Below, in pieces: positions 1 to 64,000 of a stretch of DNA of 64,000 nt. This stretch comes from Bifidobacterium asteroides (GTDB taxonomy: Bacteria > Actinomycetota > Actinomycetes > Actinomycetales > Bifidobacteriaceae). The DNA lies in contig NZ_CP132384.1 of NCBI RefSeq assembly GCF_030758775.1, forward strand, positions 1,922,001 through 1,986,000, in the 5' to 3' direction. A program made the translations under genes and the position numbers. The notes beneath the pieces are model-generated. The model did no database searches and was not told the origin of the DNA. It saw only the letters and a program-made list of their open reading frames with translations. The first letter of the stretch is position 1, and each line of letters opens with the position of its first letter.

Positions 1-1064
1 GCAGGGTTGAAGGAGGACAGGGCCAGGCGGAAGCCCATGGGGTTCTTGACCAGGACCAGCTCAACCGGCGCGCCCCGGTAGGTGATGACCTCCCCGCGGC
101 CGAAGGCGGGCGTCACCTTGGACAGGGCGTCCATGAGCGCCGCATCATCAGGCTCCCTGTCCTCCAGAACGACCCTCACCAGCGCCAGGGCAGCGGCCGC
201 ATTGTAGAGGTTGTAGACGCCCTCCAGACGCAGAGCGGTCTCCAGGAGCCGACCGTCCAGGCGGAAGGCGGCCCTGTGGTCCATGACCCTTTCCAGGGTG
301 ACCTCGGCTGGCAGCCGGTGACCGGGGCGGACCGGGCGGGAAGCGCTGGCCGCACCGGCACCATCGGCACCCCGATCCGAGGCATGCATGTCGTCATCGG
401 TGGGGAAATAGCTCAGCAGATCGTCCGACAGGCCGAAGTAGGCCACACCGGTCTGGGCCGGCGTCTGAGCAGCCAGGCTGGCGATGCGTGGATCCTCCCG
501 GTTGAGGACCACCGTGCCCGTGGTGGCCTGGGCCACCTGACCCAGCAGCCGGGCAGTAGTATCGATTTCCCCGAACCGGTCCAGCTGGTCACGCATGACA
601 TTGAGCAGGAGGGCGTAGCGGGGCTTGACCTGCCGCACAAAGTGGACCGCATAGGCCTCGTCCAGCTCCAGGACGGCAATGTCAGCGTGCAGACGGCCGG
701 AGAGCCCCAGAGTGGAAACCAAGGCCGAGACCACGCCACGGGTGAAGTTGGACCCGGTCGGATTGGTGAAGACCTTGAGGCCCAGGGATTCCAGCATGGA
801 GGCGACCATTCGGGTGGTGGTGGTCTTGCCGTTGGTCCCCGAGACCAGAACCACCCCGCGAGGCAGCCCCGACAGGGTCCTGGCCAGGAAGCCCGGGTCG
901 ATCCGCTCCACCACCTTGCCAGGCAGGGCCGAACCGCCGTGATGGGACAGGCGCGAAACGTGGCGCACCGCCTTGCCGACCAGAAGGGCCAGGAGCGAGC
1001 GCCAAGGCCGACGGGGACGACCGGGCTGATCGGCAGGCTGCGCCTTGGAAGTCTTGGACCGCAT
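1..1064 (-). CDS. murT: Lipid II isoglutaminyl synthase ATP-binding subunit MurT (partial, C-terminus beyond the left edge)
   Basis: A Mur-ligase-family protein that, with the glutaminase GatD, amidates the D-glutamate of lipid II in the cytoplasm. Translating the minus strand from the ATG at 1064 gives a P-loop SGTNGKTTTTRM at about residues 75-86, then LNVMRDQLDRFGE and NREDPRIASLA, all typical of the Mur ligase central domain in the MurT branch (DUF1727 family). The reading frame is still open at base 1, so the C-terminal part is missing. The start lies 2 bp after the dnaB stop, so the two genes are probably co-transcribed. Odd point: the region where MurT normally carries a four-cysteine zinc ribbon (about residues 200-260 here) is a Gly/Ala/Asp-rich stretch with no cysteine. 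The family assignment is firm. Confidence 0.9.
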   Translation of the reverse strand, partial: MRSKTSKAQPADQPGRPRRPWRSLLALLVGKAVRHVSRLSHHGGSALPGKVVERIDPGFLARTLSGLPRGVVLVSGTNGKTTTTRMVASMLESLGLKVFTNPTGSNFTRGVVSALVSTLGLSGRLHADIAVLELDEAYAVHFVRQVKPRYALLLNVMRDQLDRFGEIDTTARLLGQVAQATTGTVVLNREDPRIASLAAQTPAQTGVAYFGLSDDLLSYFPTDDDMHASDRGADGAGAASASRPVRPGHRLPAEVTLERVMDHRAAFRLDGRLLETALRLEGVYNLYNAAAALALVRVVLEDREPDDAALMDALSKVTPAFGRGEVITYRGAPVELVLVKNPMGFRLALSSFNP

Positions 1065-1066
1065 GA

Positions 1067-2488
1067 TCAGACCCCTCCCTGCTGGTAGTCCTGGGGCATG
1101 TCCTTGAACTTGGACTTCTCGCCCAGGAAGGCCAGCTTGAAGGTGTCGGTGGGGCCGTTGCGGTGCTTGGCCAGAATGATGTCGGCCTCCCCCGGGCGGT
1201 CCTCCTTGTTGTAGAAGTCCGGCCGGTGGACCAGGAAGACCACGTCGGCATCCTGCTCGATGGATCCCGATTCACGCAGGTCGGAGAGCATGGGCTTCTT
1301 GTCGTTGCGCATCTCGGGACCACGGTTGAGCTGGCTCAGCGCCACCACCGGGACCTCCAGCTCCTTGGCCAGCAGCTTCAGGGCGCGCGAGAAGTCGGAG
1401 ACCTCCTGCTGGCGGGATTCGACCCGCTTGCCCGAGGTCATCAGCTGCAGGTAGTCGATGACCACCAGCTTCAGGTCGTTGGTCTGCTTGAGGCGACGGC
1501 ACTTGGCGCGGATCTCCATCAGGCTCATGTTGGGCGAATCGTCCAGGAAAAGCGGGGCGTCCTGGAGTCTGCTCCAGAAGGTGTTCAGGGTGTTCCAACG
1601 CTCAGGGGTGATGTCGTCCGCCCGGCGCAGGGCGACCAGGGGGATGTCGGTCTCGGCCGAGATGATGCGCTGGGCCAGCTCGTTCTTGCTCATCTCCAGG
1701 GAGAAGACCACTGTGGTCATGTTGTTGTGGAGGGCCGCGGCACGGGCGAAGTCGATGCCCAGGGTGGACTTGCCCATGGCGGGGCGGCCGGCCACCACGA
1801 TCATCTGCCCGGGCTGCAGGCCCTGGGTCACGTCGTCGATGCTCTTGAAACCGGTGGGCACGCCCCGCTCCATGTCGCCGTTCTGCAGCTTGTCCAGCTG
1901 GTCCAGGGTGTCGTGGACGACCGGCCCGATGGCCTCATAATCCTGGCGGACCCTGCCCACGCTCATCTCGTAGACCTCGGCCTGGGCCAGGTTGACGATG
2001 TCCTCCGCCTGGGAGCCCTCGGCCGAGTAGCCCAGCTGGGCGATCTTGGTGCCGGCCGCGATCACATTGCGCAGGATGGCCCGCTGGTGGACGATTTCCG
2101 CATAGTAGGTGGCGTTGGCGGCTGTAGGGACCGAGGCCACCAGGGAGTGCAGATAGTCGGTGCCCCCCACCTTCTCCAGGTCCCCGGACTTGAGCAGCTC
2201 GTTGGCCACCAGGACCGCATCCACCGGCTGGGAGGCCGAGAAGAGGGTGACGATGGCCTCGTAGATGGTCTGATGCTTGGGCTGATAGAAGTCGGATATG
2301 TCGATCATCTGGCTGACCTCGCCGATGGCATCCTTGCTCATGAGCATGCCGCCCAGGACGGCCATCTCCGCATCGTCGTCATGCGGGGGCACCCGGTCGA
2401 AGAGCATGTCGCGGCCGGTCTGGGCATGTTCGGTGGGACGCTGTTCGGGGTGGGTGTAGTCGGTGTAATCGTCGGAAGCCATAGCCAC
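1067..2488 (-). CDS. dnaB: Replicative DNA helicase DnaB
   Basis: Hexameric helicase that unwinds DNA at the replication fork, about 473 aa, the usual length. The N-terminal primase-interaction domain begins PPHDDDAEMAVLGGMLMSKDAI. The RecA-like motor domain has Walker A GRPAMGKSTLG, then VFSLEMSKNELAQRI, the Walker B stretch LVVIDYLQLM and the hexamer motif SRQQEVSDFSRALKLLAKEL. No intein interrupts it. The first possible start is GTG at 2488, with an ATG two codons inside at 2482; neither has a strong ribosome binding site. murT follows immediately. Two DnaA-box-like nonamers lie upstream, at 2615-2623 and 2657-2665. Confidence 0.97.
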   Translation of the reverse strand: MAMASDDYTDYTHPEQRPTEHAQTGRDMLFDRVPPHDDDAEMAVLGGMLMSKDAIGEVSQMIDISDFYQPKHQTIYEAIVTLFSASQPVDAVLVANELLKSGDLEKVGGTDYLHSLVASVPTAANATYYAEIVHQRAILRNVIAAGTKIAQLGYSAEGSQAEDIVNLAQAEVYEMSVGRVRQDYEAIGPVVHDTLDQLDKLQNGDMERGVPTGFKSIDDVTQGLQPGQMIVVAGRPAMGKSTLGIDFARAAALHNNMTTVVFSLEMSKNELAQRIISAETDIPLVALRRADDITPERWNTLNTFWSRLQDAPLFLDDSPNMSLMEIRAKCRRLKQTNDLKLVVIDYLQLMTSGKRVESRQQEVSDFSRALKLLAKELEVPVVALSQLNRGPEMRNDKKPMLSDLRESGSIEQDADVVFLVHRPDFYNKEDRPGEADIILAKHRNGPTDTFKLAFLGEKSKFKDMPQDYQQGGV

Positions 2489-2614
2489 GATTCTACGAAG
2501 AGGGCCGTCCTTGACAGCCCTGGGAAGCGGATTTCACCCAAGGCATTCACCAGGAGGCGCCGAGCTCTCTGGATGCAGCATAGAGTCGCTCCTGCATGTG
2601 TACAGAAAAATAAG

Positions 2615-2665
2615 TTATCCACATTCAAGGCGTGTCCTAGAGGACATGTGCGCAACTTATCCACC
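2615..2665 (+). promoter_or_regulatory. Pair of DnaA-box-like sites upstream of dnaB
   Basis: TTATCCACA at 2615-2623 is the consensus DnaA nonamer. TTATCCACC at 2657-2665 differs by one base. Both are on the same strand with 42 bp between their starts, about four helical turns. They lie 130-180 bp upstream of dnaB, between it and the divergent MATE gene. DnaA control of dnaB transcription is an inference. Confidence 0.55.
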
Positions 2666-2815
2666 TCATGGGTATAACTCTGTGCAAAACTTGGGGACAG
2701 TCTTCCACATCATCAATCCAGCTTGCACTCAAGGCTGTTTGGTGATACGTCATCTGCCGGCAGGGCGTCCACGGACTGGCTTTCAGGGGTTGTGCATTCA
2801 GTCCAGAGCATTAGC

Positions 2816-4216
2816 ATGGCGTCCATGCGCAGCCACAGGAACATTCCCGAAACCAAGACCGGATCAATCACGCCGGAAGAACGGCGGGCGACCTACCGGA
2901 CCATTGCCGGACTGGCCATACCCACCTTCGGCCAGCTGATCGCCTCCCCGCTCTTCGTCATGATCGACACCGCCATCGTGGGCCACATCAGCGACTCGGC
3001 CCTGGCCGGGCTCTCCATCGGATCCACCGTGGTGCTGACCACTGTGGGCCTGTGCATCTTCCTGGCCTACGGGACCACCTCCCAGGTGGCCCGGCTCATG
3101 GGCGCCGGCCGCCGACGGGAGGGCATGCAGGCCGGTGTGGACGGCATGTGGCTGGCCTTCGTCATCGGCCTGGTCGTCTGCGCTGTTCTCCTGGCTTTGA
3201 GCCGGCCCATCTGCAGCCTGATGGGAGCCCGCGGACCGGTCCTGCAGGCGGCGCAGACCTATCTGAATGCCCTGGTCTTCGGCCTTCCGGCCATGCTCCT
3301 GGTCTACGCGGCCAACGGCATCTTCCGTGGATTGCAAAAGGTAAAGATCACCCTGGTGGCCGCCGTGTCGGGCGCTATCCTCAACACCGCTTTTGAGGTC
3401 CTTCTGGTCTTCGGTCTGCACATGGACATTCTGGGTTCGGGCCTGGCCACCCTGATCGCCGAGTGGGCCATGGGGCTCTTCCTGACCATCCCCGCCCTGG
3501 TCTGGGCCCGTCGGGAAGGCGCCCAGCTGCGGCCCCGGCTCTCAGGCATGGCGGCCAGCATGGGCGACGGCTTCCCGCTCTTCCTGCGGACCCTGGCCCT
3601 GCGGGTCTGCCTCTTTATGACCGTGGTGGCTGCGGCCCACCTTGGCGAGCAGGTGCTGGCGGCCTACCAGGGGGTCAACTCGGCCTGGAACTTCGGACTG
3701 AACATGCTGGACGCCGTGGGCATCGCCGGTCAATCCCTGGTAGCCACCGAGCTGGGCGCCGGACAGCGGTCGAGGGCACGGGTCATGACCGACCTGTCAG
3801 CCAAGGCCGGCATGGCCATGGGAGTGCTGGTCGGACTGGTCATGATCGCCCTAGGCCTCTTCGCCGCCCCCCTGTTCAGCCCAACGCCGGCCATCAGATC
3901 GCTGATCACCGTGGGCATGATCGTCCAGGGGGCCTTCATGCCCGTCGCCGGATGGATGTGGGCACTGGACGGGATCCTGATCGGAGCCGGGGACTATCGC
4001 TACCTGGCAGCCACCTGCTCCCTGACGGCTGTGATCTACGTGATCGGCCTGCTAGGCATGACTGCTCTGGCCGTGAACTGGACACCCACCTGGCGGATAG
4101 CCATGCTCTGGGCCGTGCTCAATGTTCTCTTCATCGGCGTCAGGGCCATCTGCAATGGCCTGAGAACGCGCACCGATGTCTGGATGGGAACAATCGACCA
4201 GGCCAGCCAAGCCTGA
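2816..4216 (+). CDS. MATE-family efflux transporter (DinF-like)
   Basis: Integral membrane exporter of the multidrug and toxin extrusion family, which uses H+ or Na+ gradients to expel drugs or metabolites. From the ATG at 2816 the protein has 466 aa and about 12 hydrophobic segments. Typical MATE/DinF stretches are GLAIPTFGQLIASPLFVMID near the N-terminus, NGIFRGLQKVKITL around the middle, and AYQGVNSAWNFGLNMLDAVGIAGQSL in the second half. The frame is open further upstream to 2723, but the added residues look non-coding; an alternative ATG lies at 2825. No clear Shine-Dalgarno is visible. It is divergent from dnaB and convergent with glnB. The substrate cannot be told. Confidence 0.88.
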   Translation: MASMRSHRNIPETKTGSITPEERRATYRTIAGLAIPTFGQLIASPLFVMIDTAIVGHISDSALAGLSIGSTVVLTTVGLCIFLAYGTTSQVARLMGAGRRREGMQAGVDGMWLAFVIGLVVCAVLLALSRPICSLMGARGPVLQAAQTYLNALVFGLPAMLLVYAANGIFRGLQKVKITLVAAVSGAILNTAFEVLLVFGLHMDILGSGLATLIAEWAMGLFLTIPALVWARREGAQLRPRLSGMAASMGDGFPLFLRTLALRVCLFMTVVAAAHLGEQVLAAYQGVNSAWNFGLNMLDAVGIAGQSLVATELGAGQRSRARVMTDLSAKAGMAMGVLVGLVMIALGLFAAPLFSPTPAIRSLITVGMIVQGAFMPVAGWMWALDGILIGAGDYRYLAATCSLTAVIYVIGLLGMTALAVNWTPTWRIAMLWAVLNVLFIGVRAICNGLRTRTDVWMGTIDQASQA

Positions 4217-4226
4217 AGAGCCATAG

Positions 4227-4282
4227 AAAAAGCAGGACCCCGACTGCCGGACCATAAATCGGTCACAGCGACGGGATCCTGC
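4227..4282 (-). terminator. Rho-independent terminator of the amtB-glnB operon
   Basis: Read on the minus strand, GCAGGATCCCG pairs with CGGGGTCCTGC (one mismatch, extended by CGCTG/CAGTC), followed by five Ts at 4231-4227. It lies between the convergent 3' ends of glnB and the MATE gene. Confidence 0.65.
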
Positions 4283-4306
4283 GAAACTGGTCAGCGGGTA
4301 GCTGCC

Positions 4307-5928
<1,622 letters not shown>

Positions 5929-6118
5929 GCCTACACCTCTCTTTTCCCCATCCGGGCGGGCAGTCCCCAATAAAGAGGACTTTCCTCCGGACAGCCTACG
6001 TCAGATTCTCTTCCACTTCCCGATTCATCAAACAGGAAGAGGATGACGGTCAGGTCACCGCCGCATTACCTGCGGGTGACTATTGGATGACCACCGTATG
6101 ACCAACCGGCCGGCTGGA

Positions 6119-7336
6119 CTACTCGTCTCCCAGGATGCCGTCGACAAAGGACTCGGGATCGAAAACGGCCAGATCGTCGGGCCCCTCGCCCAGCCCGACC
6201 AGCTTGACGGGCACGCCCAGCTCCCGCTGGACAGATATGACAATGCCGCCCTTGGCCGAGCCGTCCAGCTTAGTCAGGACAATGCCTGTGATCCCGATGG
6301 CCTGGGCGAAGACCTTGGCCTGGATCATCCCGTTCTGCCCGGTAGTGGCATCCAGAACCAGCAGAACCTCGTCCACAGGCAGGTTCTTCTCGATCACCCG
6401 CCGGATCTTGCCCAGTTGGTCCATCAGATTGGCCTTGTTCTGCAGGCGCCCGGCTGTGTCCACAATGAGGACATCTGCCTGATCATTTTTGGCCCGTTCC
6501 GCGGCTTCAAAAGCCACCGAGGCCGGATCTGCACCGTCACGGTCGCTGCGGACCACGGGCACACCCACCTTGCCGCCCCAGGTTTCAAGCTGGTCAGCGG
6601 CGGCGGCACGGAAGGTATCGGCGGCACCCATGACCACTGACTTGCCATCGGCCACGAACAGCCTGGCCAGCTTGCCCGCCGTGGTGGTCTTGCCTGTGCC
6701 GTTGACGCCCACCATGATGATGACCGACGGCCTGTTGGCCTGAGGACGGGCAGCCGCCAGAGTCCGATCCATATCGGGGTCGACCAGATCGATCAGGCGC
6801 TGACGAAGGCCACGACGCACGGCTGCGGGGTCCTTCTGCCCTGTGATCCGAGCATCGTCACGCAATTGCTTCACCAGCTGTTCGCTGGCCTCGGCACCCA
6901 CATCCGCCATGAGCAGGGTGTCTTCCACATCCTCCCAGTCGGACTCGCTCAGATGATCCTTGGTCAGAATGGCAAAGAGGGCCTTGCCAAAGGGGTTGGG
7001 GCTCTTGGCCAGCCTGGCCTTGAGTCTGGTCATACGGGATGCAGAGGCCTCCGGATGAGCCAGCTCCTCCTGCGCCGACGATGCCGCTTGCTCAACCGAG
7101 GACGGCTGACTGGACTCCTTTGAATCGACTGAGCCGGAACCCGTAGAAGCGTCCAGATCGGGAGAAGCACCCGATGCATGCGAATCCGCTGGGGAGGCAT
7201 CAGACTCTTGCACCCTGTCGGAGCGAGTGGAATCCCCCTGGGACCGGCGTTTACGGACCGCCACCAGAATGCCGACCACGGCCAGCACCAGGACGATCAG
7301 CACCGCGATAAGAATAAGGAGCTGCTGTGTTGTCAT
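6119..7336 (-). CDS. ftsY: Signal recognition particle receptor FtsY
   Basis: GTPase that docks SRP-ribosome complexes at the membrane. About 405 aa from the ATG at 7336 (MTTQQLLILIAV...); an upstream ATG at 7366 would add ten residues. An N-terminal transmembrane helix is followed by an acidic, Ser/Asp-rich linker (about residues 30-100), as in actinobacterial FtsY. The NG domain has the G1 motif GVNGTGKTTTAGKLA, the stretch DTFRAAAADQLETWG, G3 DTAGRLQNKANLMDQL and G4 TKLDGSAKGG, and ends near GEGPDDLAVFDPESFVDGIL. It is preceded by a small membrane-protein gene on the same strand. Confidence 0.97.
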   Translation of the reverse strand: MTTQQLLILIAVLIVLVLAVVGILVAVRKRRSQGDSTRSDRVQESDASPADSHASGASPDLDASTGSGSVDSKESSQPSSVEQAASSAQEELAHPEASASRMTRLKARLAKSPNPFGKALFAILTKDHLSESDWEDVEDTLLMADVGAEASEQLVKQLRDDARITGQKDPAAVRRGLRQRLIDLVDPDMDRTLAAARPQANRPSVIIMVGVNGTGKTTTAGKLARLFVADGKSVVMGAADTFRAAAADQLETWGGKVGVPVVRSDRDGADPASVAFEAAERAKNDQADVLIVDTAGRLQNKANLMDQLGKIRRVIEKNLPVDEVLLVLDATTGQNGMIQAKVFAQAIGITGIVLTKLDGSAKGGIVISVQRELGVPVKLVGLGEGPDDLAVFDPESFVDGILGDE

Positions 7337-7385
7337 AGGTACCAGCCTAAAGGCGAAAAGGGACACAGACGGTCACCACCAACGA

Positions 7386-7958
7386 TCACTTTCCGCTTGG
7401 ATAGCTCGTTCCCGCCTGCGAACCGCTCTTGACTGCTGGCATGACGTCGGAGGTGGTGGACTGAGGCTCCCGTCGCTGCGAACGCGAAGGCTCAGGGCTG
7501 GGTGATCGCAGGGTGGAGTTCCTGGGAGCTGGAGGCCCAGAGGCCGTAGAAGCCAACTGCGCGGCATTCTTCTGTTGTCTCGGGCTGACCGACGATGCGG
7601 AATCGCTGCTCGGTGGCGGGGGCAGATTTATTTCGTCCGTGGAATCGGAGGCCAGCATGCCTCGAACTTCCACCACGGAGGAGGAATTGACATAGACCGG
7701 ATAGGGATGTTCGGAATCTTCAGCGGTTGATGCATCCTCGCCCGATCCAGGGGCGAAAGACAGATGCCCCCCTGCTACACGTGGCAACTGATTCTCTCGC
7801 TCCTGCTGACGGCGGGCGGCCCTGTGCACACGCTCATTCAGAGACTGGGAGAAAGCACGGTCCTGGGACTCGCCAAGCGCCAGACGCATGACGAATACGA
7901 TGAATGCCGCCACCACCAGCACCCATATCAGGACAATCAGCCAGACCATATACGCCAT
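7386..7958 (-). CDS. Small membrane-anchored hypothetical protein
   Basis: 190 aa, not assignable to a family. One N-terminal transmembrane helix (MAYMVWLIVLIWVLVVAAF) is followed by a basic helical segment rich in Arg/Gln/Glu and a long low-complexity tail of Ser, Pro and Asp. The protein is probably anchored with the polar tail in the cytoplasm, judging by the Arg-rich stretch after the helix. It lies 50 bp upstream of ftsY in the same direction. Base composition matches its neighbours, so it is likely a native gene. No function is proposed. Confidence 0.6.
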   Translation of the reverse strand: MAYMVWLIVLIWVLVVAAFIVFVMRLALGESQDRAFSQSLNERVHRAARRQQERENQLPRVAGGHLSFAPGSGEDASTAEDSEHPYPVYVNSSSVVEVRGMLASDSTDEINLPPPPSSDSASSVSPRQQKNAAQLASTASGPPAPRNSTLRSPSPEPSRSQRREPQSTTSDVMPAVKSGSQAGTSYPSGK

Positions 7959-8028
7959 TCTCTCAGAAGAACGCCGCAGACGCGCTAAGACACGAGGAAT
8001 CTATCGGTCTCTTTCACACTGGTTCATG

Positions 8029-8601
8029 CTAACGCGTTCTTTGGCCTGTTCGTTCCGCAGGCAAATCAATCCAATACCGCTCTACTGGATGACCAGATCG
8101 GCTGGGGAGCACATTCTCCAGTTGCCCGCCACGCGAGAGGATGGTCCGGCGACTGGCCAGATTCGATGGGGAACAAGTAATCAGGACCCTACTCATGCCC
8201 AGAGTGGCAGCTTGTCGAAGACATTCATCCAGCATCAGCCCGGCATAGCCCAGCCGGCGACAATCCGGACGAACTGAATAGCCGATGTTGCCGCCCGTAC
8301 GCAGAAGGGCCTGCGTAAGCTGCAACCTCAGCTGAATCATCCCCACCAGTTTGCCGCTGGGATCCAGGGCGGCGAACTGCAGGGCGGGCACAAATCCCGG
8401 CGGCAGATCATCGCCACGCGCCTGACGAGCCACCTCGGGCAGACCCGACCGACGAACTTCATCCAGGCTGTGGCAGTCCTCCAAGGGGCCGAGACCAGCC
8501 GCTTCATCCTGAGGCTGAGAACGGCAGGCCTGCAGATATTCCCAGATCATTTCGGCATCCACCGCCCCCGGCCGGTCCAACCTCACCAGACGGATTCCCA
8601 T
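8029..8601 (-). CDS. GNAT-family N-acetyltransferase
   Basis: 190 aa protein of the Gcn5-related acetyltransferase fold, most like the predicted-acetyltransferase group that carries an N-terminal extension. The GNAT core is seen in FAALDPSGKLVGMIQLRLQL (beta strands 2-4), GGNIGYSVRPDCRRLGYAGLMLDECL (beta 4 and the acetyl-CoA pyrophosphate loop, here RRLGYA) and RVLITCSPSNLASRRTILSRGG (beta 5 and following helix). The acceptor substrate is unknown. It starts MGIRLVRLDRPG at 8601, with a 310-bp AT-richer gap upstream. Confidence 0.85.
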   Translation of the reverse strand: MGIRLVRLDRPGAVDAEMIWEYLQACRSQPQDEAAGLGPLEDCHSLDEVRRSGLPEVARQARGDDLPPGFVPALQFAALDPSGKLVGMIQLRLQLTQALLRTGGNIGYSVRPDCRRLGYAGLMLDECLRQAATLGMSRVLITCSPSNLASRRTILSRGGQLENVLPSRSGHPVERYWIDLPAERTGQRTR

Positions 8602-8911
8602 GGTCCACCTCTTCTGTCGAGTGCTTGACCACCACTTTGTGTTTCAGCTTACCTGAGCAGCATTCAACGGAACTGGGGTTCCAAAGCGAACAAGTGTCGC
8701 CAGGACATGGCGTGCATAACTCAATAGTTGGAACTCAATACAGCAAGAATCACAATGTGCACTAATAGTTCAACAAAAGTTCTCCCAAACTTAAGTTCTG
8801 GGTTTTAGTACCTGGCTTCGCCTTCATCTGGTCAACGAAAACATAGAACTGGCGTCTGGCGTTCTTTCTGCTTTTCTCCTCCCAATGCCCCGAATGGCTG
8901 GTCATGGACCG
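8602..8911. other. Intergenic region between the GNAT gene and the NarL-type regulator
   Basis: About 310 bp with no open frame of note. It must carry the promoter of the GNAT gene (minus strand). Short partial repeats of AATAGTTGGAACTCAATA type occur around 8720-8775. No hairpin terminator stands out. Confidence 0.5.
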
Positions 8912-9586
8912 TCAGTCAGACATTCCGGCCTGAAACCATGTGATGACAATTTGCGTACGATCTCGCAGACCAGTCTTGTCAAGTATGCGGCTTACGTAGC
9001 GCCGGACGGAGGTAGTTTCGAGAGTGAGGCGCTGGGCTATTTCCTGGTTGGAGAGACCTTGAGCGATGAGCCCGGCTATCTCGTACTCCCTGGGGGTCAG
9101 CTTATCCAGCTGCTGCCTGGCCTGCGGATCACTGACCTTATGCCGGGCATAGGCTCTGTCGCGGTTGATGAGCTCCGCTGTAATACGGGGGGTGAGCACT
9201 GCGTCCCCATCGGCCACTGCGTGAATGGCTCGGTGCAGGTCTCTGGTGGATACGTCCTTGAGCAGAAAGCCGTAGGCACCTGCGCGCAGACCGGTGAAGG
9301 CGTAGTCGTCTTCGTCATAGGTGGTCAGGATCAGCGTACGAATCTCGGGGAACTCCTTGGCAATGACCGCAGTGGCGCTGATGCCGTCCATCACCGGCAT
9401 GCGGACATCCATAAGAATCACCCGAGGCAACGGCTGGGCGGCTGTTTCCATCTCTCGAAGCATGGTCACCGCCTCCTGACCATTGGAGGCTTGTCTGACG
9501 ACCTGCAAATCGTGGTCGGCCTCGATCATGCGGACCAACCCCTTGCGGAGGAGCGCAAGGTCATCGACCAGCATCAGGTCAATCAT
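8912..9586 (-). CDS. NarL/LuxR-family response regulator
   Basis: 224 aa. The receiver domain has phosphoacceptor Asp60 in ILMDVRMPVMDG, acidic pair at D8-D9, Thr in LILTTYDED and Lys in FLLKDVS. The C-terminal LuxR-type HTH is KLTPREYEIAGLIAQGLSNQ and onward. Its start overlaps the end of the histidine kinase gene by 8 bp, so translation is coupled. With the kinase and the ABC transporter upstream it forms one operon, probably sensing a cell-envelope-active compound and controlling the transporter; the inducer is an inference. Confidence 0.95.
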   Translation of the reverse strand: MIDLMLVDDLALLRKGLVRMIEADHDLQVVRQASNGQEAVTMLREMETAAQPLPRVILMDVRMPVMDGISATAVIAKEFPEIRTLILTTYDEDDYAFTGLRAGAYGFLLKDVSTRDLHRAIHAVADGDAVLTPRITAELINRDRAYARHKVSDPQARQQLDKLTPREYEIAGLIAQGLSNQEIAQRLTLETTSVRRYVSRILDKTGLRDRTQIVITWFQAGMSD

Positions 9587-10844
9587 GGGCGTTGCCCTCT
9601 TTCTCGCTGGTGCCAGGCAGAACGGCTTCTACTGTCCATCCTCCATTCTTGCCCGGTCCGCAACTCAGACTCCCTCCCATCAGTCGGCATTGCTCGCCAA
9701 TCTGTTTGAGACCCACTCCTTGATGATCATGAATGGCCGGTTCCCAATCACCTAAGGTTTGCCCATGCCCATCCCCATGCCCATCGTCGCGGATGCTGAT
9801 TCGGAGGGTGCCGCCCTGCTCATAGTCGCGGGAGATGACGATGGTGCTCGGGTCTGAAGCGTGCCGGAGCGTGTTGGTGATTGCCTCCCTACTGATGATG
9901 AAGCAGAGGTTGTCCTGTCTGGGATCGTGCCGCCGATGCCCCGTTTCGGTAGACACGACAGCCAGACCAGCTGCGCGGGCATGGGCGATTACGGTGTCTA
10001 GCTCGTCGAGCGTGTGCAGCCTGGAACCAAACCTGTGCCCGTCATCATCGGACTCTTCAGGTAGTGCCTCATGCTCTTGGACAAGGGTACGAACAGCTTG
10101 TCGGGTGTCGGCCAACCCATCCCTGGCAACCTGATTAATGTCCTTAAGCACCTCTTGCAGCTCTTCGACCTCAGCCGAATCAGCGAATCCCTGGGTCAGG
10201 GCAATGATCGTGGTGAGATCATGGCCCACGCTGTCGTGCAACTCCCCCGCTACCTGGGCACGTGATACAGCCTGATCCCTTTGCCTGGCAAGCATCTCAG
10301 AGCGGATCCGCTCCTGCTCTTCGCGCTGCTGCGTCTCGCGTCGAATCCGGTAGGACCTGACAGCTACGGCAACGGCCGCGACCGCCATGATGACAGCCAT
10401 CCGGGCCGACCATTCCAAAAAGAGCATGTGCTCGGCATGCATGCTGACGGTGACCAGGCTGACGGCCGCAACTGCCTCACCCACACCTGCCGCAATCCTG
10501 GGTGCCGACGATAAGCAGACACAGAAATAGAGAGCCCCTACAAGTGGTATCAGGAAGCTATCGTCCGAGGTGGCAAATGACAGGCCGAGGTATAGCAGGG
10601 TCTCCATGGTCGTGATGAGCAGGGGAAGCTGTCTGCTCCAGTACAGCAGGCAGGAAGACAGAAGTCCGATCAGGCCAATGGCCGTCTTCCAAACGGGCAA
10701 AGGAATGTTCCCAGCCCAGACTGGAGGAAACGTGGGGGCGCTGACATAGAGAAGCGTATAAATCAGGCTCAGCAGAGGCATGACGAATCTGGCCAAGCGT
10801 TGATTGCTCAACAGCTCGAACAGGTTGGTTGCCATGCCCTTCAT
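9579..10844 (-). CDS. NarX-type sensor histidine kinase (HisKA_3)
   Basis: 421 aa. The N-terminal half has about five or six transmembrane helices (residues about 20-165) and no large extracellular sensor domain, like intramembrane-sensing kinases. The dimerisation/phosphoacceptor motif is GELHDSVGHDLT with His203. The HATPase domain has CFIISREAITNTLRHA (N-box), SIRDDGHGDGHG and HQGVGLKQIGEQCRLMGGSL. The ATG at 10844 follows GAGGGGGCGCG. It lies 38 bp after the permease gene in the same direction. Confidence 0.95.
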   Translation of the reverse strand: MKGMATNLFELLSNQRLARFVMPLLSLIYTLLYVSAPTFPPVWAGNIPLPVWKTAIGLIGLLSSCLLYWSRQLPLLITTMETLLYLGLSFATSDDSFLIPLVGALYFCVCLSSAPRIAAGVGEAVAAVSLVTVSMHAEHMLFLEWSARMAVIMAVAAVAVAVRSYRIRRETQQREEQERIRSEMLARQRDQAVSRAQVAGELHDSVGHDLTTIIALTQGFADSAEVEELQEVLKDINQVARDGLADTRQAVRTLVQEHEALPEESDDDGHRFGSRLHTLDELDTVIAHARAAGLAVVSTETGHRRHDPRQDNLCFIISREAITNTLRHASDPSTIVISRDYEQGGTLRISIRDDGHGDGHGQTLGDWEPAIHDHQGVGLKQIGEQCRLMGGSLSCGPGKNGGWTVEAVLPGTSEKEGNAHD

Positions 10845-10882
10845 CGCGCCCCCTCACGCTGCCATGCCGAGAATGCCCAGGT

Positions 10883-12304
10883 TCATTCGCCAGTGTACTG
10901 TGCTATCACACCGGCAGGGGAACGACCTGCTGATTTGCGCACCGTGGCCCACGAAGCCAGTGATGCCGCCGAGGTCAGAAGCAGGTAGACCAGCGCCCAG
11001 TGAGCCCATGGTATGCCAATGCTGGCTGCGCCAAAGATCTTGCGAAACCCGGCAGCATAGGCCATGACGGGCAGGATGCTGGAGGTGAAGGATATCAATA
11101 CGGCGGTAGTTGCCATGATGAATCCCTCGAGAGCGGACATGATTTCAAGTTGGTTCGGGTCCGAGCCAGCAATCGAGATGAGGGACAGATCCAGGCTTCG
11201 ACCGTGGGCTGAGATCAGGTATCCGGCGCACACTCCAGCCAGCGTGACGACCAGCGCGGGACCCAGGAGCGTAATGAGCATGGAGAAATCAGAGCTGCTG
11301 ACATCCAGGTTGGGAGGCAGCAAGCGACTGGAATCGGCGCTGGTCTGGTAGAAGGAATCGGTCATCATCAGCAATGAAACCCCCACAATCAGCGGTATGA
11401 CTGTGGAGCTGAGGCTGCGCATGCGGGCACTGGCTTGCCGGCAAGCAACCAGCCATGAGGGCTGGCGAAGAGCGATGAGCCTGGTCCAACAGCTGGTGAC
11501 CGCGCCCAGCAGGGAGGGACCCGCCAAACAGATTGCGGCCAGCAGGAGCATGAAACCGAAAGTGCTGCCCATGGCGATAGGCAGGATGGGTGCCGCGGTG
11601 TGCAAACGAACCAGTTGCTCATCAGGAATGGTCCGCGCTTGCATAATCGGCATCAGCATGACTGTCGATGCTGCCAACAAACACAAGGCAGTGGCGATAC
11701 GACGAGCCAAACCTGCTGTTTTTGGAGGAATGATTGCAGCACGCAGGGATTCCACCGGACTGATTCTGCTGATGGTCCGGATGGTCAGCAGCGTGCCGAT
11801 CAAGGCTACCAATACTCCGCATGAGGTTCCTGCTGTCCAGCAAGCCAGCTGGTGGCTGGCGATGAAAGGCTGCCTGCCGATCAGGAACTGTGAGGTCTCC
11901 CAGGCATAAAGGGGACGGGCCAGCAGAAAAGAGACCGCCAGCGAGACCACACTGGCTGCGAGCGCCAAAACGAGCACGCGCATACAGGTCAGAGAGGTCA
12001 GTTGCCAGGGAGATGCGCCTTGCAGGGACAGGAGGGCAAGGTTACGTCTGCGCTGGTTGATCACCGACGAAACGACTTGTAGAACGATCAATACTGCGGC
12101 AATGAGAAGAGCCACGAAAGGGATCATCAAATTTTGGTAGGCAGTGCGGCCTTGCTCGGCCATGCCGGGGAGATCGCCCAGGGCATTGGCTGAAGAAAGC
12201 ATCATGGCAAGCAGGCCGACCATGGTTTGCGATGCGATCAGCACGAGCACGACGCCAGACCAAGCCAAGGGAGCATCCTTGAAATCTCGCAGAAGAAGTC
12301 GCAT
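10883..12304 (-). CDS. FtsX-type ABC transporter permease
   Basis: 473 aa membrane protein of the FtsX/MacB-permease family, acting with the ATPase encoded just upstream. It starts MRLLLRDFKDAPLAWSGVVL, with its ATG overlapping the ATPase stop (TGATG). About eight to ten hydrophobic segments surround the typical RRRNLALLSLQGASPWQLTSL stretch of the FtsX domain. The same architecture and several motifs recur in the permease at 23809-25239, so the two are paralogous. Such transporters in front of a two-component system usually give resistance to peptide antibiotics or export peptides; that role is inferred. Confidence 0.9.
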   Translation of the reverse strand: MRLLLRDFKDAPLAWSGVVLVLIASQTMVGLLAMMLSSANALGDLPGMAEQGRTAYQNLMIPFVALLIAAVLIVLQVVSSVINQRRRNLALLSLQGASPWQLTSLTCMRVLVLALAASVVSLAVSFLLARPLYAWETSQFLIGRQPFIASHQLACWTAGTSCGVLVALIGTLLTIRTISRISPVESLRAAIIPPKTAGLARRIATALCLLAASTVMLMPIMQARTIPDEQLVRLHTAAPILPIAMGSTFGFMLLLAAICLAGPSLLGAVTSCWTRLIALRQPSWLVACRQASARMRSLSSTVIPLIVGVSLLMMTDSFYQTSADSSRLLPPNLDVSSSDFSMLITLLGPALVVTLAGVCAGYLISAHGRSLDLSLISIAGSDPNQLEIMSALEGFIMATTAVLISFTSSILPVMAYAAGFRKIFGAASIGIPWAHWALVYLLLTSAASLASWATVRKSAGRSPAGVIAQYTGE

Positions 12305-13041
12305 CAGATGCCCGCTTTCGGCACAGGAACCTTGTCGGCTGTGGCTATGCGACCGTCGCACAGATGCACCAGAGTGTTGCAGCGTGAGGCGACTTCCGGA
12401 CTGTGGGTGACCATAATCACTGCGTGGCCCGGTCGATCGGCAAAGGCGACGAGCTCATTGACGACCTCATTGCCAGTCTCCTGGTCAAGGGCGCCAGTAG
12501 GCTCATCGGCGAAGATGATATCGGGATCCGAAAGCAGCGCGCGGGCCAGAGCCACACGTTGCTGCTCGCCCCCTGACAGGAGGGTCACATTGGCCTTGAG
12601 TAGCCCCCTGATGCCGAGTCTGTCCAGCAGCACGGCCGCCTGATCCTCCGGCCAGCGGGTCTTGCGCAGAATGAAGGGCAGCTTGAGGTTATCCTCCACG
12701 CTCATCGAAGGCACCAGATTATAGGACTGGAAAACGAAGCCCAGGTGCGCACGCCGGAATCGCGCTGACGCCGCAGGCCCCATGGCAGAGATGCGCCGAC
12801 CCAGAACTTCCACCTGGCCCGAGCTGACGGGTTCGAGACCAGCCAGGCAGTAGAGCAGGGTTGATTTACCGCTACCCGATGGCCCTACAATCCCGGTCAT
12901 GACTCTCCAAGATGCAGTGAATTCCACATTGTCCAGGAGAGTGATGGTCTCCCCTTTCCTAGGCGACACCTGCTTGCACAGGCCGGATGCATAGATAGCG
13001 AAGGGCTCGCTCAGGTCGGGAGGATTGGCGGTACGCTTCAT
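12304..13041 (-). CDS. ABC transporter ATP-binding protein (MacB/LolD-like)
   Basis: 245 aa from the ATG at 13041; a TTG at 13062 could add seven residues. Walker A GPSGSGKST, Q-loop GFVFQSYNLVPSMSVEDNL, ABC signature LSGGEQQRVALARALL, Walker B IIFADEPTGALD and H-loop VTHSPEVA are all intact. It is translationally coupled to the permease gene. It is a paralogue of the interrupted ATPase at 23111-23812 and shows what the intact signature of that gene should look like. Confidence 0.93.
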   Translation of the reverse strand: MKRTANPPDLSEPFAIYASGLCKQVSPRKGETITLLDNVEFTASWRVMTGIVGPSGSGKSTLLYCLAGLEPVSSGQVEVLGRRISAMGPAASARFRRAHLGFVFQSYNLVPSMSVEDNLKLPFILRKTRWPEDQAAVLLDRLGIRGLLKANVTLLSGGEQQRVALARALLSDPDIIFADEPTGALDQETGNEVVNELVAFADRPGHAVIMVTHSPEVASRCNTLVHLCDGRIATADKVPVPKAGI

Positions 13042-13538
13042 GGCAGTATCCAGTGCTCGCAAACGGGTGAATGCCAGTATGAGCCTTTGCCGCTCTGTAC
13101 ATGCGGCGATGCGTATTGAGCCGGATGTTTCATCGGAGCTCCCTCCCTCAGCACAGTTGCGAGGTCAATCGGACCGCCTCGCAGGGATGATTCTTTCAAT
13201 CCGAGTACGGGGAATCAACGTCGGCCGCCACTTCGCCATCTGCAGATGGCAAAACAGAGCCACACTCACTGCGCAACTGATAGGAAGCCGCACTACGCTC
13301 TGGCAGAAGCTTTTGACCGGCAGATTGGTTTACTGTCCGGCACGGATCCCGTCGGCAGGTTCAGAGTTTGCCCCCCCTCTCTCCCACGCATCTCAACAAC
13401 ATTCTTAAGTGGGCGGAAAGGTAGCGTTTCAAGTTGATATTCTTCGTTGATCTGTACGGGTTCTCGGTCTTGCTTCGCCCGAGAACCGGCTTGCCGCGAA
13501 CTGGAAAAATCGAGAACAAACATGTAGTGTTGAGCTGT
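13042..13538. other. Intergenic region upstream of the ABC/two-component operon
   Basis: About 500 bp without a credible gene. It holds the promoter of the leftward operon and, just before the tRNA, a perfect 9-bp inverted repeat GGTTCTCGG / CCGAGAACC at 13459-13487 with an 11-nt loop. No T-run follows the repeat, so it is not a classical terminator. Confidence 0.5.
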
Positions 13539-13611
13539 TGCCCCTCTGGCTCAATGGTTAGAGCAGCGTCCTTTTAAGTCGTGGGTTGTGGGTTCGAGTC
13601 CCACGGGGGGC
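13539..13611 (+). tRNA. tRNA-Lys (UUU anticodon)
   Basis: About 73 nt. The acceptor strands GCCCCTC and GGGGGGC pair with one wobble. The D-arm is GCTC-AATGGTTA-GAGC, the anticodon loop CTTTTAA reads UUU for lysine, and the T-arm is GTGGG-TTCGAGT-CCCAC. The anticodon stem GCGTC/GTCGT has a T-T mismatch at its fourth pair. CCA is not encoded. It sits exactly where the GC-rich sequence ends and the AT-rich island begins. Confidence 0.93.
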
Positions 13612-14638
13612 ACTTTGGATTGCTAGGAACACATGGCTTCCAAGATTCCGTCCGTGATCAATTCCACAATAAGTAAGGCAATTTTAAGAGTAAAGTAACT
13701 ATGAGTCGTACTTAAACAAATGTAGAGAACCGGGTGCAGCGGAAATCTGCATCCACTACTTGAAGCAGCCGTAAGACAACATCAAATAATTCGACACATC
13801 TCACTCCTTCTCATGAGTGGGAGAAAATCGGTACCGTAGTCAGAACATCTCAATGCAAGAGCAATCTGCTACATTGGTATGTGGCAGTTTTGCCAATACG
13901 AAAGCCGACGAAGATTTCACACAAGAGTTTATATAATGCTACTAATGTATAGATTGTACATTTTCCCCAGATGATTGCCTAAATACTCGAAAAGTACCGT
14001 GTAATCGCAGGTACCATAGGTCTTGGCCAAGCCTGGGGCATGCAAAACTCAACGCGTTGAAATACTTGTATTCCCATCATCTATCACGCTGTAGTGCCAT
14101 GACATGCAACGCTATCGAGTCGATATGACATACGACACCGCCTTGCCTTCACATTTTTGGTTAACGACATACGTTCATACCTGATGCCTTTTGTGATTTC
14201 CCCAAGTTGACGGTATTGTTCCTGATCCTGGCAAAGCCCAATATCTCATCATCACAAAATCCTATTCTCACACTAAAGCTAAAACGCTAATACAAGCGTT
14301 CAAATGAACTAATTAAAGAAAAATAAACTCCCCTTTATCTCAACTGCATCAAGCAATACGTTATCTATTAGTTTCTCGTATCTGCACAGCTACTGAATGC
14401 ACCACTGGCAATCTCCAGCATATTTTCAGGCCTGGTTGACAGAACAGTCCCTGAGCATGGAACACAACGCAGCATTAACGGCTTTCTTCACTTGGCATCT
14501 ATTCTTCATCGGAAGCAAAAGAAACCGCGCTCATGAATAAATAGCAATTTCTACGGAACAGAACATTGCTGATTTGCAACATAATGAGCCATCAATCCCC
14601 GCATGTCTTAAAATACCAGTGTACTAAGATGTAACATC
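13612..14638. other. AT-rich stretch without genes between tRNA-Lys and the ATPase/protease pair
   Basis: About 1 kb, markedly more AT-rich than sequence to the left of the tRNA. I see no open frame longer than a few dozen codons on either strand and no integrase remnant that I can recognise. It probably contains the promoter of the ATPase gene near its right end. No copy of the tRNA 3' end was found by eye. Confidence 0.5.
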
Positions 14639-15754
14639 GTGGAACACAATTCTGAGATTAAAAAAGAGATTGTCCAGCTGATCAAATTCGAGCTCAGTGA
14701 CAAGCCAAACGATTTTCGCATGTACGTGTCTAGGCTAGTGCGCAAGTACAGAGTTAGTGACGCGCCTTTCTCTAAAGAACTGGAATCACTGCTCCATTCC
14801 ACACCTATACCCGATGCAGCCGCTATTCGGGGTACCAGCCAAGGTATACACGCTCCAGAAAAATCACATATCCTTTCTGTAATTCCTCATTCCAATTTGG
14901 AAAATGAGAAGCCCTTATTACAAGAAAATGTCGACAAACAAATTAGGGAAATAATAGAAGAACGCGAAAAAGCTCACATACTCATTGACAACGGCTTAGT
15001 TCCAACTTCGACGGTGATTTTTACCGGTCCGCCCGGAGTCGGGAAGACGATGACTGCACGATGGATAGCGAGTCGCTTGGACTTACCAATGTATCGTCTA
15101 GATTTAGCTACGGCCATCAGTAGTCACCTCGGCGAGTCTGGCAGGAATATTAAGACAGCATTCTTGAGAGTTCGGAATAACCCTGGAATTCTTTTCCTAG
15201 ACGAAATTGATGCCATCGCTAAGACCCGGTCGGATGACTCAGATATCGGCGAGATTAAACGTGTAGTAACTGTACTATTGCAGGAGCTAGACGACAGAAG
15301 TCCAGCAAGCCTGATACTTGCAGCGACAAACAATGAGACACTCATCGATCCGGCGGTATGGCGGCGATTCGAAGTGCATATAAAGTTTCCTATGCCTGAC
15401 ATGACCAAAATCACACAATTACTTGAGGAAGGTCTAGGCTCATTCAGCGGTACTCTGGGAGATACGTCCGCCTCGTGGATCAAAGCTCTGGGCATCGTGA
15501 TGCAGGGAATGTCTTTTAGCGATGTAGCATCTACTATAAGTTATATCAAGAAAAGATGCATACTAGAAGAATGCACAATATTTGATGCCATTACCCAGTA
15601 TGTTCGAGACAAAACGAACACTCTGACTCACTCTCAGAGAATTAATCTAGCTACCGAACTTGTGAAAACTGGCTCAGTGACTCAGCGGCTCGCATGTGAG
15701 ATGACTGGAGTTTCGCGCCAGACAATCAGGCGCAGGACTAAAAAACAGGATTGA
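14639..15754 (+). CDS. AAA ATPase with C-terminal HTH, IetA-like partner of a subtilisin-like protease
   Basis: 371 aa from a GTG at 14639. An N-terminal helical part (residues 1-110, LIKFELSDKPNDFRMYVSRL) precedes an FtsH/proteasome-type AAA module: Walker A GPPGVGKT at 130-137, Walker B GILFLDEIDAIAKTR at 183-197, sensor-1 ATNN near 229-232 and arginine-finger pair WRRFE at 241-245. The last 25 residues (VTQRLACEMTGVSRQTIRRR) look like a helix-turn-helix. The TGA stop lies 11 bp before the protease ATG, so the genes are tightly linked. AAA ATPase plus S8 protease pairs are known as ietAS, first described as a plasmid incompatibility/toxin-antitoxin pair and later reported to act against phage. 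The island setting and low GC suggest horizontal transfer. Confidence 0.85.
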   Translation: MEHNSEIKKEIVQLIKFELSDKPNDFRMYVSRLVRKYRVSDAPFSKELESLLHSTPIPDAAAIRGTSQGIHAPEKSHILSVIPHSNLENEKPLLQENVDKQIREIIEEREKAHILIDNGLVPTSTVIFTGPPGVGKTMTARWIASRLDLPMYRLDLATAISSHLGESGRNIKTAFLRVRNNPGILFLDEIDAIAKTRSDDSDIGEIKRVVTVLLQELDDRSPASLILAATNNETLIDPAVWRRFEVHIKFPMPDMTKITQLLEEGLGSFSGTLGDTSASWIKALGIVMQGMSFSDVASTISYIKKRCILEECTIFDAITQYVRDKTNTLTHSQRINLATELVKTGSVTQRLACEMTGVSRQTIRRRTKKQD

Positions 15755-15765
15755 AGGGGCATTCT

Positions 15766-17979
15766 ATGGGCATACACTATTTAATAGGACACGGTGAGCG
15801 TATATCTGAACCGATAGTTCTTCCTCACGGAGGTAAAACCCCTGAAGACATCTATTCCTATGAAGAATCACGCCAACGACTGCAACCAGAATTACACGAA
15901 GCAATTAACAATCTACCCCAGAATCCGGATCTCGCACCAGATGACGTACATGTCTTACAGTTCATCCTGCATCCAAGATACTTAGCGAAGTCCTATCATC
16001 CTTCTGCGCTACTTAGCGCAGCTGGCTTATCCTTGGTCGGCAGCAAACCTATACGGATTAATACGTCCGATAATCCCGAGATTGGCCAGCGCCTATCCAA
16101 GACACTGCTAGTGGCGGGAAATAGACATTCGCTAGAACACCTAGACTCACTACTGCAGGAACCTGTAATTCCGCCGAATAGGAATACCGGAATTGGCGAT
16201 ATTGTTAAAATTGAGCAAATAGACAACTATAGATTCGAGGACAAGTACCACGATGCGCCACATCATAACGAATGGTATGAGCTAGTACTCCACCAATTAG
16301 ACGAAAACCTATCTCCAAATAATATCCAAGGCTTTTTAGCTTTCGCAGAGAAGCTCGGAGTAAACGTAGAAGAAGATGTGAACTTCCAATCCAACAATCT
16401 ATTGTATCTGCCAGTTCATGGTTCGGACAAAGCCGTTAAACAACTCGCTGAATACACCAGTGTCCGTGCCTTACGTCCTATGCCCAGGTTGGAACTTGAG
16501 CCCATCGTAGGCGCTACAAGAAGTGTAATAAAACCTATTAAGCTTCCAGAACCTCCAGATACACCAGCACAGCTGAACGTCGCAGTCCTCGACGGAGGCT
16601 TACCACCAGACAACCCCATAATGCCGTGGGTAAACTACATCAAAGCAAATCCTACTGCAAATGATGATCCAAGAACTCTCGCCCATGGGCTTGGGGTGTG
16701 CTCAGCACTAGTGTTCGGCAATCTTGCAACCGATCAACAACCTTTGCGCACACGGATAACAGCAGTAAGGGTGCTTGATTCGGAAACAATGTATGACGAC
16801 CCAATTGGATTATACAAAACACTCTACAATATAGAAAGCGTGCTGGAATCTTACCCTTTCCAATACGTCAATTTGAGCCTTGGTCCAGACTTACCAATCG
16901 AAGATGACGATGTTAGCGCTTGGACATCAGTTCTAGATGCACTCCTGTCCTCCAGGGAAATGCTACTCAGCGTGGCGGTTGGAAACAACGGAGCAATGGA
17001 CGGAGAGAGTGGCAACAACCGCATCGAACCGCCAAGCGATGCAGTCAATGCGTTAGGCGTTGGGGCATGCGATTCTGAAAGCGGATATTGGAAGAGGGCC
17101 CCCTACTCAGCTGTAGGCCCAGGACGCAGCCCAGGTATCGTCAAGCCCGACCTTGTAGCGTTCGGAGGAGCAGAAGGCAACGAGTTCATGGTACTCGGTG
17201 CTGAATCGTCACCAATAGAGACACCAGTCATGGGAACGAGTTTTGCAGCTCCGATCGCGTTACGGCAGGCCATCCGCATACGTGAAATCTGCGGTCCTGA
17301 AATTACCCCACTTGTAGCGAAAACTCTGCTAATTCATTCCGCAGAGCGCCGTAGAGACGACGATCAGCGTGAAGTTGGCTGGGGCAAAGTCCCGACTGAT
17401 GCCACTGAAATCGTTACTACCTCAGATAACCGTGCCCTTATTATTTATAATGGAAGAATCAAACCAGGGAAAATAGTGCGTGCAACTATACCCGTCCCCA
17501 GGCATCTTAATGATGGCAACATGGAAATTGCTGCCACTTTCTCTTTCATCAGCAAGGTAGACCCTCAATCACCAGATTCATATACGCGCTCTGCACTTGA
17601 GGTCATATTCAGACGTAATGCAGACAGCATCGACCAAGGAAGAAGAACACCGAAAAGCACGCCTTTCTTTAGTGCCAAAGGAACATCTAGCCTATATTCC
17701 ACAGAGGCCGAGCAACGGTCAGATCAGGGAAAGTGGGAGACAGTGCTACATGCAGAGAAGCGGTTTAGAGCCTCTAGTCTGGTCAAACCAGTGTTTGACA
17801 TCCACTACAATGCCCGCGAAGAAGGTGGCGGAACCCGCACACAAGATGAGTTGGAATATGCACTGGCGATTACTCTATTCGCTCAAGGTATCAGAAATTT
17901 ACCTCAAATAATATTGAATGAATATCCCCAGTTGGTCTCGCTTGAACCCATAATTGATGTGTCTGGAGGGATGGCCTGA
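15766..17979 (+). CDS. Subtilisin-like serine protease (S8 family), IetS-like
   Basis: 737 aa from the ATG at 15766, which has GAAGGGG just upstream; an in-frame TTG at 15751 overlaps the ATPase stop and is less likely. No signal peptide is seen, so it should act in the cytoplasm. The S8 catalytic triad is clear: Asp276 in VAVLDGGLP, His307 in LAHGLGVCSAL and Ser492 in MGTSFAAPIAL; the oxyanion Asn is probably in VAVGNNGAMDG. A 270-residue N-terminal region and a 200-residue C-terminal region with a beta-sandwich look flank the protease domain. Neither resembles a classical propeptide. Together with the upstream AAA ATPase it forms the IetAS-like pair, in which the protease would be the effector. 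Confidence 0.87.
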   Translation: MGIHYLIGHGERISEPIVLPHGGKTPEDIYSYEESRQRLQPELHEAINNLPQNPDLAPDDVHVLQFILHPRYLAKSYHPSALLSAAGLSLVGSKPIRINTSDNPEIGQRLSKTLLVAGNRHSLEHLDSLLQEPVIPPNRNTGIGDIVKIEQIDNYRFEDKYHDAPHHNEWYELVLHQLDENLSPNNIQGFLAFAEKLGVNVEEDVNFQSNNLLYLPVHGSDKAVKQLAEYTSVRALRPMPRLELEPIVGATRSVIKPIKLPEPPDTPAQLNVAVLDGGLPPDNPIMPWVNYIKANPTANDDPRTLAHGLGVCSALVFGNLATDQQPLRTRITAVRVLDSETMYDDPIGLYKTLYNIESVLESYPFQYVNLSLGPDLPIEDDDVSAWTSVLDALLSSREMLLSVAVGNNGAMDGESGNNRIEPPSDAVNALGVGACDSESGYWKRAPYSAVGPGRSPGIVKPDLVAFGGAEGNEFMVLGAESSPIETPVMGTSFAAPIALRQAIRIREICGPEITPLVAKTLLIHSAERRRDDDQREVGWGKVPTDATEIVTTSDNRALIIYNGRIKPGKIVRATIPVPRHLNDGNMEIAATFSFISKVDPQSPDSYTRSALEVIFRRNADSIDQGRRTPKSTPFFSAKGTSSLYSTEAEQRSDQGKWETVLHAEKRFRASSLVKPVFDIHYNAREEGGGTRTQDELEYALAITLFAQGIRNLPQIILNEYPQLVSLEPIIDVSGGMA

Positions 17980-19155
17980 TGCGCCCAACTAGCCAGCGAA
18001 ATACAAACTGCCAACTTATTATAGAAATTCTCCAATTGCACTGGGGCTCTCCGCCGCACTTGCGTTATTTTAAAGCCATGATTGGCTTCGCCGACAAGTT
18101 TTATAAATCACGTTTTAAGCTTATCTGTCACTAAGTCCTATATACGAGGCACTGAAAAACCCATACTTAAGAAATAGGCGTGGCCTTTCTAAATAATTAC
18201 TACGCATTCCGGCGATATCCAACAACGTAGGTTCGTCTTACTTGGCATCGTTGAAACCCTAACCAAGCGGATGAACGACTCCGATATAAGTGGAAAAGGC
18301 AATAAAAGCCTACTCGCCCAACGAGTCGACTTATTAAACTTCTCGCGATACAATATTTTTCATCTTAGAGGTAATCTACGGAATGACCTATTTGCCCACA
18401 TTCTCCCAGCTCAATCTAGACTAGCTTTGATAATTCTTCAATTAGACTCAAACAAAGTCAACTGGAATTAAACTCAGCTTGCTGTTATGGCAACATTTTG
18501 ATCTTCGACCGAAGTCAACCTCAGCAGAATATCCTTACTTTCCTGAAGAACTAAAATTCAATCTAAAAATGCTACCTTCCCCGCATTCTATTTTGGGAAG
18601 TTGCAACCCACGATTTCTGTCGTGTCCGTAGGTAGTTCTGGTTTTGGGTTTTGTGCAAAACTTGATAGTTTTGAATAGAGGATTGGACCGCTATATATGG
18701 TTTCGCTAACAACAAGCTAGAGTATTTCGTAATTATTTACGGATAATCCTATGGTCGGCAGATAGGGGAGACAAACATACCTGGGATTATCACATCATTA
18801 AACCGAGGATGACCATACACCAATGCATTTGAGGCATATTACGATAGGCTGGTAAAAAATGTAGTCATAGCTGTTCTGGCCAGGAAGCCAAGCGGCAGCG
18901 TGTCAAACTAGTGTTAGTACTATTATCAGAAAGAATTTGTCCGATCTGAAGCTCTAATAAAACACAAAGCTTGCTTTTTAGCACCAATATGACAAAACAT
19001 CCATTGCATGCTGTTGCTCATCGTTCCCCATATTTGCCAGTATGCGGATAAGCGGGGACAGGTGCAGAAACAGGTTCGAGCCTCAACTGAGACCATAGGA
19101 GGCAATCCCGATGCGGTAATGTCCAGACCAATCACCGCATCAGGAAGAAGCCAGG
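17980..19155. other. Gene-poor AT-rich tail of the island
   Basis: About 1.2 kb between the protease stop and the 3' end of the P-type ATPase. A 66-codon open frame at 18271-18471 has no ribosome binding site, atypical composition and no recognisable motif, so I do not call it. GC content returns to the local norm at about 18880-19150, which I take as the right edge of the island. No terminator or att-like repeat was recognised. Confidence 0.5.
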
Positions 19156-22100
19156 TTATGCCCGCAGCCGTCTGACCGCCCAGTTGAACAGTTTGCGCAG
19201 CTCCGAGGCGACGAGGACCAGGGAGGCCAGGGCGATGCACTCCAGCCAGGCCTGGGGCTGGAGGGGGACGGTGCCGAAGGCCTCGCCCAGGAAGGGCACG
19301 TAGATCACCAGGAGCTGCAGCAGGATGGAGATGCCGATGGCGCCCCAGAGCCAGGGGTTGCCGAAGAGCCCTTGGAAGGCCGACTTGCGGGAGGAGCGGG
19401 AGGCCAGCGCATTGAAGAGCTGGGCGAAGACCAGGATGGTGAAGCCCATGGTCCGCGCCTCCCTGATCTGCGCCTCGTGGCCGATCGCTTGGACTGACCT
19501 GTCGGTGAAGAGGCCGCCGCTCAGGTGCATGTCCATGCCGATCAGGGTGACCGCAGCCATGACCAGGCCAATGTAGATGATGTCAACCCACATGTCCCGG
19601 TCGATCACCCGGTCGTTGACGGAGCGGGGCGGGCGGTCCATCAGATCGTCGGTCTGCGGGTCCACGCCCATGGCCAGCGCGGGGGCCGCGTCGGTCAGGA
19701 GGTTGATCCAGAGCAGCTGGGTGGCCAGCAGCGGCACGGTCACGCCTGCCATGCCGGGCTGCGATATGCCCAGAAGACCGGCAAAGACCACGCCGCCGAA
19801 GACCGTGAAGACCTCGCCCATGTTGGAGCTGAGCAGGTAGCGCAGGAACTTACGGATGTTGTCGAAGATGCCCCGGCCCTCTCGCACAGCCTGGACGATA
19901 GTGGCGAAATTGTCGTCCGCCAGGATCATCTTGGCCGATTCCTTGGTGACCTCGGTCCCGGTGATGCCCATGGCCACGCCGATGTCCGCGGTCTTGACAG
20001 CAGGGGCATCGTTGACGCCGTCGCCGGTCATGGCCACGACCTTGCCCTGGTCCTGGAGCGATTCGACGATCTTCAGCTTGTGCTCGGGGGCCACGCGGGC
20101 GTAGACGGAGACCTTGGAGGTGGTCTCCCGAAGCTGGTCCGAGTCCATGGCATCCAGCTGCTCGCCGGTGCAGGCGGGCTGACCAGGCTTGATGATGCCC
20201 AGGTCCCCCGCGATTCTGGCTGCAGTGAGCGGATGGTCGCCGGTGATCATGATCGTTCTGATGCCGGCCTTATGGGCCTGGTCCACCGCATGACGGACCT
20301 CGGTTCGTGGCGGATCGATGATGCCGACCATGCCCGTCCAGATCAGGTTGCTCTCCAGCTGGGCGCTTTCCTGGATCACCTTATCCGCGGACAGAAGGAT
20401 TGCGGGAACATGCTGAGACCTCTGAGACAACCGGTCCGTCTGATCTGTCCCGACCGTGCTTGACGGTCTCTCCCCCTCGTCGGCTTCGGCCAGGGACGAC
20501 AGCTCCCGGTCGGATACAGGCCGGAAAGCCTGCCCCAGAGTCCTGTAGGCATCCGCCGAGAGGCTGCTGACCTGGGCAAGTATCCTCTCCCGATCAGCAC
20601 TGGTCATAGGCCTGGCCTGGCCGCCTTCGAGAATCCGGTCGCATCGGCCAAGCAGCACATCGGGAGCGCCCTTGCAGAAGAGGCGCGATTGCCCTTCGCT
20701 GCCATCACGCGGAGCGGCCAGGACCGACATGAGCTTGCGCTCGGATGTGAAGGGAATCTCGGCCAGACGACGATAGCCATCAGCCTTGGCATCGGCACCG
20801 ACTTTACGGGCGGCGACAATGAGCGAGACCTCCGTAGGATCACCGACGATCTGCCAGTGACCCTGTCCGGAGCCGGACCGGGCCTGGGAATCAGGTTCGG
20901 CCTCGTCCACCTGCCAATGAAGGTCTCCGTCGTTGGCGATGGTCCCGACCATCAGGGTCTCTGCAACCGCACTAGCCAATGACGAGTCAACGGCGTCCGT
21001 CGGCTGCTGGTCGTCGGAACCTCCGGCCTCGATCTGCTGCATGGTTCCCTCCGGGGCATACCCGGTGCCAGTGAGCCGGACCTGCCCCGAGGGGACGACC
21101 ACCCGCTCAACGGTCATCTCATTGCGGGTCAGCGTCCCCGTCTTATCAGAGCAGGTGACCGATGCCGAACCCAGCGTCTCAACCGAGCTGAGCTTCTTGA
21201 CGATGGCATGATGCTTGGCCATGCGCTGCACGCCCAGGGCGAGAACCACAGTCAGGATGGCCGTCAGCCCCTCCGGCACAGCAGCTACGGCCAGAGATAC
21301 GGCCATGAGCAGGGAATCAATCAGATCCTGGGTTGTCTGAAAGCCTTCCATCAGGGCCAAAGCAGCCAAAACCAGGGCGGCAATCAAGCAGACGGCCAGT
21401 CCGAGGAGCTTGGAGACGCGGGCCATCTCCTTCTGTAGGGGCGTGGGTTCCTCCTGGGTATCAGCCAGCATGTCGGCGATCTTCCCGACCTGGGTGTCCA
21501 TACCAGTAGAGGTGACGATCATGCGCCCGTTCCCCTGGGTCACTGCGGTGCCGTTGAAGACCATGTTGGTTCTGTCACCCAGAGCCTTGGGCTGGTCAAG
21601 CCGACCGGGCCGCTTGCCCACCGGCAGCGACTCGCCGGTCAGCGATGCCTCGGCCACGCGCAGACCCGCGGCCTGGAACAGTCTTCCGTCGGCGCCGACC
21701 GAATCGCCTTCAGCCAGGACTACTACATCACCAGGCACGATCCTGCTGGTCTCCAGGCTGACCACCCGGCCGCATCGCAGCACCGAGGCGTGCGGGGCCG
21801 TCATGCTCGCCAGAGCATCCACAGCCCGCTCGGCCTTAGCCTCCTGAGCGTACCCCAGGGCGGCATTAAGGATGAGGATGATCATGATGACGATGGCATC
21901 AAAGGGCAGGGGCTCCCCGCCTCCTGATGCCGGATGTGAGCGTTCCACCACCCAGGGCACCAACGAAATGGCCGTGGCTGCCAGAAGCAGATAGACCAAG
22001 GGGTCCTTGAACTGTTGAAGGAATTCCCTCCATGCAGGAACGGGAGGCGCTCCAGCCAGCTCATTAGGACCGAACCTGTCCAGCCGACGCGCCGCCTCGG

Positions 22101-22287
22101 CCTCATCCAGGCCCCGGTCGGGGTCCACATTCAGAGCAAGGGCAACCTGATCGACACCTACTATAGAAGGGTCCTTGAGGACGGGGCCATTCACTCTGCG
22201 CCTCTGCTCATGGCCCTGCCCTGCAGTCGGGATCACGCCGGTATCTGTCGATTTCTCATGCTTGGGATCGCTGGTCAACCCAGTCAT
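19156..22287 (-). CDS. Cation-transporting P-type ATPase (P2 type, Ca2+-ATPase-like)
   Basis: 1043 aa membrane pump that uses ATP to move a cation, most like the P2A calcium/manganese group. The start at 22287 (MTGLTSDPKHEK) has CAGGAGAG upstream; the frame is open to 22491 but that part is promoter. The N-terminal cation-ATPase domain is EAEAARRLDRFGPNELAG. The phosphorylation motif is CSDKTGTLTRNEMT, the hinge VVAMTGDGVNDAPAVKTADIGVAMG, and TGES lies in the actuator domain (ASLTGESLPVG). Membrane segment 4 contains AAVPEGL. Membrane segments near the C-terminus include LLWINLLTDAAPALAMG. The nucleotide-binding domain has hydrophilic insertions at about 480-520 and 640-690. Confidence 0.95.
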   Translation of the reverse strand: MTGLTSDPKHEKSTDTGVIPTAGQGHEQRRRVNGPVLKDPSIVGVDQVALALNVDPDRGLDEAEAARRLDRFGPNELAGAPPVPAWREFLQQFKDPLVYLLLAATAISLVPWVVERSHPASGGGEPLPFDAIVIMIILILNAALGYAQEAKAERAVDALASMTAPHASVLRCGRVVSLETSRIVPGDVVVLAEGDSVGADGRLFQAAGLRVAEASLTGESLPVGKRPGRLDQPKALGDRTNMVFNGTAVTQGNGRMIVTSTGMDTQVGKIADMLADTQEEPTPLQKEMARVSKLLGLAVCLIAALVLAALALMEGFQTTQDLIDSLLMAVSLAVAAVPEGLTAILTVVLALGVQRMAKHHAIVKKLSSVETLGSASVTCSDKTGTLTRNEMTVERVVVPSGQVRLTGTGYAPEGTMQQIEAGGSDDQQPTDAVDSSLASAVAETLMVGTIANDGDLHWQVDEAEPDSQARSGSGQGHWQIVGDPTEVSLIVAARKVGADAKADGYRRLAEIPFTSERKLMSVLAAPRDGSEGQSRLFCKGAPDVLLGRCDRILEGGQARPMTSADRERILAQVSSLSADAYRTLGQAFRPVSDRELSSLAEADEGERPSSTVGTDQTDRLSQRSQHVPAILLSADKVIQESAQLESNLIWTGMVGIIDPPRTEVRHAVDQAHKAGIRTIMITGDHPLTAARIAGDLGIIKPGQPACTGEQLDAMDSDQLRETTSKVSVYARVAPEHKLKIVESLQDQGKVVAMTGDGVNDAPAVKTADIGVAMGITGTEVTKESAKMILADDNFATIVQAVREGRGIFDNIRKFLRYLLSSNMGEVFTVFGGVVFAGLLGISQPGMAGVTVPLLATQLLWINLLTDAAPALAMGVDPQTDDLMDRPPRSVNDRVIDRDMWVDIIYIGLVMAAVTLIGMDMHLSGGLFTDRSVQAIGHEAQIREARTMGFTILVFAQLFNALASRSSRKSAFQGLFGNPWLWGAIGISILLQLLVIYVPFLGEAFGTVPLQPQAWLECIALASLVLVASELRKLFNWAVRRLRA

Positions 22288-22307
22288 GCCACTCTCCTGC
22301 TTATGCC

Positions 22308-22438
22308 ACGGAGTAGTCAACGCTTCAGAGGCCCGTTGGAAGAAATCAGAGGCGGCCAGACCAAAACGCTGCGTGGATGCTTGCCAAGTTGAACCAATAA
22401 TATACATAAACACGGCCGAAGTCGTCAAGGCCTTTGCT
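22308..22438. repeat. 131-bp direct repeat, copy 1
   Basis: Matches 27424-27554 in the same orientation and without gaps, with 13 differences by my count (about 90% identity). It contains the P-type ATPase promoter. The two copies enclose the peptide/ABC locus. Confidence 0.9.
22399..22428 (-). promoter_or_regulatory. Promoter of the P-type ATPase gene
   Basis: On the minus strand TTGACG (22428-22423), an 18-bp spacer and TATATT (22404-22399) make a good sigma-70-type promoter about 110 bp before the start codon. It lies inside direct-repeat copy 1, and the same elements are kept in copy 2. Confidence 0.6.
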
Positions 22439-22792
22439 TCAGTATGCATTCTCAGGCCTGTCTCATGACAGAGACGGTATCTTTGCTGCACTTAACTTGG
22501 CAGCGCCCTAGTTGCCGAATCCCCCCCCCCAAAAAAAATACTAGATCTTCATTAGAAAAGCTTTAATCAATTTGGGCTCATCTGGCATAAAAACCCTTAT
22601 CTGCCCTGAGAATCCTATTTAAGACCCTCTTGTGATTATTCGACAGGCTCAGCTGGCGTTATCTGAGCAGTAAATAGTCTTATAGGCCAACCATGGTAGT
22701 TCTTGCCAGCCGTCTGCCCTAACGATCCTTTCAGTGGAGACACCATTGGAAATAGCACTAAACACGAGAAAGAGAGGAGAGAGACGGACAAA
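22439..22792. other. Leader region of the peptide/ABC locus with a C10A8 tract
   Basis: About 350 bp with no gene. It has ten Cs followed by eight As at 22521-22538, a slippage-prone tract about 120 bp upstream of the P-type ATPase -10 element and 255 bp upstream of the 39-codon peptide gene. The promoter of the rightward peptide gene should lie here, but I cannot place it with confidence. Confidence 0.5.
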
Positions 22793-22912
22793 ATGCACAA
22801 CATTATCGATCTGCAGAATAGTAATATCGCCATGAATGATGAAGCCGCTCATCATAGCGGCGTCAGCATATTTGCATGCCACGGCGGTGGGCATGATAAT
22901 ATCTGGAGTTGA
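22793..22912 (+). CDS. 39-aa peptide, candidate RiPP or bacteriocin precursor
   Basis: Small gene with a well placed purine-rich ribosome binding site (AGGAGAG about 11 nt before the ATG at 22793). The first half (MHNIIDLQNSNIAMNDEAAH) is acidic and polar like a leader. The second half (HSGVSIFACHGGGHDNIWS) contains Ser22, Ser25, Cys29, a Gly-rich HGGGH and a C-terminal Trp-Ser. One Ser-x-x-x-Cys pair could in principle form a lanthionine. Next to it on the same strand are an ABC ATPase, an FtsX permease and a broken ABC exporter. No homologue is recognised, and no modification enzyme is intact nearby, so the role is a hypothesis. Confidence 0.45.
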   Translation: MHNIIDLQNSNIAMNDEAAHHSGVSIFACHGGGHDNIWS

Positions 22913-23110
22913 TGGACCTGCAGCTAATCCACAAAAATATGCCACTGCGATGACGCATTCATCAAAATGGCATGGGCTGTCATTTTTGCCCTGATGACGG
23001 CAGGGACAACAGTCATGTAAGTCTATGGGCGCCATCCTTGTATGGCATCCATAGCAATATTCTGATGAAGATTTATAAGTCGCGAGAACGGCGATGATGG
23101 GAGAACGGTG

Positions 23111-23812
23111 ATGAGTGGTGCTTCAGTGAGTTCAAATGGATTGACAATGACGGTGACTCCGAGGAAGGATGATTCGATCACCATCCTCGACCATGTCGAC
23201 TTCCATGCTGAGCCCGGAAGAATCACGGGGATTGTCGGCCCCTCAGGCAGCGGAAAGTCCACCTTGCTGTACTGCCTTTCGGGGTTGGAACGTGCGACAT
23301 CCGGAAGCATCTCCCTTCTAGGGCATGACATCACACATATGCGAGCGTCCGCGCTCACTCGGTTTCGGCGTCGACATCTGGGATTCGTGTTTCAATCCTA
23401 CAACCTGATCACGAGCATGACGGTGGAGGAGAACCTCGCGCTGCCATTCACCCTGCGCGGCCGTCGACTCCCCAAGCAAAAAGCGGATGAGATGTTGCGG
23501 TACTTCGGATTGGCAAACGAGAAAAAAAGGAGCGTGACGATGCTCTCAGGCGGAGAGTAGCAACGTGTCGCGCTTGCACGAGTGCTGCTCTCCGATGCAG
23601 ATATCATTTTCGCCGACGAGCCGACTGGAGCCTTGGATCAGGAATCTGGCGCCAAGGTCATGCAGGTGTTCAAAAGCCTGGCTATGGATGCGGGCAGGAC
23701 CGTAGTAATAGTGACCCACAGTGGAGAGGTAGCCGGACAGTGCGACCAGATCGTTGAGGTCCGTGATGGCCACGTGCTGAACGCTGATACGGAGAGCGGG
23801 GCCCGCATATGA
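23111..23812 (+). pseudogene. ABC transporter ATP-binding protein interrupted by an amber codon
   Basis: From the ATG at 23111 (GGGAG upstream) the frame encodes a MacB/LolD-like ATPase with Walker A GPSGSGKST and Q-loop GFVFQSYNLITSMTVEENL. A TAG at 23558-23560 then falls in the ABC signature: LSGGE-stop-QRVALARVLL. The intact paralogue at 12304-13041 has LSGGEQQRVALAR, so a single C-to-T change of CAG explains the stop. The frame continues open with Walker B IIFADEPTGALD and H-loop VTHSGEVA to TGA at 23810-23812, overlapping the permease ATG. Everything else is preserved, so the mutation is recent, suppressed, or a sequencing error. Confidence 0.85.
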
Positions 23813-25239
23813 GGGGCGCACTCTCTGATCTGAAAGCAGCCCCGGCCGTATGGGCCGGCGTATGGCTGTCACTAATCGTTTCCCAGACCGCTGTGTGCAC
23901 TATCGTCGCCGCGCGCAGGGCTATTGATGCCGCTTACCACGGACCGGATGCCGGGTTAGGCGCCAACCTTTCCGGCCCAGCAATGCTGTTCAGCGTGGTC
24001 ATAGCCGTGTTCGTGATGCTGTGGGTCGTGACCGCCGCTCTGAACCAGCGCAGGCACCAACTAGCATTGCTGGTCCTTCAAGGCGCCACGCCCTGGCAGC
24101 TGCTCTTCGGGAATCTGGCTATCATCATCGTCCTATTCATCTTGGCAGCAGTAGCGTCATCCCTCCTGACGCCGCTGGCAGCACCATATCTGTTCGACCT
24201 CCTGGCCAGAGCATTCGAGCTGAAACTGACGTATCAAGCAACCCAGCTGCTGGCATCCATCGGCACTGGGTTGGCCATTGCCGGAGTCGCCGTCCTTGCA
24301 GGCACAGTGCTGACCGTGCGCACACTATCCAAGATCAGGCCGATAGAGGCGCTTCGGCAGTCACAAAACCCGCCGAGACAAGTGAACGCATTCCGTGTTC
24401 TGCTAGGCGCATCGTTGCTCGTGGGAGCGATATGCGCGCTCATCATCCCGGGGACAGCTACACGCAAGATAGACTCTGGCGAGCTCGCCACGCACATTTC
24501 CGGCAGGAATCCCATAGAGTCCAGAGTGACAGGATTCATTGGGTTCTCCATGGGAGGCATGTTCCTCCTGATCTTCGCATTGGCTGTTCTGGCTCCCTAT
24601 GTCATGCACTGGTTCACCAAAGGATGGACGCATCTTCTCCCCCTGCCATTCAGCACCTGGAAACTCGCTAGGCAGCAGGCCGTTGGGAGGATCCAACGAC
24701 AGAACGCGACCATCATTCCCATGACGGCCGGCTTGTCGTTGCTCATGACTTTCTCTGGTGTGTTGCATACGCTGACCGACAGCCTCAAGAATTTCGCCAG
24801 TAACGGCCATTCCATGAACGTGAACCCACACATGCTGACGAACCTGATGGCCATGCTCGGCCCTGCGCTCATCATCGCTTTGGTGGGCGCAATCTCCGGA
24901 CTGATGATCACCGCACGAGGGCGACGCCTGGATCTGGCGCTGACATACGTATCCGGTGCCAGTACCGGACAGTTGCGCATTTTGGGAGCCCTCGATGGTC
25001 TCATTTCGATGGTCACCTCGGTGCTGCTCGCCTTCGTCATCACACTGCTCAGCACCTGCGGCACCGCCTTCATGCTGCAACGATATCTGGGAAGCGCAAA
25101 GATAAGCGTTCAATGGGGATATTGGGCGGTCATCGCACTCCTCGCTATTGTCGTAGGCGCCCTCGTCACAGGCGTGCAGGCGCTGTGCGCGCGTTCCGAG
25201 GATTCTGTGAGGGTCATATCACGTGCAGTCGGTGAGTAA
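23809..25239 (+). CDS. FtsX-type ABC transporter permease
   Basis: 476 aa, intact. It starts MRGALSDLKAAPAVWAGVWL at an ATG that overlaps the ATPase stop (ATGA). About ten hydrophobic segments and the FtsX-domain stretch RRHQLALLVLQGATPWQLL are visible. It closely parallels the permease at 10883-12304 (same order of helices, similar N-terminus and C-terminal end). Its natural ATPase partner is interrupted, so the transporter may be non-functional unless another ATPase such as the 12304-13041 product substitutes. It is part of the repeat-bounded peptide locus. Confidence 0.88.
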   Translation: MRGALSDLKAAPAVWAGVWLSLIVSQTAVCTIVAARRAIDAAYHGPDAGLGANLSGPAMLFSVVIAVFVMLWVVTAALNQRRHQLALLVLQGATPWQLLFGNLAIIIVLFILAAVASSLLTPLAAPYLFDLLARAFELKLTYQATQLLASIGTGLAIAGVAVLAGTVLTVRTLSKIRPIEALRQSQNPPRQVNAFRVLLGASLLVGAICALIIPGTATRKIDSGELATHISGRNPIESRVTGFIGFSMGGMFLLIFALAVLAPYVMHWFTKGWTHLLPLPFSTWKLARQQAVGRIQRQNATIIPMTAGLSLLMTFSGVLHTLTDSLKNFASNGHSMNVNPHMLTNLMAMLGPALIIALVGAISGLMITARGRRLDLALTYVSGASTGQLRILGALDGLISMVTSVLLAFVITLLSTCGTAFMLQRYLGSAKISVQWGYWAVIALLAIVVGALVTGVQALCARSEDSVRVISRAVGE

Positions 25240-25261
25240 CCACCCCCAACAAAGGACGAAA

Positions 25262-27018
25262 ATGTCGCCACACAAGCGGAATAGTAATGAGAAAACCGCA
25301 TCTTTGATAGACGTGCCCCGCCTTTTGAAATCCATAAGGGTGTTTTATTCACGGTTAGTCTGCTAAGTATAGCGAGCGCCCTCTTAAATCTGGCTCAGCC
25401 ACAGCTTGTCAATGTCATTCTTGGACGCGTGCAGCATAACATGCGATCCGCAGTGCCCCTCTAATAGCGTTGGCAGGAGTGTTTCTGTCCGGCGCAGCAA
25501 TCACTTCTTTTGACGCTTACCTGCTGTTGAACGATATGAGACGGTCTCTAGTAATGCATATTCTGCATTTGCCGTTCAAAGATCTGGACCAGTCGCATAC
25601 AGGCAACGTAATTTCTATTATTTCATCTGATACAAATGAACTGAAGCGATTGCTGACCGATAATTGCCAGAAGTGTTTGGCACTTTACTGGTGTTCATAG
25701 GCGCGTGTGTGGGAATGGTCATAATCAGTCCCGTCATGTTCGTTATCTCTCTTTCGACCTGTCTTGTTACTGTCGGTTTACTGGTAGTCTTATCCGGAAA
25801 ATTACGAGACTGCTCCAGAGGGGCTCAAACGGCCATAGGAGATATGACGTCTGCAGCCACTGATGCTTTGATGAGTTTGAAAAGGATCAGGGCCTTCAAC
25901 GCCACGGAGCGTGAGACCAATAAAATCGGCGAGAAGCCAGGCAAGCGTGCACATCCGGTCGTCTAATTTCAAAGAAGCAGTCACTGATATGGCCATCAGG
26001 AATGGCCTTAATGCAGTTGTGCCTGATGGTTGTATCGGGAATCGGCGCTTTCCAAGTGGCCAAAGGAGTGATGACTGTTCAGCAACTGGTAACTTCTCTA
26101 TGTACCTAGAAATGATGCCCACGCCTATGGCGACACTTTCTTCGACATATAGCAGACTGTTCAGAGCGTTGGGCGCGAACTCCAGCATTCAAGCGATAAT
26201 GAGAATGCCGACCGAAGATGCGACATCAGCATGAGCAGTATCCAGTAGGGTCCAAAGGAAGGTCACCAACTCCGATCAGATTGACATCGATCTTGACCAT
26301 GCTGATATTCCGTATGATGACGCACGGAACAATCGTGGCGGGCTCCAATTGAATGAAGCGGGCGTGCATATGAAAGGCGGTGTCGTCTACGCGATAGTCG
26401 GACCATCCGAAGCGGGCAAATCAACCATGCTGGCCCTTATAAGGGTATTCTATAAGCCAAATCATGGCCATGTTCTCTTTAATGGTATTGATCTTTCAAC
26501 TCTCAGCTCCTCTTATGTACGTTCTCTGATCGGCTATATAGAACACGATGCCCCCATATATTCCGGTTCTTCCAGAACGAATCTGGCGATGAACAAGAAC
26601 GGCGTATCCGATGAAGGCTGCTGGAATGCCTTAAATAAGGTGAACCTCACGCCAAAGTGAGAGACACCTTCGATGGATTGGATACCCCAGCAGGCAACGC
26701 GGTGTATTGCTGAGTAGCGGTGAACGCTATCGCTTGGCCCTGGCAAGGCTGTTGTCCATAAGGCGGCCGATCATGCTGCTTGACGAAACAACATACCATT
26801 TAGACGCTAAAAACGAGGAGCTCGTCGCACAAGTCATTCATGCCAATTCCCCGGAGCAGACAATAGTCATGGCGGCACAGAGAATACAATCAATCGCTTC
26901 GTCAAATAGAATCATGGTTTTGGCCAATAGAACTATCAATGGTTTCCTTTGGAAAATATTGTCTGCCAATTCTACTCTCCTATATGTATTGCTGTTAATA
27001 AACTTGATACCAATGTGA
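25262..27018 (+). pseudogene. Frameshifted ABC exporter (membrane domain fused to ATPase)
   Basis: A start at 25262 with AAAGGACG upstream gives MSPHKRNSNEKTASLIDV before an early stop at about 25364. Homology-like pieces then continue in changing frames: ALLNLAQPQLVNVILGR (about 25377-25430), MRRSLVMHILHLPFKDLDQ and SHTGNVISIISSDTNELKRL (25536 onward), AIGDMTSAATDALMSLKRIRAF (about 25835-25905), an altered Walker A IVGPSEAGKST (26394-26426), an altered signature LSSGERYRLALARLL (about 26710-26755) and Walker B IMLLDETTYHLD. These are the parts of a type I exporter half-transporter in the right order. At least four frameshifts or stops are present. It was the third gene of the peptide/ABC operon. 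Confidence 0.85.
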
Positions 27019-27423
27019 ATAATTTGGCTATATATAAATATGCGCGGAAAATACGATCCACCGGCAGCAAGGTTCTCACCTCAACAAAGGAACAGACGAT
27101 TCAAACTATCGTCTTGCCCTCTAAAGATATCTTTAATGACATTTATTGGCTGCTTGGTTTCCAGCATGATATGCAGTCATTACTAGACTGACCACGGGAT
27201 ATCTAGCAGTAAAGTTTAGCTGGGAGTACAGCACGTGAACCTTACACAGGGCACGCAGGAATAAATCTTGGAATTGCTCATTGTCAAGACATGACCCTCG
27301 CTGTTCCGCACAGTCAATCAGCTATCTGTTTTTTGATGACTATATGATCACGACGATGTTGATCGCCTACGGGCTTAAGGAGCCGGACCGGGCATCAGAC
27401 CGCTGGTTAATAGCCTAAACGAG

Positions 27424-27554
27424 ACGGAGTAGTCAACGCTTCGAGGGCCTGTTGAAAGAAATCAGAGGCGGCCAAACCAAAACGCTGCGTGGATGTTTAC
27501 CAAGTTGAACCAAGAATATACATAAATACAACCGAAGTCGTCAAGGTCTTTGCT
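27424..27554. repeat. 131-bp direct repeat, copy 2
   Basis: Second copy of 22308-22438. The promoter elements on the minus strand (TTGACG, 18-bp spacer, TATATT) are kept, but no start codon with a ribosome binding site follows, so this is an orphan promoter copy. Confidence 0.9.
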
Positions 27555-28316
27555 CAAAGACAAAGCAACAGCAATTCCTTTACCGATACACATGAACCGA
27601 ACTGAACTCGGCTTTAAAAACCTCAATCCCTTATTCGCGTCATCTGTTCTCGTTCACTGTCAAGTCTATTAGTTGCATGTGCAGCAGATTGAAAAACCAA
27701 GGCAGCTTCGTGAAAACTAGCTAACTTCGCAAAATAACTGACCTGCAATAGAACAGTAAAGTCAGTTTTTCATACAACGAATCCAGTAGGTTCTTCATCC
27801 TAAACAACAGCACAGTCCGTCACTATTAGCTCAATTCTTGGCTCCGCCCTACCGGCGGTAAACGGATAGATGATCCGGCCTCGATCGTAGCCACTCCTCT
27901 TTCAGTTTGCGTGCATTCAGTCCCTCGTCCTGATCTTTGACCAAGCCTAGAGCAAGCATATCCTGATGGACAAGGGCGGCTCTCGGTTGCTGGCAATATT
28001 AACGATGTCGTTCCCCGGTATCTATTTTGTCGAATGACAAAGCCTAATCTCTTCCGAATAAGAACACATAGTCAGCCAAAGAACCCAATACACAATAAGG
28101 TTTGATCTCTCTGTAGCCAACTCGCGTAAACATAGTTCGTTTCCCTCTGACTATCAATTGACGGGAGTAATCGCGATCTTACAGATACAGCAACAGGAAA
28201 AGAGCTGGTTATACCCCTTAATAAGCGGCTAATTCGATCTTCGCGTCCATACTCCCAACTCCCGCACTAAATTCCCGGTCCAGCGCCACCATGATGTCAT
28301 ACCTTCTGACGCTGCT

Positions 28317-28363
28317 GAAGAATATAAGCCAAGACTGGCCTACAGTCTCGGCTTATATTCTTC
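28317..28363. repeat. Long inverted repeat downstream of the alpha-glucosidase gene
   Basis: Two 20-bp arms beginning GAAGAATATAAGCC pair with a single mismatch around the 7-nt loop GGCCTAC. It lies 125 bp beyond the stop of the leftward alpha-glucosidase gene. No T-run follows on either strand, so it is more likely an mRNA-end stabiliser or a miniature-element relic than a standard terminator. Confidence 0.7.
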
Positions 28364-28487
28364 CCGTGCCCTTTCAACCTTATCGGTGCTCTAGTCAGCC
28401 GTCCATATCTCGCGGACGATTAGAGACACCCGACTCAGAAGACCAAGAGCCCATAAGCGCTCACACCTACAGCTCTTTTATTTATGC

Positions 28488-30158
28488 TTACTCCACAAAC
28501 CACACGCAGGAATTTTCTCGTAATTCCTCTTTTTGAAGCTTCTCATCGATATCGTCACTACATAGAACGATCGTCCCATCTATATTGAGACCAACTTTGC
28601 CTGGGCCGAAGTTCAGAAGACAATGCAACCCTGTCGAAAGTTTAATATGCAGGATTCTTGGATCACCGTCTTTGAGGATTTCCATAGTGGTAGTACCTTC
28701 TGCAACCACCCATTGACGTCGGAGAGCTAAAGCCTTTCGATACAATTCCAGCGCTGAATCCTGCCTACCATCTTCTCTCTGAACCGCATAGGTCGAGAAC
28801 CAACTTGGTTGGGGAAGCCAGGGTCGGGCATACTTGGCTGAACTGAATCCGTAAGCGTTTGTCTCCGAAACTGTCCAAGGGAGTGGAACCCTGCACCCAT
28901 CGCGGCCCCTGACCTTATGATTTGAACGCTCCCAGCTCGGATCCTGAATGTCTTCTTCCTTGATGTCCAAATCCTCTGGCAGGCCTAATTCGTCACCTTG
29001 ATAGATGTAAGCAGTTCCCGGCAATGCAAGAATGAGCATTCCAGCTGCACGGGCTCGAGCCTGACCCACTGATTGATTGATGACCGGTCGAGTACCGGCA
29101 GAAGTTACCCATTCGACCACATCGGCGCCCTTGGGCAAAGCGAGACGCGATGCTACGCGAGGCACATCGTGATTGCCCAATACCCAGCTTGGAGAGCCGC
29201 CGACCCTACGGAAACCATTCCATGTTCGTTCAATAGCATCCTGGTACTCCTGTCTATCCCAGTCACACTTAGAAAGAGAGAAATCGAACACTGATCCGAG
29301 CTCGTCAGATCTTGCATAGTCATATACCCGATCCGTGATCGGAGTCCAAGATTCCCCCACAGCCATACGGGGTGGGTTATATTCGTTGAAGACCTTACGC
29401 CATTCTCGGTAGATATCATGCACCTCGTCACGATCAAACAAAGGATCATCTCCCTTGTCCGACAAGGGCTCCTGATCAGCAGGATCAGGCCTGTCACGCA
29501 AGGGTTCAGCTAAATCCTTGGCCAGGCCATGCGACACATCAATACGGAATCCGTCAACCCCATGATCGCTCCAGAAAGCCAGCGTCTTCAGAAAGTCCTT
29601 CCTGACTTCTTCGTTGTCCCAGTTGAAATCAGGCTGTTCTTTGGTGAAAAGATGCAGATAGTACCAGCCATCGCCGCACGGCTCCCAAGCACTGCCGCCA
29701 ACTCCTGAAAGCCAGTTAGAGGGGGGCTGACTTCCATTGGGGCCTTTCCCCTTCCTAAAGACAAACCTCTGACGCATAGGCGAATCAGGTCCATCCTTCA
29801 AAGCTTGCTGAAACCAGGGATGCTGATTGGAGCAATGGTTGGGAACGATATCCACAATCACCTTTATTCCCGAATCATGGGCATCGTGCACCAAAGCATC
29901 AAAATCATCCATAGTCCCTAGACGCGGATCAACGTTACGATAATCTGCCACATCATAGCCTCCGTCCACTAGAGGTGAAGGATAGAAAGGAGTCAGCCAT
30001 ATAGCATCAACACCTAACTTGGTTAGATAGGGCAGTCCGGACATCACTCCTCGCAAATCCCCTATTCCATCTCCGCTAGCATCACGGAAAGACCGGGGGT
30101 AAATCTGGTAGACAGTGGCATTCTTCCACCAGTCTGGGTCCAGCATATCGTTGATCAT
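28488..30158 (-). CDS. GH13 alpha-glucosidase
   Basis: 556 aa cytoplasmic enzyme that hydrolyses alpha-glucosidic bonds of short oligosaccharides such as sucrose, its isomers or isomaltose. It starts MINDMLDPDWWKNATVYQIY. GH13 conserved regions are DIVPNHCSNQHPW (region I), DGFRIDVSHGL with nucleophile Asp207, AVGESW with acid/base Glu269, and LGNHDVPR with Asp331. QPDFNWDNEEV is typical of the oligo-1,6-glucosidase/alpha-glucosidase branch. It is the last gene of the transporter operon, 3 bp after the inner permease, so it most likely acts on the sugar that the transporter brings in. Confidence 0.93.
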   Translation of the reverse strand: MINDMLDPDWWKNATVYQIYPRSFRDASGDGIGDLRGVMSGLPYLTKLGVDAIWLTPFYPSPLVDGGYDVADYRNVDPRLGTMDDFDALVHDAHDSGIKVIVDIVPNHCSNQHPWFQQALKDGPDSPMRQRFVFRKGKGPNGSQPPSNWLSGVGGSAWEPCGDGWYYLHLFTKEQPDFNWDNEEVRKDFLKTLAFWSDHGVDGFRIDVSHGLAKDLAEPLRDRPDPADQEPLSDKGDDPLFDRDEVHDIYREWRKVFNEYNPPRMAVGESWTPITDRVYDYARSDELGSVFDFSLSKCDWDRQEYQDAIERTWNGFRRVGGSPSWVLGNHDVPRVASRLALPKGADVVEWVTSAGTRPVINQSVGQARARAAGMLILALPGTAYIYQGDELGLPEDLDIKEEDIQDPSWERSNHKVRGRDGCRVPLPWTVSETNAYGFSSAKYARPWLPQPSWFSTYAVQREDGRQDSALELYRKALALRRQWVVAEGTTTMEILKDGDPRILHIKLSTGLHCLLNFGPGKVGLNIDGTIVLCSDDIDEKLQKEELRENSCVWFVE

Positions 30159-30161
30159 CCA

Positions 30162-30986
30162 TCACTCCTTTACTGAGCCTTCGAGCATCGCCCGTATAAA
30201 ATATTTTTGTAGAAATATAAAGAGAATCATGGTTGGCGCCATGATGAGCAGAGAGCCTGCGTTGAGCAGAACGACATCTGTCGAATACTGTCCAACGAAA
30301 CTTTGCAGAGCCCCAGCCATTGTCCGCTTGGTCGGATCATCGATAAGTACTACAGCCAGCAGGAACTGATTCCATGTTGACAGAAAAGTTAGTATTCCCA
30401 GCGAAGATATGGCAGGAATCACCAGCGGCAGTTGGATGCTACGGAATATACGTAACTGTCCGGCCCCGTCTAGGCTGGCAGCTTCGATTAGATCACGGGG
30501 CATCTGGGCGAAGTAGGTTCGCATCCAGATGACTCCAAACGGCATATTCAATCCGATCATCGGCAGGATCATAGCCAGCCGCGTATTGAGCAATCCCATT
30601 GATTGGATTTCATAATACAGAGGAGTTACCAGCACCTCGAACGGCAGCGTCAGCCCTACAAAGAGAAGGGCATATGCAATCCAACCACCTGCAACATGCA
30701 AAGAACCTAGTGCATACCCGCCCATAGCACTGCAGATGAGAGTTACCGGAACCACAGCCACGACCAGGATCACACTGGAAATCAGCAGAGGAGTGATGTT
30801 GGCTACTTTCCAAGCAGCAGCAAAATTCTCCCAATGCGGATGGGCGGTGAATTGAATCCCATATGGCATGGAACCTTGAGGCTGTAGTGCAGCTGAAAGC
30901 ATGCTGATAAAAGGCAAGACACAAAAAATAACAGTGAGCGCCAGCGTCAGATTTCCTAGAACACGGACAGATAAGGACTGCTTCAT
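30162..30986 (-). CDS. Carbohydrate ABC transporter permease (MalG-like)
   Basis: 274 aa inner-membrane permease with six hydrophobic segments. The start at 30986 (MKQSLSVRVLGNLTL) has GGAGGC upstream, and its ATG overlaps the stop of the preceding permease (ATGA). The EAA loop that docks the ATPase is EAASLDGAGQLRIFRSIQLPL. No ATPase gene is in the cluster, as is usual for bifidobacterial sugar importers that share one MsmK-type ATPase encoded elsewhere. Confidence 0.93.
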   Translation of the reverse strand: MKQSLSVRVLGNLTLALTVIFCVLPFISMLSAALQPQGSMPYGIQFTAHPHWENFAAAWKVANITPLLISSVILVVAVVPVTLICSAMGGYALGSLHVAGGWIAYALLFVGLTLPFEVLVTPLYYEIQSMGLLNTRLAMILPMIGLNMPFGVIWMRTYFAQMPRDLIEAASLDGAGQLRIFRSIQLPLVIPAISSLGILTFLSTWNQFLLAVVLIDDPTKRTMAGALQSFVGQYSTDVVLLNAGSLLIMAPTMILFIFLQKYFIRAMLEGSVKE

Positions 30987-31951
30987 GCTGCCTCCTCCGA
31001 CTTGCCCTGAACCAGCCGCTGCAAGGGTCCAACTACAAGCAGGACCAAAATCATGAGCACCACAGCCAGAGCGGAAGCCAAACCGACTTTGTTCTGTGTA
31101 AAGGCCAGTCGGTAGACCATAACGCCGGGAACCATCGTCGAATAGCCCGGACCGCCTTGAGTAGCCATAAAGACGACATCGAAACTTGCCAGCGCCGCGA
31201 CCATGGTCATGGTCAAGCAGACAGCTATCTGACCACGCAGGCCAGGCAGGGTAATATGCCATAACTGACTCCACCAGCCGGCACCGTCAATGCTTGCTGC
31301 CTCATAAAGAGATTTGCTGATGCTGCCGATACCCGCTGAGAGCAGAACGATACAGAATCCCAGCTGCAACCAAAACCCAATAACTCCTACGGCGTTCAGT
31401 GCTGTACGCTGATTTCCTAGCCATGCCGTGGCATGAGAGCCAAGACCCATCGCTTTAAGCATCTGATTAACGATGCCATCCTGAGCCAGCATCCAAGTCC
31501 AAGCCACACCTGCCGCGGCTCCAGGTATTACCCTGGGAAGGAACATGCAGACCTGTGCCACAGAGCTGAAGGTTTTGCTGCGAACATCTCGAATGAGCGA
31601 TGCCAAAATGATACCTAGGGCAACCGGAATCAGCGCAAAGGGAATGATCAAGTAAAACGAATGAGCAATACTGCCTCTCAGGACCGGATCGGTAAAAACA
31701 CGGATGAAATTATCGAATCCAACCCATGTGCTGGCATCAACCCCATTCCAACTGTAAAAGGAGTACCAAGCAGTCTGAATGATGGGCCAAAAGACGAAAA
31801 CTATATAGAAAGCGAGCCCAGGCAACAGGAAAAGCCAGCCGATGAGTGTAAGACCAGCTTTATGGCGCCTATGCCCATCTCGCTTGGCGGTGCGAACGGC
31901 ATTCGAGCAATGTCGCTCCGCACCCGCCTCAGCTTTGAAAGAGGTACTCAC
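30983..31951 (-). CDS. Carbohydrate ABC transporter permease (MalF-like)
   Basis: 322 aa, six or seven transmembrane segments after a basic, cytoplasmic N-terminus. The EAA loop is YEAASIDGAGWWSQLWHITLPG. AWYSFYSWNGVDASTWVGFDNF is typical of the first periplasmic loop of this family. It overlaps the binding-protein gene upstream and the second permease downstream by 4 bp each, so the genes are translationally coupled. Its partner permease is encoded at 30162-30986. Confidence 0.93.
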   Translation of the reverse strand: MSTSFKAEAGAERHCSNAVRTAKRDGHRRHKAGLTLIGWLFLLPGLAFYIVFVFWPIIQTAWYSFYSWNGVDASTWVGFDNFIRVFTDPVLRGSIAHSFYLIIPFALIPVALGIILASLIRDVRSKTFSSVAQVCMFLPRVIPGAAAGVAWTWMLAQDGIVNQMLKAMGLGSHATAWLGNQRTALNAVGVIGFWLQLGFCIVLLSAGIGSISKSLYEAASIDGAGWWSQLWHITLPGLRGQIAVCLTMTMVAALASFDVVFMATQGGPGYSTMVPGVMVYRLAFTQNKVGLASALAVVLMILVLLVVGPLQRLVQGKSEEAA

Positions 31952-33285
31952 TGCATGACCTCTTGCTTATACTCATTTTGAACGTTTTGCGTAAACTGGC
32001 TGGGTGAAATACTGCCGTCCACCAGAAGCTGGAAATTAGGCACCAGAGCACTGGCCTGAAGACCGGCAGTGGCATTATTAATGAAATCAGTAGAGTTCCC
32101 AGATTCAAACACATTCAAGTAAGAATCGAACATGCTCTTCTGCAGATCATTTTTGGCCTTGGGCACGGTCTGTCCCTTGACCGTCTTGGGGAAGTAACCG
32201 CTGACATCAGCAATTATCTGACGGGCCTCATCGCTCTGTGTGTAATTAAGGAAGCAAGCCGCTGCATCTTTCTGGGCCGAGTTTGTCGGGATACCAAAGA
32301 AACTTCCTCCATTGGCTGCAATATTAGGCTTTTGATCCGCCGAATTGGAAGGGAATGGAACGAATTGGACATCAGCTCCCAAGGAGTCGTTCATCTGATC
32401 CAGGTTCCAATTCCCGCTGGGGAAGAACACACCCTGGCCATTGGCAAATCTATTCAGCGCTGAAGAACCGTCAACGGCATTGACATCAGAAGGCAGATAC
32501 CCGTTCTTGCTCCAGCTCTGAATCCGCTCGGCAGCCTTTTTTGCTCCCTTGGTATCGAAAGTGGATCCGTCCCGCTGCAAAATCCAGTCGGTTACTGTTT
32601 TCAAAGAGTCATTGTTGACCATCATAGCCTGGAAGATGAAAGAAAGACCCCCATCTTTTCCATTAATCATCACGGGAATCTCACCGGCATCTTTAACTTT
32701 GGCCATGTCTGATTCCAAATCATCCATAGTCGTTGGCACCTTCTCGATACCAGCTTTTTTCAACAACTTGGTATTTACATACATGCCAGCGACCGAATAG
32801 GAGTTGGGAAGCGCATAGAGATTGCCCTTACCTACCTTGCCTGCTCCGTCAGCGCGGTACAGCTGGGTCTGCGACTGCGGAACCTTCCAGCCGTATGCCT
32901 GAACGTAAGGTTCAAGAGAGATGACGTGCTTTCCCTTGACAGCAGAGTTAACATCAGTGACACGAGCAATATCTGGAGCATCCTTAGACGCAATAAGACG
33001 AGGACCGTTTTGGGATGTTACATTGTCCGGATCGTAATGCGCTTTAATTTTGATCTTCGGATATTTCTTTGTAAACCCTTTAATCAGCGCATCGTCTACA
33101 GTCTTTAGACCTGCACCATCCCAGAGTGTCAGACTGTAGCTCTTATCACCCAGATCGGTGCTGACAGAATCCGGTTCGTTGCTTCCCGCCTGCTTGTCCG
33201 AACCCCCAGGCCCACAGGCTACGAGCGAAACCGCTAATCCGACGGACAGCAGCATCGCTGCCCCATGTTTAAAGAACGACTGCAT
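31948..33285 (-). CDS. Sugar ABC transporter substrate-binding lipoprotein
   Basis: 445 aa extracellular solute-binding protein (family 1). The start at 33285 is set by AGGAGGAAAG immediately upstream; the longer open frame to 33333 is not needed. The lipoprotein signal peptide ends in the lipobox SLVAC, so Cys is lipidated and the protein is held at the outer face of the membrane. The mature part has SYSLTLWDGAGLKTVDDALI and NGQGVFFPSGNWNLDQM, typical of family-1 binding proteins. As first gene of the operon it is controlled from the divergent 33286-33577 region, where LacI-type operator sites lie. Confidence 0.93.
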   Translation of the reverse strand: MQSFFKHGAAMLLSVGLAVSLVACGPGGSDKQAGSNEPDSVSTDLGDKSYSLTLWDGAGLKTVDDALIKGFTKKYPKIKIKAHYDPDNVTSQNGPRLIASKDAPDIARVTDVNSAVKGKHVISLEPYVQAYGWKVPQSQTQLYRADGAGKVGKGNLYALPNSYSVAGMYVNTKLLKKAGIEKVPTTMDDLESDMAKVKDAGEIPVMINGKDGGLSFIFQAMMVNNDSLKTVTDWILQRDGSTFDTKGAKKAAERIQSWSKNGYLPSDVNAVDGSSALNRFANGQGVFFPSGNWNLDQMNDSLGADVQFVPFPSNSADQKPNIAANGGSFFGIPTNSAQKDAAACFLNYTQSDEARQIIADVSGYFPKTVKGQTVPKAKNDLQKSMFDSYLNVFESGNSTDFINNATAGLQASALVPNFQLLVDGSISPSQFTQNVQNEYKQEVMQ

Positions 33286-33326
33286 CTTTCCTCCTGCCGT
33301 ACAGATGTTCACTTCGTCGATGAACT

Positions 33327-33344
33327 TGCACAACCGATATTATA
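33327..33344. promoter_or_regulatory. LacI-type operator-like site 1
   Basis: TGCACAACCGATATTATA, the reverse of the pattern TATAATATCGGTTGTGCA. It lies 42 bp upstream of the binding-protein start and matches the sites at 33395, 33532 and 36185. Confidence 0.6.
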
Positions 33345-33394
33345 TTTGATATTGCTATATTTATGACATCATTTTTTCTAATTTACTCTCCATT

Positions 33395-33412
33395 TGTAAT
33401 ATCGGTTGCACA
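33395..33412. promoter_or_regulatory. LacI-type operator-like site 2
   Basis: TGTAATATCGGTTGCACA, in the middle of the divergent intergenic region and inverted relative to site 1 (68 bp apart), an arrangement that would allow looping. Confidence 0.6.
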
Positions 33413-33531
33413 CAGTATATAAACGTAATCCAGCTCCTGTCAAATTGTTCCCACCTTTTCCTATGCCGAACAAGCCTCTTCACCTTCTTCGCCGAATCAA
33501 AGTTCAGCAATGACAACGCCTTAATTCATGC

Positions 33532-33549
33532 TGTAAAATCGGTTGTGTT
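33532..33549. promoter_or_regulatory. LacI-type operator-like site 3
   Basis: TGTAAAATCGGTTGTGTT, 28 bp upstream of the LacI regulator start; suggests autoregulation. Confidence 0.55.
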
Positions 33550-33577
33550 CTAAAGTAACCACAACAGAGGCATATGC

Positions 33578-34609
33578 ATGCGAGAACCGACCATTTACGA
33601 CGTCGCAAAAAAAGCGGGCGTCTCCCCGTCAACAGTCTCTCGCGCACTACACGGTAAAGATAGAGTTTCAGCCGACACAAGGAGTAAGGTTTTCCAAGCC
33701 AGTGAGCAGCTTGGCTTCACGGCATCCAAGGAAGCCTCGAGACTGAGAAGCGGGAAAACCGGGCGAATTGCCCTGATTGTCGGCAACCGAATGTCAGGAT
33801 GGTACAGCTCAGAATTAGCTGAAGGGGTTTATTCAGCCCTGAGCAACGAAGGCTATGATTTGCTCTTCTATCGAGTTGCGGACCGAAAGCAACGCGCTGA
33901 TTTCTTCTCTTCGATGCCGATCAAACGCAATACGGATGCTGTCATCATTTCTTCCTTCGCTCTAACTGAGAATGAAGGACAATCTCTACGTGATGTGGGA
34001 GTACCCATAGTAGGCGTCAACACTATGCACCTCAACGACCGTTATAGCATGGCATCCATAGGCGTAGATGAAATCTCCGCATTGAAGAACCTGATTCATC
34101 GCCTCTGCGTCATGGGGCACACGCGTATCGCTTTTATCCAGACGACTCCGATAAACAAGGATTTCGTTTGGGATGCCGACCAGCGGATTGAAGGATACCG
34201 TCAGGGAATACGAGCTGCTGGCATTACCCATCGAAAAGATTACGAGATTCCCGTTCCCCATAGTTCTGAAGCAGGCAGCATTGCAGTCAGCGCCATACTT
34301 GCCTTAGATCCTCAGCCAACAGCCATATGCTGCATCAGCGACGAAGTGGCAATTAGCCTGGTACATGAATTACGGCGTTACGGAGTACGTGTTCCGGATG
34401 ATATTTCTGTCGTAGGCTTTGACGACCGTGAGATGGCGGCTCCGCTCGGCATTTCGACGATCAGGCACCGTCCCGACGAATATGGCAAAACGGCTGGACT
34501 GATGGCAGTACGACTGGCCCGTGGGGAGACATTAGACCAGTCAAGAATAGTCGCGCCTGCTTCTCTCATTCTACGAGACACCATCGGCCCAGCACGTCAC
34601 ATTAATTAA
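33578..34609 (+). CDS. LacI-family transcriptional regulator of the sucrose/alpha-glucoside locus
   Basis: 343 aa. The N-terminal HTH and hinge are TIYDVAKKAGVSPSTVSRAL and onward, followed by the sugar-binding core (GRIALIVGNRMSGWYSSELAE) and the C-terminal VPDDISVVGFDDREMAAPLG and STIRHRPDEYGKTAG. The ATG at 33578 follows GAGG. It is divergent from the transporter operon and convergent with the sucrose phosphorylase gene. Four sites sharing TGTAAWATCGGTTG lie in front of its own gene, the operon and sucrose phosphorylase, so it is the likely local repressor. The inducer is unknown. Confidence 0.95.
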   Translation: MREPTIYDVAKKAGVSPSTVSRALHGKDRVSADTRSKVFQASEQLGFTASKEASRLRSGKTGRIALIVGNRMSGWYSSELAEGVYSALSNEGYDLLFYRVADRKQRADFFSSMPIKRNTDAVIISSFALTENEGQSLRDVGVPIVGVNTMHLNDRYSMASIGVDEISALKNLIHRLCVMGHTRIAFIQTTPINKDFVWDADQRIEGYRQGIRAAGITHRKDYEIPVPHSSEAGSIAVSAILALDPQPTAICCISDEVAISLVHELRRYGVRVPDDISVVGFDDREMAAPLGISTIRHRPDEYGKTAGLMAVRLARGETLDQSRIVAPASLILRDTIGPARHIN

Positions 34610-34628
34610 CAGATAGACCCCAGACTCG

Positions 34629-36143
34629 TCATATGATCGTAGGAGGATTCTCTAGGAGGTCAGAGCTGTGATGATGCCCTGTTCCGCTCTCCCAATCCAG
34701 CTCGGCGACACCACTGGCATCTTCGGGTATGGCTGCTTTCATAGGATTAAAAGTGAGTTGAATCCTGCTCGTTTCACCTTTCCACCTCAGAAAAAGAGGG
34801 CCTTTATCAATCAATTCGTAGGAAAATTCTCCATCAAAGGCATCTAATCGATTGCGCAACTTACACAGGGCATTGAGAGCCCTGACCACGGGGCGCCGAA
34901 GAGCCTGGTCGATTTCCACTACTGAATATGCATGCCGATTAATATCTCTCCCATTGCCAGTCCGCTTGAGAAGCTCCATATCATTCTCCCCTGCCAGAGC
35001 ACCGACGTAGTAAACCTGAGGAACCCCTGGCAGGAAGAATTGGACAGCCCGAGCCGCTAGATAAAGATGATCATCACAACCTAAAGCTGAGTAGTAAGTT
35101 GAATTGATCTGATAAAGATCCAGATTACTGGCAGCCGCGCCAGTAGCCGCCTGAGACTGACCCGCAGTTTTCTGATGAATAGTGCGCACTAAGGCATCCA
35201 CTGCCGCATCGTTAACTAGACCCTTTAAACTTCTGTCCGTCTGATCGGAACCGATATCTATAACCCCAATGCCGTCGTGCGTATCCAGAACATTGATGGA
35301 GTTGCTGGGCCGCACACTTATCCAATGCGCCAGTGCCTGCAAATCTCCGCTATAGAGCGAATGGAGAAGAAGGGCAGGCAATGCAAAATCATAGACTCGG
35401 TCGACTTTGGAAGCTATCTCTATCTGTTTTTTATAATAGGAATGGACCTCTATCAGGGTTTCAAGACCGCGCTTTTCCGCCTCTTGCTTGATAGATTCAA
35501 TCAGACGGAATGTTTTGGGGATCATGAAACAGCTAGTTCCGGCTTGTTTGGTGCCATAACCAACAGCATCCAGTCGGATATATCGCACTCGACTTTCTGC
35601 AAGTCTGTCAAGAATCGACAGGATATAGCTCCATCCCTGCTTGCTGTCAGTGTCAATGTCTACCTGCTGAGGTGTAAAGGTCGTCCAAACCAGTCTCGTC
35701 TTCTCTGCCCAAGAGTATTGGGAAAAGGGCAGACCAGGACGAGGACGATATATCCCTGATAGATCTTCTTCAGATGCACCATCAGGGAAGACTGATGACA
35801 TAGTCAGGAACATATCATGGAAAGGGCTGTCTTCACCGCGGCGCATAACATCCTGGAATTGCTCTGATTTCCAAGACATGTGGTTGACAATGGTATCCAC
35901 CATGATTCCATGAGTACGGCTAAGCTCCCTAACATCATCCCAAGAACCAAGACGTGGGTCTACCTTTGTATGGTCAATCGGATCAAAGCCAGCATCTGCC
36001 CCATCATAAGGAGTAAAAAATGGCAGAATATGAACGCCACAATAAACTCCAGCAAACCTGGTCCGCAACATTTCGGTCAGTGATGCCAAAGTGCCGTCGC
36101 CAAAGCGATCCACATAAGCAATAAGTTGAACCGTGTTTTCCAT
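34629..36143 (-). CDS. Sucrose phosphorylase (GH13_18)
   Basis: 504 aa, the same length as the B. adolescentis enzyme. It phosphorolyses sucrose to alpha-glucose 1-phosphate and fructose, feeding the bifid shunt without spending ATP on the glucose. The start at 36143 has GGAGGAATA upstream. Nucleophile Asp192 (YIRLDAVGYG), acid/base Glu232 (LIEVHSYYKK) and stabiliser Asp290 (VLDTHDGIG) align exactly in number. GAAASNLDLYQINSTYYSAL and FFLPGVPQVYYVGALAG are family hallmarks. An operator-like palindrome lies 42 bp upstream of the start. Confidence 0.98.
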   Translation of the reverse strand: MENTVQLIAYVDRFGDGTLASLTEMLRTRFAGVYCGVHILPFFTPYDGADAGFDPIDHTKVDPRLGSWDDVRELSRTHGIMVDTIVNHMSWKSEQFQDVMRRGEDSPFHDMFLTMSSVFPDGASEEDLSGIYRPRPGLPFSQYSWAEKTRLVWTTFTPQQVDIDTDSKQGWSYILSILDRLAESRVRYIRLDAVGYGTKQAGTSCFMIPKTFRLIESIKQEAEKRGLETLIEVHSYYKKQIEIASKVDRVYDFALPALLLHSLYSGDLQALAHWISVRPSNSINVLDTHDGIGVIDIGSDQTDRSLKGLVNDAAVDALVRTIHQKTAGQSQAATGAAASNLDLYQINSTYYSALGCDDHLYLAARAVQFFLPGVPQVYYVGALAGENDMELLKRTGNGRDINRHAYSVVEIDQALRRPVVRALNALCKLRNRLDAFDGEFSYELIDKGPLFLRWKGETSRIQLTFNPMKAAIPEDASGVAELDWESGTGHHHSSDLLENPPTII

Positions 36144-36184
36144 TATTCCTCCGAGTACAGTCAGCAACCACGCTTGATCATCAT

Positions 36185-36202
36185 TGTAAAATCGATTCTA
36201 CA
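36185..36202. promoter_or_regulatory. LacI-type operator upstream of sucrose phosphorylase
   Basis: TGTAAAATCGATTCTACA is an almost perfect 18-bp palindrome with the central CG usual for LacI-family operators. Its left half equals that of the site at 33532, linking sucrose phosphorylase to the 33578-34609 regulator. Confidence 0.7.
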
Positions 36203-36584
36203 AGTATCTAATAAGGCGACGACAGAGCATCGAGCTAACGACTATGGATAGACAGACAGGAAGTAGGATTAATTGATCTGGTTCTAACGAGAACCTGAAG
36301 TCGTCAATCGAGTTCGAACAGCCGAAAGGTCCAGCAGATCATTAAGACAGTTTTAGAATCATGAATATATTGAAATTGGAAAGATCTAATATATGATCCT
36401 TTCAAGCTTGGCCATCGTCTGCCACAAACCGATTCCGCTAGCCTGCGCAGAATCATGCGGGACACCTCCAGCCGCACTTCTTCTGTCCATCTTCTCCCCA
36501 GAACCCAGGATTCATCCCGAATATGCCGATCCTTGCCCAGCGAATCGATCCACAACTCTTACCAAACAATCAGCCATCCCCATC
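36203..36584. other. Intergenic region left of the dead LacI gene
   Basis: About 380 bp. It carries the promoter of sucrose phosphorylase (minus strand) near its left end. The rest, up to 36584, may be the decayed 5' part of the LacI pseudogene, but no HTH is readable. Confidence 0.4.
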
Positions 36585-37277
36585 ATCATGACCAATATTG
36601 AGCATTCCTTGTGCACATCCGTATTCGAGGGGGCTCAGGAAATCCACAAAAGATATCCAGCTGATCGGCACCAATGCCTATTCTGATTCAGAGCGACAGA
36701 CCAGTCTGCTCAAGTTCCTTCGCTCTCTTGGTGTCTATATCGTAATAGACTGCTCCTCCGACCTGGAGTGTGCGGCCTCGGTCAAGTTACCCATAGTGCT
36801 GGTGGATCATGTCGAGCTCTGCAGCATAACCGAAACTGCCGCGTCCTGGAGGACACCTCGTTGTAGGGCAAATGTCGACCAGATATTTACGGGGAGCCGG
36901 CTGCCAACACACTGCCTTCGCTTCTCTCCCACTCCTTCGGAAACCAGTCCATATGTGACCGCTGCATAGTATTCTGCAGACAGCGTGAGATCAGCCAACT
37001 TCCACCAGCAACGACGCTCTCCGTGCGGGAATTGTCAATCCCATTCAGGAGTCGCGTACCCGACGACATCAAAGCCGACAGCACCGAAGACGCACGCGCG
37101 GACGGCTATCCCCAGATCCCCTTATCAGTCATCACTGCGCCCGATGTCGATATGGAGCGCGATGCTGCCACTCTTTTGATGGGCGAGTTCAGCAACTCAC
37201 AGCATGTGCACGGCTCCGTGTTGATTGAGCTGACCCTGGTAGAGCGGGATTCAAGCAGGTCAGCGTACTCGCACTGA
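36585..37277 (+). pseudogene. Decayed LacI-family regulator
   Basis: Pieces of the LacI sugar-binding domain occur in order but in different frames on the plus strand. MTNIEHSLCTSVFEGAQEI (from 36588) is the start of the core, QLIGTNAYSDSERQTSLLKF is about 36660-36720, and RVPDDI is followed by IPLSVITAPDVDMERDAATL and LVERDSS to a stop at 37277. At least two frameshifts and a missing middle part are evident. It was probably a second sugar regulator in this locus. Confidence 0.75.
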
Positions 37278-37350
37278 GAAAACAATCAGCATGCTATAAC
37301 CATGCTTCATCATGACCAACCGGCAATACCTGCTCTTACGGTAATGCCAT

Positions 37351-38934
37351 TCACGGCTTCTTTCCCGAAGACACTTCAGCCAAGGAATCACTGGCCACAT
37401 ATCGTTGGTACTTGCTCCGGGGCTTATCGGGAAGCGTCATGGAGAGCGCGTTTTCTTCGAGCAGTGGCTCGATATACCGCCTGCGAACATAGTACTTGCC
37501 CAGCCCAAGCGCATGCGCGATATCCTCGAGCGAACGGGGTTCCTTACAAAAGCCGAGAATCCTGTCGCGTATTCCCTTGCCCGTCTTTGCTGCTCCCGAG
37601 GCATCGGAACCACCAAGTGCATGGACCTGGACGCGTTTCGCCGAATCAGATACTGCGGCCCCAGTCCAATGAACGGTTGCTTCCGCCGCAACAGCACGTT
37701 CCGGCACAGAGTAGAAGCGCACAGTGAAGGAAGCCTGCCGATCCTGAAACTCTACAGGCTTATATCCACACTGTTTGGCCTCCTCGCGGATAGCCGGAAT
37801 CCCTGAGTGCCGATTCTCCGCAATCCCCTCAATCTCCAGCAGACTGACCAGGGTAGGGTTCCTGGTCTGACTGTTGGCAAAGCCCAAGTCGTTGATGCTC
37901 TGACCGCCATATACACCACCAGGATTCCAGCATTCAAGACGATCGGCAAAGAGCGTCAATCTGACCGGCGTTCCGTTGCAGTATGGGCCATAGTCACGAT
38001 GCATCAGTGCGTTGGTCAGGATTTCCCTGACTGCGGTTTCGGGATACTCAGGAATATCAGTGCGCACCCCATCCCTGATCACCGTCCTGGTTCTGCTGTT
38101 ACGCCGCACAAAGGCCATGGCATCCTCAAGCATGCGGTCAATGGTCCCTTCAAAGCGCTGATTGTCAAGGAACCGCTCTCCCCCAAGACCAGTTCCGGCC
38201 TTGGTTCCCGGCACAACCACGGCGGTAATGCAGAGGTTCGGATACACCTGCTGCGGGTATTCGCCAAGGGTCATCAAACCTGCAAGAGTAGGAGATCCAC
38301 GACGGCAGACACCCGATAGCTCCAGGATCTCGTCCTCGTTCCTTCTGGCTAGGAGCGGGCGTTCCCGCTGTGCTCGACTAATGAAATCATAACGTTTTTC
38401 TGGGTTCAACATATCGGAATCGGCCTGAGGGTCTACCGATACATCGTCGCGTCGACCGTCCTTGAAAGTCTCAATCTCATACAGCTGCGTAGGCGTCATG
38501 CGGGCATCGGCATCCCCGATCCGGGTGTAGCTGCCTGCGCTGATGCCTGCTGTCTTGCGGTAGACAGGCCTCTCGCCCATAGGTTTGCCATTGATGTAAG
38601 CTGAAACCACTGTCTTGCCGTCAATCAGGCTTTCGCTATAGACTGGTCTGACCTCGGGATACATCTCTTTGCCCTGTGCTGTTACCGCCTTTTCCAGCTC
38701 CTGCGCGTCGTGGACGCCAACAACCTCGAATCCAAGGCTTTCATCCAGCCCGAATACGATGATGCCGCCCTCGTTTTGGTTGGAAAACGACGACAGCGAG
38801 TCATACACCTTCGGAGTCCCCTGGCTGGCGGCTTTGACTTCTATCGATTGGCCTTCGCAACCCTTGCGCTGAATCGAACGCACAACCTCCTCCAGAGACA
38901 GATCGCCCTGTTCAGCGTCATCTGATTTTTGCAT
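37351..38934 (-). CDS. AlbA_2 (Schlafen-type) domain protein, putative transcriptional regulator
   Basis: 527 aa. The N-terminal divergent-AAA/AlbA_2 domain shows IEVKAASQGTPKVYDSLSSF and GGIIVFGLDES (residues about 30-65). A central region has PETAVREILTNALMHRDYGP and the GHKL-like NGTPVRLTLFADRLECWNPG, followed by SGIPAIREEAKQCG, the usual layout of ATP-dependent helicase-related/AlbA_2 regulators. The C-terminal 80 residues contain a winged-helix-like SLEDIAHALGLGKYYVRRRY. Function in this family is mostly unknown; some members act in regulation or stress. The ATG at 38934 follows GGGG. An inverted-repeat array lies directly upstream. Confidence 0.85.
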   Translation of the reverse strand: MQKSDDAEQGDLSLEEVVRSIQRKGCEGQSIEVKAASQGTPKVYDSLSSFSNQNEGGIIVFGLDESLGFEVVGVHDAQELEKAVTAQGKEMYPEVRPVYSESLIDGKTVVSAYINGKPMGERPVYRKTAGISAGSYTRIGDADARMTPTQLYEIETFKDGRRDDVSVDPQADSDMLNPEKRYDFISRAQRERPLLARRNEDEILELSGVCRRGSPTLAGLMTLGEYPQQVYPNLCITAVVVPGTKAGTGLGGERFLDNQRFEGTIDRMLEDAMAFVRRNSRTRTVIRDGVRTDIPEYPETAVREILTNALMHRDYGPYCNGTPVRLTLFADRLECWNPGGVYGGQSINDLGFANSQTRNPTLVSLLEIEGIAENRHSGIPAIREEAKQCGYKPVEFQDRQASFTVRFYSVPERAVAAEATVHWTGAAVSDSAKRVQVHALGGSDASGAAKTGKGIRDRILGFCKEPRSLEDIAHALGLGKYYVRRRYIEPLLEENALSMTLPDKPRSKYQRYVASDSLAEVSSGKKP

Positions 38935-38981
38935 GTAGGCCCCTATAAATTGATAATCTTTGTTATCTTTATCATACAGAT

Positions 38982-39019
38982 TTACTAAAGAATGGCAAAC
39001 TTTAGTAATTGATTACTAA
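38982..39019. promoter_or_regulatory. Operator-like inverted-repeat array upstream of the AlbA_2 gene
   Basis: TTACTAAAG at 38982-38990 and CTTTAGTAA at 39000-39008 are perfect inverted arms. The second arm overlaps the near-palindrome TTAGTAATTGATTACTAA at 39002-39019. Three copies of the same half-site within 38 bp, 50-85 bp before the start codon, suggest a binding site, perhaps for the AlbA_2 protein itself. Confidence 0.55.
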
Positions 39020-39147
39020 GATAATCGCTAAAAATTGATGTTTTTATAATTATCAATCCATGATTAACACTATTTCCAGATCTTTATCACTGTGCAATTT
39101 TTAGTCGGACACCGAGTTGGCCGTGGCCGATATTCACCCCGCCTCAT

Positions 39148-40656
39148 TCACTGCACCGGCAAAGATACCGTGACTACTGCGCCATTGCCATCGGTTGCAT
39201 TCCCCAGGGTCAGGCGGCCTCCTGCACTCTCGACAGTTGACCGGGCGGCAGCCAGGCCGATGCCATGGTGGCCGCCGGAGCCGTGCCGACTGCTATCGGC
39301 CTGATAGAGCCATTCCGTGGCGTGGGCCAGAGCCCGGCTGCTGAATCCTGTACCCTGGTCACGCACGGTCACCACCAAGGCTCGCCCGCCCTCCTGGCCA
39401 TACTCCAGCTTCCATGTCAGCGTCACCAGACCATGGTCCGGAGAATAGTCAGCTGCGTTGGCAACGATGTTCATAATCGCCCTGGCAAGGTCAGCGGAAT
39501 TACCGGAAATCTGACCAGTGTCGGAACCCAGGCGGTCTTCGCTCTCAAGCCGCAGACCCCTAGCGCTTAGATAACCCTTGGCTTGGTTGTCGACCATATT
39601 TCTCAAGGCAACCGTTGTGACCTCGGATCGTCCAGAAGCGGTGCCCACAGTACCTTGGCTGATTGCCTGGGCGTAGTCGGCCATTTCAGCGATGGCATCC
39701 TCGATGGAGTCCAGGTAGGACTGCTGCTCCTGGCTGAGACCGGTCTCCCCCAGCAGGTCTGCGTTGCCTCGCATGATGGTCAGCGGCGTCTTCAGGTCGT
39801 GAGCCAGAGCCGCCACCTGTCGACGCTGGGACTCCTGGGCCGTCCAGGTCTTCTCAAGGGATTCCTTCAGCGTGGCGCGCATCCTGTCGAAGGACTCCAG
39901 CACCCGGTTGATTTCCAGCACGTTGCTGCGGGGCAGGGAGGCATCCAGATCCTGCCGCCCTATATCGTCAGCCACCTGGTTGAAGACCTTGAGCTTGGAC
40001 GATATGACATGGGCCGCCCGCAACCCGACCAACAAGAGGGTGAGCAGCAAGGAGATCCCGTAAGACGCGAGCAGCAGGTTCTGGGGATTGGGATAGCGGT
40101 CCCGGGCCTGCCTCGATGCCCACTGCGGCTGAACCCGATAGGCCAGGACACATGGCCGCCCATCAGCTGTGACATAGACGGCGTAGGTCGCATCCGGCTT
40201 CGCGCGAGTGGCCAGGGGCCGCCCCGTCTTCTTCCCTCGCTCTTCCAATGGCTTAGCTGCCCTATGTTCCCAGTGGTCGGCAGCCAGCTGGTCGGCCTCG
40301 CCAGCCATGCCGCCTTTCATATCTCCCCCCGTAGGATGCCCCTGGTGGTCATAGGTTCGATACCAGTAGGCTGCGGGAATCAAGGATTCGTCAATAGCGG
40401 CCGAACGGCCGATGGATTGCCCCACCTTCTCCAGATGCTGCTCGCCATAGTTGGCCCAGAAGAAGTCACCCTTGGCCCCCAGGTTTATCCAGACCATATA
40501 TATGCCGGCGAACAGCACAGACAGAATCAGCAGCACGTAGAGAAAGTACCTGATGATCAGCAGAACGATGGGCATTCCCTTGCGGCTTGGCCGGCCCTTG
40601 CCCTTGACGCTCTGCTCCTTGGGCGACTCTGGCACACCGTCGATCAAGCCACCCAT
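39148..40656 (-). CDS. Sensor histidine kinase of the lantibiotic-immunity module
   Basis: 502 aa. Two transmembrane helices (about 32-57 and 195-215) enclose an extracellular domain of about 140 residues. A HAMP-like segment follows, then HisKA with His286 in VAALAHDLKTPLTIMRGN. The HATPase domain has AIMNIVANAADYSPDHG, VTVRDQGTGFS and GGHHGIGLAAARSTVESAGG. Its start overlaps the response regulator gene by 13 bp. The order ATPase-permease-permease-regulator-kinase on one strand parallels lanFEG-lanRK loci, so it probably senses a lantibiotic-like peptide. Confidence 0.93.
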   Translation of the reverse strand: MGGLIDGVPESPKEQSVKGKGRPSRKGMPIVLLIIRYFLYVLLILSVLFAGIYMVWINLGAKGDFFWANYGEQHLEKVGQSIGRSAAIDESLIPAAYWYRTYDHQGHPTGGDMKGGMAGEADQLAADHWEHRAAKPLEERGKKTGRPLATRAKPDATYAVYVTADGRPCVLAYRVQPQWASRQARDRYPNPQNLLLASYGISLLLTLLLVGLRAAHVISSKLKVFNQVADDIGRQDLDASLPRSNVLEINRVLESFDRMRATLKESLEKTWTAQESQRRQVAALAHDLKTPLTIMRGNADLLGETGLSQEQQSYLDSIEDAIAEMADYAQAISQGTVGTASGRSEVTTVALRNMVDNQAKGYLSARGLRLESEDRLGSDTGQISGNSADLARAIMNIVANAADYSPDHGLVTLTWKLEYGQEGGRALVVTVRDQGTGFSSRALAHATEWLYQADSSRHGSGGHHGIGLAAARSTVESAGGRLTLGNATDGNGAVVTVSLPVQ

Positions 40657-41375
40657 TGGTACCCCACCGACCAGATGGTCCTGATGGGGTCCACCCCCAG
40701 GGCTTTGAGCTTGCGCCGGGCATTGCTCAGATGCACCCTGACCGCAGCCGTGGCATCGCTGTCCGCATCATCGGCGGCCGGATCATCCTCTGCTGCCAGG
40801 CAGGCCTCCCATATCTGCATGGGCGCGTAGGCCCGACCGGGATGTTCTGCCAGCAGGGCGCATATGCGGTATTCCGCATCCGTCAGATTGGCGTTGTGCC
40901 CGTCCACCCTGATCTGCCGCGCCTGAAGGTCCATGTCCAAGGGGCCGAAATGCAGAAGGGGACGCCCGCGACGACTGCCCTGAGACAGCCGCGCTCTGAC
41001 CTTGGCTCGAAGTTCGGCAATGCCGAAAGGCTTGCGTATATAGTCGTCGGCACCCAGGCCATAGGCCAGGACCGCGCTGTCTTCATCAGTCTTGGCTGTT
41101 AGGAAGATGATCGGGCAGGACACCCGTTCCCTGATGGAAGTCAAAAGGGCAAAGCCGTCCAAGTGTGGCATCATGACATCGCAAAGGATCAGATCGACCG
41201 AGGACAGGTCCATGCTTACGACCTTCCGCGACTCGTTGACCACAGTCACGGCATAGCCGTCCTTGGACAGGGCCGCCATCAGCAGGGTCGTGATCCTTGG
41301 ATCGTCGTCCACCACCAGGATGGATGCCCGATGCCGATTGCTCCCGGGGGAACCTTCGGCGTGCACGTCAGCCAC
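40644..41375 (-). CDS. OmpR-family response regulator of the lantibiotic-immunity module
   Basis: 243 aa from a GTG at 41375, chosen because AAAAGGAG lies 7 nt before it; the longer frame to 41549 reaches into the preceding gene. The receiver has VVDDDPRI, phosphoacceptor Asp66 in LILCDVMMPHLDG, IIFLTAKTDED and DDYIRKPFG. The winged-helix C-terminal domain contains LTDAEYRICALLAEHPGRAY and VRVHLSNARRKLKALG followed by IRTIWSVGYQW. It is coupled to the kinase gene by a 13-bp overlap and follows the permease gene by 131 bp. Confidence 0.94.
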   Translation of the reverse strand: MADVHAEGSPGSNRHRASILVVDDDPRITTLLMAALSKDGYAVTVVNESRKVVSMDLSSVDLILCDVMMPHLDGFALLTSIRERVSCPIIFLTAKTDEDSAVLAYGLGADDYIRKPFGIAELRAKVRARLSQGSRRGRPLLHFGPLDMDLQARQIRVDGHNANLTDAEYRICALLAEHPGRAYAPMQIWEACLAAEDDPAADDADSDATAAVRVHLSNARRKLKALGVDPIRTIWSVGYQWVA

Positions 41376-41506
41376 GATTGGCTCCTTTTCTGCGCTTGCA
41401 GACTCAGCCCACCCGCTTTCGAGAATAAACGCCTTGTGGACCAGGTGTCTTGCAAGCCTGATTCCTAGAACAGATTTCTCACGGACCGGATGCCCTGCAA
41501 TCCAGT

Positions 41507-42331
41507 CTAATCGCTGACCTTGCGCCGATCCTCGAACCTGCCGATCCAAAGCAGGAGGGCCAGGCCCAAGGTCAGGGTGAGGACCAGGCAGGGGACCAGA
41601 TTGTCCACAGCCGTCACGCCAATTGAAGCACGCAGACCCTCCCCTCCCGGCATGGTCAAGGCCAGGGCCTGCTCGATTCCCAGGGAGCCGAACCTAGTAG
41701 GCCAGGTGAAGGGTATCCACTGGCTGATCCCGGGCGTGCTCTCGATACCGGATAAAGTACGGCCGTATAGGCCATTGAAGAGGCCGCCAAGGGAACTGAT
41801 GGATATCCCCGTGCCGAGGACACCGATGGCGATGGTCGCATTCCGGCCGAAGCGTAGGGCAAGGGCGATAAAGAAAAGGTAGAGGCAGAGGGAACCACCG
41901 GCCATCCCTAAGGTGGCGAGCGCAACGGCCGAGATTGGTGCCCCCGATCCGCCAGCCAGAACCATGGGCAGGCAGAAGGCCAGAGCCGCCAGGGCCAGTG
42001 CCAGCAGACCCAGAAGCCAGAGCACCAGGACCTTGGCCGCCAGACCCAGACGGCGGCTGGGAATCCCCAGAAGGTTGGCCATGTCGCCGGCCTCACGCTC
42101 GGTCTCGATGTTTATGGCAACGACAATGGCGGCCATCAGAGGCATGAAGGCGCCCAGAACCTGGAAGAAGGCATCGGTCTCCAGACCAGGATCATAGGGA
42201 GCTGCAGCGAAGTAGGCGCCGCAGACGAGGCCGGCCGCCAGTCCGCAGACGACATGGATGGCGATAAGCACAGATCCATGCAATCGCACGATTTCAGAGG
42301 CCACGACCCGGCCGGCTGTCATCCCTGTCAT
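41507..42331 (-). CDS. ABC-2-type permease, lantibiotic-immunity (LanG/MutG-like)
   Basis: 274 aa with six hydrophobic segments. After an N-terminal amphipathic stretch (MTGMTAGRVVASEIVRLHGS) the first loop reads PYDPGLETDAFFQVLGAFMP and then VVAINIETEREAGDMANLLG, the IETER/E-type cytoplasmic stretch usual for LanE/LanG permeases. It starts right after the stop of the partner permease. Together with the 42333-43169 permease and the 43166-43861 ATPase it should form an exporter that clears a membrane-bound peptide from the membrane. Confidence 0.82.
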   Translation of the reverse strand: MTGMTAGRVVASEIVRLHGSVLIAIHVVCGLAAGLVCGAYFAAAPYDPGLETDAFFQVLGAFMPLMAAIVVAINIETEREAGDMANLLGIPSRRLGLAAKVLVLWLLGLLALALAALAFCLPMVLAGGSGAPISAVALATLGMAGGSLCLYLFFIALALRFGRNATIAIGVLGTGISISSLGGLFNGLYGRTLSGIESTPGISQWIPFTWPTRFGSLGIEQALALTMPGGEGLRASIGVTAVDNLVPCLVLTLTLGLALLLWIGRFEDRRKVSD

Positions 42332-42332
42332 G

Positions 42333-43169
42333 TCAGTTGGTCTCCTTCCGCGAGAACCAGATTCCCGTCAGGACGGACAGGAGCAGGAACCAGACCAGGC
42401 AGGACACCAAGGCCGTCAGGCTCTGCCCGCCAAAGACAGACAGCGCAGCCTTGATCGGGCTGTTGTCCTCGGTCTCCAGGGGCACGCCATCAGGCATGAC
42501 CTTCATGAAAGGCACCGGCAGATTGATCATGGCAGCGGGCGGCAGGAAGGGCCAGAGCCGTTGGCTTCCCCAGAAGATGATTGAGACCAGCAGGTCCACC
42601 ATGTAAGGCAGGCCGAATCCGATCAGAACGCCGAACCGGGCGGTCAGGGCAAGTCCCGCCGGTATCATCCAGGAGCAGGCCAGGACCAGCATCAGGGCGC
42701 TGACTACAAAATCGACCAGGGAGGGACCCTGAACCCCGGAAACGGCGACTATGAGTGCCGAAAGGCCCAGAGCCAGCAGGGTGGCGAGGCCGACCAGAAG
42801 CAGGCAGTAGACGATCTTGGCCCACCAGACCATAACGGGCGCGGCAGGCAAGGACAGAGTGGTCCTCCACCGCTGTTTGCCGTCGATGTTGGCCACGGCG
42901 ACGCTTATCAGGGCGGTCATGGCTGGGAGGAGCAGGACATACCAGTAGTTGACCCAGGAGGGCATCCAGACATGCAGCCCGAACGCGAAGCAAGCCACGA
43001 TAACAATGAGTATCAGAGGGAAAGCCAAGACCATCCGCCTGGGCGCGGCCGACCGGCCCTTCATGATCTCCGCTGCCAGGATCCTGCCAAAGGGGATGCC
43101 GTTGCCACTGGTTCTGACTCTTTCAGCCGTATCCTGCTGGACGAATTGGTTGGCATTCCTGCTGCTCAT
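42333..43169 (-). CDS. ABC-2-type permease, lantibiotic-immunity (LanE/MutE-like)
   Basis: 278 aa with six hydrophobic segments. The cytoplasmic N-terminus (MSSRNANQFVQQDTAERVRT) leads to GRILAAEIMKGRSAAPRRMV, typical of this permease family. The first external loop contains HVWMPSWVNYWYVLLLPAMT, and the cytoplasmic stretch VANIDGKQRWRTTLSLPAAP corresponds to the LanE coupling loop. Its start overlaps the ATPase stop by 4 bp. Confidence 0.83.
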   Translation of the reverse strand: MSSRNANQFVQQDTAERVRTSGNGIPFGRILAAEIMKGRSAAPRRMVLAFPLILIVIVACFAFGLHVWMPSWVNYWYVLLLPAMTALISVAVANIDGKQRWRTTLSLPAAPVMVWWAKIVYCLLLVGLATLLALGLSALIVAVSGVQGPSLVDFVVSALMLVLACSWMIPAGLALTARFGVLIGFGLPYMVDLLVSIIFWGSQRLWPFLPPAAMINLPVPFMKVMPDGVPLETEDNSPIKAALSVFGGQSLTALVSCLVWFLLLSVLTGIWFSRKETN

Positions 43170-43861
43170 CGTGACCTCCTGAGCACGTCCATGAACAGCC
43201 CCTCCAGGTCCTCCCCGGCGTGCAGTTCATTCTCGTAGGCCAGGCGACCGTCGGCGATGATGCCGATATGATCCGCCAGGATCGACACCTCGGAGAGGAT
43301 ATGGCTGGAGACGATCACGCTCATCCCCTGCTGCGGAAAGCTGCGGATCATCCCCCTCAGCTCCTCGATGCCCAGCGGATCCAGCCCGTTGGTAGGTTCG
43401 TCCAGGATCAGCAGACGGGGTTTGGTCAGAATGGCGTTCGCTATCCCCAGGCGCTGCTTCATGCCCATGGAAAACTGTCCAGCCTTCTTGGAACCCGTAT
43501 CGCTCAGTCCGGCAATGGAGAGTGCCTGGTCGATCCGCTCATCAGGCAGGCCAAACAGGGTTGTACGCACCTTGAGGTTCTGACGGGCCGTCAGGTTGGG
43601 GTAGACGGGCGGCTGCTCGATCAGGGCGCCGATGTCGTAGAGATCCCGGCGCGACCAAGGGTGCCCGTCCAGAATCATGGATCCGCCACTGGGGTGCAGC
43701 ATGCCTGTGACCATCTTCAGGGTAGTGGATTTGCCGGCCCCGTTTGGCCCCAGGAGCCCGTAGACTCCGCCCTCGGGGACATGCAGGGACACCTGGTCGA
43801 CGGCCCGCTGTCCGCGACCGAAGACCTTGGTCAGCCCCTCGGTCCGCAATATGTAACGCAT
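43166..43861 (-). CDS. Lantibiotic-immunity ABC transporter ATP-binding protein (LanF-like)
   Basis: 231 aa. Walker A GPNGAGKST, signature FSMGMKQRLGIANAIL, Walker B LLILDEPTNGLDP and H-loop VIVSSHILSE. The Q-loop position reads GALIEQPPVYPNLTARQNL, with Glu in place of Gln. This E-loop is a known hallmark of LanF immunity ATPases. It is the first gene of the five-gene module. No lantibiotic precursor or modification gene is adjacent, so this is an orphan self-protection or resistance module. Confidence 0.9.
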   Translation of the reverse strand: MRYILRTEGLTKVFGRGQRAVDQVSLHVPEGGVYGLLGPNGAGKSTTLKMVTGMLHPSGGSMILDGHPWSRRDLYDIGALIEQPPVYPNLTARQNLKVRTTLFGLPDERIDQALSIAGLSDTGSKKAGQFSMGMKQRLGIANAILTKPRLLILDEPTNGLDPLGIEELRGMIRSFPQQGMSVIVSSHILSEVSILADHIGIIADGRLAYENELHAGEDLEGLFMDVLRRSR

Positions 43862-44067
43862 GGTCAGCTCCTATTCATTTCCGTGTGGCAGGAGCCAGAC
43901 TAAAGACCGAAAATAAAGAAAGATAAAGGAGCCGGAACGGATTCTCGCGCCACCGTAATGTCTTGCTAGACAAACACCTGAGACAGGAGAGAGGAGTGCA
44001 TGCACGCGCATAGCTCCTCCTGCCTTCCACATCCGCTCCTGGGACAGCCGACCGCCGCCGGCTTGAA

Positions 44068-44832
44068 TCACAACCTCAGGTAGACCCCTGACCGTATTCT
44101 GCGCAGAGCCGCTACAAAGGCCACCAGACCGATAGCCACCTCCACCAGCCCCCTGACGGCCTCGGCAAGAAGAACCGCCGTCCAGGATAGGCCATAACCT
44201 CCCACGGCCTGAACCGTGGCCCCTAAAGGGAGGATGGTTGCGAACCGACGAAGCGGGGCCGGATAGGTTCCAGCAGGCACAACCACGCCCACAGCCACCG
44301 GCAGGAGGACAGTGACCGCATTCAGTGGAGCGAAGGAATCCGCAGTCAGCAGTCCGAGGCCACCCACAAGGATCCCCAAAGCCAAACCTGCAAAGAGGGC
44401 GGTAGGCAGGAGGCTCAGGGCTCGGAGAAAATCGAACGAGCCGTGCCCGACATCCAGGACCAAGGTTCCGGCCAGGGTCACCAGCCCTGTAATCGATGCA
44501 GCCACCACGCCCGGAAGACCCAGACCAATCCAGTAGGCCAGGTCCATCGGACGACGTGCCAGGACCTCTGGGATGATTTCCTCCTCCCTGTCCATGGTCA
44601 TACCGCTGGCCATGACGGTCGCCACCTGGCAGGCCGCAGCCACCAGGCCACCGGCATATCCGATGCGAGCCAGGGCGGGGGAATTCAGGCTCCCCCCGAG
44701 CATAAGCTGGCAGGCCACATCCAGGATGGGGACAACGGCCAGGGATACCAGGAGAGCCAGGGGGCGGCCAGCAGGCATGGAAGAGCGCCAGCTGACATTG
44801 GCAACGGTGAGCATCCTATGAACCCAACTCAC
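44068..44832 (-). CDS. ABC transporter permease (third gene of a drug/peptide exporter)
   Basis: 254 aa, six hydrophobic segments, no recognisable soluble domain. It starts MSWVHRMLTVANVSWRSSMP at 44832, 2 bp after the preceding permease stop. The coupling stretch MTMDREEEIIPEVLARRPMD is a typical ABC-2 cytoplasmic element. It works with the permease at 44835-45614 and the ATPase at 45611-46759. Substrate unknown. Confidence 0.78.
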   Translation of the reverse strand: MSWVHRMLTVANVSWRSSMPAGRPLALLVSLAVVPILDVACQLMLGGSLNSPALARIGYAGGLVAAACQVATVMASGMTMDREEEIIPEVLARRPMDLAYWIGLGLPGVVAASITGLVTLAGTLVLDVGHGSFDFLRALSLLPTALFAGLALGILVGGLGLLTADSFAPLNAVTVLLPVAVGVVVPAGTYPAPLRRFATILPLGATVQAVGGYGLSWTAVLLAEAVRGLVEVAIGLVAFVAALRRIRSGVYLRL

Positions 44833-44834
44833 GG

Positions 44835-45614
44835 TCAGATCACCTCGATTGTGCCGTCACGCCTGGCTTTGGTCTCGGAGATGTCGGCAAGGCGGGCGGC
44901 CAGGCTAATCCACAGGAGGAGGGCCACCAGCCAGCAGGCCAGGTCCCACCAAAGGACGGGAGCCTCCGGACTGGAGGCAATGCCACCTGCCTTCATGATG
45001 GACAGGGCGGGCCGGGTGGGGATCAGATTCTTCAACCCCTCCCCCAGGTCAATCGCTCCTGCCTGACCCTCGAAAACCCCTGACAGGGCCATACAGGGGA
45101 CAAGGACCAGGCCTTCATAGGCCGTGGCATAGGGGGTCATCACGAAGAGACAGGCCACCGCCAGAGCCATGACCAGGGCCCCCAGCCAAATCAGGGGCAC
45201 CCCTAGGACCAGGACCGGCCAATGCTCCCCCAGCTCGGTGGGTAGGAGGGCACCCGGTCCTGGAATCAGCCAGGCCACACCGGCTAGGGGAAAAGCCAGC
45301 AGGCCAAAGGTGGCAGTTGAAGAGATCAGGGCCAGGATGGCAGGCCGGGGGCCGGACCCGCTGACCATGAGATGAGCCAGGGTCCCCTTGCGCCGTTCGA
45401 AACCGATCAGACCTGCGGCGGAGCTGCAGGAGGTCCACAGGCCTATGACGGCTGAACGGAGAAACCCCTGATAGGGGTCGGATCCCCAGGCCCTGACTCC
45501 CAACCGTTGGACCAGACAGGTTGAGAGGGTGGCTACCAGGAGGATCTCAATAAAGTAGGTGGTTCTGGTGTATTCGCGCAGTTGGAAGGCGGCCTCTCTG
45601 AGCATCCTCATCAT
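44835..45614 (-). CDS. ABC transporter permease (second gene of a drug/peptide exporter)
   Basis: 259 aa, six hydrophobic segments. The cytoplasmic stretch GLIGFERRKGTLAHLMVSGS with its ERRKGTL motif is usual for ABC-2 permeases of the daunorubicin/NatB type. The start overlaps the ATPase stop by 4 bp. It is paired with the adjacent permease. Confidence 0.8.
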   Translation of the reverse strand: MMRMLREAAFQLREYTRTTYFIEILLVATLSTCLVQRLGVRAWGSDPYQGFLRSAVIGLWTSCSSAAGLIGFERRKGTLAHLMVSGSGPRPAILALISSTATFGLLAFPLAGVAWLIPGPGALLPTELGEHWPVLVLGVPLIWLGALVMALAVACLFVMTPYATAYEGLVLVPCMALSGVFEGQAGAIDLGEGLKNLIPTRPALSIMKAGGIASSPEAPVLWWDLACWLVALLLWISLAARLADISETKARRDGTIEVI

Positions 45615-46759
45615 AGATTCGCCTCCGCGCCTGGACGGGCGGCCAGGGCTAGGAAAGCGTCCTCCAGACCTGCAGGCCTGACTAGGAGATCTGCCGGACA
45701 GTCGAGTGATCGGTCCGCGAAGAAGCGGGCCATTCCTCGTCTCAGACGGATCGGCTCTGCACCCGCAGGTCCTAGCTCTTTCTCCGAGGCTCGCTTCCAG
45801 AGGATGGAGATCATCCAGTCGGGACCTGATGGCCGTGTGAGAACCACACCGCGCCGACCAACCCAGTCAATCAGAATACCCGGGTCGGCCAATTGGTCCG
45901 GCCTCAGGGTGAAGGAAGCCACCCAACCCACGTCGGCGAACCGCCGGACGACCTCCAGGGACCCATCGACCAGGATCCCGCCCGAATCGATTACGGCTAT
46001 ACGGTCGGCCAGTTCCTCCACCTCCTCCATGCCATGGCTGGTCAGGAGGATGCCCACCCCCGAATCCGCCACTGAACGGATCAGGCTGCGGATGCGCAGG
46101 GCTGCGCTCGGGTCCAGGCCATCAGTTGGTTCGTCCAGGAGGAGGAGGCTGGGGGAACCCAAGAGCCCCCTTGCTATGTGGAGACGCTGGGTCTGGCCTC
46201 GCGAGAGCTCATATACCGCATGACGCTCCTTACCGTTTAGCCCCACGCTGTCCAGGACACGGCCGATTTCACTGTCCCTCTGCCGGTAGGGCACATCGGC
46301 CAAGTCGGCGAAGAAGCGCATATTGGCCATCACTGTGGCCCTGGGGTAGAAACCCCTGTCTCCGCCGAGTACCAGCCCCAATCTCTTCCGGGCCTGGCTC
46401 GGATCGGCCAGGGCATCCACCCCGTCCACGCTCACCTCGCCACGGGTTGGGGTTAGAAGTGTGGAAGCAATTTTGACCAGGGTGGTTTTGCCGGCCCCGT
46501 TCAGACCGACCAAGGCCTGTATCTTTCCCCGATCCACCTTCAGACTGATGTCCGATAGGACTGTTTGGGATCCCTCCTTCCTCCCACCTCGCCTTCCGGC
46601 GAAGGACCGCCAGACGTGGGAGAGGGCCAGGGCCGGACTCTCATCATCTCCGGCCTGCGGAGACCTGCAACCTTCACGTATACCTATGTTGGAATGCTTG
46701 ATGAAATCAATCAAAATAAATGCCATTTCCGTGCTCAGTGCTTGTAAATCCATGTGCAC
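45611..46759 (-). CDS. ABC transporter ATP-binding protein (DrrA-like)
   Basis: Up to 382 aa from a GTG at 46759 (ATG alternatives at 46753 and 46726); the first 40 or so residues are not family-like, so the true start is uncertain. Walker A GLNGAGKTT, signature LSRGQTQRLHIARGLL (Arg replaces the first Gly), Walker B LLLLDEPTDGLDP, H-loop LTSHGMEEVEEL. The C-terminal 100 residues (SLEVVRRFADVGWVASFTLR onward) resemble the regulatory tail of DrrA-type ATPases. It forms an operon with two permeases. Confidence 0.88.
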   Translation of the reverse strand: MHMDLQALSTEMAFILIDFIKHSNIGIREGCRSPQAGDDESPALALSHVWRSFAGRRGGRKEGSQTVLSDISLKVDRGKIQALVGLNGAGKTTLVKIASTLLTPTRGEVSVDGVDALADPSQARKRLGLVLGGDRGFYPRATVMANMRFFADLADVPYRQRDSEIGRVLDSVGLNGKERHAVYELSRGQTQRLHIARGLLGSPSLLLLDEPTDGLDPSAALRIRSLIRSVADSGVGILLTSHGMEEVEELADRIAVIDSGGILVDGSLEVVRRFADVGWVASFTLRPDQLADPGILIDWVGRRGVVLTRPSGPDWMISILWKRASEKELGPAGAEPIRLRRGMARFFADRSLDCPADLLVRPAGLEDAFLALAARPGAEANL

Positions 46760-46978
46760 TCAGACCGGGACCGAAATCAGAATCGAACCAATGCGGTCCG
46801 GAGTACCAAGAGAAACGCCTCACAAGGGCGCCAGACCGGGCATAACGGAGTCGCCGCCCCTATGGGCGGCTTGAACCAGCGGGCCTACAGAGCCTAAAAG
46901 GCTTCAGAGGACCCTGCCCGGAATCAGCTTCTCGCAAAGGAAGCCGGCAGTCATATGACTTCACCATCCACTGATAAC

Positions 46979-47090
46979 AAAAATCGCAGGGGCCAGGACT
47001 ACAAAGGCCCATCCCCATGCATGTATGCGGGCCCCCGCAGGGACCCGCTTGCCACTATACACCGGGCCGGGGTACGGTTCCCCGGCCGAT
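46979..47090 (-). ncRNA. Candidate small RNA on the minus strand
   Basis: On the minus strand a perfect 8-bp hairpin (47087-47065, GGCCGGGG/CCCCGGCC, 7-nt loop) is followed by a second GC hairpin (GCGGG/CCCGC, about 47049-47027). Then comes GGGCC-N11-GGCCC with a short T-run at 46983-46979, which reads as a terminator. No gene starts upstream on this strand to be terminated there. A weak TACGAT -10-like element sits about 15 bp before the first hairpin. It matches no RNA family I know. Confidence 0.3.
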
Positions 47091-47216
47091 GATGACAATC
47101 GTAGAGAACCGCTTTTACGCATCACGTCCAGTGTGAACCCGTCTGAAAAACCTTGATATACGCCGCACCTAAGTGGTTGGGAACCGTGTACGGAGCGGCA
47201 GAGAAGACTGGGTTCA

Positions 47217-47230
47217 TTAGGCTACCCATG
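47217..47230. promoter_or_regulatory. Partial iron box (DtxR/IdeR-like) upstream of the siderophore operon
   Basis: TTAGGCTACCCATG matches 10 of the last 14 positions of the DtxR/IdeR consensus (TTAGGCTAACCTAA), but the left half is poor. The position, 173 bp before the binding-protein start, and the iron-uptake function of the operon support iron repression. Confidence 0.4.
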
Positions 47231-47402
47231 CCCTTGATCACAAAGACGCTGGGGTCGGCGTTTGCCTACCGCCTTTGCAGATGCTCCGCTTAACACACGC
47301 AACCAAGGAAATCAACTCTTTTCTTCCCGTCGCGCCAATGCTACATCTGGTGTCTGGCTCTGGTGCACCATGCCAATTCGACAGCACGATCAAAGGAACC
47401 AC

Positions 47403-48473
47403 ATGCACATTCGACCACTTCTTTCCCTCACCCGATTCAAGCGCGCTATCGCAGCCATCCTGGTGCTGGCAAGCGCCCTGTTCTTCCTAGGCGCCTGCGG
47501 ATCGAGCTCGCAGGCAGGCCAGTCCAGCCAGTCAAAGGCCTCGGAAGGGCAAGGCTCTTTCCCCGTCAAGATCGATCATGTTTACGGCACCACCTCGATC
47601 CCTTCCAAGCCCAAGCGCATCGCCACCGTCGGATGGGCCACTCCCGACAACCTCATCGCCTTGGGGGTCGTGCCGGTCAGCATCCAGAAGAACTCCTTCG
47701 GCAAGACCGTGGATGGAGGGTATCTGCCCTGGACCAAGGATGCCCTGGATGAGATGCATGTGGCCAAGGCGGATATGCCCAAGCTGCATGACGAATCGGA
47801 CGGCATCGATGTCGAGGCCATCGCCGCGTCCAAGCCCGATCTGATCATCGGCCTGCTCTCCGGCATGACCAAGAAGCAGTATGACACCTTGAGCAAGATT
47901 GCGCCGACAATCGCCTATCAAGAGGTTGCCTGGGGCGACCCCTGGCGCAAGGTCATCACGTCCACAGCCAAGGCCATCGGAGAACCCGAAAAGGGCAAGC
48001 AGCTGATAGCCGACTTGGAGGAGCGCATCTCAAAGGCCGGAGAGACCCAACCGGCCATCAAGGGCAAGACCGCGGCAGTTATGTATTTCGATGCCTCCAA
48101 GCTCTCTAAGTTCAGCGTCTACACCACCTCCGACGCCCGGCCTCAGTTCCTGAACGACCTCGGTATGGAGACTCCGGAGTCCATCAAGGAGGACTCCAAG
48201 AGCACCAAGAACTTCTACAAGGAGATCTCCTCCGAGCATGCCGACAGGTACAAGGATGTCGACATCATCGTTACCTACGGCACCCCGGACCTGCTTGAAG
48301 CGATGCGCAAGGACCCCCTCCTCTCCAAGATTCCCGCAGTTGAGCGCGGATCCGTAGTGGTCATCGACAATGACAGCGAGATGGCCAATGCCCTTGACCC
48401 CTCGGCCCTGTCCATCCAGAAGACGACCGACGCATACGCCCAACTCCTGGGCGAGGCTGCCGCCAAGGTCTGA
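47403..48473 (+). CDS. Iron-siderophore ABC transporter substrate-binding lipoprotein
   Basis: 356 aa, family FhuD/FepB (peripla_BP_2). The start at 47403 has AAAGGA upstream. A lipoprotein signal peptide ends FFLGAC. The mature protein has HVYGTTSIPSKPKRIATVGW, the usual N-terminal lobe opening. DVEAIAASKPDLIIGLLSG and VDIIVTYGTPDLLEAM lie in the two lobes. It should bind a ferric siderophore outside the membrane and deliver it to the two FecCD permeases encoded next. It is the first gene of a rightward operon. Confidence 0.93.
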   Translation: MHIRPLLSLTRFKRAIAAILVLASALFFLGACGSSSQAGQSSQSKASEGQGSFPVKIDHVYGTTSIPSKPKRIATVGWATPDNLIALGVVPVSIQKNSFGKTVDGGYLPWTKDALDEMHVAKADMPKLHDESDGIDVEAIAASKPDLIIGLLSGMTKKQYDTLSKIAPTIAYQEVAWGDPWRKVITSTAKAIGEPEKGKQLIADLEERISKAGETQPAIKGKTAAVMYFDASKLSKFSVYTTSDARPQFLNDLGMETPESIKEDSKSTKNFYKEISSEHADRYKDVDIIVTYGTPDLLEAMRKDPLLSKIPAVERGSVVVIDNDSEMANALDPSALSIQKTTDAYAQLLGEAAAKV

Positions 48474-48492
48474 TCAGGCCGCAGGTGAGGGG

Positions 48493-49542
48493 ATGAAAGA
48501 GGGAGAGGTGGCGCATATATGCGGTCGGCGAGCAACCATGCATCGGAACGGAAACGGACCCATGGTCTTGTCCGGGCTGATTCTGGCGGTCTGCCTGGTC
48601 ATGGTCTGCGCCCTGTCCCTGGTTTTCGGATCCCGTTCCGTCAGCCCTTCCGACATCCTCCACGCCCTGTCCGCCTCCTCGGATGACATCGCGGTCTCGG
48701 CCATCCGCCTGAGAATCCCCCGCACCGTCCTCGGCCTCCTGGTCGGTGCCGGGCTCGGGGTGGCCGGGACCCTGATGCAGGGCATATCACGCAATCCACT
48801 GGCGGACCCGTCGATTCTGGGTTTCAATACGGGGGCGGCCCTGGCGATCGTCTGCTCCATAGCCTTCTTCTCCCTATCGACCCCGGCCCAGTATGTCTGG
48901 GTGGGACTGCTGGGCAGTGCGACGACCGCACTGGTCGTCTGGGCCATAGGCTCCCTGGGGCCATCCGGCCCATCTCCGCTACGGCTGACCCTGGCCGGTG
49001 TCGTGATCAGTTCAGTACTGGGGTCCCTTACCTCCGCCATCCTTCTGCCGCGCATCAATGTCATCAGCTCATATCGCTTCTGGCAGGTGGGCGGAATCTC
49101 CGGCGCCCGGTTCGATCTCATGATGCCGGTCCTGCCTCTTCTCGCTCTTGGACTGATACTCGCCTTCTGCCTGACGCCCGGAATCAACGCCTTGACCCTG
49201 GGTGATCAGATGGCCGAAGGACTGGGCATGCACGTCGGACGTGTCCGCAGCCTGGCCTGGCTTGCGGCAATACTCCTCTGCGCCTCCTGTACGGCACTGG
49301 CGGGTCCGATTGGCTTCGTCGGACTGGTGGTCCCCCATGTGGCACGACTGCTTATAGGACCCGACTACAGACGAATCATGGCCCTGAGCATCCTCATCGG
49401 CCCCCTCCTGGTGGTTGGCGCCGACGTGGTGGGCAGGATAATCACCCGTCCATCCGATGTAGAGGTCGGCATCGTCACGGCACTGATTGGGGCTCCCGTA
49501 TTCGTGATTCTGGCCGGGCACAGAAGAACCGCGGAGGTATAA
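48493..49542 (+). CDS. FecCD-family iron-siderophore permease
   Basis: 349 aa from the ATG at 48493 (AGGTGAGG upstream); an alternative start is the ATG at 48538. About ten hydrophobic segments. Family marks: RLRIPRTVLGLLVGAGLGVA, GTLMQGISRNPLADPSILG, and near the end AGPIGFVGLVVPHVARLLIG, the loop that docks the ATPase. Its partner permease begins 2 bp after its stop. Confidence 0.93.
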   Translation: MKEGEVAHICGRRATMHRNGNGPMVLSGLILAVCLVMVCALSLVFGSRSVSPSDILHALSASSDDIAVSAIRLRIPRTVLGLLVGAGLGVAGTLMQGISRNPLADPSILGFNTGAALAIVCSIAFFSLSTPAQYVWVGLLGSATTALVVWAIGSLGPSGPSPLRLTLAGVVISSVLGSLTSAILLPRINVISSYRFWQVGGISGARFDLMMPVLPLLALGLILAFCLTPGINALTLGDQMAEGLGMHVGRVRSLAWLAAILLCASCTALAGPIGFVGLVVPHVARLLIGPDYRRIMALSILIGPLLVVGADVVGRIITRPSDVEVGIVTALIGAPVFVILAGHRRTAEV

Positions 49543-49544
49543 GC

Positions 49545-50603
49545 ATGGATGCTTGTCTCCTGCATGATTCACAGAGGCACGATGCGATGACCGACCTGCA
49601 ACGGATACGACGGGCCCATGCTATTCGTTCGCTAACGGTCACCATCATGCTTGTGATACTTCTGGTCGCTCTCGCATTGGCCGATCTGACCTTAGGACAC
49701 CGGGTCTACTCCATGAGCGACCTGGTTGGAGCGGTCTGGGGACGGTCAGATGAAGGAACCAGGTTCGTGATTCTCCAGCTGCGCATGCCCCGGACATTGA
49801 TCGGCTGTATCGCCGGCATCGCGTTTGGCATGGCCGGAATTGGTTTCCAACACCTCCTGCGCAACATGATGGCCAGCCCGGATATCATCGGCATCACGGC
49901 AGGGGCCAACACGGCCGCCATCTTCGGCATTGTCGTATTGGGCCTGTCGGGCATGCCCTTGGCCTGCCTGGCGGTCATGGGTGGTCTCCTGACAGCCCTC
50001 CTGGTCATGGCCCTGGCCTGGCGCGGTTCGTTCGACCCGACCCGGCTGATACTGATCGGAATCGGAGTGGCCGCAGGGTTCAATGCTCTGGGTTCCTGGC
50101 TGATGGTTCGCAGCAACCAATGGGACATCCAGGCAGCAACCCGGTGGTTGACGGGCAGCCTGGCCGATGCCCAGTGGTCCGATCTACCCATACTGGCAAC
50201 AACAACCCTCGTCGGCGCCATGCTCCTGCTGGCACTCGACAGGAATGTCAGCACACTGCAGCTGGGACCGGAGATGGCCGCCGGACTGGGAGTCAGGGTA
50301 AGCCGTGTCCAGTTCGAGGTGATTATCGTGGGTGTGCTGCTCCTGGCTGTCGCAACGGCGACCACCGGTCCCATCTCCTTTATTTCGTTCCTCTCCGGCC
50401 CCATCGCCGCAGTCCTGGTTGGTCGGGGAACATCGGCCCTTATCCAGTCGGGCCTGGTGGGAGGTTGCCTGGTTCTGGGGTCGGACATCGTCGCCCAACA
50501 TCTGCCCACAACCCAGATGCCGGTCGGCATCATCACCAGCATTGTGGGCGGCCCCGTCCTCATCCTGATCATGGTCCTTATGACCCGCAGACAGGAGCTC
50601 TGA
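49545..50603 (+). CDS. FecCD-family iron-siderophore permease
   Basis: 352 aa, about ten hydrophobic segments. GGAGGTATAAGC precedes the ATG at 49545. Family marks: LQLRMPRTLIGCIAGIAFGM, HLLRNMMASPDIIGITAGAN, and TTGPISFISFLSGPIAAVLV near the C-terminus. It forms a heterodimer with the 48493-49542 product. Confidence 0.93.
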   Translation: MDACLLHDSQRHDAMTDLQRIRRAHAIRSLTVTIMLVILLVALALADLTLGHRVYSMSDLVGAVWGRSDEGTRFVILQLRMPRTLIGCIAGIAFGMAGIGFQHLLRNMMASPDIIGITAGANTAAIFGIVVLGLSGMPLACLAVMGGLLTALLVMALAWRGSFDPTRLILIGIGVAAGFNALGSWLMVRSNQWDIQAATRWLTGSLADAQWSDLPILATTTLVGAMLLLALDRNVSTLQLGPEMAAGLGVRVSRVQFEVIIVGVLLLAVATATTGPISFISFLSGPIAAVLVGRGTSALIQSGLVGGCLVLGSDIVAQHLPTTQMPVGIITSIVGGPVLILIMVLMTRRQEL

Positions 50604-50608
50604 ACATC

Positions 50609-51472
50609 ATGACGTCACCCCCGGCACAGAACTCCTGGAGCAGCGCGCATAAGCTGACCGCCTCGCACCTTCGCCTCACCTATGGCGGGCGTACGGTCAT
50701 CGAGGACCTGAGTCTGGATATACACCCACACACGATGGGGTCCATCATCGGACCCAACGGGTGCGGAAAATCAACCTTCCTCAAGGCTATGGCCAGGATA
50801 CTGAAACCGGTCTCGGGGGCCGTCATGCTGGATGGAGAGCCCATCACCAGCATCCCCACCCGCAAGGTTGCAACGATTCTGGGGCTGCTGCCACAGAACC
50901 CGTCAGCACCCGCCGGCATCACCATCGCCGACCTGGTCGCTCGCGGCCGATACCCCCACCACCACTTCGTCGAGCGGTGGACGGCCAAGGACGAAAAGGC
51001 GGTGGAACGGGCCCTTGCCCTGACCGGACTGACCGATATGGCGGGGTGTCCAATCGACCGCCTGTCCGGAGGCCAGCGCCAGCGCGCCTGGATTGCCCTG
51101 ACCCTCGCCCAGCAGACCGACATACTCCTTCTTGACGAGCCGACCACTTACCTGGACATCGCCTACCAGCTTGAGGTGCTTGACCTGCTGAGCACCCTGA
51201 ACAGGCAGGAGGGCGTCACGGTGGTCATGGTTCTCCACGACCTGAACATGGCCGCCAGATACTCGGACTGGATCCTAGCGATCAAGGATGGCAGGAGGGT
51301 CGCCTTGGGCGCTCCCGACGAGGTCATGACCGAGAACCTGGTCACGGAGGTGTTCGATATCGCGTCCACCGTGGTGACTGATAAGTCCACCGGCGCTCCG
51401 TTGATGACCCCGGCGCCTCTCCATAGTCTCGAAGCCTACTCTGGCGCGGCTTGTAATGTACACGTACACTGA
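50609..51472 (+). CDS. Iron-siderophore ABC transporter ATP-binding protein (FepC/FhuC-like)
   Basis: 287 aa from the ATG at 50609 (AGGAG 13 nt upstream). Walker A GPNGCGKST, Q-loop LGLLPQNPSAPAGITIADLV, then ARGRYPHHHF, a mark of siderophore importer ATPases. The signature is LSGGQRQRAWIALTLAQ, Walker B ILLLDEPTTYLDI and H-loop VMVLHDLNMAARYSD. It powers uptake through the two FecCD permeases. The gene follows the second permease by 5 bp. Confidence 0.95.
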   Translation: MTSPPAQNSWSSAHKLTASHLRLTYGGRTVIEDLSLDIHPHTMGSIIGPNGCGKSTFLKAMARILKPVSGAVMLDGEPITSIPTRKVATILGLLPQNPSAPAGITIADLVARGRYPHHHFVERWTAKDEKAVERALALTGLTDMAGCPIDRLSGGQRQRAWIALTLAQQTDILLLDEPTTYLDIAYQLEVLDLLSTLNRQEGVTVVMVLHDLNMAARYSDWILAIKDGRRVALGAPDEVMTENLVTEVFDIASTVVTDKSTGAPLMTPAPLHSLEAYSGAACNVHVH

Positions 51473-51686
51473 GATGACTCGACAGGACGACACCAAACAA
51501 CCCAATGATGTAAAACCTTTGACGTAAACCCCTTCGTCCTGCTCTCCACATCACTACCACCAACGTCCCAACCAGAAAGCCTCAAAACCACCGACTCACG
51601 AGCCGTGACAACCTGAACGGAGTCCCATCCTCAGACAACTTGACGTCCAGGTCAACCCATAAACCCCAACCGAAAGAGAGCCAGCC

Positions 51687-52655
51687 ATGGAACACCAAGC
51701 CAGTCGTCCTGTACCCTTGATCCCCTTCCGAGTCACCGTAGCCAGAGCAGAGACGCTCTCTCCCCATTTCAAACGAATCGTCTTTCAGGGACCAGATTTA
51801 CAGAATTTTGCAGATGCTGGGTACGATGAACGAATCAAAATCCTCTTGCCCCTCCCAGACGGTTCACTTCCGGCCCCTTCATTCTTCGAAGCGTCCCCCG
51901 AAGATCCGCTTGCCTGGTACCAAAAGTGGAGAGCCCTGCCCGCAGAGCGCCGCAATCCCCTGCGCACCTATACGGTTCGCAAGGTCAGGCCGGGGAGCGA
52001 GCAAATCGATGTGGACTTCGTCATCCACGATCATGCCGGCCCGGCTGGAGCTTTCGCAGAGGCTGCCAAACCTGGCGACCAGGCCATCATCATCGGCCCT
52101 AATGCACAGGCCGAAGGACCGGTCGCGGGGATGGACTTTCACCCAGGCCAATCCAGACATCTCCTCCTAGTAGGCGACGAGACAGCAGTACCAGCCATCG
52201 CCGCCATAATGGACAGCCTGATCCGCGACCACTGGCAGGGAGAGGGGATGGCAGTGATCGAAGTCCCAACCGAAGAGGATCGTCTTCCACTGCCCGAGCA
52301 TGAAGGAATCCGCATAATTTGGACGACCTGCGACGAATCCGGGCATGGGCAAGCCCTGACTGAAGCCATGCGCAGCCTGCTGGAGGACCTACCGATCCAT
52401 TCGCCTACGGCCGCAGCCGCTGAATCCTCCCAGGAATTCACAGAGGTCGATATCGACAAAGAGCTGCTCTGGGAGACTGCCGATGCCGCCCAAGCCGATG
52501 CCTCTATTCATGCCGACGACCTGTACGCCTGGATCGCCGGAGAGGCGGCCACCGTCCGCGAGCTGAGACGCATGCTAGTCAGAGACCGGGGAATGGACCG
52601 CCGCAACGTATCTTTCATGGGTTATTGGCGCCAGGGCCGCAGCGAGATGTCCTAA
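51687..52655 (+). CDS. Siderophore-interacting protein (FAD-dependent ferric-siderophore reductase)
   Basis: 322 aa. The N-terminal FAD-binding beta-barrel contains the typical NPLRTYTVRKVRPG (flavin-binding RTYT) and VDFVIHDHAGPAGAFAEAAK. The C-terminal half is a ferredoxin-reductase-like domain with HLLLVGDETAVPAIAAIMDS and the family-specific YAWIAGEAATVRELRRML and MGYWRQGRSE at the end. It releases iron from imported ferric siderophores in the cytoplasm by reduction. A segment at about residues 235-275 is Ala/Asp-rich and variable. It lies 214 bp after the transporter ATPase and may have its own promoter. Confidence 0.93.
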   Translation: MEHQASRPVPLIPFRVTVARAETLSPHFKRIVFQGPDLQNFADAGYDERIKILLPLPDGSLPAPSFFEASPEDPLAWYQKWRALPAERRNPLRTYTVRKVRPGSEQIDVDFVIHDHAGPAGAFAEAAKPGDQAIIIGPNAQAEGPVAGMDFHPGQSRHLLLVGDETAVPAIAAIMDSLIRDHWQGEGMAVIEVPTEEDRLPLPEHEGIRIIWTTCDESGHGQALTEAMRSLLEDLPIHSPTAAAAESSQEFTEVDIDKELLWETADAAQADASIHADDLYAWIAGEAATVRELRRMLVRDRGMDRRNVSFMGYWRQGRSEMS

Positions 52656-52891
52656 CCGCCGAACCTTACACTCGGGTAGCTACCCACCTTTGTCCTCCCT
52701 GACCTGTGAGTTTAGAGAGCGGTCGCACAAGTTCCCCTGATCGTATGAGCGTCAGGTCATGAGCTACCAAATCGAATCCGCCGCAGCATCTTGATGGACT
52801 TACGCAGAGAGATCACTGGCCTTGCTTGCTGAATAGCGGATTGCGGGAGAAAACAACCCGATCCGGTCCTGATGAGACAGTCCCCATCAAA

Positions 52892-53467
52892 TCAGCCGGA
52901 GTACTCCCGGAAGAAGTTGGCGATCAATTGGTGACCATACTGGCTGCCGATGCTCTCGGGGTGGAATTGGACACCCTCCATGAGCGATCGACCACGTCTC
53001 AGGCCCATCACATACCCGTCCAGAAGCGAGCGCGCACTGATCTCCAGATCGGCGACCTGCCCGACCGAGGTCTCATCGGCAACCAGGGAATGGTACCTGG
53101 TCACCTCAAAGGTGTCGGGTAACCCTGTGAAGCAGCCCCTCCCGTCGTTTCTTATCCGGCTCACCTTACCGTGCTGGCGGCTGGAGGCCCTGACCACCTG
53201 GGCTCCGGCATGTACTGCGATGGCCTGCATGCCCAGGCAGATGCCGAATACCGGCTTCCGTCCCGCAACCCGGTCAAGGAGCTCCAGGTATCCGCAGTCC
53301 TCCGGATGGCCCGGTCCAGGGCCCAGGATGACCGCATCGAAGGTGAGTGGATCCACCTCGGCAAGGTGGTTCACCCGGACAATGGTCGTATCGGCGCCCA
53401 ACAGGTCCACGTAGTTCTTGACCACATAGACGAAACTGTCGAAGGCATCAACCAGCAAGACTCTCAT
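52892..53467 (-). CDS. trpG: Glutamine amidotransferase subunit of anthranilate synthase (TrpG/PabA type)
   Basis: 191 aa class-I glutamine amidotransferase that supplies ammonia to the TrpE-type subunit. Catalytic Cys77 in VFGICLGMQAI, His169 and Glu171 in VQFHPESIGS. The oxyanion stretch is LGPGPGHPEDCGYLELL. Its start overlaps the end of trpE by 20 bp. It could also serve 4-amino-4-deoxychorismate synthesis, because TrpG and PabA are not separable by sequence alone. Confidence 0.93.
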   Translation of the reverse strand: MRVLLVDAFDSFVYVVKNYVDLLGADTTIVRVNHLAEVDPLTFDAVILGPGPGHPEDCGYLELLDRVAGRKPVFGICLGMQAIAVHAGAQVVRASSRQHGKVSRIRNDGRGCFTGLPDTFEVTRYHSLVADETSVGQVADLEISARSLLDGYVMGLRRGRSLMEGVQFHPESIGSQYGHQLIANFFREYSG

Positions 53468-55085
53468 GGGCCAGCTCCTTTCCGGTGATAGCCAGATAGG
53501 CCGAACTCATCTTCTTCATGGTTTCCTGCCATTCGCTTTCCGGCTGAGAATCCTCGACGATTCCGGCCGAGGCGCGTAGGTGGTACCTGCCCGAATGGTA
53601 GGAGGCCGTCCTTATGCACAGCGCCGTCAGGACCTGACCGTCAAATCCGAGAAAGCCCACCGCCCCGGCATATACCCCGCGCGAACTGACCTCGGTCTCC
53701 TCGATGATCTCCACCGCGCGCACCTTGGGGGTTCCTGTCATGGTACCGGCGGGGAAGGCGGACGAGAAGACGTCGTACTTGTCCAGGCCAGGCCGGATTC
53801 GACCGACCACGTCCGAGACCATATGAATGACGTGGGAGTAAACCTCGGTGGTCATCAGCCGGTCCACCTCCAAGGATTCGGGTGTGCAGCACCTCGCTAC
53901 GTCGTTGCGCCCCAAATCCACCAGCATCAGATGCTCGGCCCGTTCCTTGGGGTCGCCGGTCAGCTGCCTGATGGCCGCCTGGCGGGCCTCATCATCTCCG
54001 GGATTGCCGACAGTTCCGGCGATGGGCCTCAGGGTTATGTCACCATCAGGGGTCAGCCCGATGAAGAGCTCGGGGCTGGCGCCGATGACATGTACCCCTT
54101 GGGGAGTCACAAAATAGTACATATAGGGGGACGGGTCCTGCCGACGCAGCCGTTGGTAGACCTGGAAGGGCGGAATCCTGGAGTCCACCTGAATCTCATG
54201 CCCGAGCTGGAGCTGGTACACATCCCCCTGAGCTATGTGCTCCTTGCCCTTGGCAAACCACCGATAGAAACGACCCCGGTCGATCGTGTCGTGGGCCTTA
54301 TATGGATAGTCCGGCCCTATGCCATCCTGTATGCCACCCTGGTCAGCATGCGATTCAGAAGATTGCTCCGGCAATGCGTCGGATTTGAGCAGCTCCACCA
54401 CCTCCTCCAACGACGCGAATCCATGACCGTGCCCGCCGCTTTCAATTGCCGCACTCTGGATCTGTGCACCAGACCGTGTAGAAGATCCGCGCTCTCGCAG
54501 ATTTTCCCCGCCCTCTGGAATGCCGCATTCGGCCGAACCCTCTTCGGCATGAATCAAAGTGGCGCAGTAGCCGCCAGCCTTCAGATCCAAGGTGATGATT
54601 CCCCGATAAAGAGTCAACGAGATGACCGGCAAGGCCGCGTCCCTTGGTATGCGCTCCTCCAGATCCTCGATCATGAAGATGGTGTCATACCCGAAGTAGC
54701 CGAACCAGCCCATTCCGAAGGGGCCTTCGTGGTCGCCGCTGATGGCGAAGGAGGATTCCAGCCGCCTCAGCAATGCAAAGACTTCCTGGATGCCGGAGAC
54801 CGGAAGATGGACCACTCCCTGCTCAATCCGGTCAAAGGGCCTCAGGATTCCTGTCAGCTGAGGATTGCCCAAAGGGTCGATGGTCATGACGTGGCCTGTC
54901 ACGCTTACGGTCAGCACCGGCTCGAAGCCAATCACCGAGCGGTTCCGGTCTGGATCGGGGCCGCTCAGGGACTCCAGGAGGAAGAGCTGATCCTCCTGGT
55001 ATCTGGTGCGCAGCCGGTGATAGATGGCCAGGGCATCGAGGTCGCTGGAGAATCGGCGTGATTCGATAGTTACGTTGATAGTCAT
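53448..55085 (-). CDS. trpE: Anthranilate synthase component I (TrpE-like)
   Basis: 545 aa from the ATG at 55085 (AGGAAGTG upstream). It converts chorismate to anthranilate. The N-terminal LFLLESLSGPDPDRNRSVIG holds the LLES motif involved in tryptophan feedback binding, which favours TrpE over PabB. The chorismate-binding part has PSPYMYYFVTPQGVHVIGAS, RPIAGTVGNPGDDEA, LVDLGRNDVARCC, FPAGTMTGTPKVRAVEIIEE and IRTASYHSGRYHLRASAGIV. A hydrophilic insertion of about 70 residues (roughly 205-275, Gly/Ser/Glu-rich) sits between the halves. No other trp gene is adjacent, and I saw no Trp-rich leader peptide upstream. Confidence 0.9.
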   Translation of the reverse strand: MTINVTIESRRFSSDLDALAIYHRLRTRYQEDQLFLLESLSGPDPDRNRSVIGFEPVLTVSVTGHVMTIDPLGNPQLTGILRPFDRIEQGVVHLPVSGIQEVFALLRRLESSFAISGDHEGPFGMGWFGYFGYDTIFMIEDLEERIPRDAALPVISLTLYRGIITLDLKAGGYCATLIHAEEGSAECGIPEGGENLRERGSSTRSGAQIQSAAIESGGHGHGFASLEEVVELLKSDALPEQSSESHADQGGIQDGIGPDYPYKAHDTIDRGRFYRWFAKGKEHIAQGDVYQLQLGHEIQVDSRIPPFQVYQRLRRQDPSPYMYYFVTPQGVHVIGASPELFIGLTPDGDITLRPIAGTVGNPGDDEARQAAIRQLTGDPKERAEHLMLVDLGRNDVARCCTPESLEVDRLMTTEVYSHVIHMVSDVVGRIRPGLDKYDVFSSAFPAGTMTGTPKVRAVEIIEETEVSSRGVYAGAVGFLGFDGQVLTALCIRTASYHSGRYHLRASAGIVEDSQPESEWQETMKKMSSAYLAITGKELAHESLAG

Positions 55086-55883
55086 TAGGGCACTTCCTAG
55101 TTCAGATACTGCGGTTTGGAAACGGCAGTGAAACCCCACCCGGTGCCGATTGAGCAGGCCAAGGATACGGATTTCCTATGGCAACATGTCCGCAGATAAT
55201 AAAAGAGCAACCTCAAACACCGAGGTAAATATAGGAATCAGAAGAAGAACCGGCTAAAACATCAACGCCATCGGGCATCGACATAGAAGAAGGCACCCTT
55301 GGGCAACCAAGGCTTCAGTGATGTCGTTTTCTCCATGGCCACGATGCTAGAGCACCAGGATGCGAACGCCCAACCGATATCCATCATTCGGACGCAATCT
55401 GTTCATTTCAATAGATGCCGATGTCAGCGACGAAATCAGCCGTCTTTGACGATGCCATGGACGGTGGCATGCGTGACGCTTACCGCAAACTCAACAATTA
55501 AGCCTGCTTATCCGGTAATGACATGAACCTTCCTGATCGCTGATGCCCTATGTTCAACATGGCGAATGAAGGCAGATGAACTTCGTTGGCGTAAGCAGAG
55601 CGGCTCGGATTCCGATACGGCGTTGAAAGGACTTTCATAATATGGCTCATTCGCAGTGCCTACCTATTCCTCGAGACGCCTAAAAAGGCAAGACAGCATG
55701 AATATTTGACAAATAAGTATCATTGGTTGGTCAGATCCTCAGCATGCGGGCCGATGAAAATCGGCTGAAAAGAGCTTGCCCAAGCGGCCCCTTCCCCGCT
55801 ATAAGCAAAATTACGATTCTGCAGGCTCCTGGTGAATATCTGACAATGCAGAACTATGCACGCATAATCGGAAGCTGGTTAGC
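55086..55883. other. Intergenic region between trpE and the AraC regulator
   Basis: About 800 bp with no credible intact gene. A perfect short hairpin CCTTGG-GCAA-CCAAGG lies at 55297-55312. On the minus strand around 55435-55505 a degraded HTH-like reading (EFAVSVTHATVHGIVKDG) recalls a LacI N-terminus, followed by a stop, so a dead regulator is possible. The trpE promoter must be at the left end. Confidence 0.4.
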
Positions 55884-56765
55884 TCAGTACCGATGGGATT
55901 GCCGGTAGGCTCTTGGCGTCGTTCCCATTTCCTGTTTGAATCGACGGTTGAAATTGGCAACATTGCCAAATCCGCTTCGAGCTCGAATACTGGCAATGGG
56001 CAAGTCGGTCGTGACCAGGAGACGGGACGCTCGGGAGATGCGCAGCCTACGGACCATGTCGGAAAAGTTGATTCCTGCAGCCTTCTTAAAGAACCTGGAG
56101 AAGGCCGATGGACTCATAGAAACAACCTCTGCGGCCCCGTTCAGGCTGATCTGGCCCGCAATATGTGAATTGACATAGGCCAGGACCTGATTGATCCGGT
56201 TAGCCGCATCTACTGAAGCATCAGGCTCATAGCCCGGAGTGACCATGGTGAACCATTCGTTACTCGGAGCTTGCACGAAGACTCTGAATATCTCCAAGAG
56301 GTCAATCAGCCGGTCAAGTTCACGGTGATTTCCCATATCCGTCAGTATCGTGGCGACCCGGACGGCGGATTGACCGGAAAGTACGATCGCCTGATGTCCC
56401 CGCTGCAGGAGAGCCGAAATCTGGCCAGCCTCAGGAAAGATCCGCGCAAGGGCCTGGATACGGTTGGGATGAACCTGACAAGCCACATCCCTATGCGAGA
56501 TGACTGTGCCTGCAGTCAGATCAGAAATCCAATTGTGTGGCACATTGCTTCCCAAAAGCGAGACCTGCCCTGGAGAAAAAGAGACCATGCCGTCACCAGC
56601 CATCATGTAGCCTCTACTTTCTCTGATCAAATGGATCTCTATCTCCGGGTGATAATGCCACCGGGCCAGAGCGGACGGGTAGCCGTGCTCCAGCCAACGG
56701 ATTGATTCATCTCCTCGTGGCACCACAACCTCAAGGGCCCCGCGATCAACTGCGCTGTCTCTCAT
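55884..56765 (-). CDS. AraC-family transcriptional regulator
   Basis: 293 aa. The N-terminal cupin (AraC_binding) domain contains ARWHYHPEIEIHLIRESRGY and GQVSLLGSNVPHNW. The C-terminal double HTH has ISLNGAAEVVSMSPSAFSRF and SIRARSGFGNVANFNRRFKQ, followed by MGTTPRAYRQ. It is divergent from the dehydrogenase operon at 56991, with 225 bp between the start codons, and is the likely activator of that operon. The effector is probably the sugar or polyol substrate (inferred). Confidence 0.93.
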   Translation of the reverse strand: MRDSAVDRGALEVVVPRGDESIRWLEHGYPSALARWHYHPEIEIHLIRESRGYMMAGDGMVSFSPGQVSLLGSNVPHNWISDLTAGTVISHRDVACQVHPNRIQALARIFPEAGQISALLQRGHQAIVLSGQSAVRVATILTDMGNHRELDRLIDLLEIFRVFVQAPSNEWFTMVTPGYEPDASVDAANRINQVLAYVNSHIAGQISLNGAAEVVSMSPSAFSRFFKKAAGINFSDMVRRLRISRASRLLVTTDLPIASIRARSGFGNVANFNRRFKQEMGTTPRAYRQSHRY

Positions 56766-56990
56766 GTATATGTAAACCTCCGCTGCAATCTGACACTATC
56801 AAGTGCAACAAAGCTATCGAAAGCCTATTCGTGCTGTCCTTCCCCCGCAGATCAGATTAGAAGTCAAAATAATACCACTATTGGTTATAGGGCAATATAT
56901 TCATCCCATCAGTGACGCATAGTATGGAAGCAAGTTGTCAATGACGATATAAATCCAACCCCCTTTTTAGCCCGGTTAAAGGAGCAGCAA

Positions 56991-58088
56991 ATGAAAGCGG
57001 TCGTTTTAGAGAAACAAGGCATCATCAAGGTACGGGATGTCCCCGATCCACCCGCACCCGGATCTGGCGAATTGCTCATAGCACCTCATACCGTTGGCAT
57101 ATGCGGCTCGGACTTGCACTACTACTTACACGGTAGAGTGGGCAAGTACGTGGTGCAAAAACCGATGATCATCGGACATGAGGCCTCAGGGACTGTTCTT
57201 GAAGTCGGACCCGGGGTCGAAGGATTCAAGGTCGGCGATAAGGTGGCGATGGAACCCGGAATCCCTGATATGAATTCCAAAGCCTCCAAGCTGGGACTAT
57301 ACAATATTGACCCTTCTGTCCGTTTCTTTGCAACTCCCCCCGTTGATGGCTGCCTCTGCGAAAAAATTGTTCATCCAGCAGCCTTCACCTACAAGTTGCC
57401 AGAGAATATGTCCTACGCGGAAGGAGCCCTCTTAGAGCCCCTTTCAGTAGGAATGTGGTCCGCTACCAAGGCCAGGATAAAACCAGGCGACACCGGAGCC
57501 GTGATTGGAGCAGGAACCATTGGACTGATGACGGCGGCTTCGGCTATGGCCGGGGGATGCGCACGCGTCCTAGTGTCCGACTCATCCCGCGTTAAATTGA
57601 ACCTAGCTGCCCAAATCCCTGGAGTCATTCCTGTGGACATCAACCAAGACAGCCTTCTGGACCGGGTCATGGCTGAGACAGATGGATGGGGAGCAGACCG
57701 TGTCTTCGAGGCATCTGGAAACCTCAATGCCTATCAGGAGCTCTGGAAACTGGGAGCGCCGGGCAACACTACCGTTATCGTCGGCATCCCAGCCGAAGGA
57801 ATCGTCCCTATGGATATTACCGAGGTCCAGGCCAGGGAGACCCGTATAGAGAACGTCTTTAGGTATGCCAATGTTTATCAGAAGTCCATTGATCTGGTTT
57901 CAGCAGGAAAAATCAACTTGAAGCCCTTCATCTCCCGAACCTACAGAATGAATCAGGCCCAGGAGGCCTTCGACAGGGCAGCCCAGGGGCACCAGGAGGA
58001 TGTCAAAATCCAGATAGAGCTACCCGATTTCAAGGAAGCTGCCGACAACGCACAACCCGGAGCACAGGAACCTGGGGATGAGTCATGA
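56991..58088 (+). CDS. Zinc-dependent alcohol dehydrogenase, sorbitol/xylitol dehydrogenase-like
   Basis: 365 aa medium-chain dehydrogenase that oxidises a polyol to a ketose with NAD. The catalytic zinc site is TVGICGSDLHYYLHG and GHEASGTVLE. RFFATPPVDGCLCEKIVHPA is a mark of the sorbitol/xylitol dehydrogenase group. The Rossmann motif is GAVIGAGTIGLM. The four cysteines of the structural zinc lobe are absent: the segment after MEPGIP reads DMNSKASKLGLYN. Its stop overlaps the next start (ATGA), so the two dehydrogenases are coupled. Confidence 0.9.
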   Translation: MKAVVLEKQGIIKVRDVPDPPAPGSGELLIAPHTVGICGSDLHYYLHGRVGKYVVQKPMIIGHEASGTVLEVGPGVEGFKVGDKVAMEPGIPDMNSKASKLGLYNIDPSVRFFATPPVDGCLCEKIVHPAAFTYKLPENMSYAEGALLEPLSVGMWSATKARIKPGDTGAVIGAGTIGLMTAASAMAGGCARVLVSDSSRVKLNLAAQIPGVIPVDINQDSLLDRVMAETDGWGADRVFEASGNLNAYQELWKLGAPGNTTVIVGIPAEGIVPMDITEVQARETRIENVFRYANVYQKSIDLVSAGKINLKPFISRTYRMNQAQEAFDRAAQGHQEDVKIQIELPDFKEAADNAQPGAQEPGDES

Positions 58089-59089
58089 AAGCACTTGTTC
58101 TAAAAAACCCACAAGAACTGGACCTGGAGGACGTGCCCACGCCCCACATTGGCAGCGCAGAAGTCCTAATCCGCACTGCTTATGCGGGTATTTGCGGCAC
58201 CGACCGTGATCTGTATCTGGGTCTTCCTGGTTCAGCTAAAGCTGATCCGCCCATCATACTAGGCCACGAGAATTCAGGCCGGATCGCGTACGTCGGAAGC
58301 CAGGTGACCGGTCTAGCGGTTGGGGATAATGTGGCCGTGGATCCCAACATCTACTGCCACCAGTGCAACTACTGCCGAAGCGGGAAACCCGGGCTTTGCA
58401 GTCACTTGTCAGCTATCGGTGTGACCCGGAACGGGGGGATGGCGGAATACTTCTCGGCCCCTGCTGAAGTAGTCTACAAAGTACCCAATGGAATCGGGCT
58501 GCGAGAAGCATCCATGATGGAACCAATCTCCTGTGCGGTCCACGGCGTAAATCTCATGGCATTGCGACCCAATCAGAAGGCACTGGTCATCGGGGACGGC
58601 TTCATGGGACAGCTCTTCGCCCAGATTCTTCAATGCTATGGTCTGGTCCAGGTGGATCTAGCCGGCATCAGTGCTGAGAAACTGGCCTTGGGCAGACGTT
58701 TGAGCAACATCCACGCCACCTACAAGACTGACTGCGAGACTCTGCCTGTCGAGGCCTATGATCTGGTCGTGGAGGCCGTTGGCCTTCCAGCCACACAGGC
58801 GCAGGCCATCCAAGCGTGCAGACGTGGTGCCCAGGTCCTCATGTTCGGGGTGGGCGCCCCCGATGCCCACTTCACCATGAACACCTATGATATTTACCAA
58901 AAAGAACTGACCATAAAAGGGTCCTTCATCAATCCCCTCTCCTGCATGGATGCCATCAGTCTCCTAGAATCCGGGCGGTTGAATATAAGTGACCTGATTA
59001 GTCACGAACTGAAACTGGAACAAGTTCCTGAACTCATGGAAGGCAAGATTGGTGAAACGACCAAGGCATTGGTCACATTCCCGAATTGA
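58085..59089 (+). CDS. Zinc-dependent alcohol dehydrogenase (MDR family)
   Basis: 334 aa. Unlike its upstream neighbour it keeps the structural zinc lobe (NIYCHQCNYCRSGKPGLCSH). The catalytic zinc site is AGICGTDRDLYLG and GHENSGRIAYVG. The nucleotide-binding stretch is ALVIGDGFMGQLFAQIL. ELTIKGSFINPLSCMDAISL near the C-terminus is typical of polyol/threonine-dehydrogenase-like members. It probably acts on another step of the same polyol pathway; the substrate is unknown. Confidence 0.9.
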   Translation: MKALVLKNPQELDLEDVPTPHIGSAEVLIRTAYAGICGTDRDLYLGLPGSAKADPPIILGHENSGRIAYVGSQVTGLAVGDNVAVDPNIYCHQCNYCRSGKPGLCSHLSAIGVTRNGGMAEYFSAPAEVVYKVPNGIGLREASMMEPISCAVHGVNLMALRPNQKALVIGDGFMGQLFAQILQCYGLVQVDLAGISAEKLALGRRLSNIHATYKTDCETLPVEAYDLVVEAVGLPATQAQAIQACRRGAQVLMFGVGAPDAHFTMNTYDIYQKELTIKGSFINPLSCMDAISLLESGRLNISDLISHELKLEQVPELMEGKIGETTKALVTFPN

Positions 59090-59155
59090 CAAGAACTGCT
59101 GAAACAGCCCTAACATGCTATCAAGTACCTTAACCCTCAAGGAGGAGTCATCACT

Positions 59156-59551
59156 ATGCAAAACATGTCGGCTTTCACCACTGACTTCCAGCACTCGGGC
59201 ATGATCGCCCGCGATCTGGACGAGACCATCGACTTCTACACGAACAAACTCGGGTTCGAGCTGGTCGGCATCTACCCCAACGGAGAGAACCGCTGCGCCT
59301 TTCTGCGACTGGGCCATCTGACCATCGAAACCTGGGAGGGCGAGCCTGCGCCCATGCGCACCGGAGCCATCAACCATTGGGCGCTGGATACGCCAGACAT
59401 CGATGCCGCCTACAAGCATGCCCTGGAGATGGGATTGACCATCAGAGAGGACTCCATCCAGTCCATTCCCACCTTCTGGCAGCACGGAATCCGCTACTTC
59501 AACGTCATCGGCCCCAACCAGGAGACCATCGAGTTCTGCCAGATTCTCTGA
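59156..59551 (+). CDS. VOC-family (glyoxalase/bleomycin-resistance fold) protein
   Basis: 131 aa with one paired beta-alpha-beta-beta-beta fold: DFQHSGMIARDLDETIDFYT opens the first module and INHWALDTPDIDAAYKHALE the second. GPNQETIEFCQIL closes the metal site. The likely metal ligands are His (DFQHSG), Glu (LTIETWEG), His (INHWAL) and Glu (TIEFCQ). AAGGAGGAG precedes the start. It is co-directional with the dehydrogenases. The substrate is unknown; an isomerase or lyase step on a sugar-derived compound is possible. Confidence 0.88.
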   Translation: MQNMSAFTTDFQHSGMIARDLDETIDFYTNKLGFELVGIYPNGENRCAFLRLGHLTIETWEGEPAPMRTGAINHWALDTPDIDAAYKHALEMGLTIREDSIQSIPTFWQHGIRYFNVIGPNQETIEFCQIL

Positions 59552-59809
59552 ACGCCATCCGATCAGGCTGCAAGAAGACATAGCCTGACGTGCGAATCCT
59601 GTATACAGCGAGCGCAGAGCTCCATACGGGCAATCCCATGTGAGTAATGAGACACATTTATCTGCAGCTTGCAAGGAACTGAAGTCACCTGAATTTCCCT
59701 AGAAACCAGCCACTTTCGACACAAAACCCCTTTCAATGCGACCCGTATTCCTCCACTAGAATGAGCATTGCGTCCAATGCGGGGCGCCTGATAATGAAAG
59801 AAGTTTCTC

Positions 59810-60703
59810 ATGACGAACATTGAGAATGTCACGGTGGCCGGCGGTGGAGTGCTGGGCAGCCAGATCGCCTTCCAATCAGCCTTCAAGGGCAAGAAAGTCA
59901 TAGTCTACGACATCAATGATGAGGCCATTGCAGCGGCGGAGCAGCGGATCAAGAACCGTCGTGACCTCTACAAGCGGGACATCAACGCCACCGACGAGCA
60001 GTTCGATGCAGGCTTGAACAACCTGAGCTACAGCGCAGACCTGGCCGAAGCCGTCAAGAACGCCGACCTGGTTATCGAAGCCGTCCCCGAGAAACCCTCC
60101 ATCAAGCATAACTTCTATCAGAGCCTGGCCAAGGTAGCCCCTGAGAAGACCATCTTCGCCAGCAACTCCTCCACCTACGTGCCCAGCACCTATGCCGCAG
60201 ACACCGGTCGTCCAGCTAAGTTCCTCTGCCTTCACTTCGCCAATCACGTGTGGCGCATGAACACCGCCGAGATTATGGGCTCCGACCAGACCGACCCCGA
60301 CATCTTCAACGAGATCGTGGACTACGCCAAGGAAATCGGCATGGTCCCCATCCCGCTCCACAAGGAGCAGCCCGGGTACATCCTCAACAGCCTGCTGGTC
60401 CCCTTCCTGGAGGATGCCGGCTATCTCTGGGGCAACGACATAGCAGACCCTGAAACCATCGATAAGACCTGGATGATCGGCACTGGCTCGCCCGTTGGCC
60501 CCTTCGGCGCCTATGACGCGGTCGGCCTGCGGACCATTTACAACATCATCGAAGAGCAGAAAGGCGACGACCCCGACTTCAAGCCCTTCCTGGAGAAGGT
60601 CAGGAAGATGCTCGACGAGGGGAAGACCGGCAGTGACGCAGGCCACGGATTCTATGACTATCCGAACCCGCGTTACAAGGATGAGGACTTCCTCAAGGCC
60701 TGA
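59810..60703 (+). CDS. 3-hydroxyacyl-CoA dehydrogenase family protein, copy 1
   Basis: 297 aa NAD-dependent dehydrogenase. The N-terminal Rossmann motif is VAGGGVLGSQIAFQSAFKGK. The central stretch DLVIEAVPEKPSIKHNFYQS is followed by FASNSSTYVPS (catalytic Ser), LHFANHVWRMNTAEI (catalytic His) and PGYILNSLLVP (Asn). ADPETIDKTWMIGTGSPVGP leads into the C-terminal domain. The same fold serves hydroxybutyryl-CoA, gulonate and carnitine dehydrogenases. The company of polyol dehydrogenases makes a sugar-acid or polyol role as likely as fatty-acid metabolism. Confidence 0.88.
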   Translation: MTNIENVTVAGGGVLGSQIAFQSAFKGKKVIVYDINDEAIAAAEQRIKNRRDLYKRDINATDEQFDAGLNNLSYSADLAEAVKNADLVIEAVPEKPSIKHNFYQSLAKVAPEKTIFASNSSTYVPSTYAADTGRPAKFLCLHFANHVWRMNTAEIMGSDQTDPDIFNEIVDYAKEIGMVPIPLHKEQPGYILNSLLVPFLEDAGYLWGNDIADPETIDKTWMIGTGSPVGPFGAYDAVGLRTIYNIIEEQKGDDPDFKPFLEKVRKMLDEGKTGSDAGHGFYDYPNPRYKDEDFLKA

Positions 60704-60804
60704 TCGTCTGTCTGCCGAATCTGTGAGCCAGGCCCCGTCCAAGACCTGGCTCTACTATGGAAAGGCGTATCCAAGGATGGATACCACGAATGAAAGAGGT
60801 TTTT

Positions 60805-61698
60805 ATGACGAACATTCATAATGTCACGGTTGCCGGCGGTGGGGTGCTTGGTAGCCAAATCGCCTATCAATCAGCCTTCAAAGGCAAGAAAGTGACGATC
60901 TACGACATCAACGACCAGGCTGTGGCGGCCGCAGAGGAGCGTGTCAAGAACCTGCGCGATTCTTACAAGCACGACATCAACGCCACTGATGAACAGTTCG
61001 ATGCCGGACTGAATAACATGTCCTTTACCGCCGACATGGCCGAGGCTGTCAAGAATGCCGACTTGGTCATCGAAGCTGTCCCCGAGAAGCCTTCCATCAA
61101 GCACGACTTCTACCAGAGCTTGGCCAAACTGGCACCCGAGGACACCATCTTCACCAGCAACTCCTCCACCTACGTGCCCAGCACCTTCGCACCTGACACG
61201 GGCAGGCCGGACAAGTTCCTGAACATGCACTTCGCCAACCAAGTCTGGCTGAACAACACCGCAGAGATCATGGGATCCGAGCAGACTGACCCCAAGGTCT
61301 TCAACGAGATCGTGGACTATGCCAAGGAAATCGGCATGGTTCCCATCGTCCTGAAGAAGGAGCAGCCAGGATATGTCCTGAACACCCTTCTCATCCCCCT
61401 GCTCAACGCCGCCGCCCACCTCTGGGGCCACGACATCGCAGACCCGGAGACCGTGGACAAGACCTGGATGATCGGCACGGGCGCCCCCATGGGACCCTTT
61501 GCCATCTTTGACGTTGTGGGGCTGCGGACCGCCTTCAACATCACCAAGGAACAGCAGGGCGACAACCCCGACTTCAAGCCCTTCATGGATAAGATCCAGA
61601 AGATGATGGACGAGGGCAAGACCGGCAAGGACTCCGGACAAGGCTTCTACACTTATCCGAACCCCGCCTTTGCTGATCCAAACTTCCTGAAGGCCTGA
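60805..61698 (+). CDS. 3-hydroxyacyl-CoA dehydrogenase family protein, copy 2
   Basis: 297 aa, a close tandem paralogue of the preceding gene with the same motifs (VAGGGVLGSQIAYQSAFKGK, TSNSSTYVPS, MHFANQVWLNNTAEI, PGYVLNTLLIP). The ATG at 60805 has AAAGAGG upstream. The frame is open to 60757, but the added residues are unlike the family. Copies 1 and 2 share long identical stretches, pointing to a tandem duplication. A strong terminator follows at 61721-61786. Confidence 0.9.
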   Translation: MTNIHNVTVAGGGVLGSQIAYQSAFKGKKVTIYDINDQAVAAAEERVKNLRDSYKHDINATDEQFDAGLNNMSFTADMAEAVKNADLVIEAVPEKPSIKHDFYQSLAKLAPEDTIFTSNSSTYVPSTFAPDTGRPDKFLNMHFANQVWLNNTAEIMGSEQTDPKVFNEIVDYAKEIGMVPIVLKKEQPGYVLNTLLIPLLNAAAHLWGHDIADPETVDKTWMIGTGAPMGPFAIFDVVGLRTAFNITKEQQGDNPDFKPFMDKIQKMMDEGKTGKDSGQGFYTYPNPAFADPNFLKA

Positions 61699-61720
61699 CA
61701 GGACAGCTCTTCTATCAATA

Positions 61721-61786
61721 GAGCCCGCCCGTTCTGAGGGACCGCGTTGCGACGCACCTCCCCCTCAACCGGCGGGCCCGCTTTTT
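61721..61786 (+). terminator. Rho-independent terminator after the dehydrogenase operon
   Basis: GCCCGCC-CGTTC-TGAGGG pairs, with a small bulge, with CCCTCAACCGGCGGGC. The run CTTTTT at 61781-61786 follows. It lies 23 bp after the stop of copy 2. Confidence 0.8.
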
Positions 61787-61814
61787 CATCAGTCATTCTC
61801 GATCGGAGCCTATC

Positions 61815-61995
61815 GTCACGCAGCTCTCAGGCGTACCCAAGGGCTCCTTCGGACCGCCTACAGCATCCTCTGCTAGCACAAGGGCGGCAATCCTCGAGCC
61901 AAGCCCTTCCTGGACAAGCTGTGAGAAGAGACTGATAGGCCTTCTTCCACTTCCCAGATAACGACTACCGGGGTCCCGAATTTCTCAAGGTCTGA
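61815..61995 (+). pseudogene. C-terminal remnant of a third 3-hydroxyacyl-CoA dehydrogenase copy
   Basis: Fragments in changing frames align in order with the end of copies 1 and 2. LLRTAYSIL parallels LRTAFNI, GNPRAKPFLDKL parallels DNPDFKPFMDKI, and AFFHFPDNDYRGPEFLKV ending at TGA 61993-61995 parallels GFYTYPNPAFADPNFLKA. Stops and at least two frameshifts separate them. It lies beyond the terminator. Confidence 0.75.
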
Positions 61996-62173
61996 ATCGA
62001 ATCCTCCCAAGTGAGCTGTGAGGGCGAAGCTTGGCCTTTCACAGCTCACAACAGGGGACGTGGTAAGCTGTATATTTATGGCATTTTTGTGAAAACCGCT
62101 AAAGGAAGAGGCAGACAGGGAAATCACAAAGGCGGAAAAGACGAACAACGGCCTAGGGGCCGGAGAAGGAACA

Positions 62174-63832
62174 ATGGCAGAGGACGATAAAATCGTGGCT
62201 GCAGATAGCGGCCAACATGAGCAGGAACGACGCGGCAGGCAGACAGCCAAGCAGATCAAGAAGCAGCAGGCCGCAGCCAAGCGCAAGGCCCGCAAACAGA
62301 ATCCCAGACCTCACCGGGGCTGGAGCGAACGCCTGCATCTGACCGACATCAACGTGGTGGACAGGTCCACCCTTAAGCGGGCCATCGCCGGCACCGTGGT
62401 CGGCAACTTCATGGAATGGTACGACGTGGGGGTCTACGGCTACCTAGCAGTCACCATCGGCCGCGTCTTCCTGTCTGACGCATCCGATGCCGTGCAACGG
62501 CTCTTCTCCCTGGGTGTTTTCGCTGTCACCTTCATCGCCCGCCCCTTGGGCGGCGTGGTCCTGGGCCAGCTGGGCGACAAGGTCGGCCGCCAGCGCATTC
62601 TGGCCTTCACCCTGCTGAGCATGTCCGCAGCCACCCTGCTGATCGGCCTTCTACCCAGCTATGCGGCCGTCGGTCCCCTGGCGCCCATCCTGCTCATCCT
62701 GCTCAAGCTGATCCAGGGCTTCTCCACGGGCGGCGAGTACGCAGGCGCCTCCACCATGGTCACCGAGTACTCGCCGGACCGGCATCGCGGATTCTTCGCA
62801 TCCCTGTTGGACGTGGGATCCTACTTCGGCTACGCCTTCGGAGCAGCCTTGGTCTCCTTGCTAGAGTTCTCCATTTCCCCGGAAGCCATGCTGGCCTGGG
62901 GCTGGCGCATCCCCTTCATCATCGCTCTCCCGTTGGCCGCTATCGCGGTCTACTTCCGGGCCAAGGTCCAGGATACCCCCGCCTTCCGCCAGGCCCAGGA
63001 TGCCAGCGACGAGAAGACCAAGAGCCAACACAAGAGCCTGTTGGACCTGATCCGGGGCTATTGGCGGGAGCTGCTCATGGCCTTCATCCTGGTGGCCGCG
63101 GCCAACACCCTGAGCTACACGCTGACCGCCTACATGCCCACCTACCTGTCGGGCACCCTGCACTACAACACGGCCCAGGCCAACCTGCTCTCCCTGCCGG
63201 TCCTGCTCATGGTGGCCTGCTGCATCCCCATTACCGGAGCCCTTTCAGACCGCTTCGGCCGCAAGAAGGTGCTGTTCATGGGGGCCTTCACCGGACTGTG
63301 CCTGGCCCTGCCGGCCTTCCGACTGTTGGAGCATGAGACCACAGGTGCCGTCTTCGGCGGACTGGTTCTGCTGGCCATCCCGGTCATCTTCTTCGTGGCC
63401 AACCTGGCCTCCACCCTGCCGGCCCTCTTCCCCACTGCCTCCCGTTACGGCGGCATGGGACTGTCTTACAACCTGGCCGTAGCCGTCTTTGGCGGAACCG
63501 CACCTGTCATCATGGAAGGACTGGTGACCGCGACTGGCAAGTCCCTGGCACCCGCCTACTGGATCATGTTCACTTCGACCTGCGGTCTGATCACCGTGCT
63601 CTTCCTTGCAGAGACCGCGCGGCGCCCCATGCCTGGCACTCTGCCCACCGTGCTCAACCGGCAGGAGGCACGCGACCTGGTGGCCACACAGGACCGCAAC
63701 CCCGATCTGGACGTAAAGACCATCATCAAGGATGCCGAAGAGAGCGGAGTGCGCAAGACGCCGAAAAAGCTGGCTGCCGAGACGCGCAAACTTCTGGGCA
63801 TTCCCCGCTCGGGAGACAAAAACAAGAAATAG
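62174..63832 (+). CDS. MFS transporter of the metabolite:H+ symporter (MHS/ProP-like) family
   Basis: 552 aa, 12 transmembrane segments. It begins with a charged 70-residue N-terminal extension rich in Lys, Gln and Arg. The first helix region AGTVVGNFMEWYDVGVYGYL is the MHS hallmark. MFS loop motifs are GQLGDKVGRQRIL (loop 2-3) and LSDRFGRKKVLFM (loop 8-9). GFSTGGEYAGASTMVTEYSP is also typical. A long charged C-terminal tail follows helix 12. Relatives import proline/betaine, citrate or other small solutes. GAAGGA precedes the ATG. Confidence 0.92.
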   Translation: MAEDDKIVAADSGQHEQERRGRQTAKQIKKQQAAAKRKARKQNPRPHRGWSERLHLTDINVVDRSTLKRAIAGTVVGNFMEWYDVGVYGYLAVTIGRVFLSDASDAVQRLFSLGVFAVTFIARPLGGVVLGQLGDKVGRQRILAFTLLSMSAATLLIGLLPSYAAVGPLAPILLILLKLIQGFSTGGEYAGASTMVTEYSPDRHRGFFASLLDVGSYFGYAFGAALVSLLEFSISPEAMLAWGWRIPFIIALPLAAIAVYFRAKVQDTPAFRQAQDASDEKTKSQHKSLLDLIRGYWRELLMAFILVAAANTLSYTLTAYMPTYLSGTLHYNTAQANLLSLPVLLMVACCIPITGALSDRFGRKKVLFMGAFTGLCLALPAFRLLEHETTGAVFGGLVLLAIPVIFFVANLASTLPALFPTASRYGGMGLSYNLAVAVFGGTAPVIMEGLVTATGKSLAPAYWIMFTSTCGLITVLFLAETARRPMPGTLPTVLNRQEARDLVATQDRNPDLDVKTIIKDAEESGVRKTPKKLAAETRKLLGIPRSGDKNKK

Positions 63833-64000
63833 GTACCGCATTCAAGGCGGAGGAACGTCTACTAGCTCAGGTTGTGGGAGTTGAGTCCAAATTGAAGACA
63901 GGATGCTATCTTCTCTTCCGATAATCGGGATGAAGATAAGGGTTTTGCACCGCCAGCATCTGGAGAAGGCGCCAAGCACAACATTCGGCTGGTGGGCCAG

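What the first reader, a model, noticed from the sequence alone, without database searches (positions are those of the whole stretch)
14639..17979. IetAS-like ATPase/protease pair in an AT-rich island
Seen: an FtsH/proteasome-type AAA ATPase gene tightly linked to a cytoplasmic S8 protease gene with an intact Asp276/His307/Ser492 triad and no secretion signal, isolated between a tRNA-Lys and a P-type ATPase in sequence clearly richer in A+T than its surroundings. Known: ietAS pairs of AAA ATPase and subtilisin-like protease act in plasmid exclusion and have been reported as an anti-phage system. Inferred: this is a defence or plasmid-exclusion cassette acquired by transfer in a Bifidobacterium, where such systems are little described.
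Basis: partly seen in the sequence, partly recalled or inferred. Interest (0 to 1): 0.78.

Follow-up and report, generated by a model that had tools for sequence, protein, structure and literature searches.

The report
Protease toxin pair in defence hotspot
A gut-type bacterium of the Bifidobacterium family carries a known kind of two-gene anti-invader system, a protease and the ATPase thought to restrain it, at a chromosome spot where several relatives keep other defence genes; the system is ordinary in kind, but its swap into the site can be read clearly.

Summary
An AAA ATPase (14639-15754) and a subtilisin-family protease (15766-17979) form a tight two-gene unit with intact catalytic residues. 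Their best, nearly full-length PADLOC hits are IetA and IetS, but both score below NCBI's equivalog cut-offs: a divergent member of the known IetAS family. Relatives fix the insert at 13622-18980, between the 3' end of tRNA-Lys and the first 17 codons of a helicase gene whose remainder is missing here. In 8 relatives with both edges fetched the site holds other cargo; in 6 of the 8 it includes known or candidate defence genes. The closest ietAS lies beside conjugation genes in Bifidobacterium kashiwanohense, in a 23-kb block 99% identical to a second species. A same-genus copy beside phage-type genes is more distant, so the pair has moved between lineages. By homology with published pairs IetS is a protease toxin and IetA its antitoxin; phage or plasmid exclusion here is inferred, not tested. 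New member of a known kind. The conserved HTH-like tail of IetA is the best loose end.

The parts
13540..13613 (+). tRNA-Lys (TTT), left edge of the swapping site
   Evidence: ARAGORN; conserved in the bounded relatives
13622..18980 (.). insert not shared with the compared relatives, 44.8% GC
   Evidence: homology to relatives stops at 13616-13621 and resumes at 18981 in 8 of the fetched loci; sequence at both joints; GC
14639..15754 (+). ietA: AAA ATPase, proposed antitoxin, with an HTH-like C-terminal stretch (residues about 329-367)
   Evidence: PADLOC IetA 3.1e-75; Pfam AAA 1.9e-30; motifs; C-terminal conservation
15766..17979 (+). ietS: cytoplasmic S8 protease, proposed toxin (open frame begins 15751)
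   Evidence: PADLOC IetS 4.8e-57; Peptidase_S8 2.7e-17; triad; start codon judged
18981..19031 (-). remnant: first 17 codons of the helicase gene found whole or split at this place in 8 relatives
   Evidence: MGNDEQQHAMDVLSYWC then a stop; the 51 bases equal those of G014, G021 and G005; 8 relatives
19156..22491 (-). P-type cation ATPase, right conserved flank
   Evidence: ORF; 89-96% identical protein in 14 other same-genus genomes
12304..13062 (-). ABC transporter ATPase, left conserved flank
   Evidence: ORF; 88-94% identical protein in 7 other same-genus genomes

Best explanation
This is a divergent bifidobacterial IetAS module, swapped into a tRNA-Lys defence hotspot where relatives have a helicase gene. 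IetA and IetS are probably made from one transcript (inferred from spacing). In the resting cell the ATPase IetA binds or remodels the protease IetS and keeps it inactive. When a phage or an incoming plasmid or conjugative element disturbs that balance, IetS is freed in the cytoplasm and cuts cell proteins, stopping growth before the invader can spread. Shown here: membership by profile, intact catalytic residues, purifying selection, the breakpoints, and movement between lineages. Inferred from homologues: the toxin/antitoxin roles. Inferred more weakly: the anti-phage or anti-plasmid purpose and its trigger in this organism.
For: Nearly full-length PADLOC hits for both genes. An IetS match lies downstream of IetA in 76 of 80 loci found with IetA; 3 of the 4 misses end at a contig edge. 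Other cargo at the site in 8 bounded relatives, 6 with known or candidate defence genes. Helicase remnant at the joint. Closest copy beside conjugation genes, in about 23 kb that is 99% identical between two species while aligned flanks are mostly 88-92% (one 963-base piece 95%). IetS relatives on plasmids (27 records) and phages (11 records); all 6 records that I opened have an ATPase gene upstream. In SGI1 a related pair acts as antitoxin (ATPase) and toxin (protease) in E. coli (passages of PMC5006074); a mycoplasma ATPase/subtilisin pair does likewise (passages of PMC8562856).
Against: NCBIfam equivalog cut-offs for the anti-phage IetA/IetS are not met. No ORF of 100 aa or more besides the pair and ORFs overlapping it lies wholly in the insert, so there is no whole integrase or relaxase gene, and no clear att repeat. 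No promoter-like site was found upstream of ietA on the + strand; the region had 7 such sites in all against 9.6 in shuffles. Two of the 8 bounded relatives (G001, G003) carry mainly transport or sugar genes at the site, judged by eye and mostly unscanned. SGI1's pair gave no post-segregational killing from its own promoter.
Confidence: 0.72

Rival explanations
1. A selfish toxin-antitoxin addiction module only: it stabilises whatever DNA carries it and has no real defence role in this chromosome.
For: The pTiC58 pair is described as governing plasmid stability and incompatibility (title of Yamamoto 2009 in reference lists and a review passage; the 2009 paper itself was not held). RelB/YafQ genes were identified in G011, with RelB homologues at the site in G003, G014 and G021. 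IetS relatives occur on plasmids, phages and beside conjugation genes.
Against: 6 of 8 bounded relatives hold known or candidate defence cargo at the site. IetAS is listed among anti-phage systems activated by phage replication proteins (one passage of PMC10732053).
Confidence: 0.3
2. A housekeeping protein-quality-control pair: the ATPase unfolds and feeds damaged proteins to the cytoplasmic protease.
For: IetA's core resembles Cdc48/p97 and proteasomal ATPases.
Against: IetS in 2 of 27 same-genus genomes, own included; foreign composition and a variable site; the protease is toxic alone in homologues.
Confidence: 0.05
3. A decaying relic with no present function.
For: About 1 kb on each side of the pair has no match in the fetched loci; the helicase beside it is reduced to 17 codons.
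Against: Both frames are full length, catalytic residues intact, third-position divergence far above first and second.
Confidence: 0.08

Closest known systems
IetAS (PADLOC IetA PDLC02196, IetS PDLC02197; NCBIfam NF042959/NF042956)
   Same: Gene order, lengths, domains, catalytic residues, nearly full-length profile matches
   Different: Scores below the NCBIfam equivalog cut-offs; separate bifidobacterial clade among 75 IetS rows
ietAS of B. kashiwanohense JCM 15439 (L005/G122) and G162
   Same: 65% (IetA) and 73% (IetS) identical, same order
   Different: Lies beside conjugation-type genes (TraG P-loop, PrgI, TrbL, SLT/CHAP); no such genes in the window insert
SGI1 sgiAT (S026-S025)
   Same: ATPase antitoxin upstream of subtilisin-type protease toxin (passages of PMC5006074)
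   Different: On a mobilisable resistance island; sequence not compared here
Mycoplasma TA132/3
   Same: Chromosomal AAA ATPase antitoxin and S8 toxin (passages of PMC8562856)
   Different: Sequence not compared here

Membership tests
IetAS (broad family, PADLOC) | Adjacent AAA ATPase (first) and S8 protease (second) | tested here: met
IetAS (broad family, PADLOC) | Near full-length profile match of both proteins | tested here: met
   IetA residues 8-370 on 4-371/374; IetS 38-709 (742-aa numbering) on 36-714/749
IetAS (broad family, PADLOC) | Intact ATPase and protease residues, no membrane span or secretion signal | tested here: met
   (hydropathy only; no dedicated signal-peptide program)
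NCBIfam equivalogs IteA/IteS anti-phage | Score above the curated cut-off | tested here: not met
   203.8 of 510 bits and 157.6 of 900 bits, although both are the top hits
IetAS toxin-antitoxin system | IetS toxic alone, IetA neutralises | not testable with these tools
   reported for homologues in papers only
IetAS anti-phage / plasmid-exclusion system | Lowers plaque formation or plasmid establishment | not testable with these tools
   context only: defence-type genes at the site in relatives
FtsH-type membrane protease | N-terminal membrane span and zinc protease domain in the ATPase | tested here: not met
   no hydrophobic stretch; only the AAA domain passes Pfam's cut-off
Secreted subtilisin | Signal peptide | tested here: not met
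   no hydrophobic N-terminus by hydropathy

The most novel reading that the evidence does not exclude
IetA is not just an inhibitor but a DNA-binding AAA regulator. It ends in a helix-turn-helix-like stretch whose key residues (G-V-S-R-x-T-I-R) are as conserved as the ATPase motifs, which would place the toxin's keeper on its own operator or on invader DNA. Protease release could then be triggered by events at DNA, such as replication or titration by operator copies carried on an incoming element, explaining in one stroke plasmid incompatibility, phage sensing and autoregulation.
Probability: 0.3. Interest if true: 0.6.

Novelty: new member of a known kind. Interest (0 to 1): 0.4.

Why it matters
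It places a protease-toxin defence pair in a bifidobacterial lineage and shows a swap with a 17-codon scar of the previous occupant, at a tRNA-Lys site whose cargo differs between species. The site gives a list of candidate barriers to phages and to transformation in these bacteria. The conserved C-terminal motif of IetA suggests a direct test of how IetAS senses invaders; one 2025 paper still says its mechanism is not fully elucidated (passage of PMC12755874).

Tried and rejected
Site-specific integration with att repeats: no long direct repeat joins the two edges; only the few bases GCAC recur at both joints, not enough to claim. A tyrosine-recombinase fragment that I read by eye in G001 got no Pfam match and was dropped. 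Decayed genes in the two 1-kb flanks: no tblastx, blastn or tblastn match to 138 fetched loci or to hotspot proteins (a first run had protein rows in its database and was repeated). RNA genes other than the tRNA: one sub-threshold match on the tRNA's other strand, not credible. An operator in the window: none found. A dyad scan of 48 upstream regions found no palindrome above the shuffled level (top palindrome 5; top of any dyad in shuffles 6-7), but several non-palindromic dyads at 10-14 of 48; the top one probably reflects the coding start, since 20 coding bases were included, and others led. Hotspot ORFs without PADLOC hits are not claimed as working systems.

I considered calling the organism a honey-bee Bifidobacterium of the asteroides group. 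Two contig lengths (G023, G026) fit my recollection of B. indicum and B. coryneforme, but this is recalled, not tested.

Full report
What is there. Two genes on the + strand, 14639-15754 and 15766-17979, 11 nt apart with a Shine-Dalgarno-like GAAGGGG before the second. The first is an AAA ATPase (Pfam AAA 1.9e-30), the second a subtilase (Peptidase_S8 2.7e-17). Against PADLOC the best hits are IetA (3.1e-75, residues 8-370) and IetS (4.8e-57), both nearly full length. Against NCBIfam the best hits are the anti-phage IetA and IetS models, but at 203.8 of 510 and 157.6 of 900 bits. So the pair belongs to the broad family and not to NCBI's narrow equivalogs. The triad Asp276/His307/Ser492 and Asn407 are present and at least 97% conserved in 75 IetS proteins; 17 of the 92 loci given to that script gave no complete IetS and were left out.

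Is it a unit? Of 80 loci found with IetA in bacterial genomes (the best 80 of 279), 76 have an IetS match downstream; the misses are L010, L046, L060 and L084, the last three cut by a contig end. Several of the 76 IetS matches are partial. Between complete genes the median spacing is -4 nt, range -20 to 1508; the largest fits L137, where an insertion sequence separates the two.

Where it sits. The genome has one IetS match. Blasting the window region on 18 fetched stretches of relatives shows homology ending at 13616-13621, just after tRNA-Lys, and resuming at 18981 in 8 stretches. The 51 bases 18981-19031, read on the - strand, are the first 17 codons (MGNDEQQHAMDVLSYWC) of a 1278-codon helicase gene that starts with this motif in 8 relatives: 5 near full length (G005, G011, G014, G021, G025) and 3 split (G010, G013, G017). 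A stop follows directly in the window. So the ietAS-bearing DNA replaced that gene, or its remainder was lost.

The site. In 8 relatives both tRNA-Lys and the P-type ATPase lie in the fetched stretches (G001, G003, G005, G010, G013, G014, G021, G025). None of them has an IetS match anywhere at E 0.001. Six hold known or candidate defence genes. G021: AbiH. G025: SIR2-HerA; G013: the same pair at 94-97% identity, plus HEC-06/GmrSD_N, PIN_8, a DUF4062 protein and AbiH in pieces. G010: AIPR and an ATPase 55% identical to the PifA/KAP-like protein scanned from G017. G005: a DUF6932/PDC-M63A protein. G014: a helicase 72% identical to the scanned one, and a RelB homologue. The scanned helicase (G021) has a partial MkoC hit of 6.8e-59. 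G001 and G003 hold mainly transport or sugar genes by eye, G003 also a RelB homologue. G011, G017 and G020 carry a NucC-like DUF6602 protein, a PifA/KAP protein and type I restriction genes on the same side of the P-type ATPase, but their left edge was not fetched and they are not counted. Not every ORF was scanned: 20 relatives' ORFs went to PADLOC and 20 to Pfam, many shared; several had no hit.

History. A tree of 75 IetS proteins puts the five bifidobacterial rows in one clade (SH-aLRT 100; two rows are identical). Within it the window groups with B. kashiwanohense and G162 (100), not with G026 of its own genus (quick method, and the program warned that long branches, G026 with G190 among them, may join falsely). 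B. kashiwanohense and G162 share about 23 kb at 99% identity around ietAS, while aligned flanks are mostly 88-92%, with one 963-base piece at 95%. Beside the B. kashiwanohense pair lie TraG-P-loop, PrgI, TrbL and SLT/CHAP proteins. In G026 the pair lies beside phage-type replication, recombination and repressor genes. In G190 it lies near tRNA-Phe and tRNA-Asp. IetS-model hits occur in 19 of 189 family genomes and 22 of 396 drawn from the phylum, own genome included; the model also rang in 3 of 14 control genomes, so these counts include distant relatives. I infer that the pair moves by several vehicles and that the window copy was acquired.

How it probably works. In SGI1 the protease is toxic in E. 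coli and the ATPase protects (passages of PMC5006074); the same is reported for a mycoplasma pair (passages of PMC8562856). PMC10732053 lists IetAS among systems activated by phage replication proteins (one passage). From these I infer that IetA holds IetS in check and that infection frees it. The direct test in this organism is missing.

The HTH-like tail. In 92 IetA proteins residues 325-367 align without gaps, and G357, S359, R360, T362, I363 and R364 (window numbering) are each kept in 97-100%, while many positions between vary. Pfam gives only a sub-threshold HTH_24 match (E 0.057), so the fold is inferred. Upstream of ietA, 18 of 48 dereplicated regions carry AGTCC (17 of the 18 as TAGTCC) at -52/-53 from the start chosen by my script. 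Any GGACT/AGTCC occurred in 26 of 48 against 16.5 expected from base shuffles. The 18 are related by descent, and none of the four bifidobacterial regions has the site. G190 has a 10-base perfect inverted repeat with a GACTA core. The window shows nothing comparable. This is a lead, not a result.

Literature. 23 papers hold the term ietAS, some of them false hits; only one of these also holds bifidobacteri, and it is about Streptococcus suis (PMC12813430, listing only). Searches for IetS with IetA, PADLOC or DefenseFinder with bifidobacteri and B. asteroides with phage or defence terms gave, by their listings, no paper on ietAS in bifidobacteria; of those listed I opened only PMC5006074, by passages. 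This covers open-licence PMC text only. IetAS at genomic-island hotspots is known in Pseudomonas (passages of PMC12629846), and it is reported in 54% of Propionibacterium freudenreichii strains (passages of PMC12755874). So neither the family nor the hotspot idea is new.

Verdict. A real, intact, transferred IetAS pair; a new member of a known kind, with a well-resolved swap site.

Noticed in passing
L085-L094 (same-genus relatives), site between tRNA-Lys and P-type ATPase: Cargo at this site differs from genome to genome: SIR2-HerA, AbiH, AIPR, GmrSD_N, a KAP/PifA-like homologue, RelB homologues, a large MkoC-like helicase, or sugar/ABC genes.
   Followed up: partly
L124 and L127 (G122 B. kashiwanohense, G162): A block of about 23 kb, 99% identical between two species, carries conjugation-type genes, ietAS and, by eye, a large surface-protein gene.
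   Followed up: partly
L102:5545-10933 (G026): ietAS sits after a phage-type repressor and a metallopeptidase gene, with phage-type replication genes further left: it looks like prophage cargo.
   Followed up: partly
Upstream of ietA in proteobacterial loci, e.g. L006, L018, L034, L042: TAGTCC-like element at -52/-53 in 18 of 48 regions; L027 and L042 also carry an inverted copy: a candidate IetA operator.
   Followed up: partly
L129 upstream of ietA: 10-base perfect inverted repeat AAAATGACTA/TAGTCATTTT with a GACTA core.
   Followed up: no
window 10883-13062 and about 23123-25239: Two related ABC ATPase plus FtsX-like permease sets (ATPases 56% identical) lie on either side of the P-type ATPase (permeases judged by eye).
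   Followed up: no
L092/L093, L089/L090, L097: The 1278-aa helicase gene is split into two frames in 3 of the 8 relatives in which I saw it.
   Followed up: no
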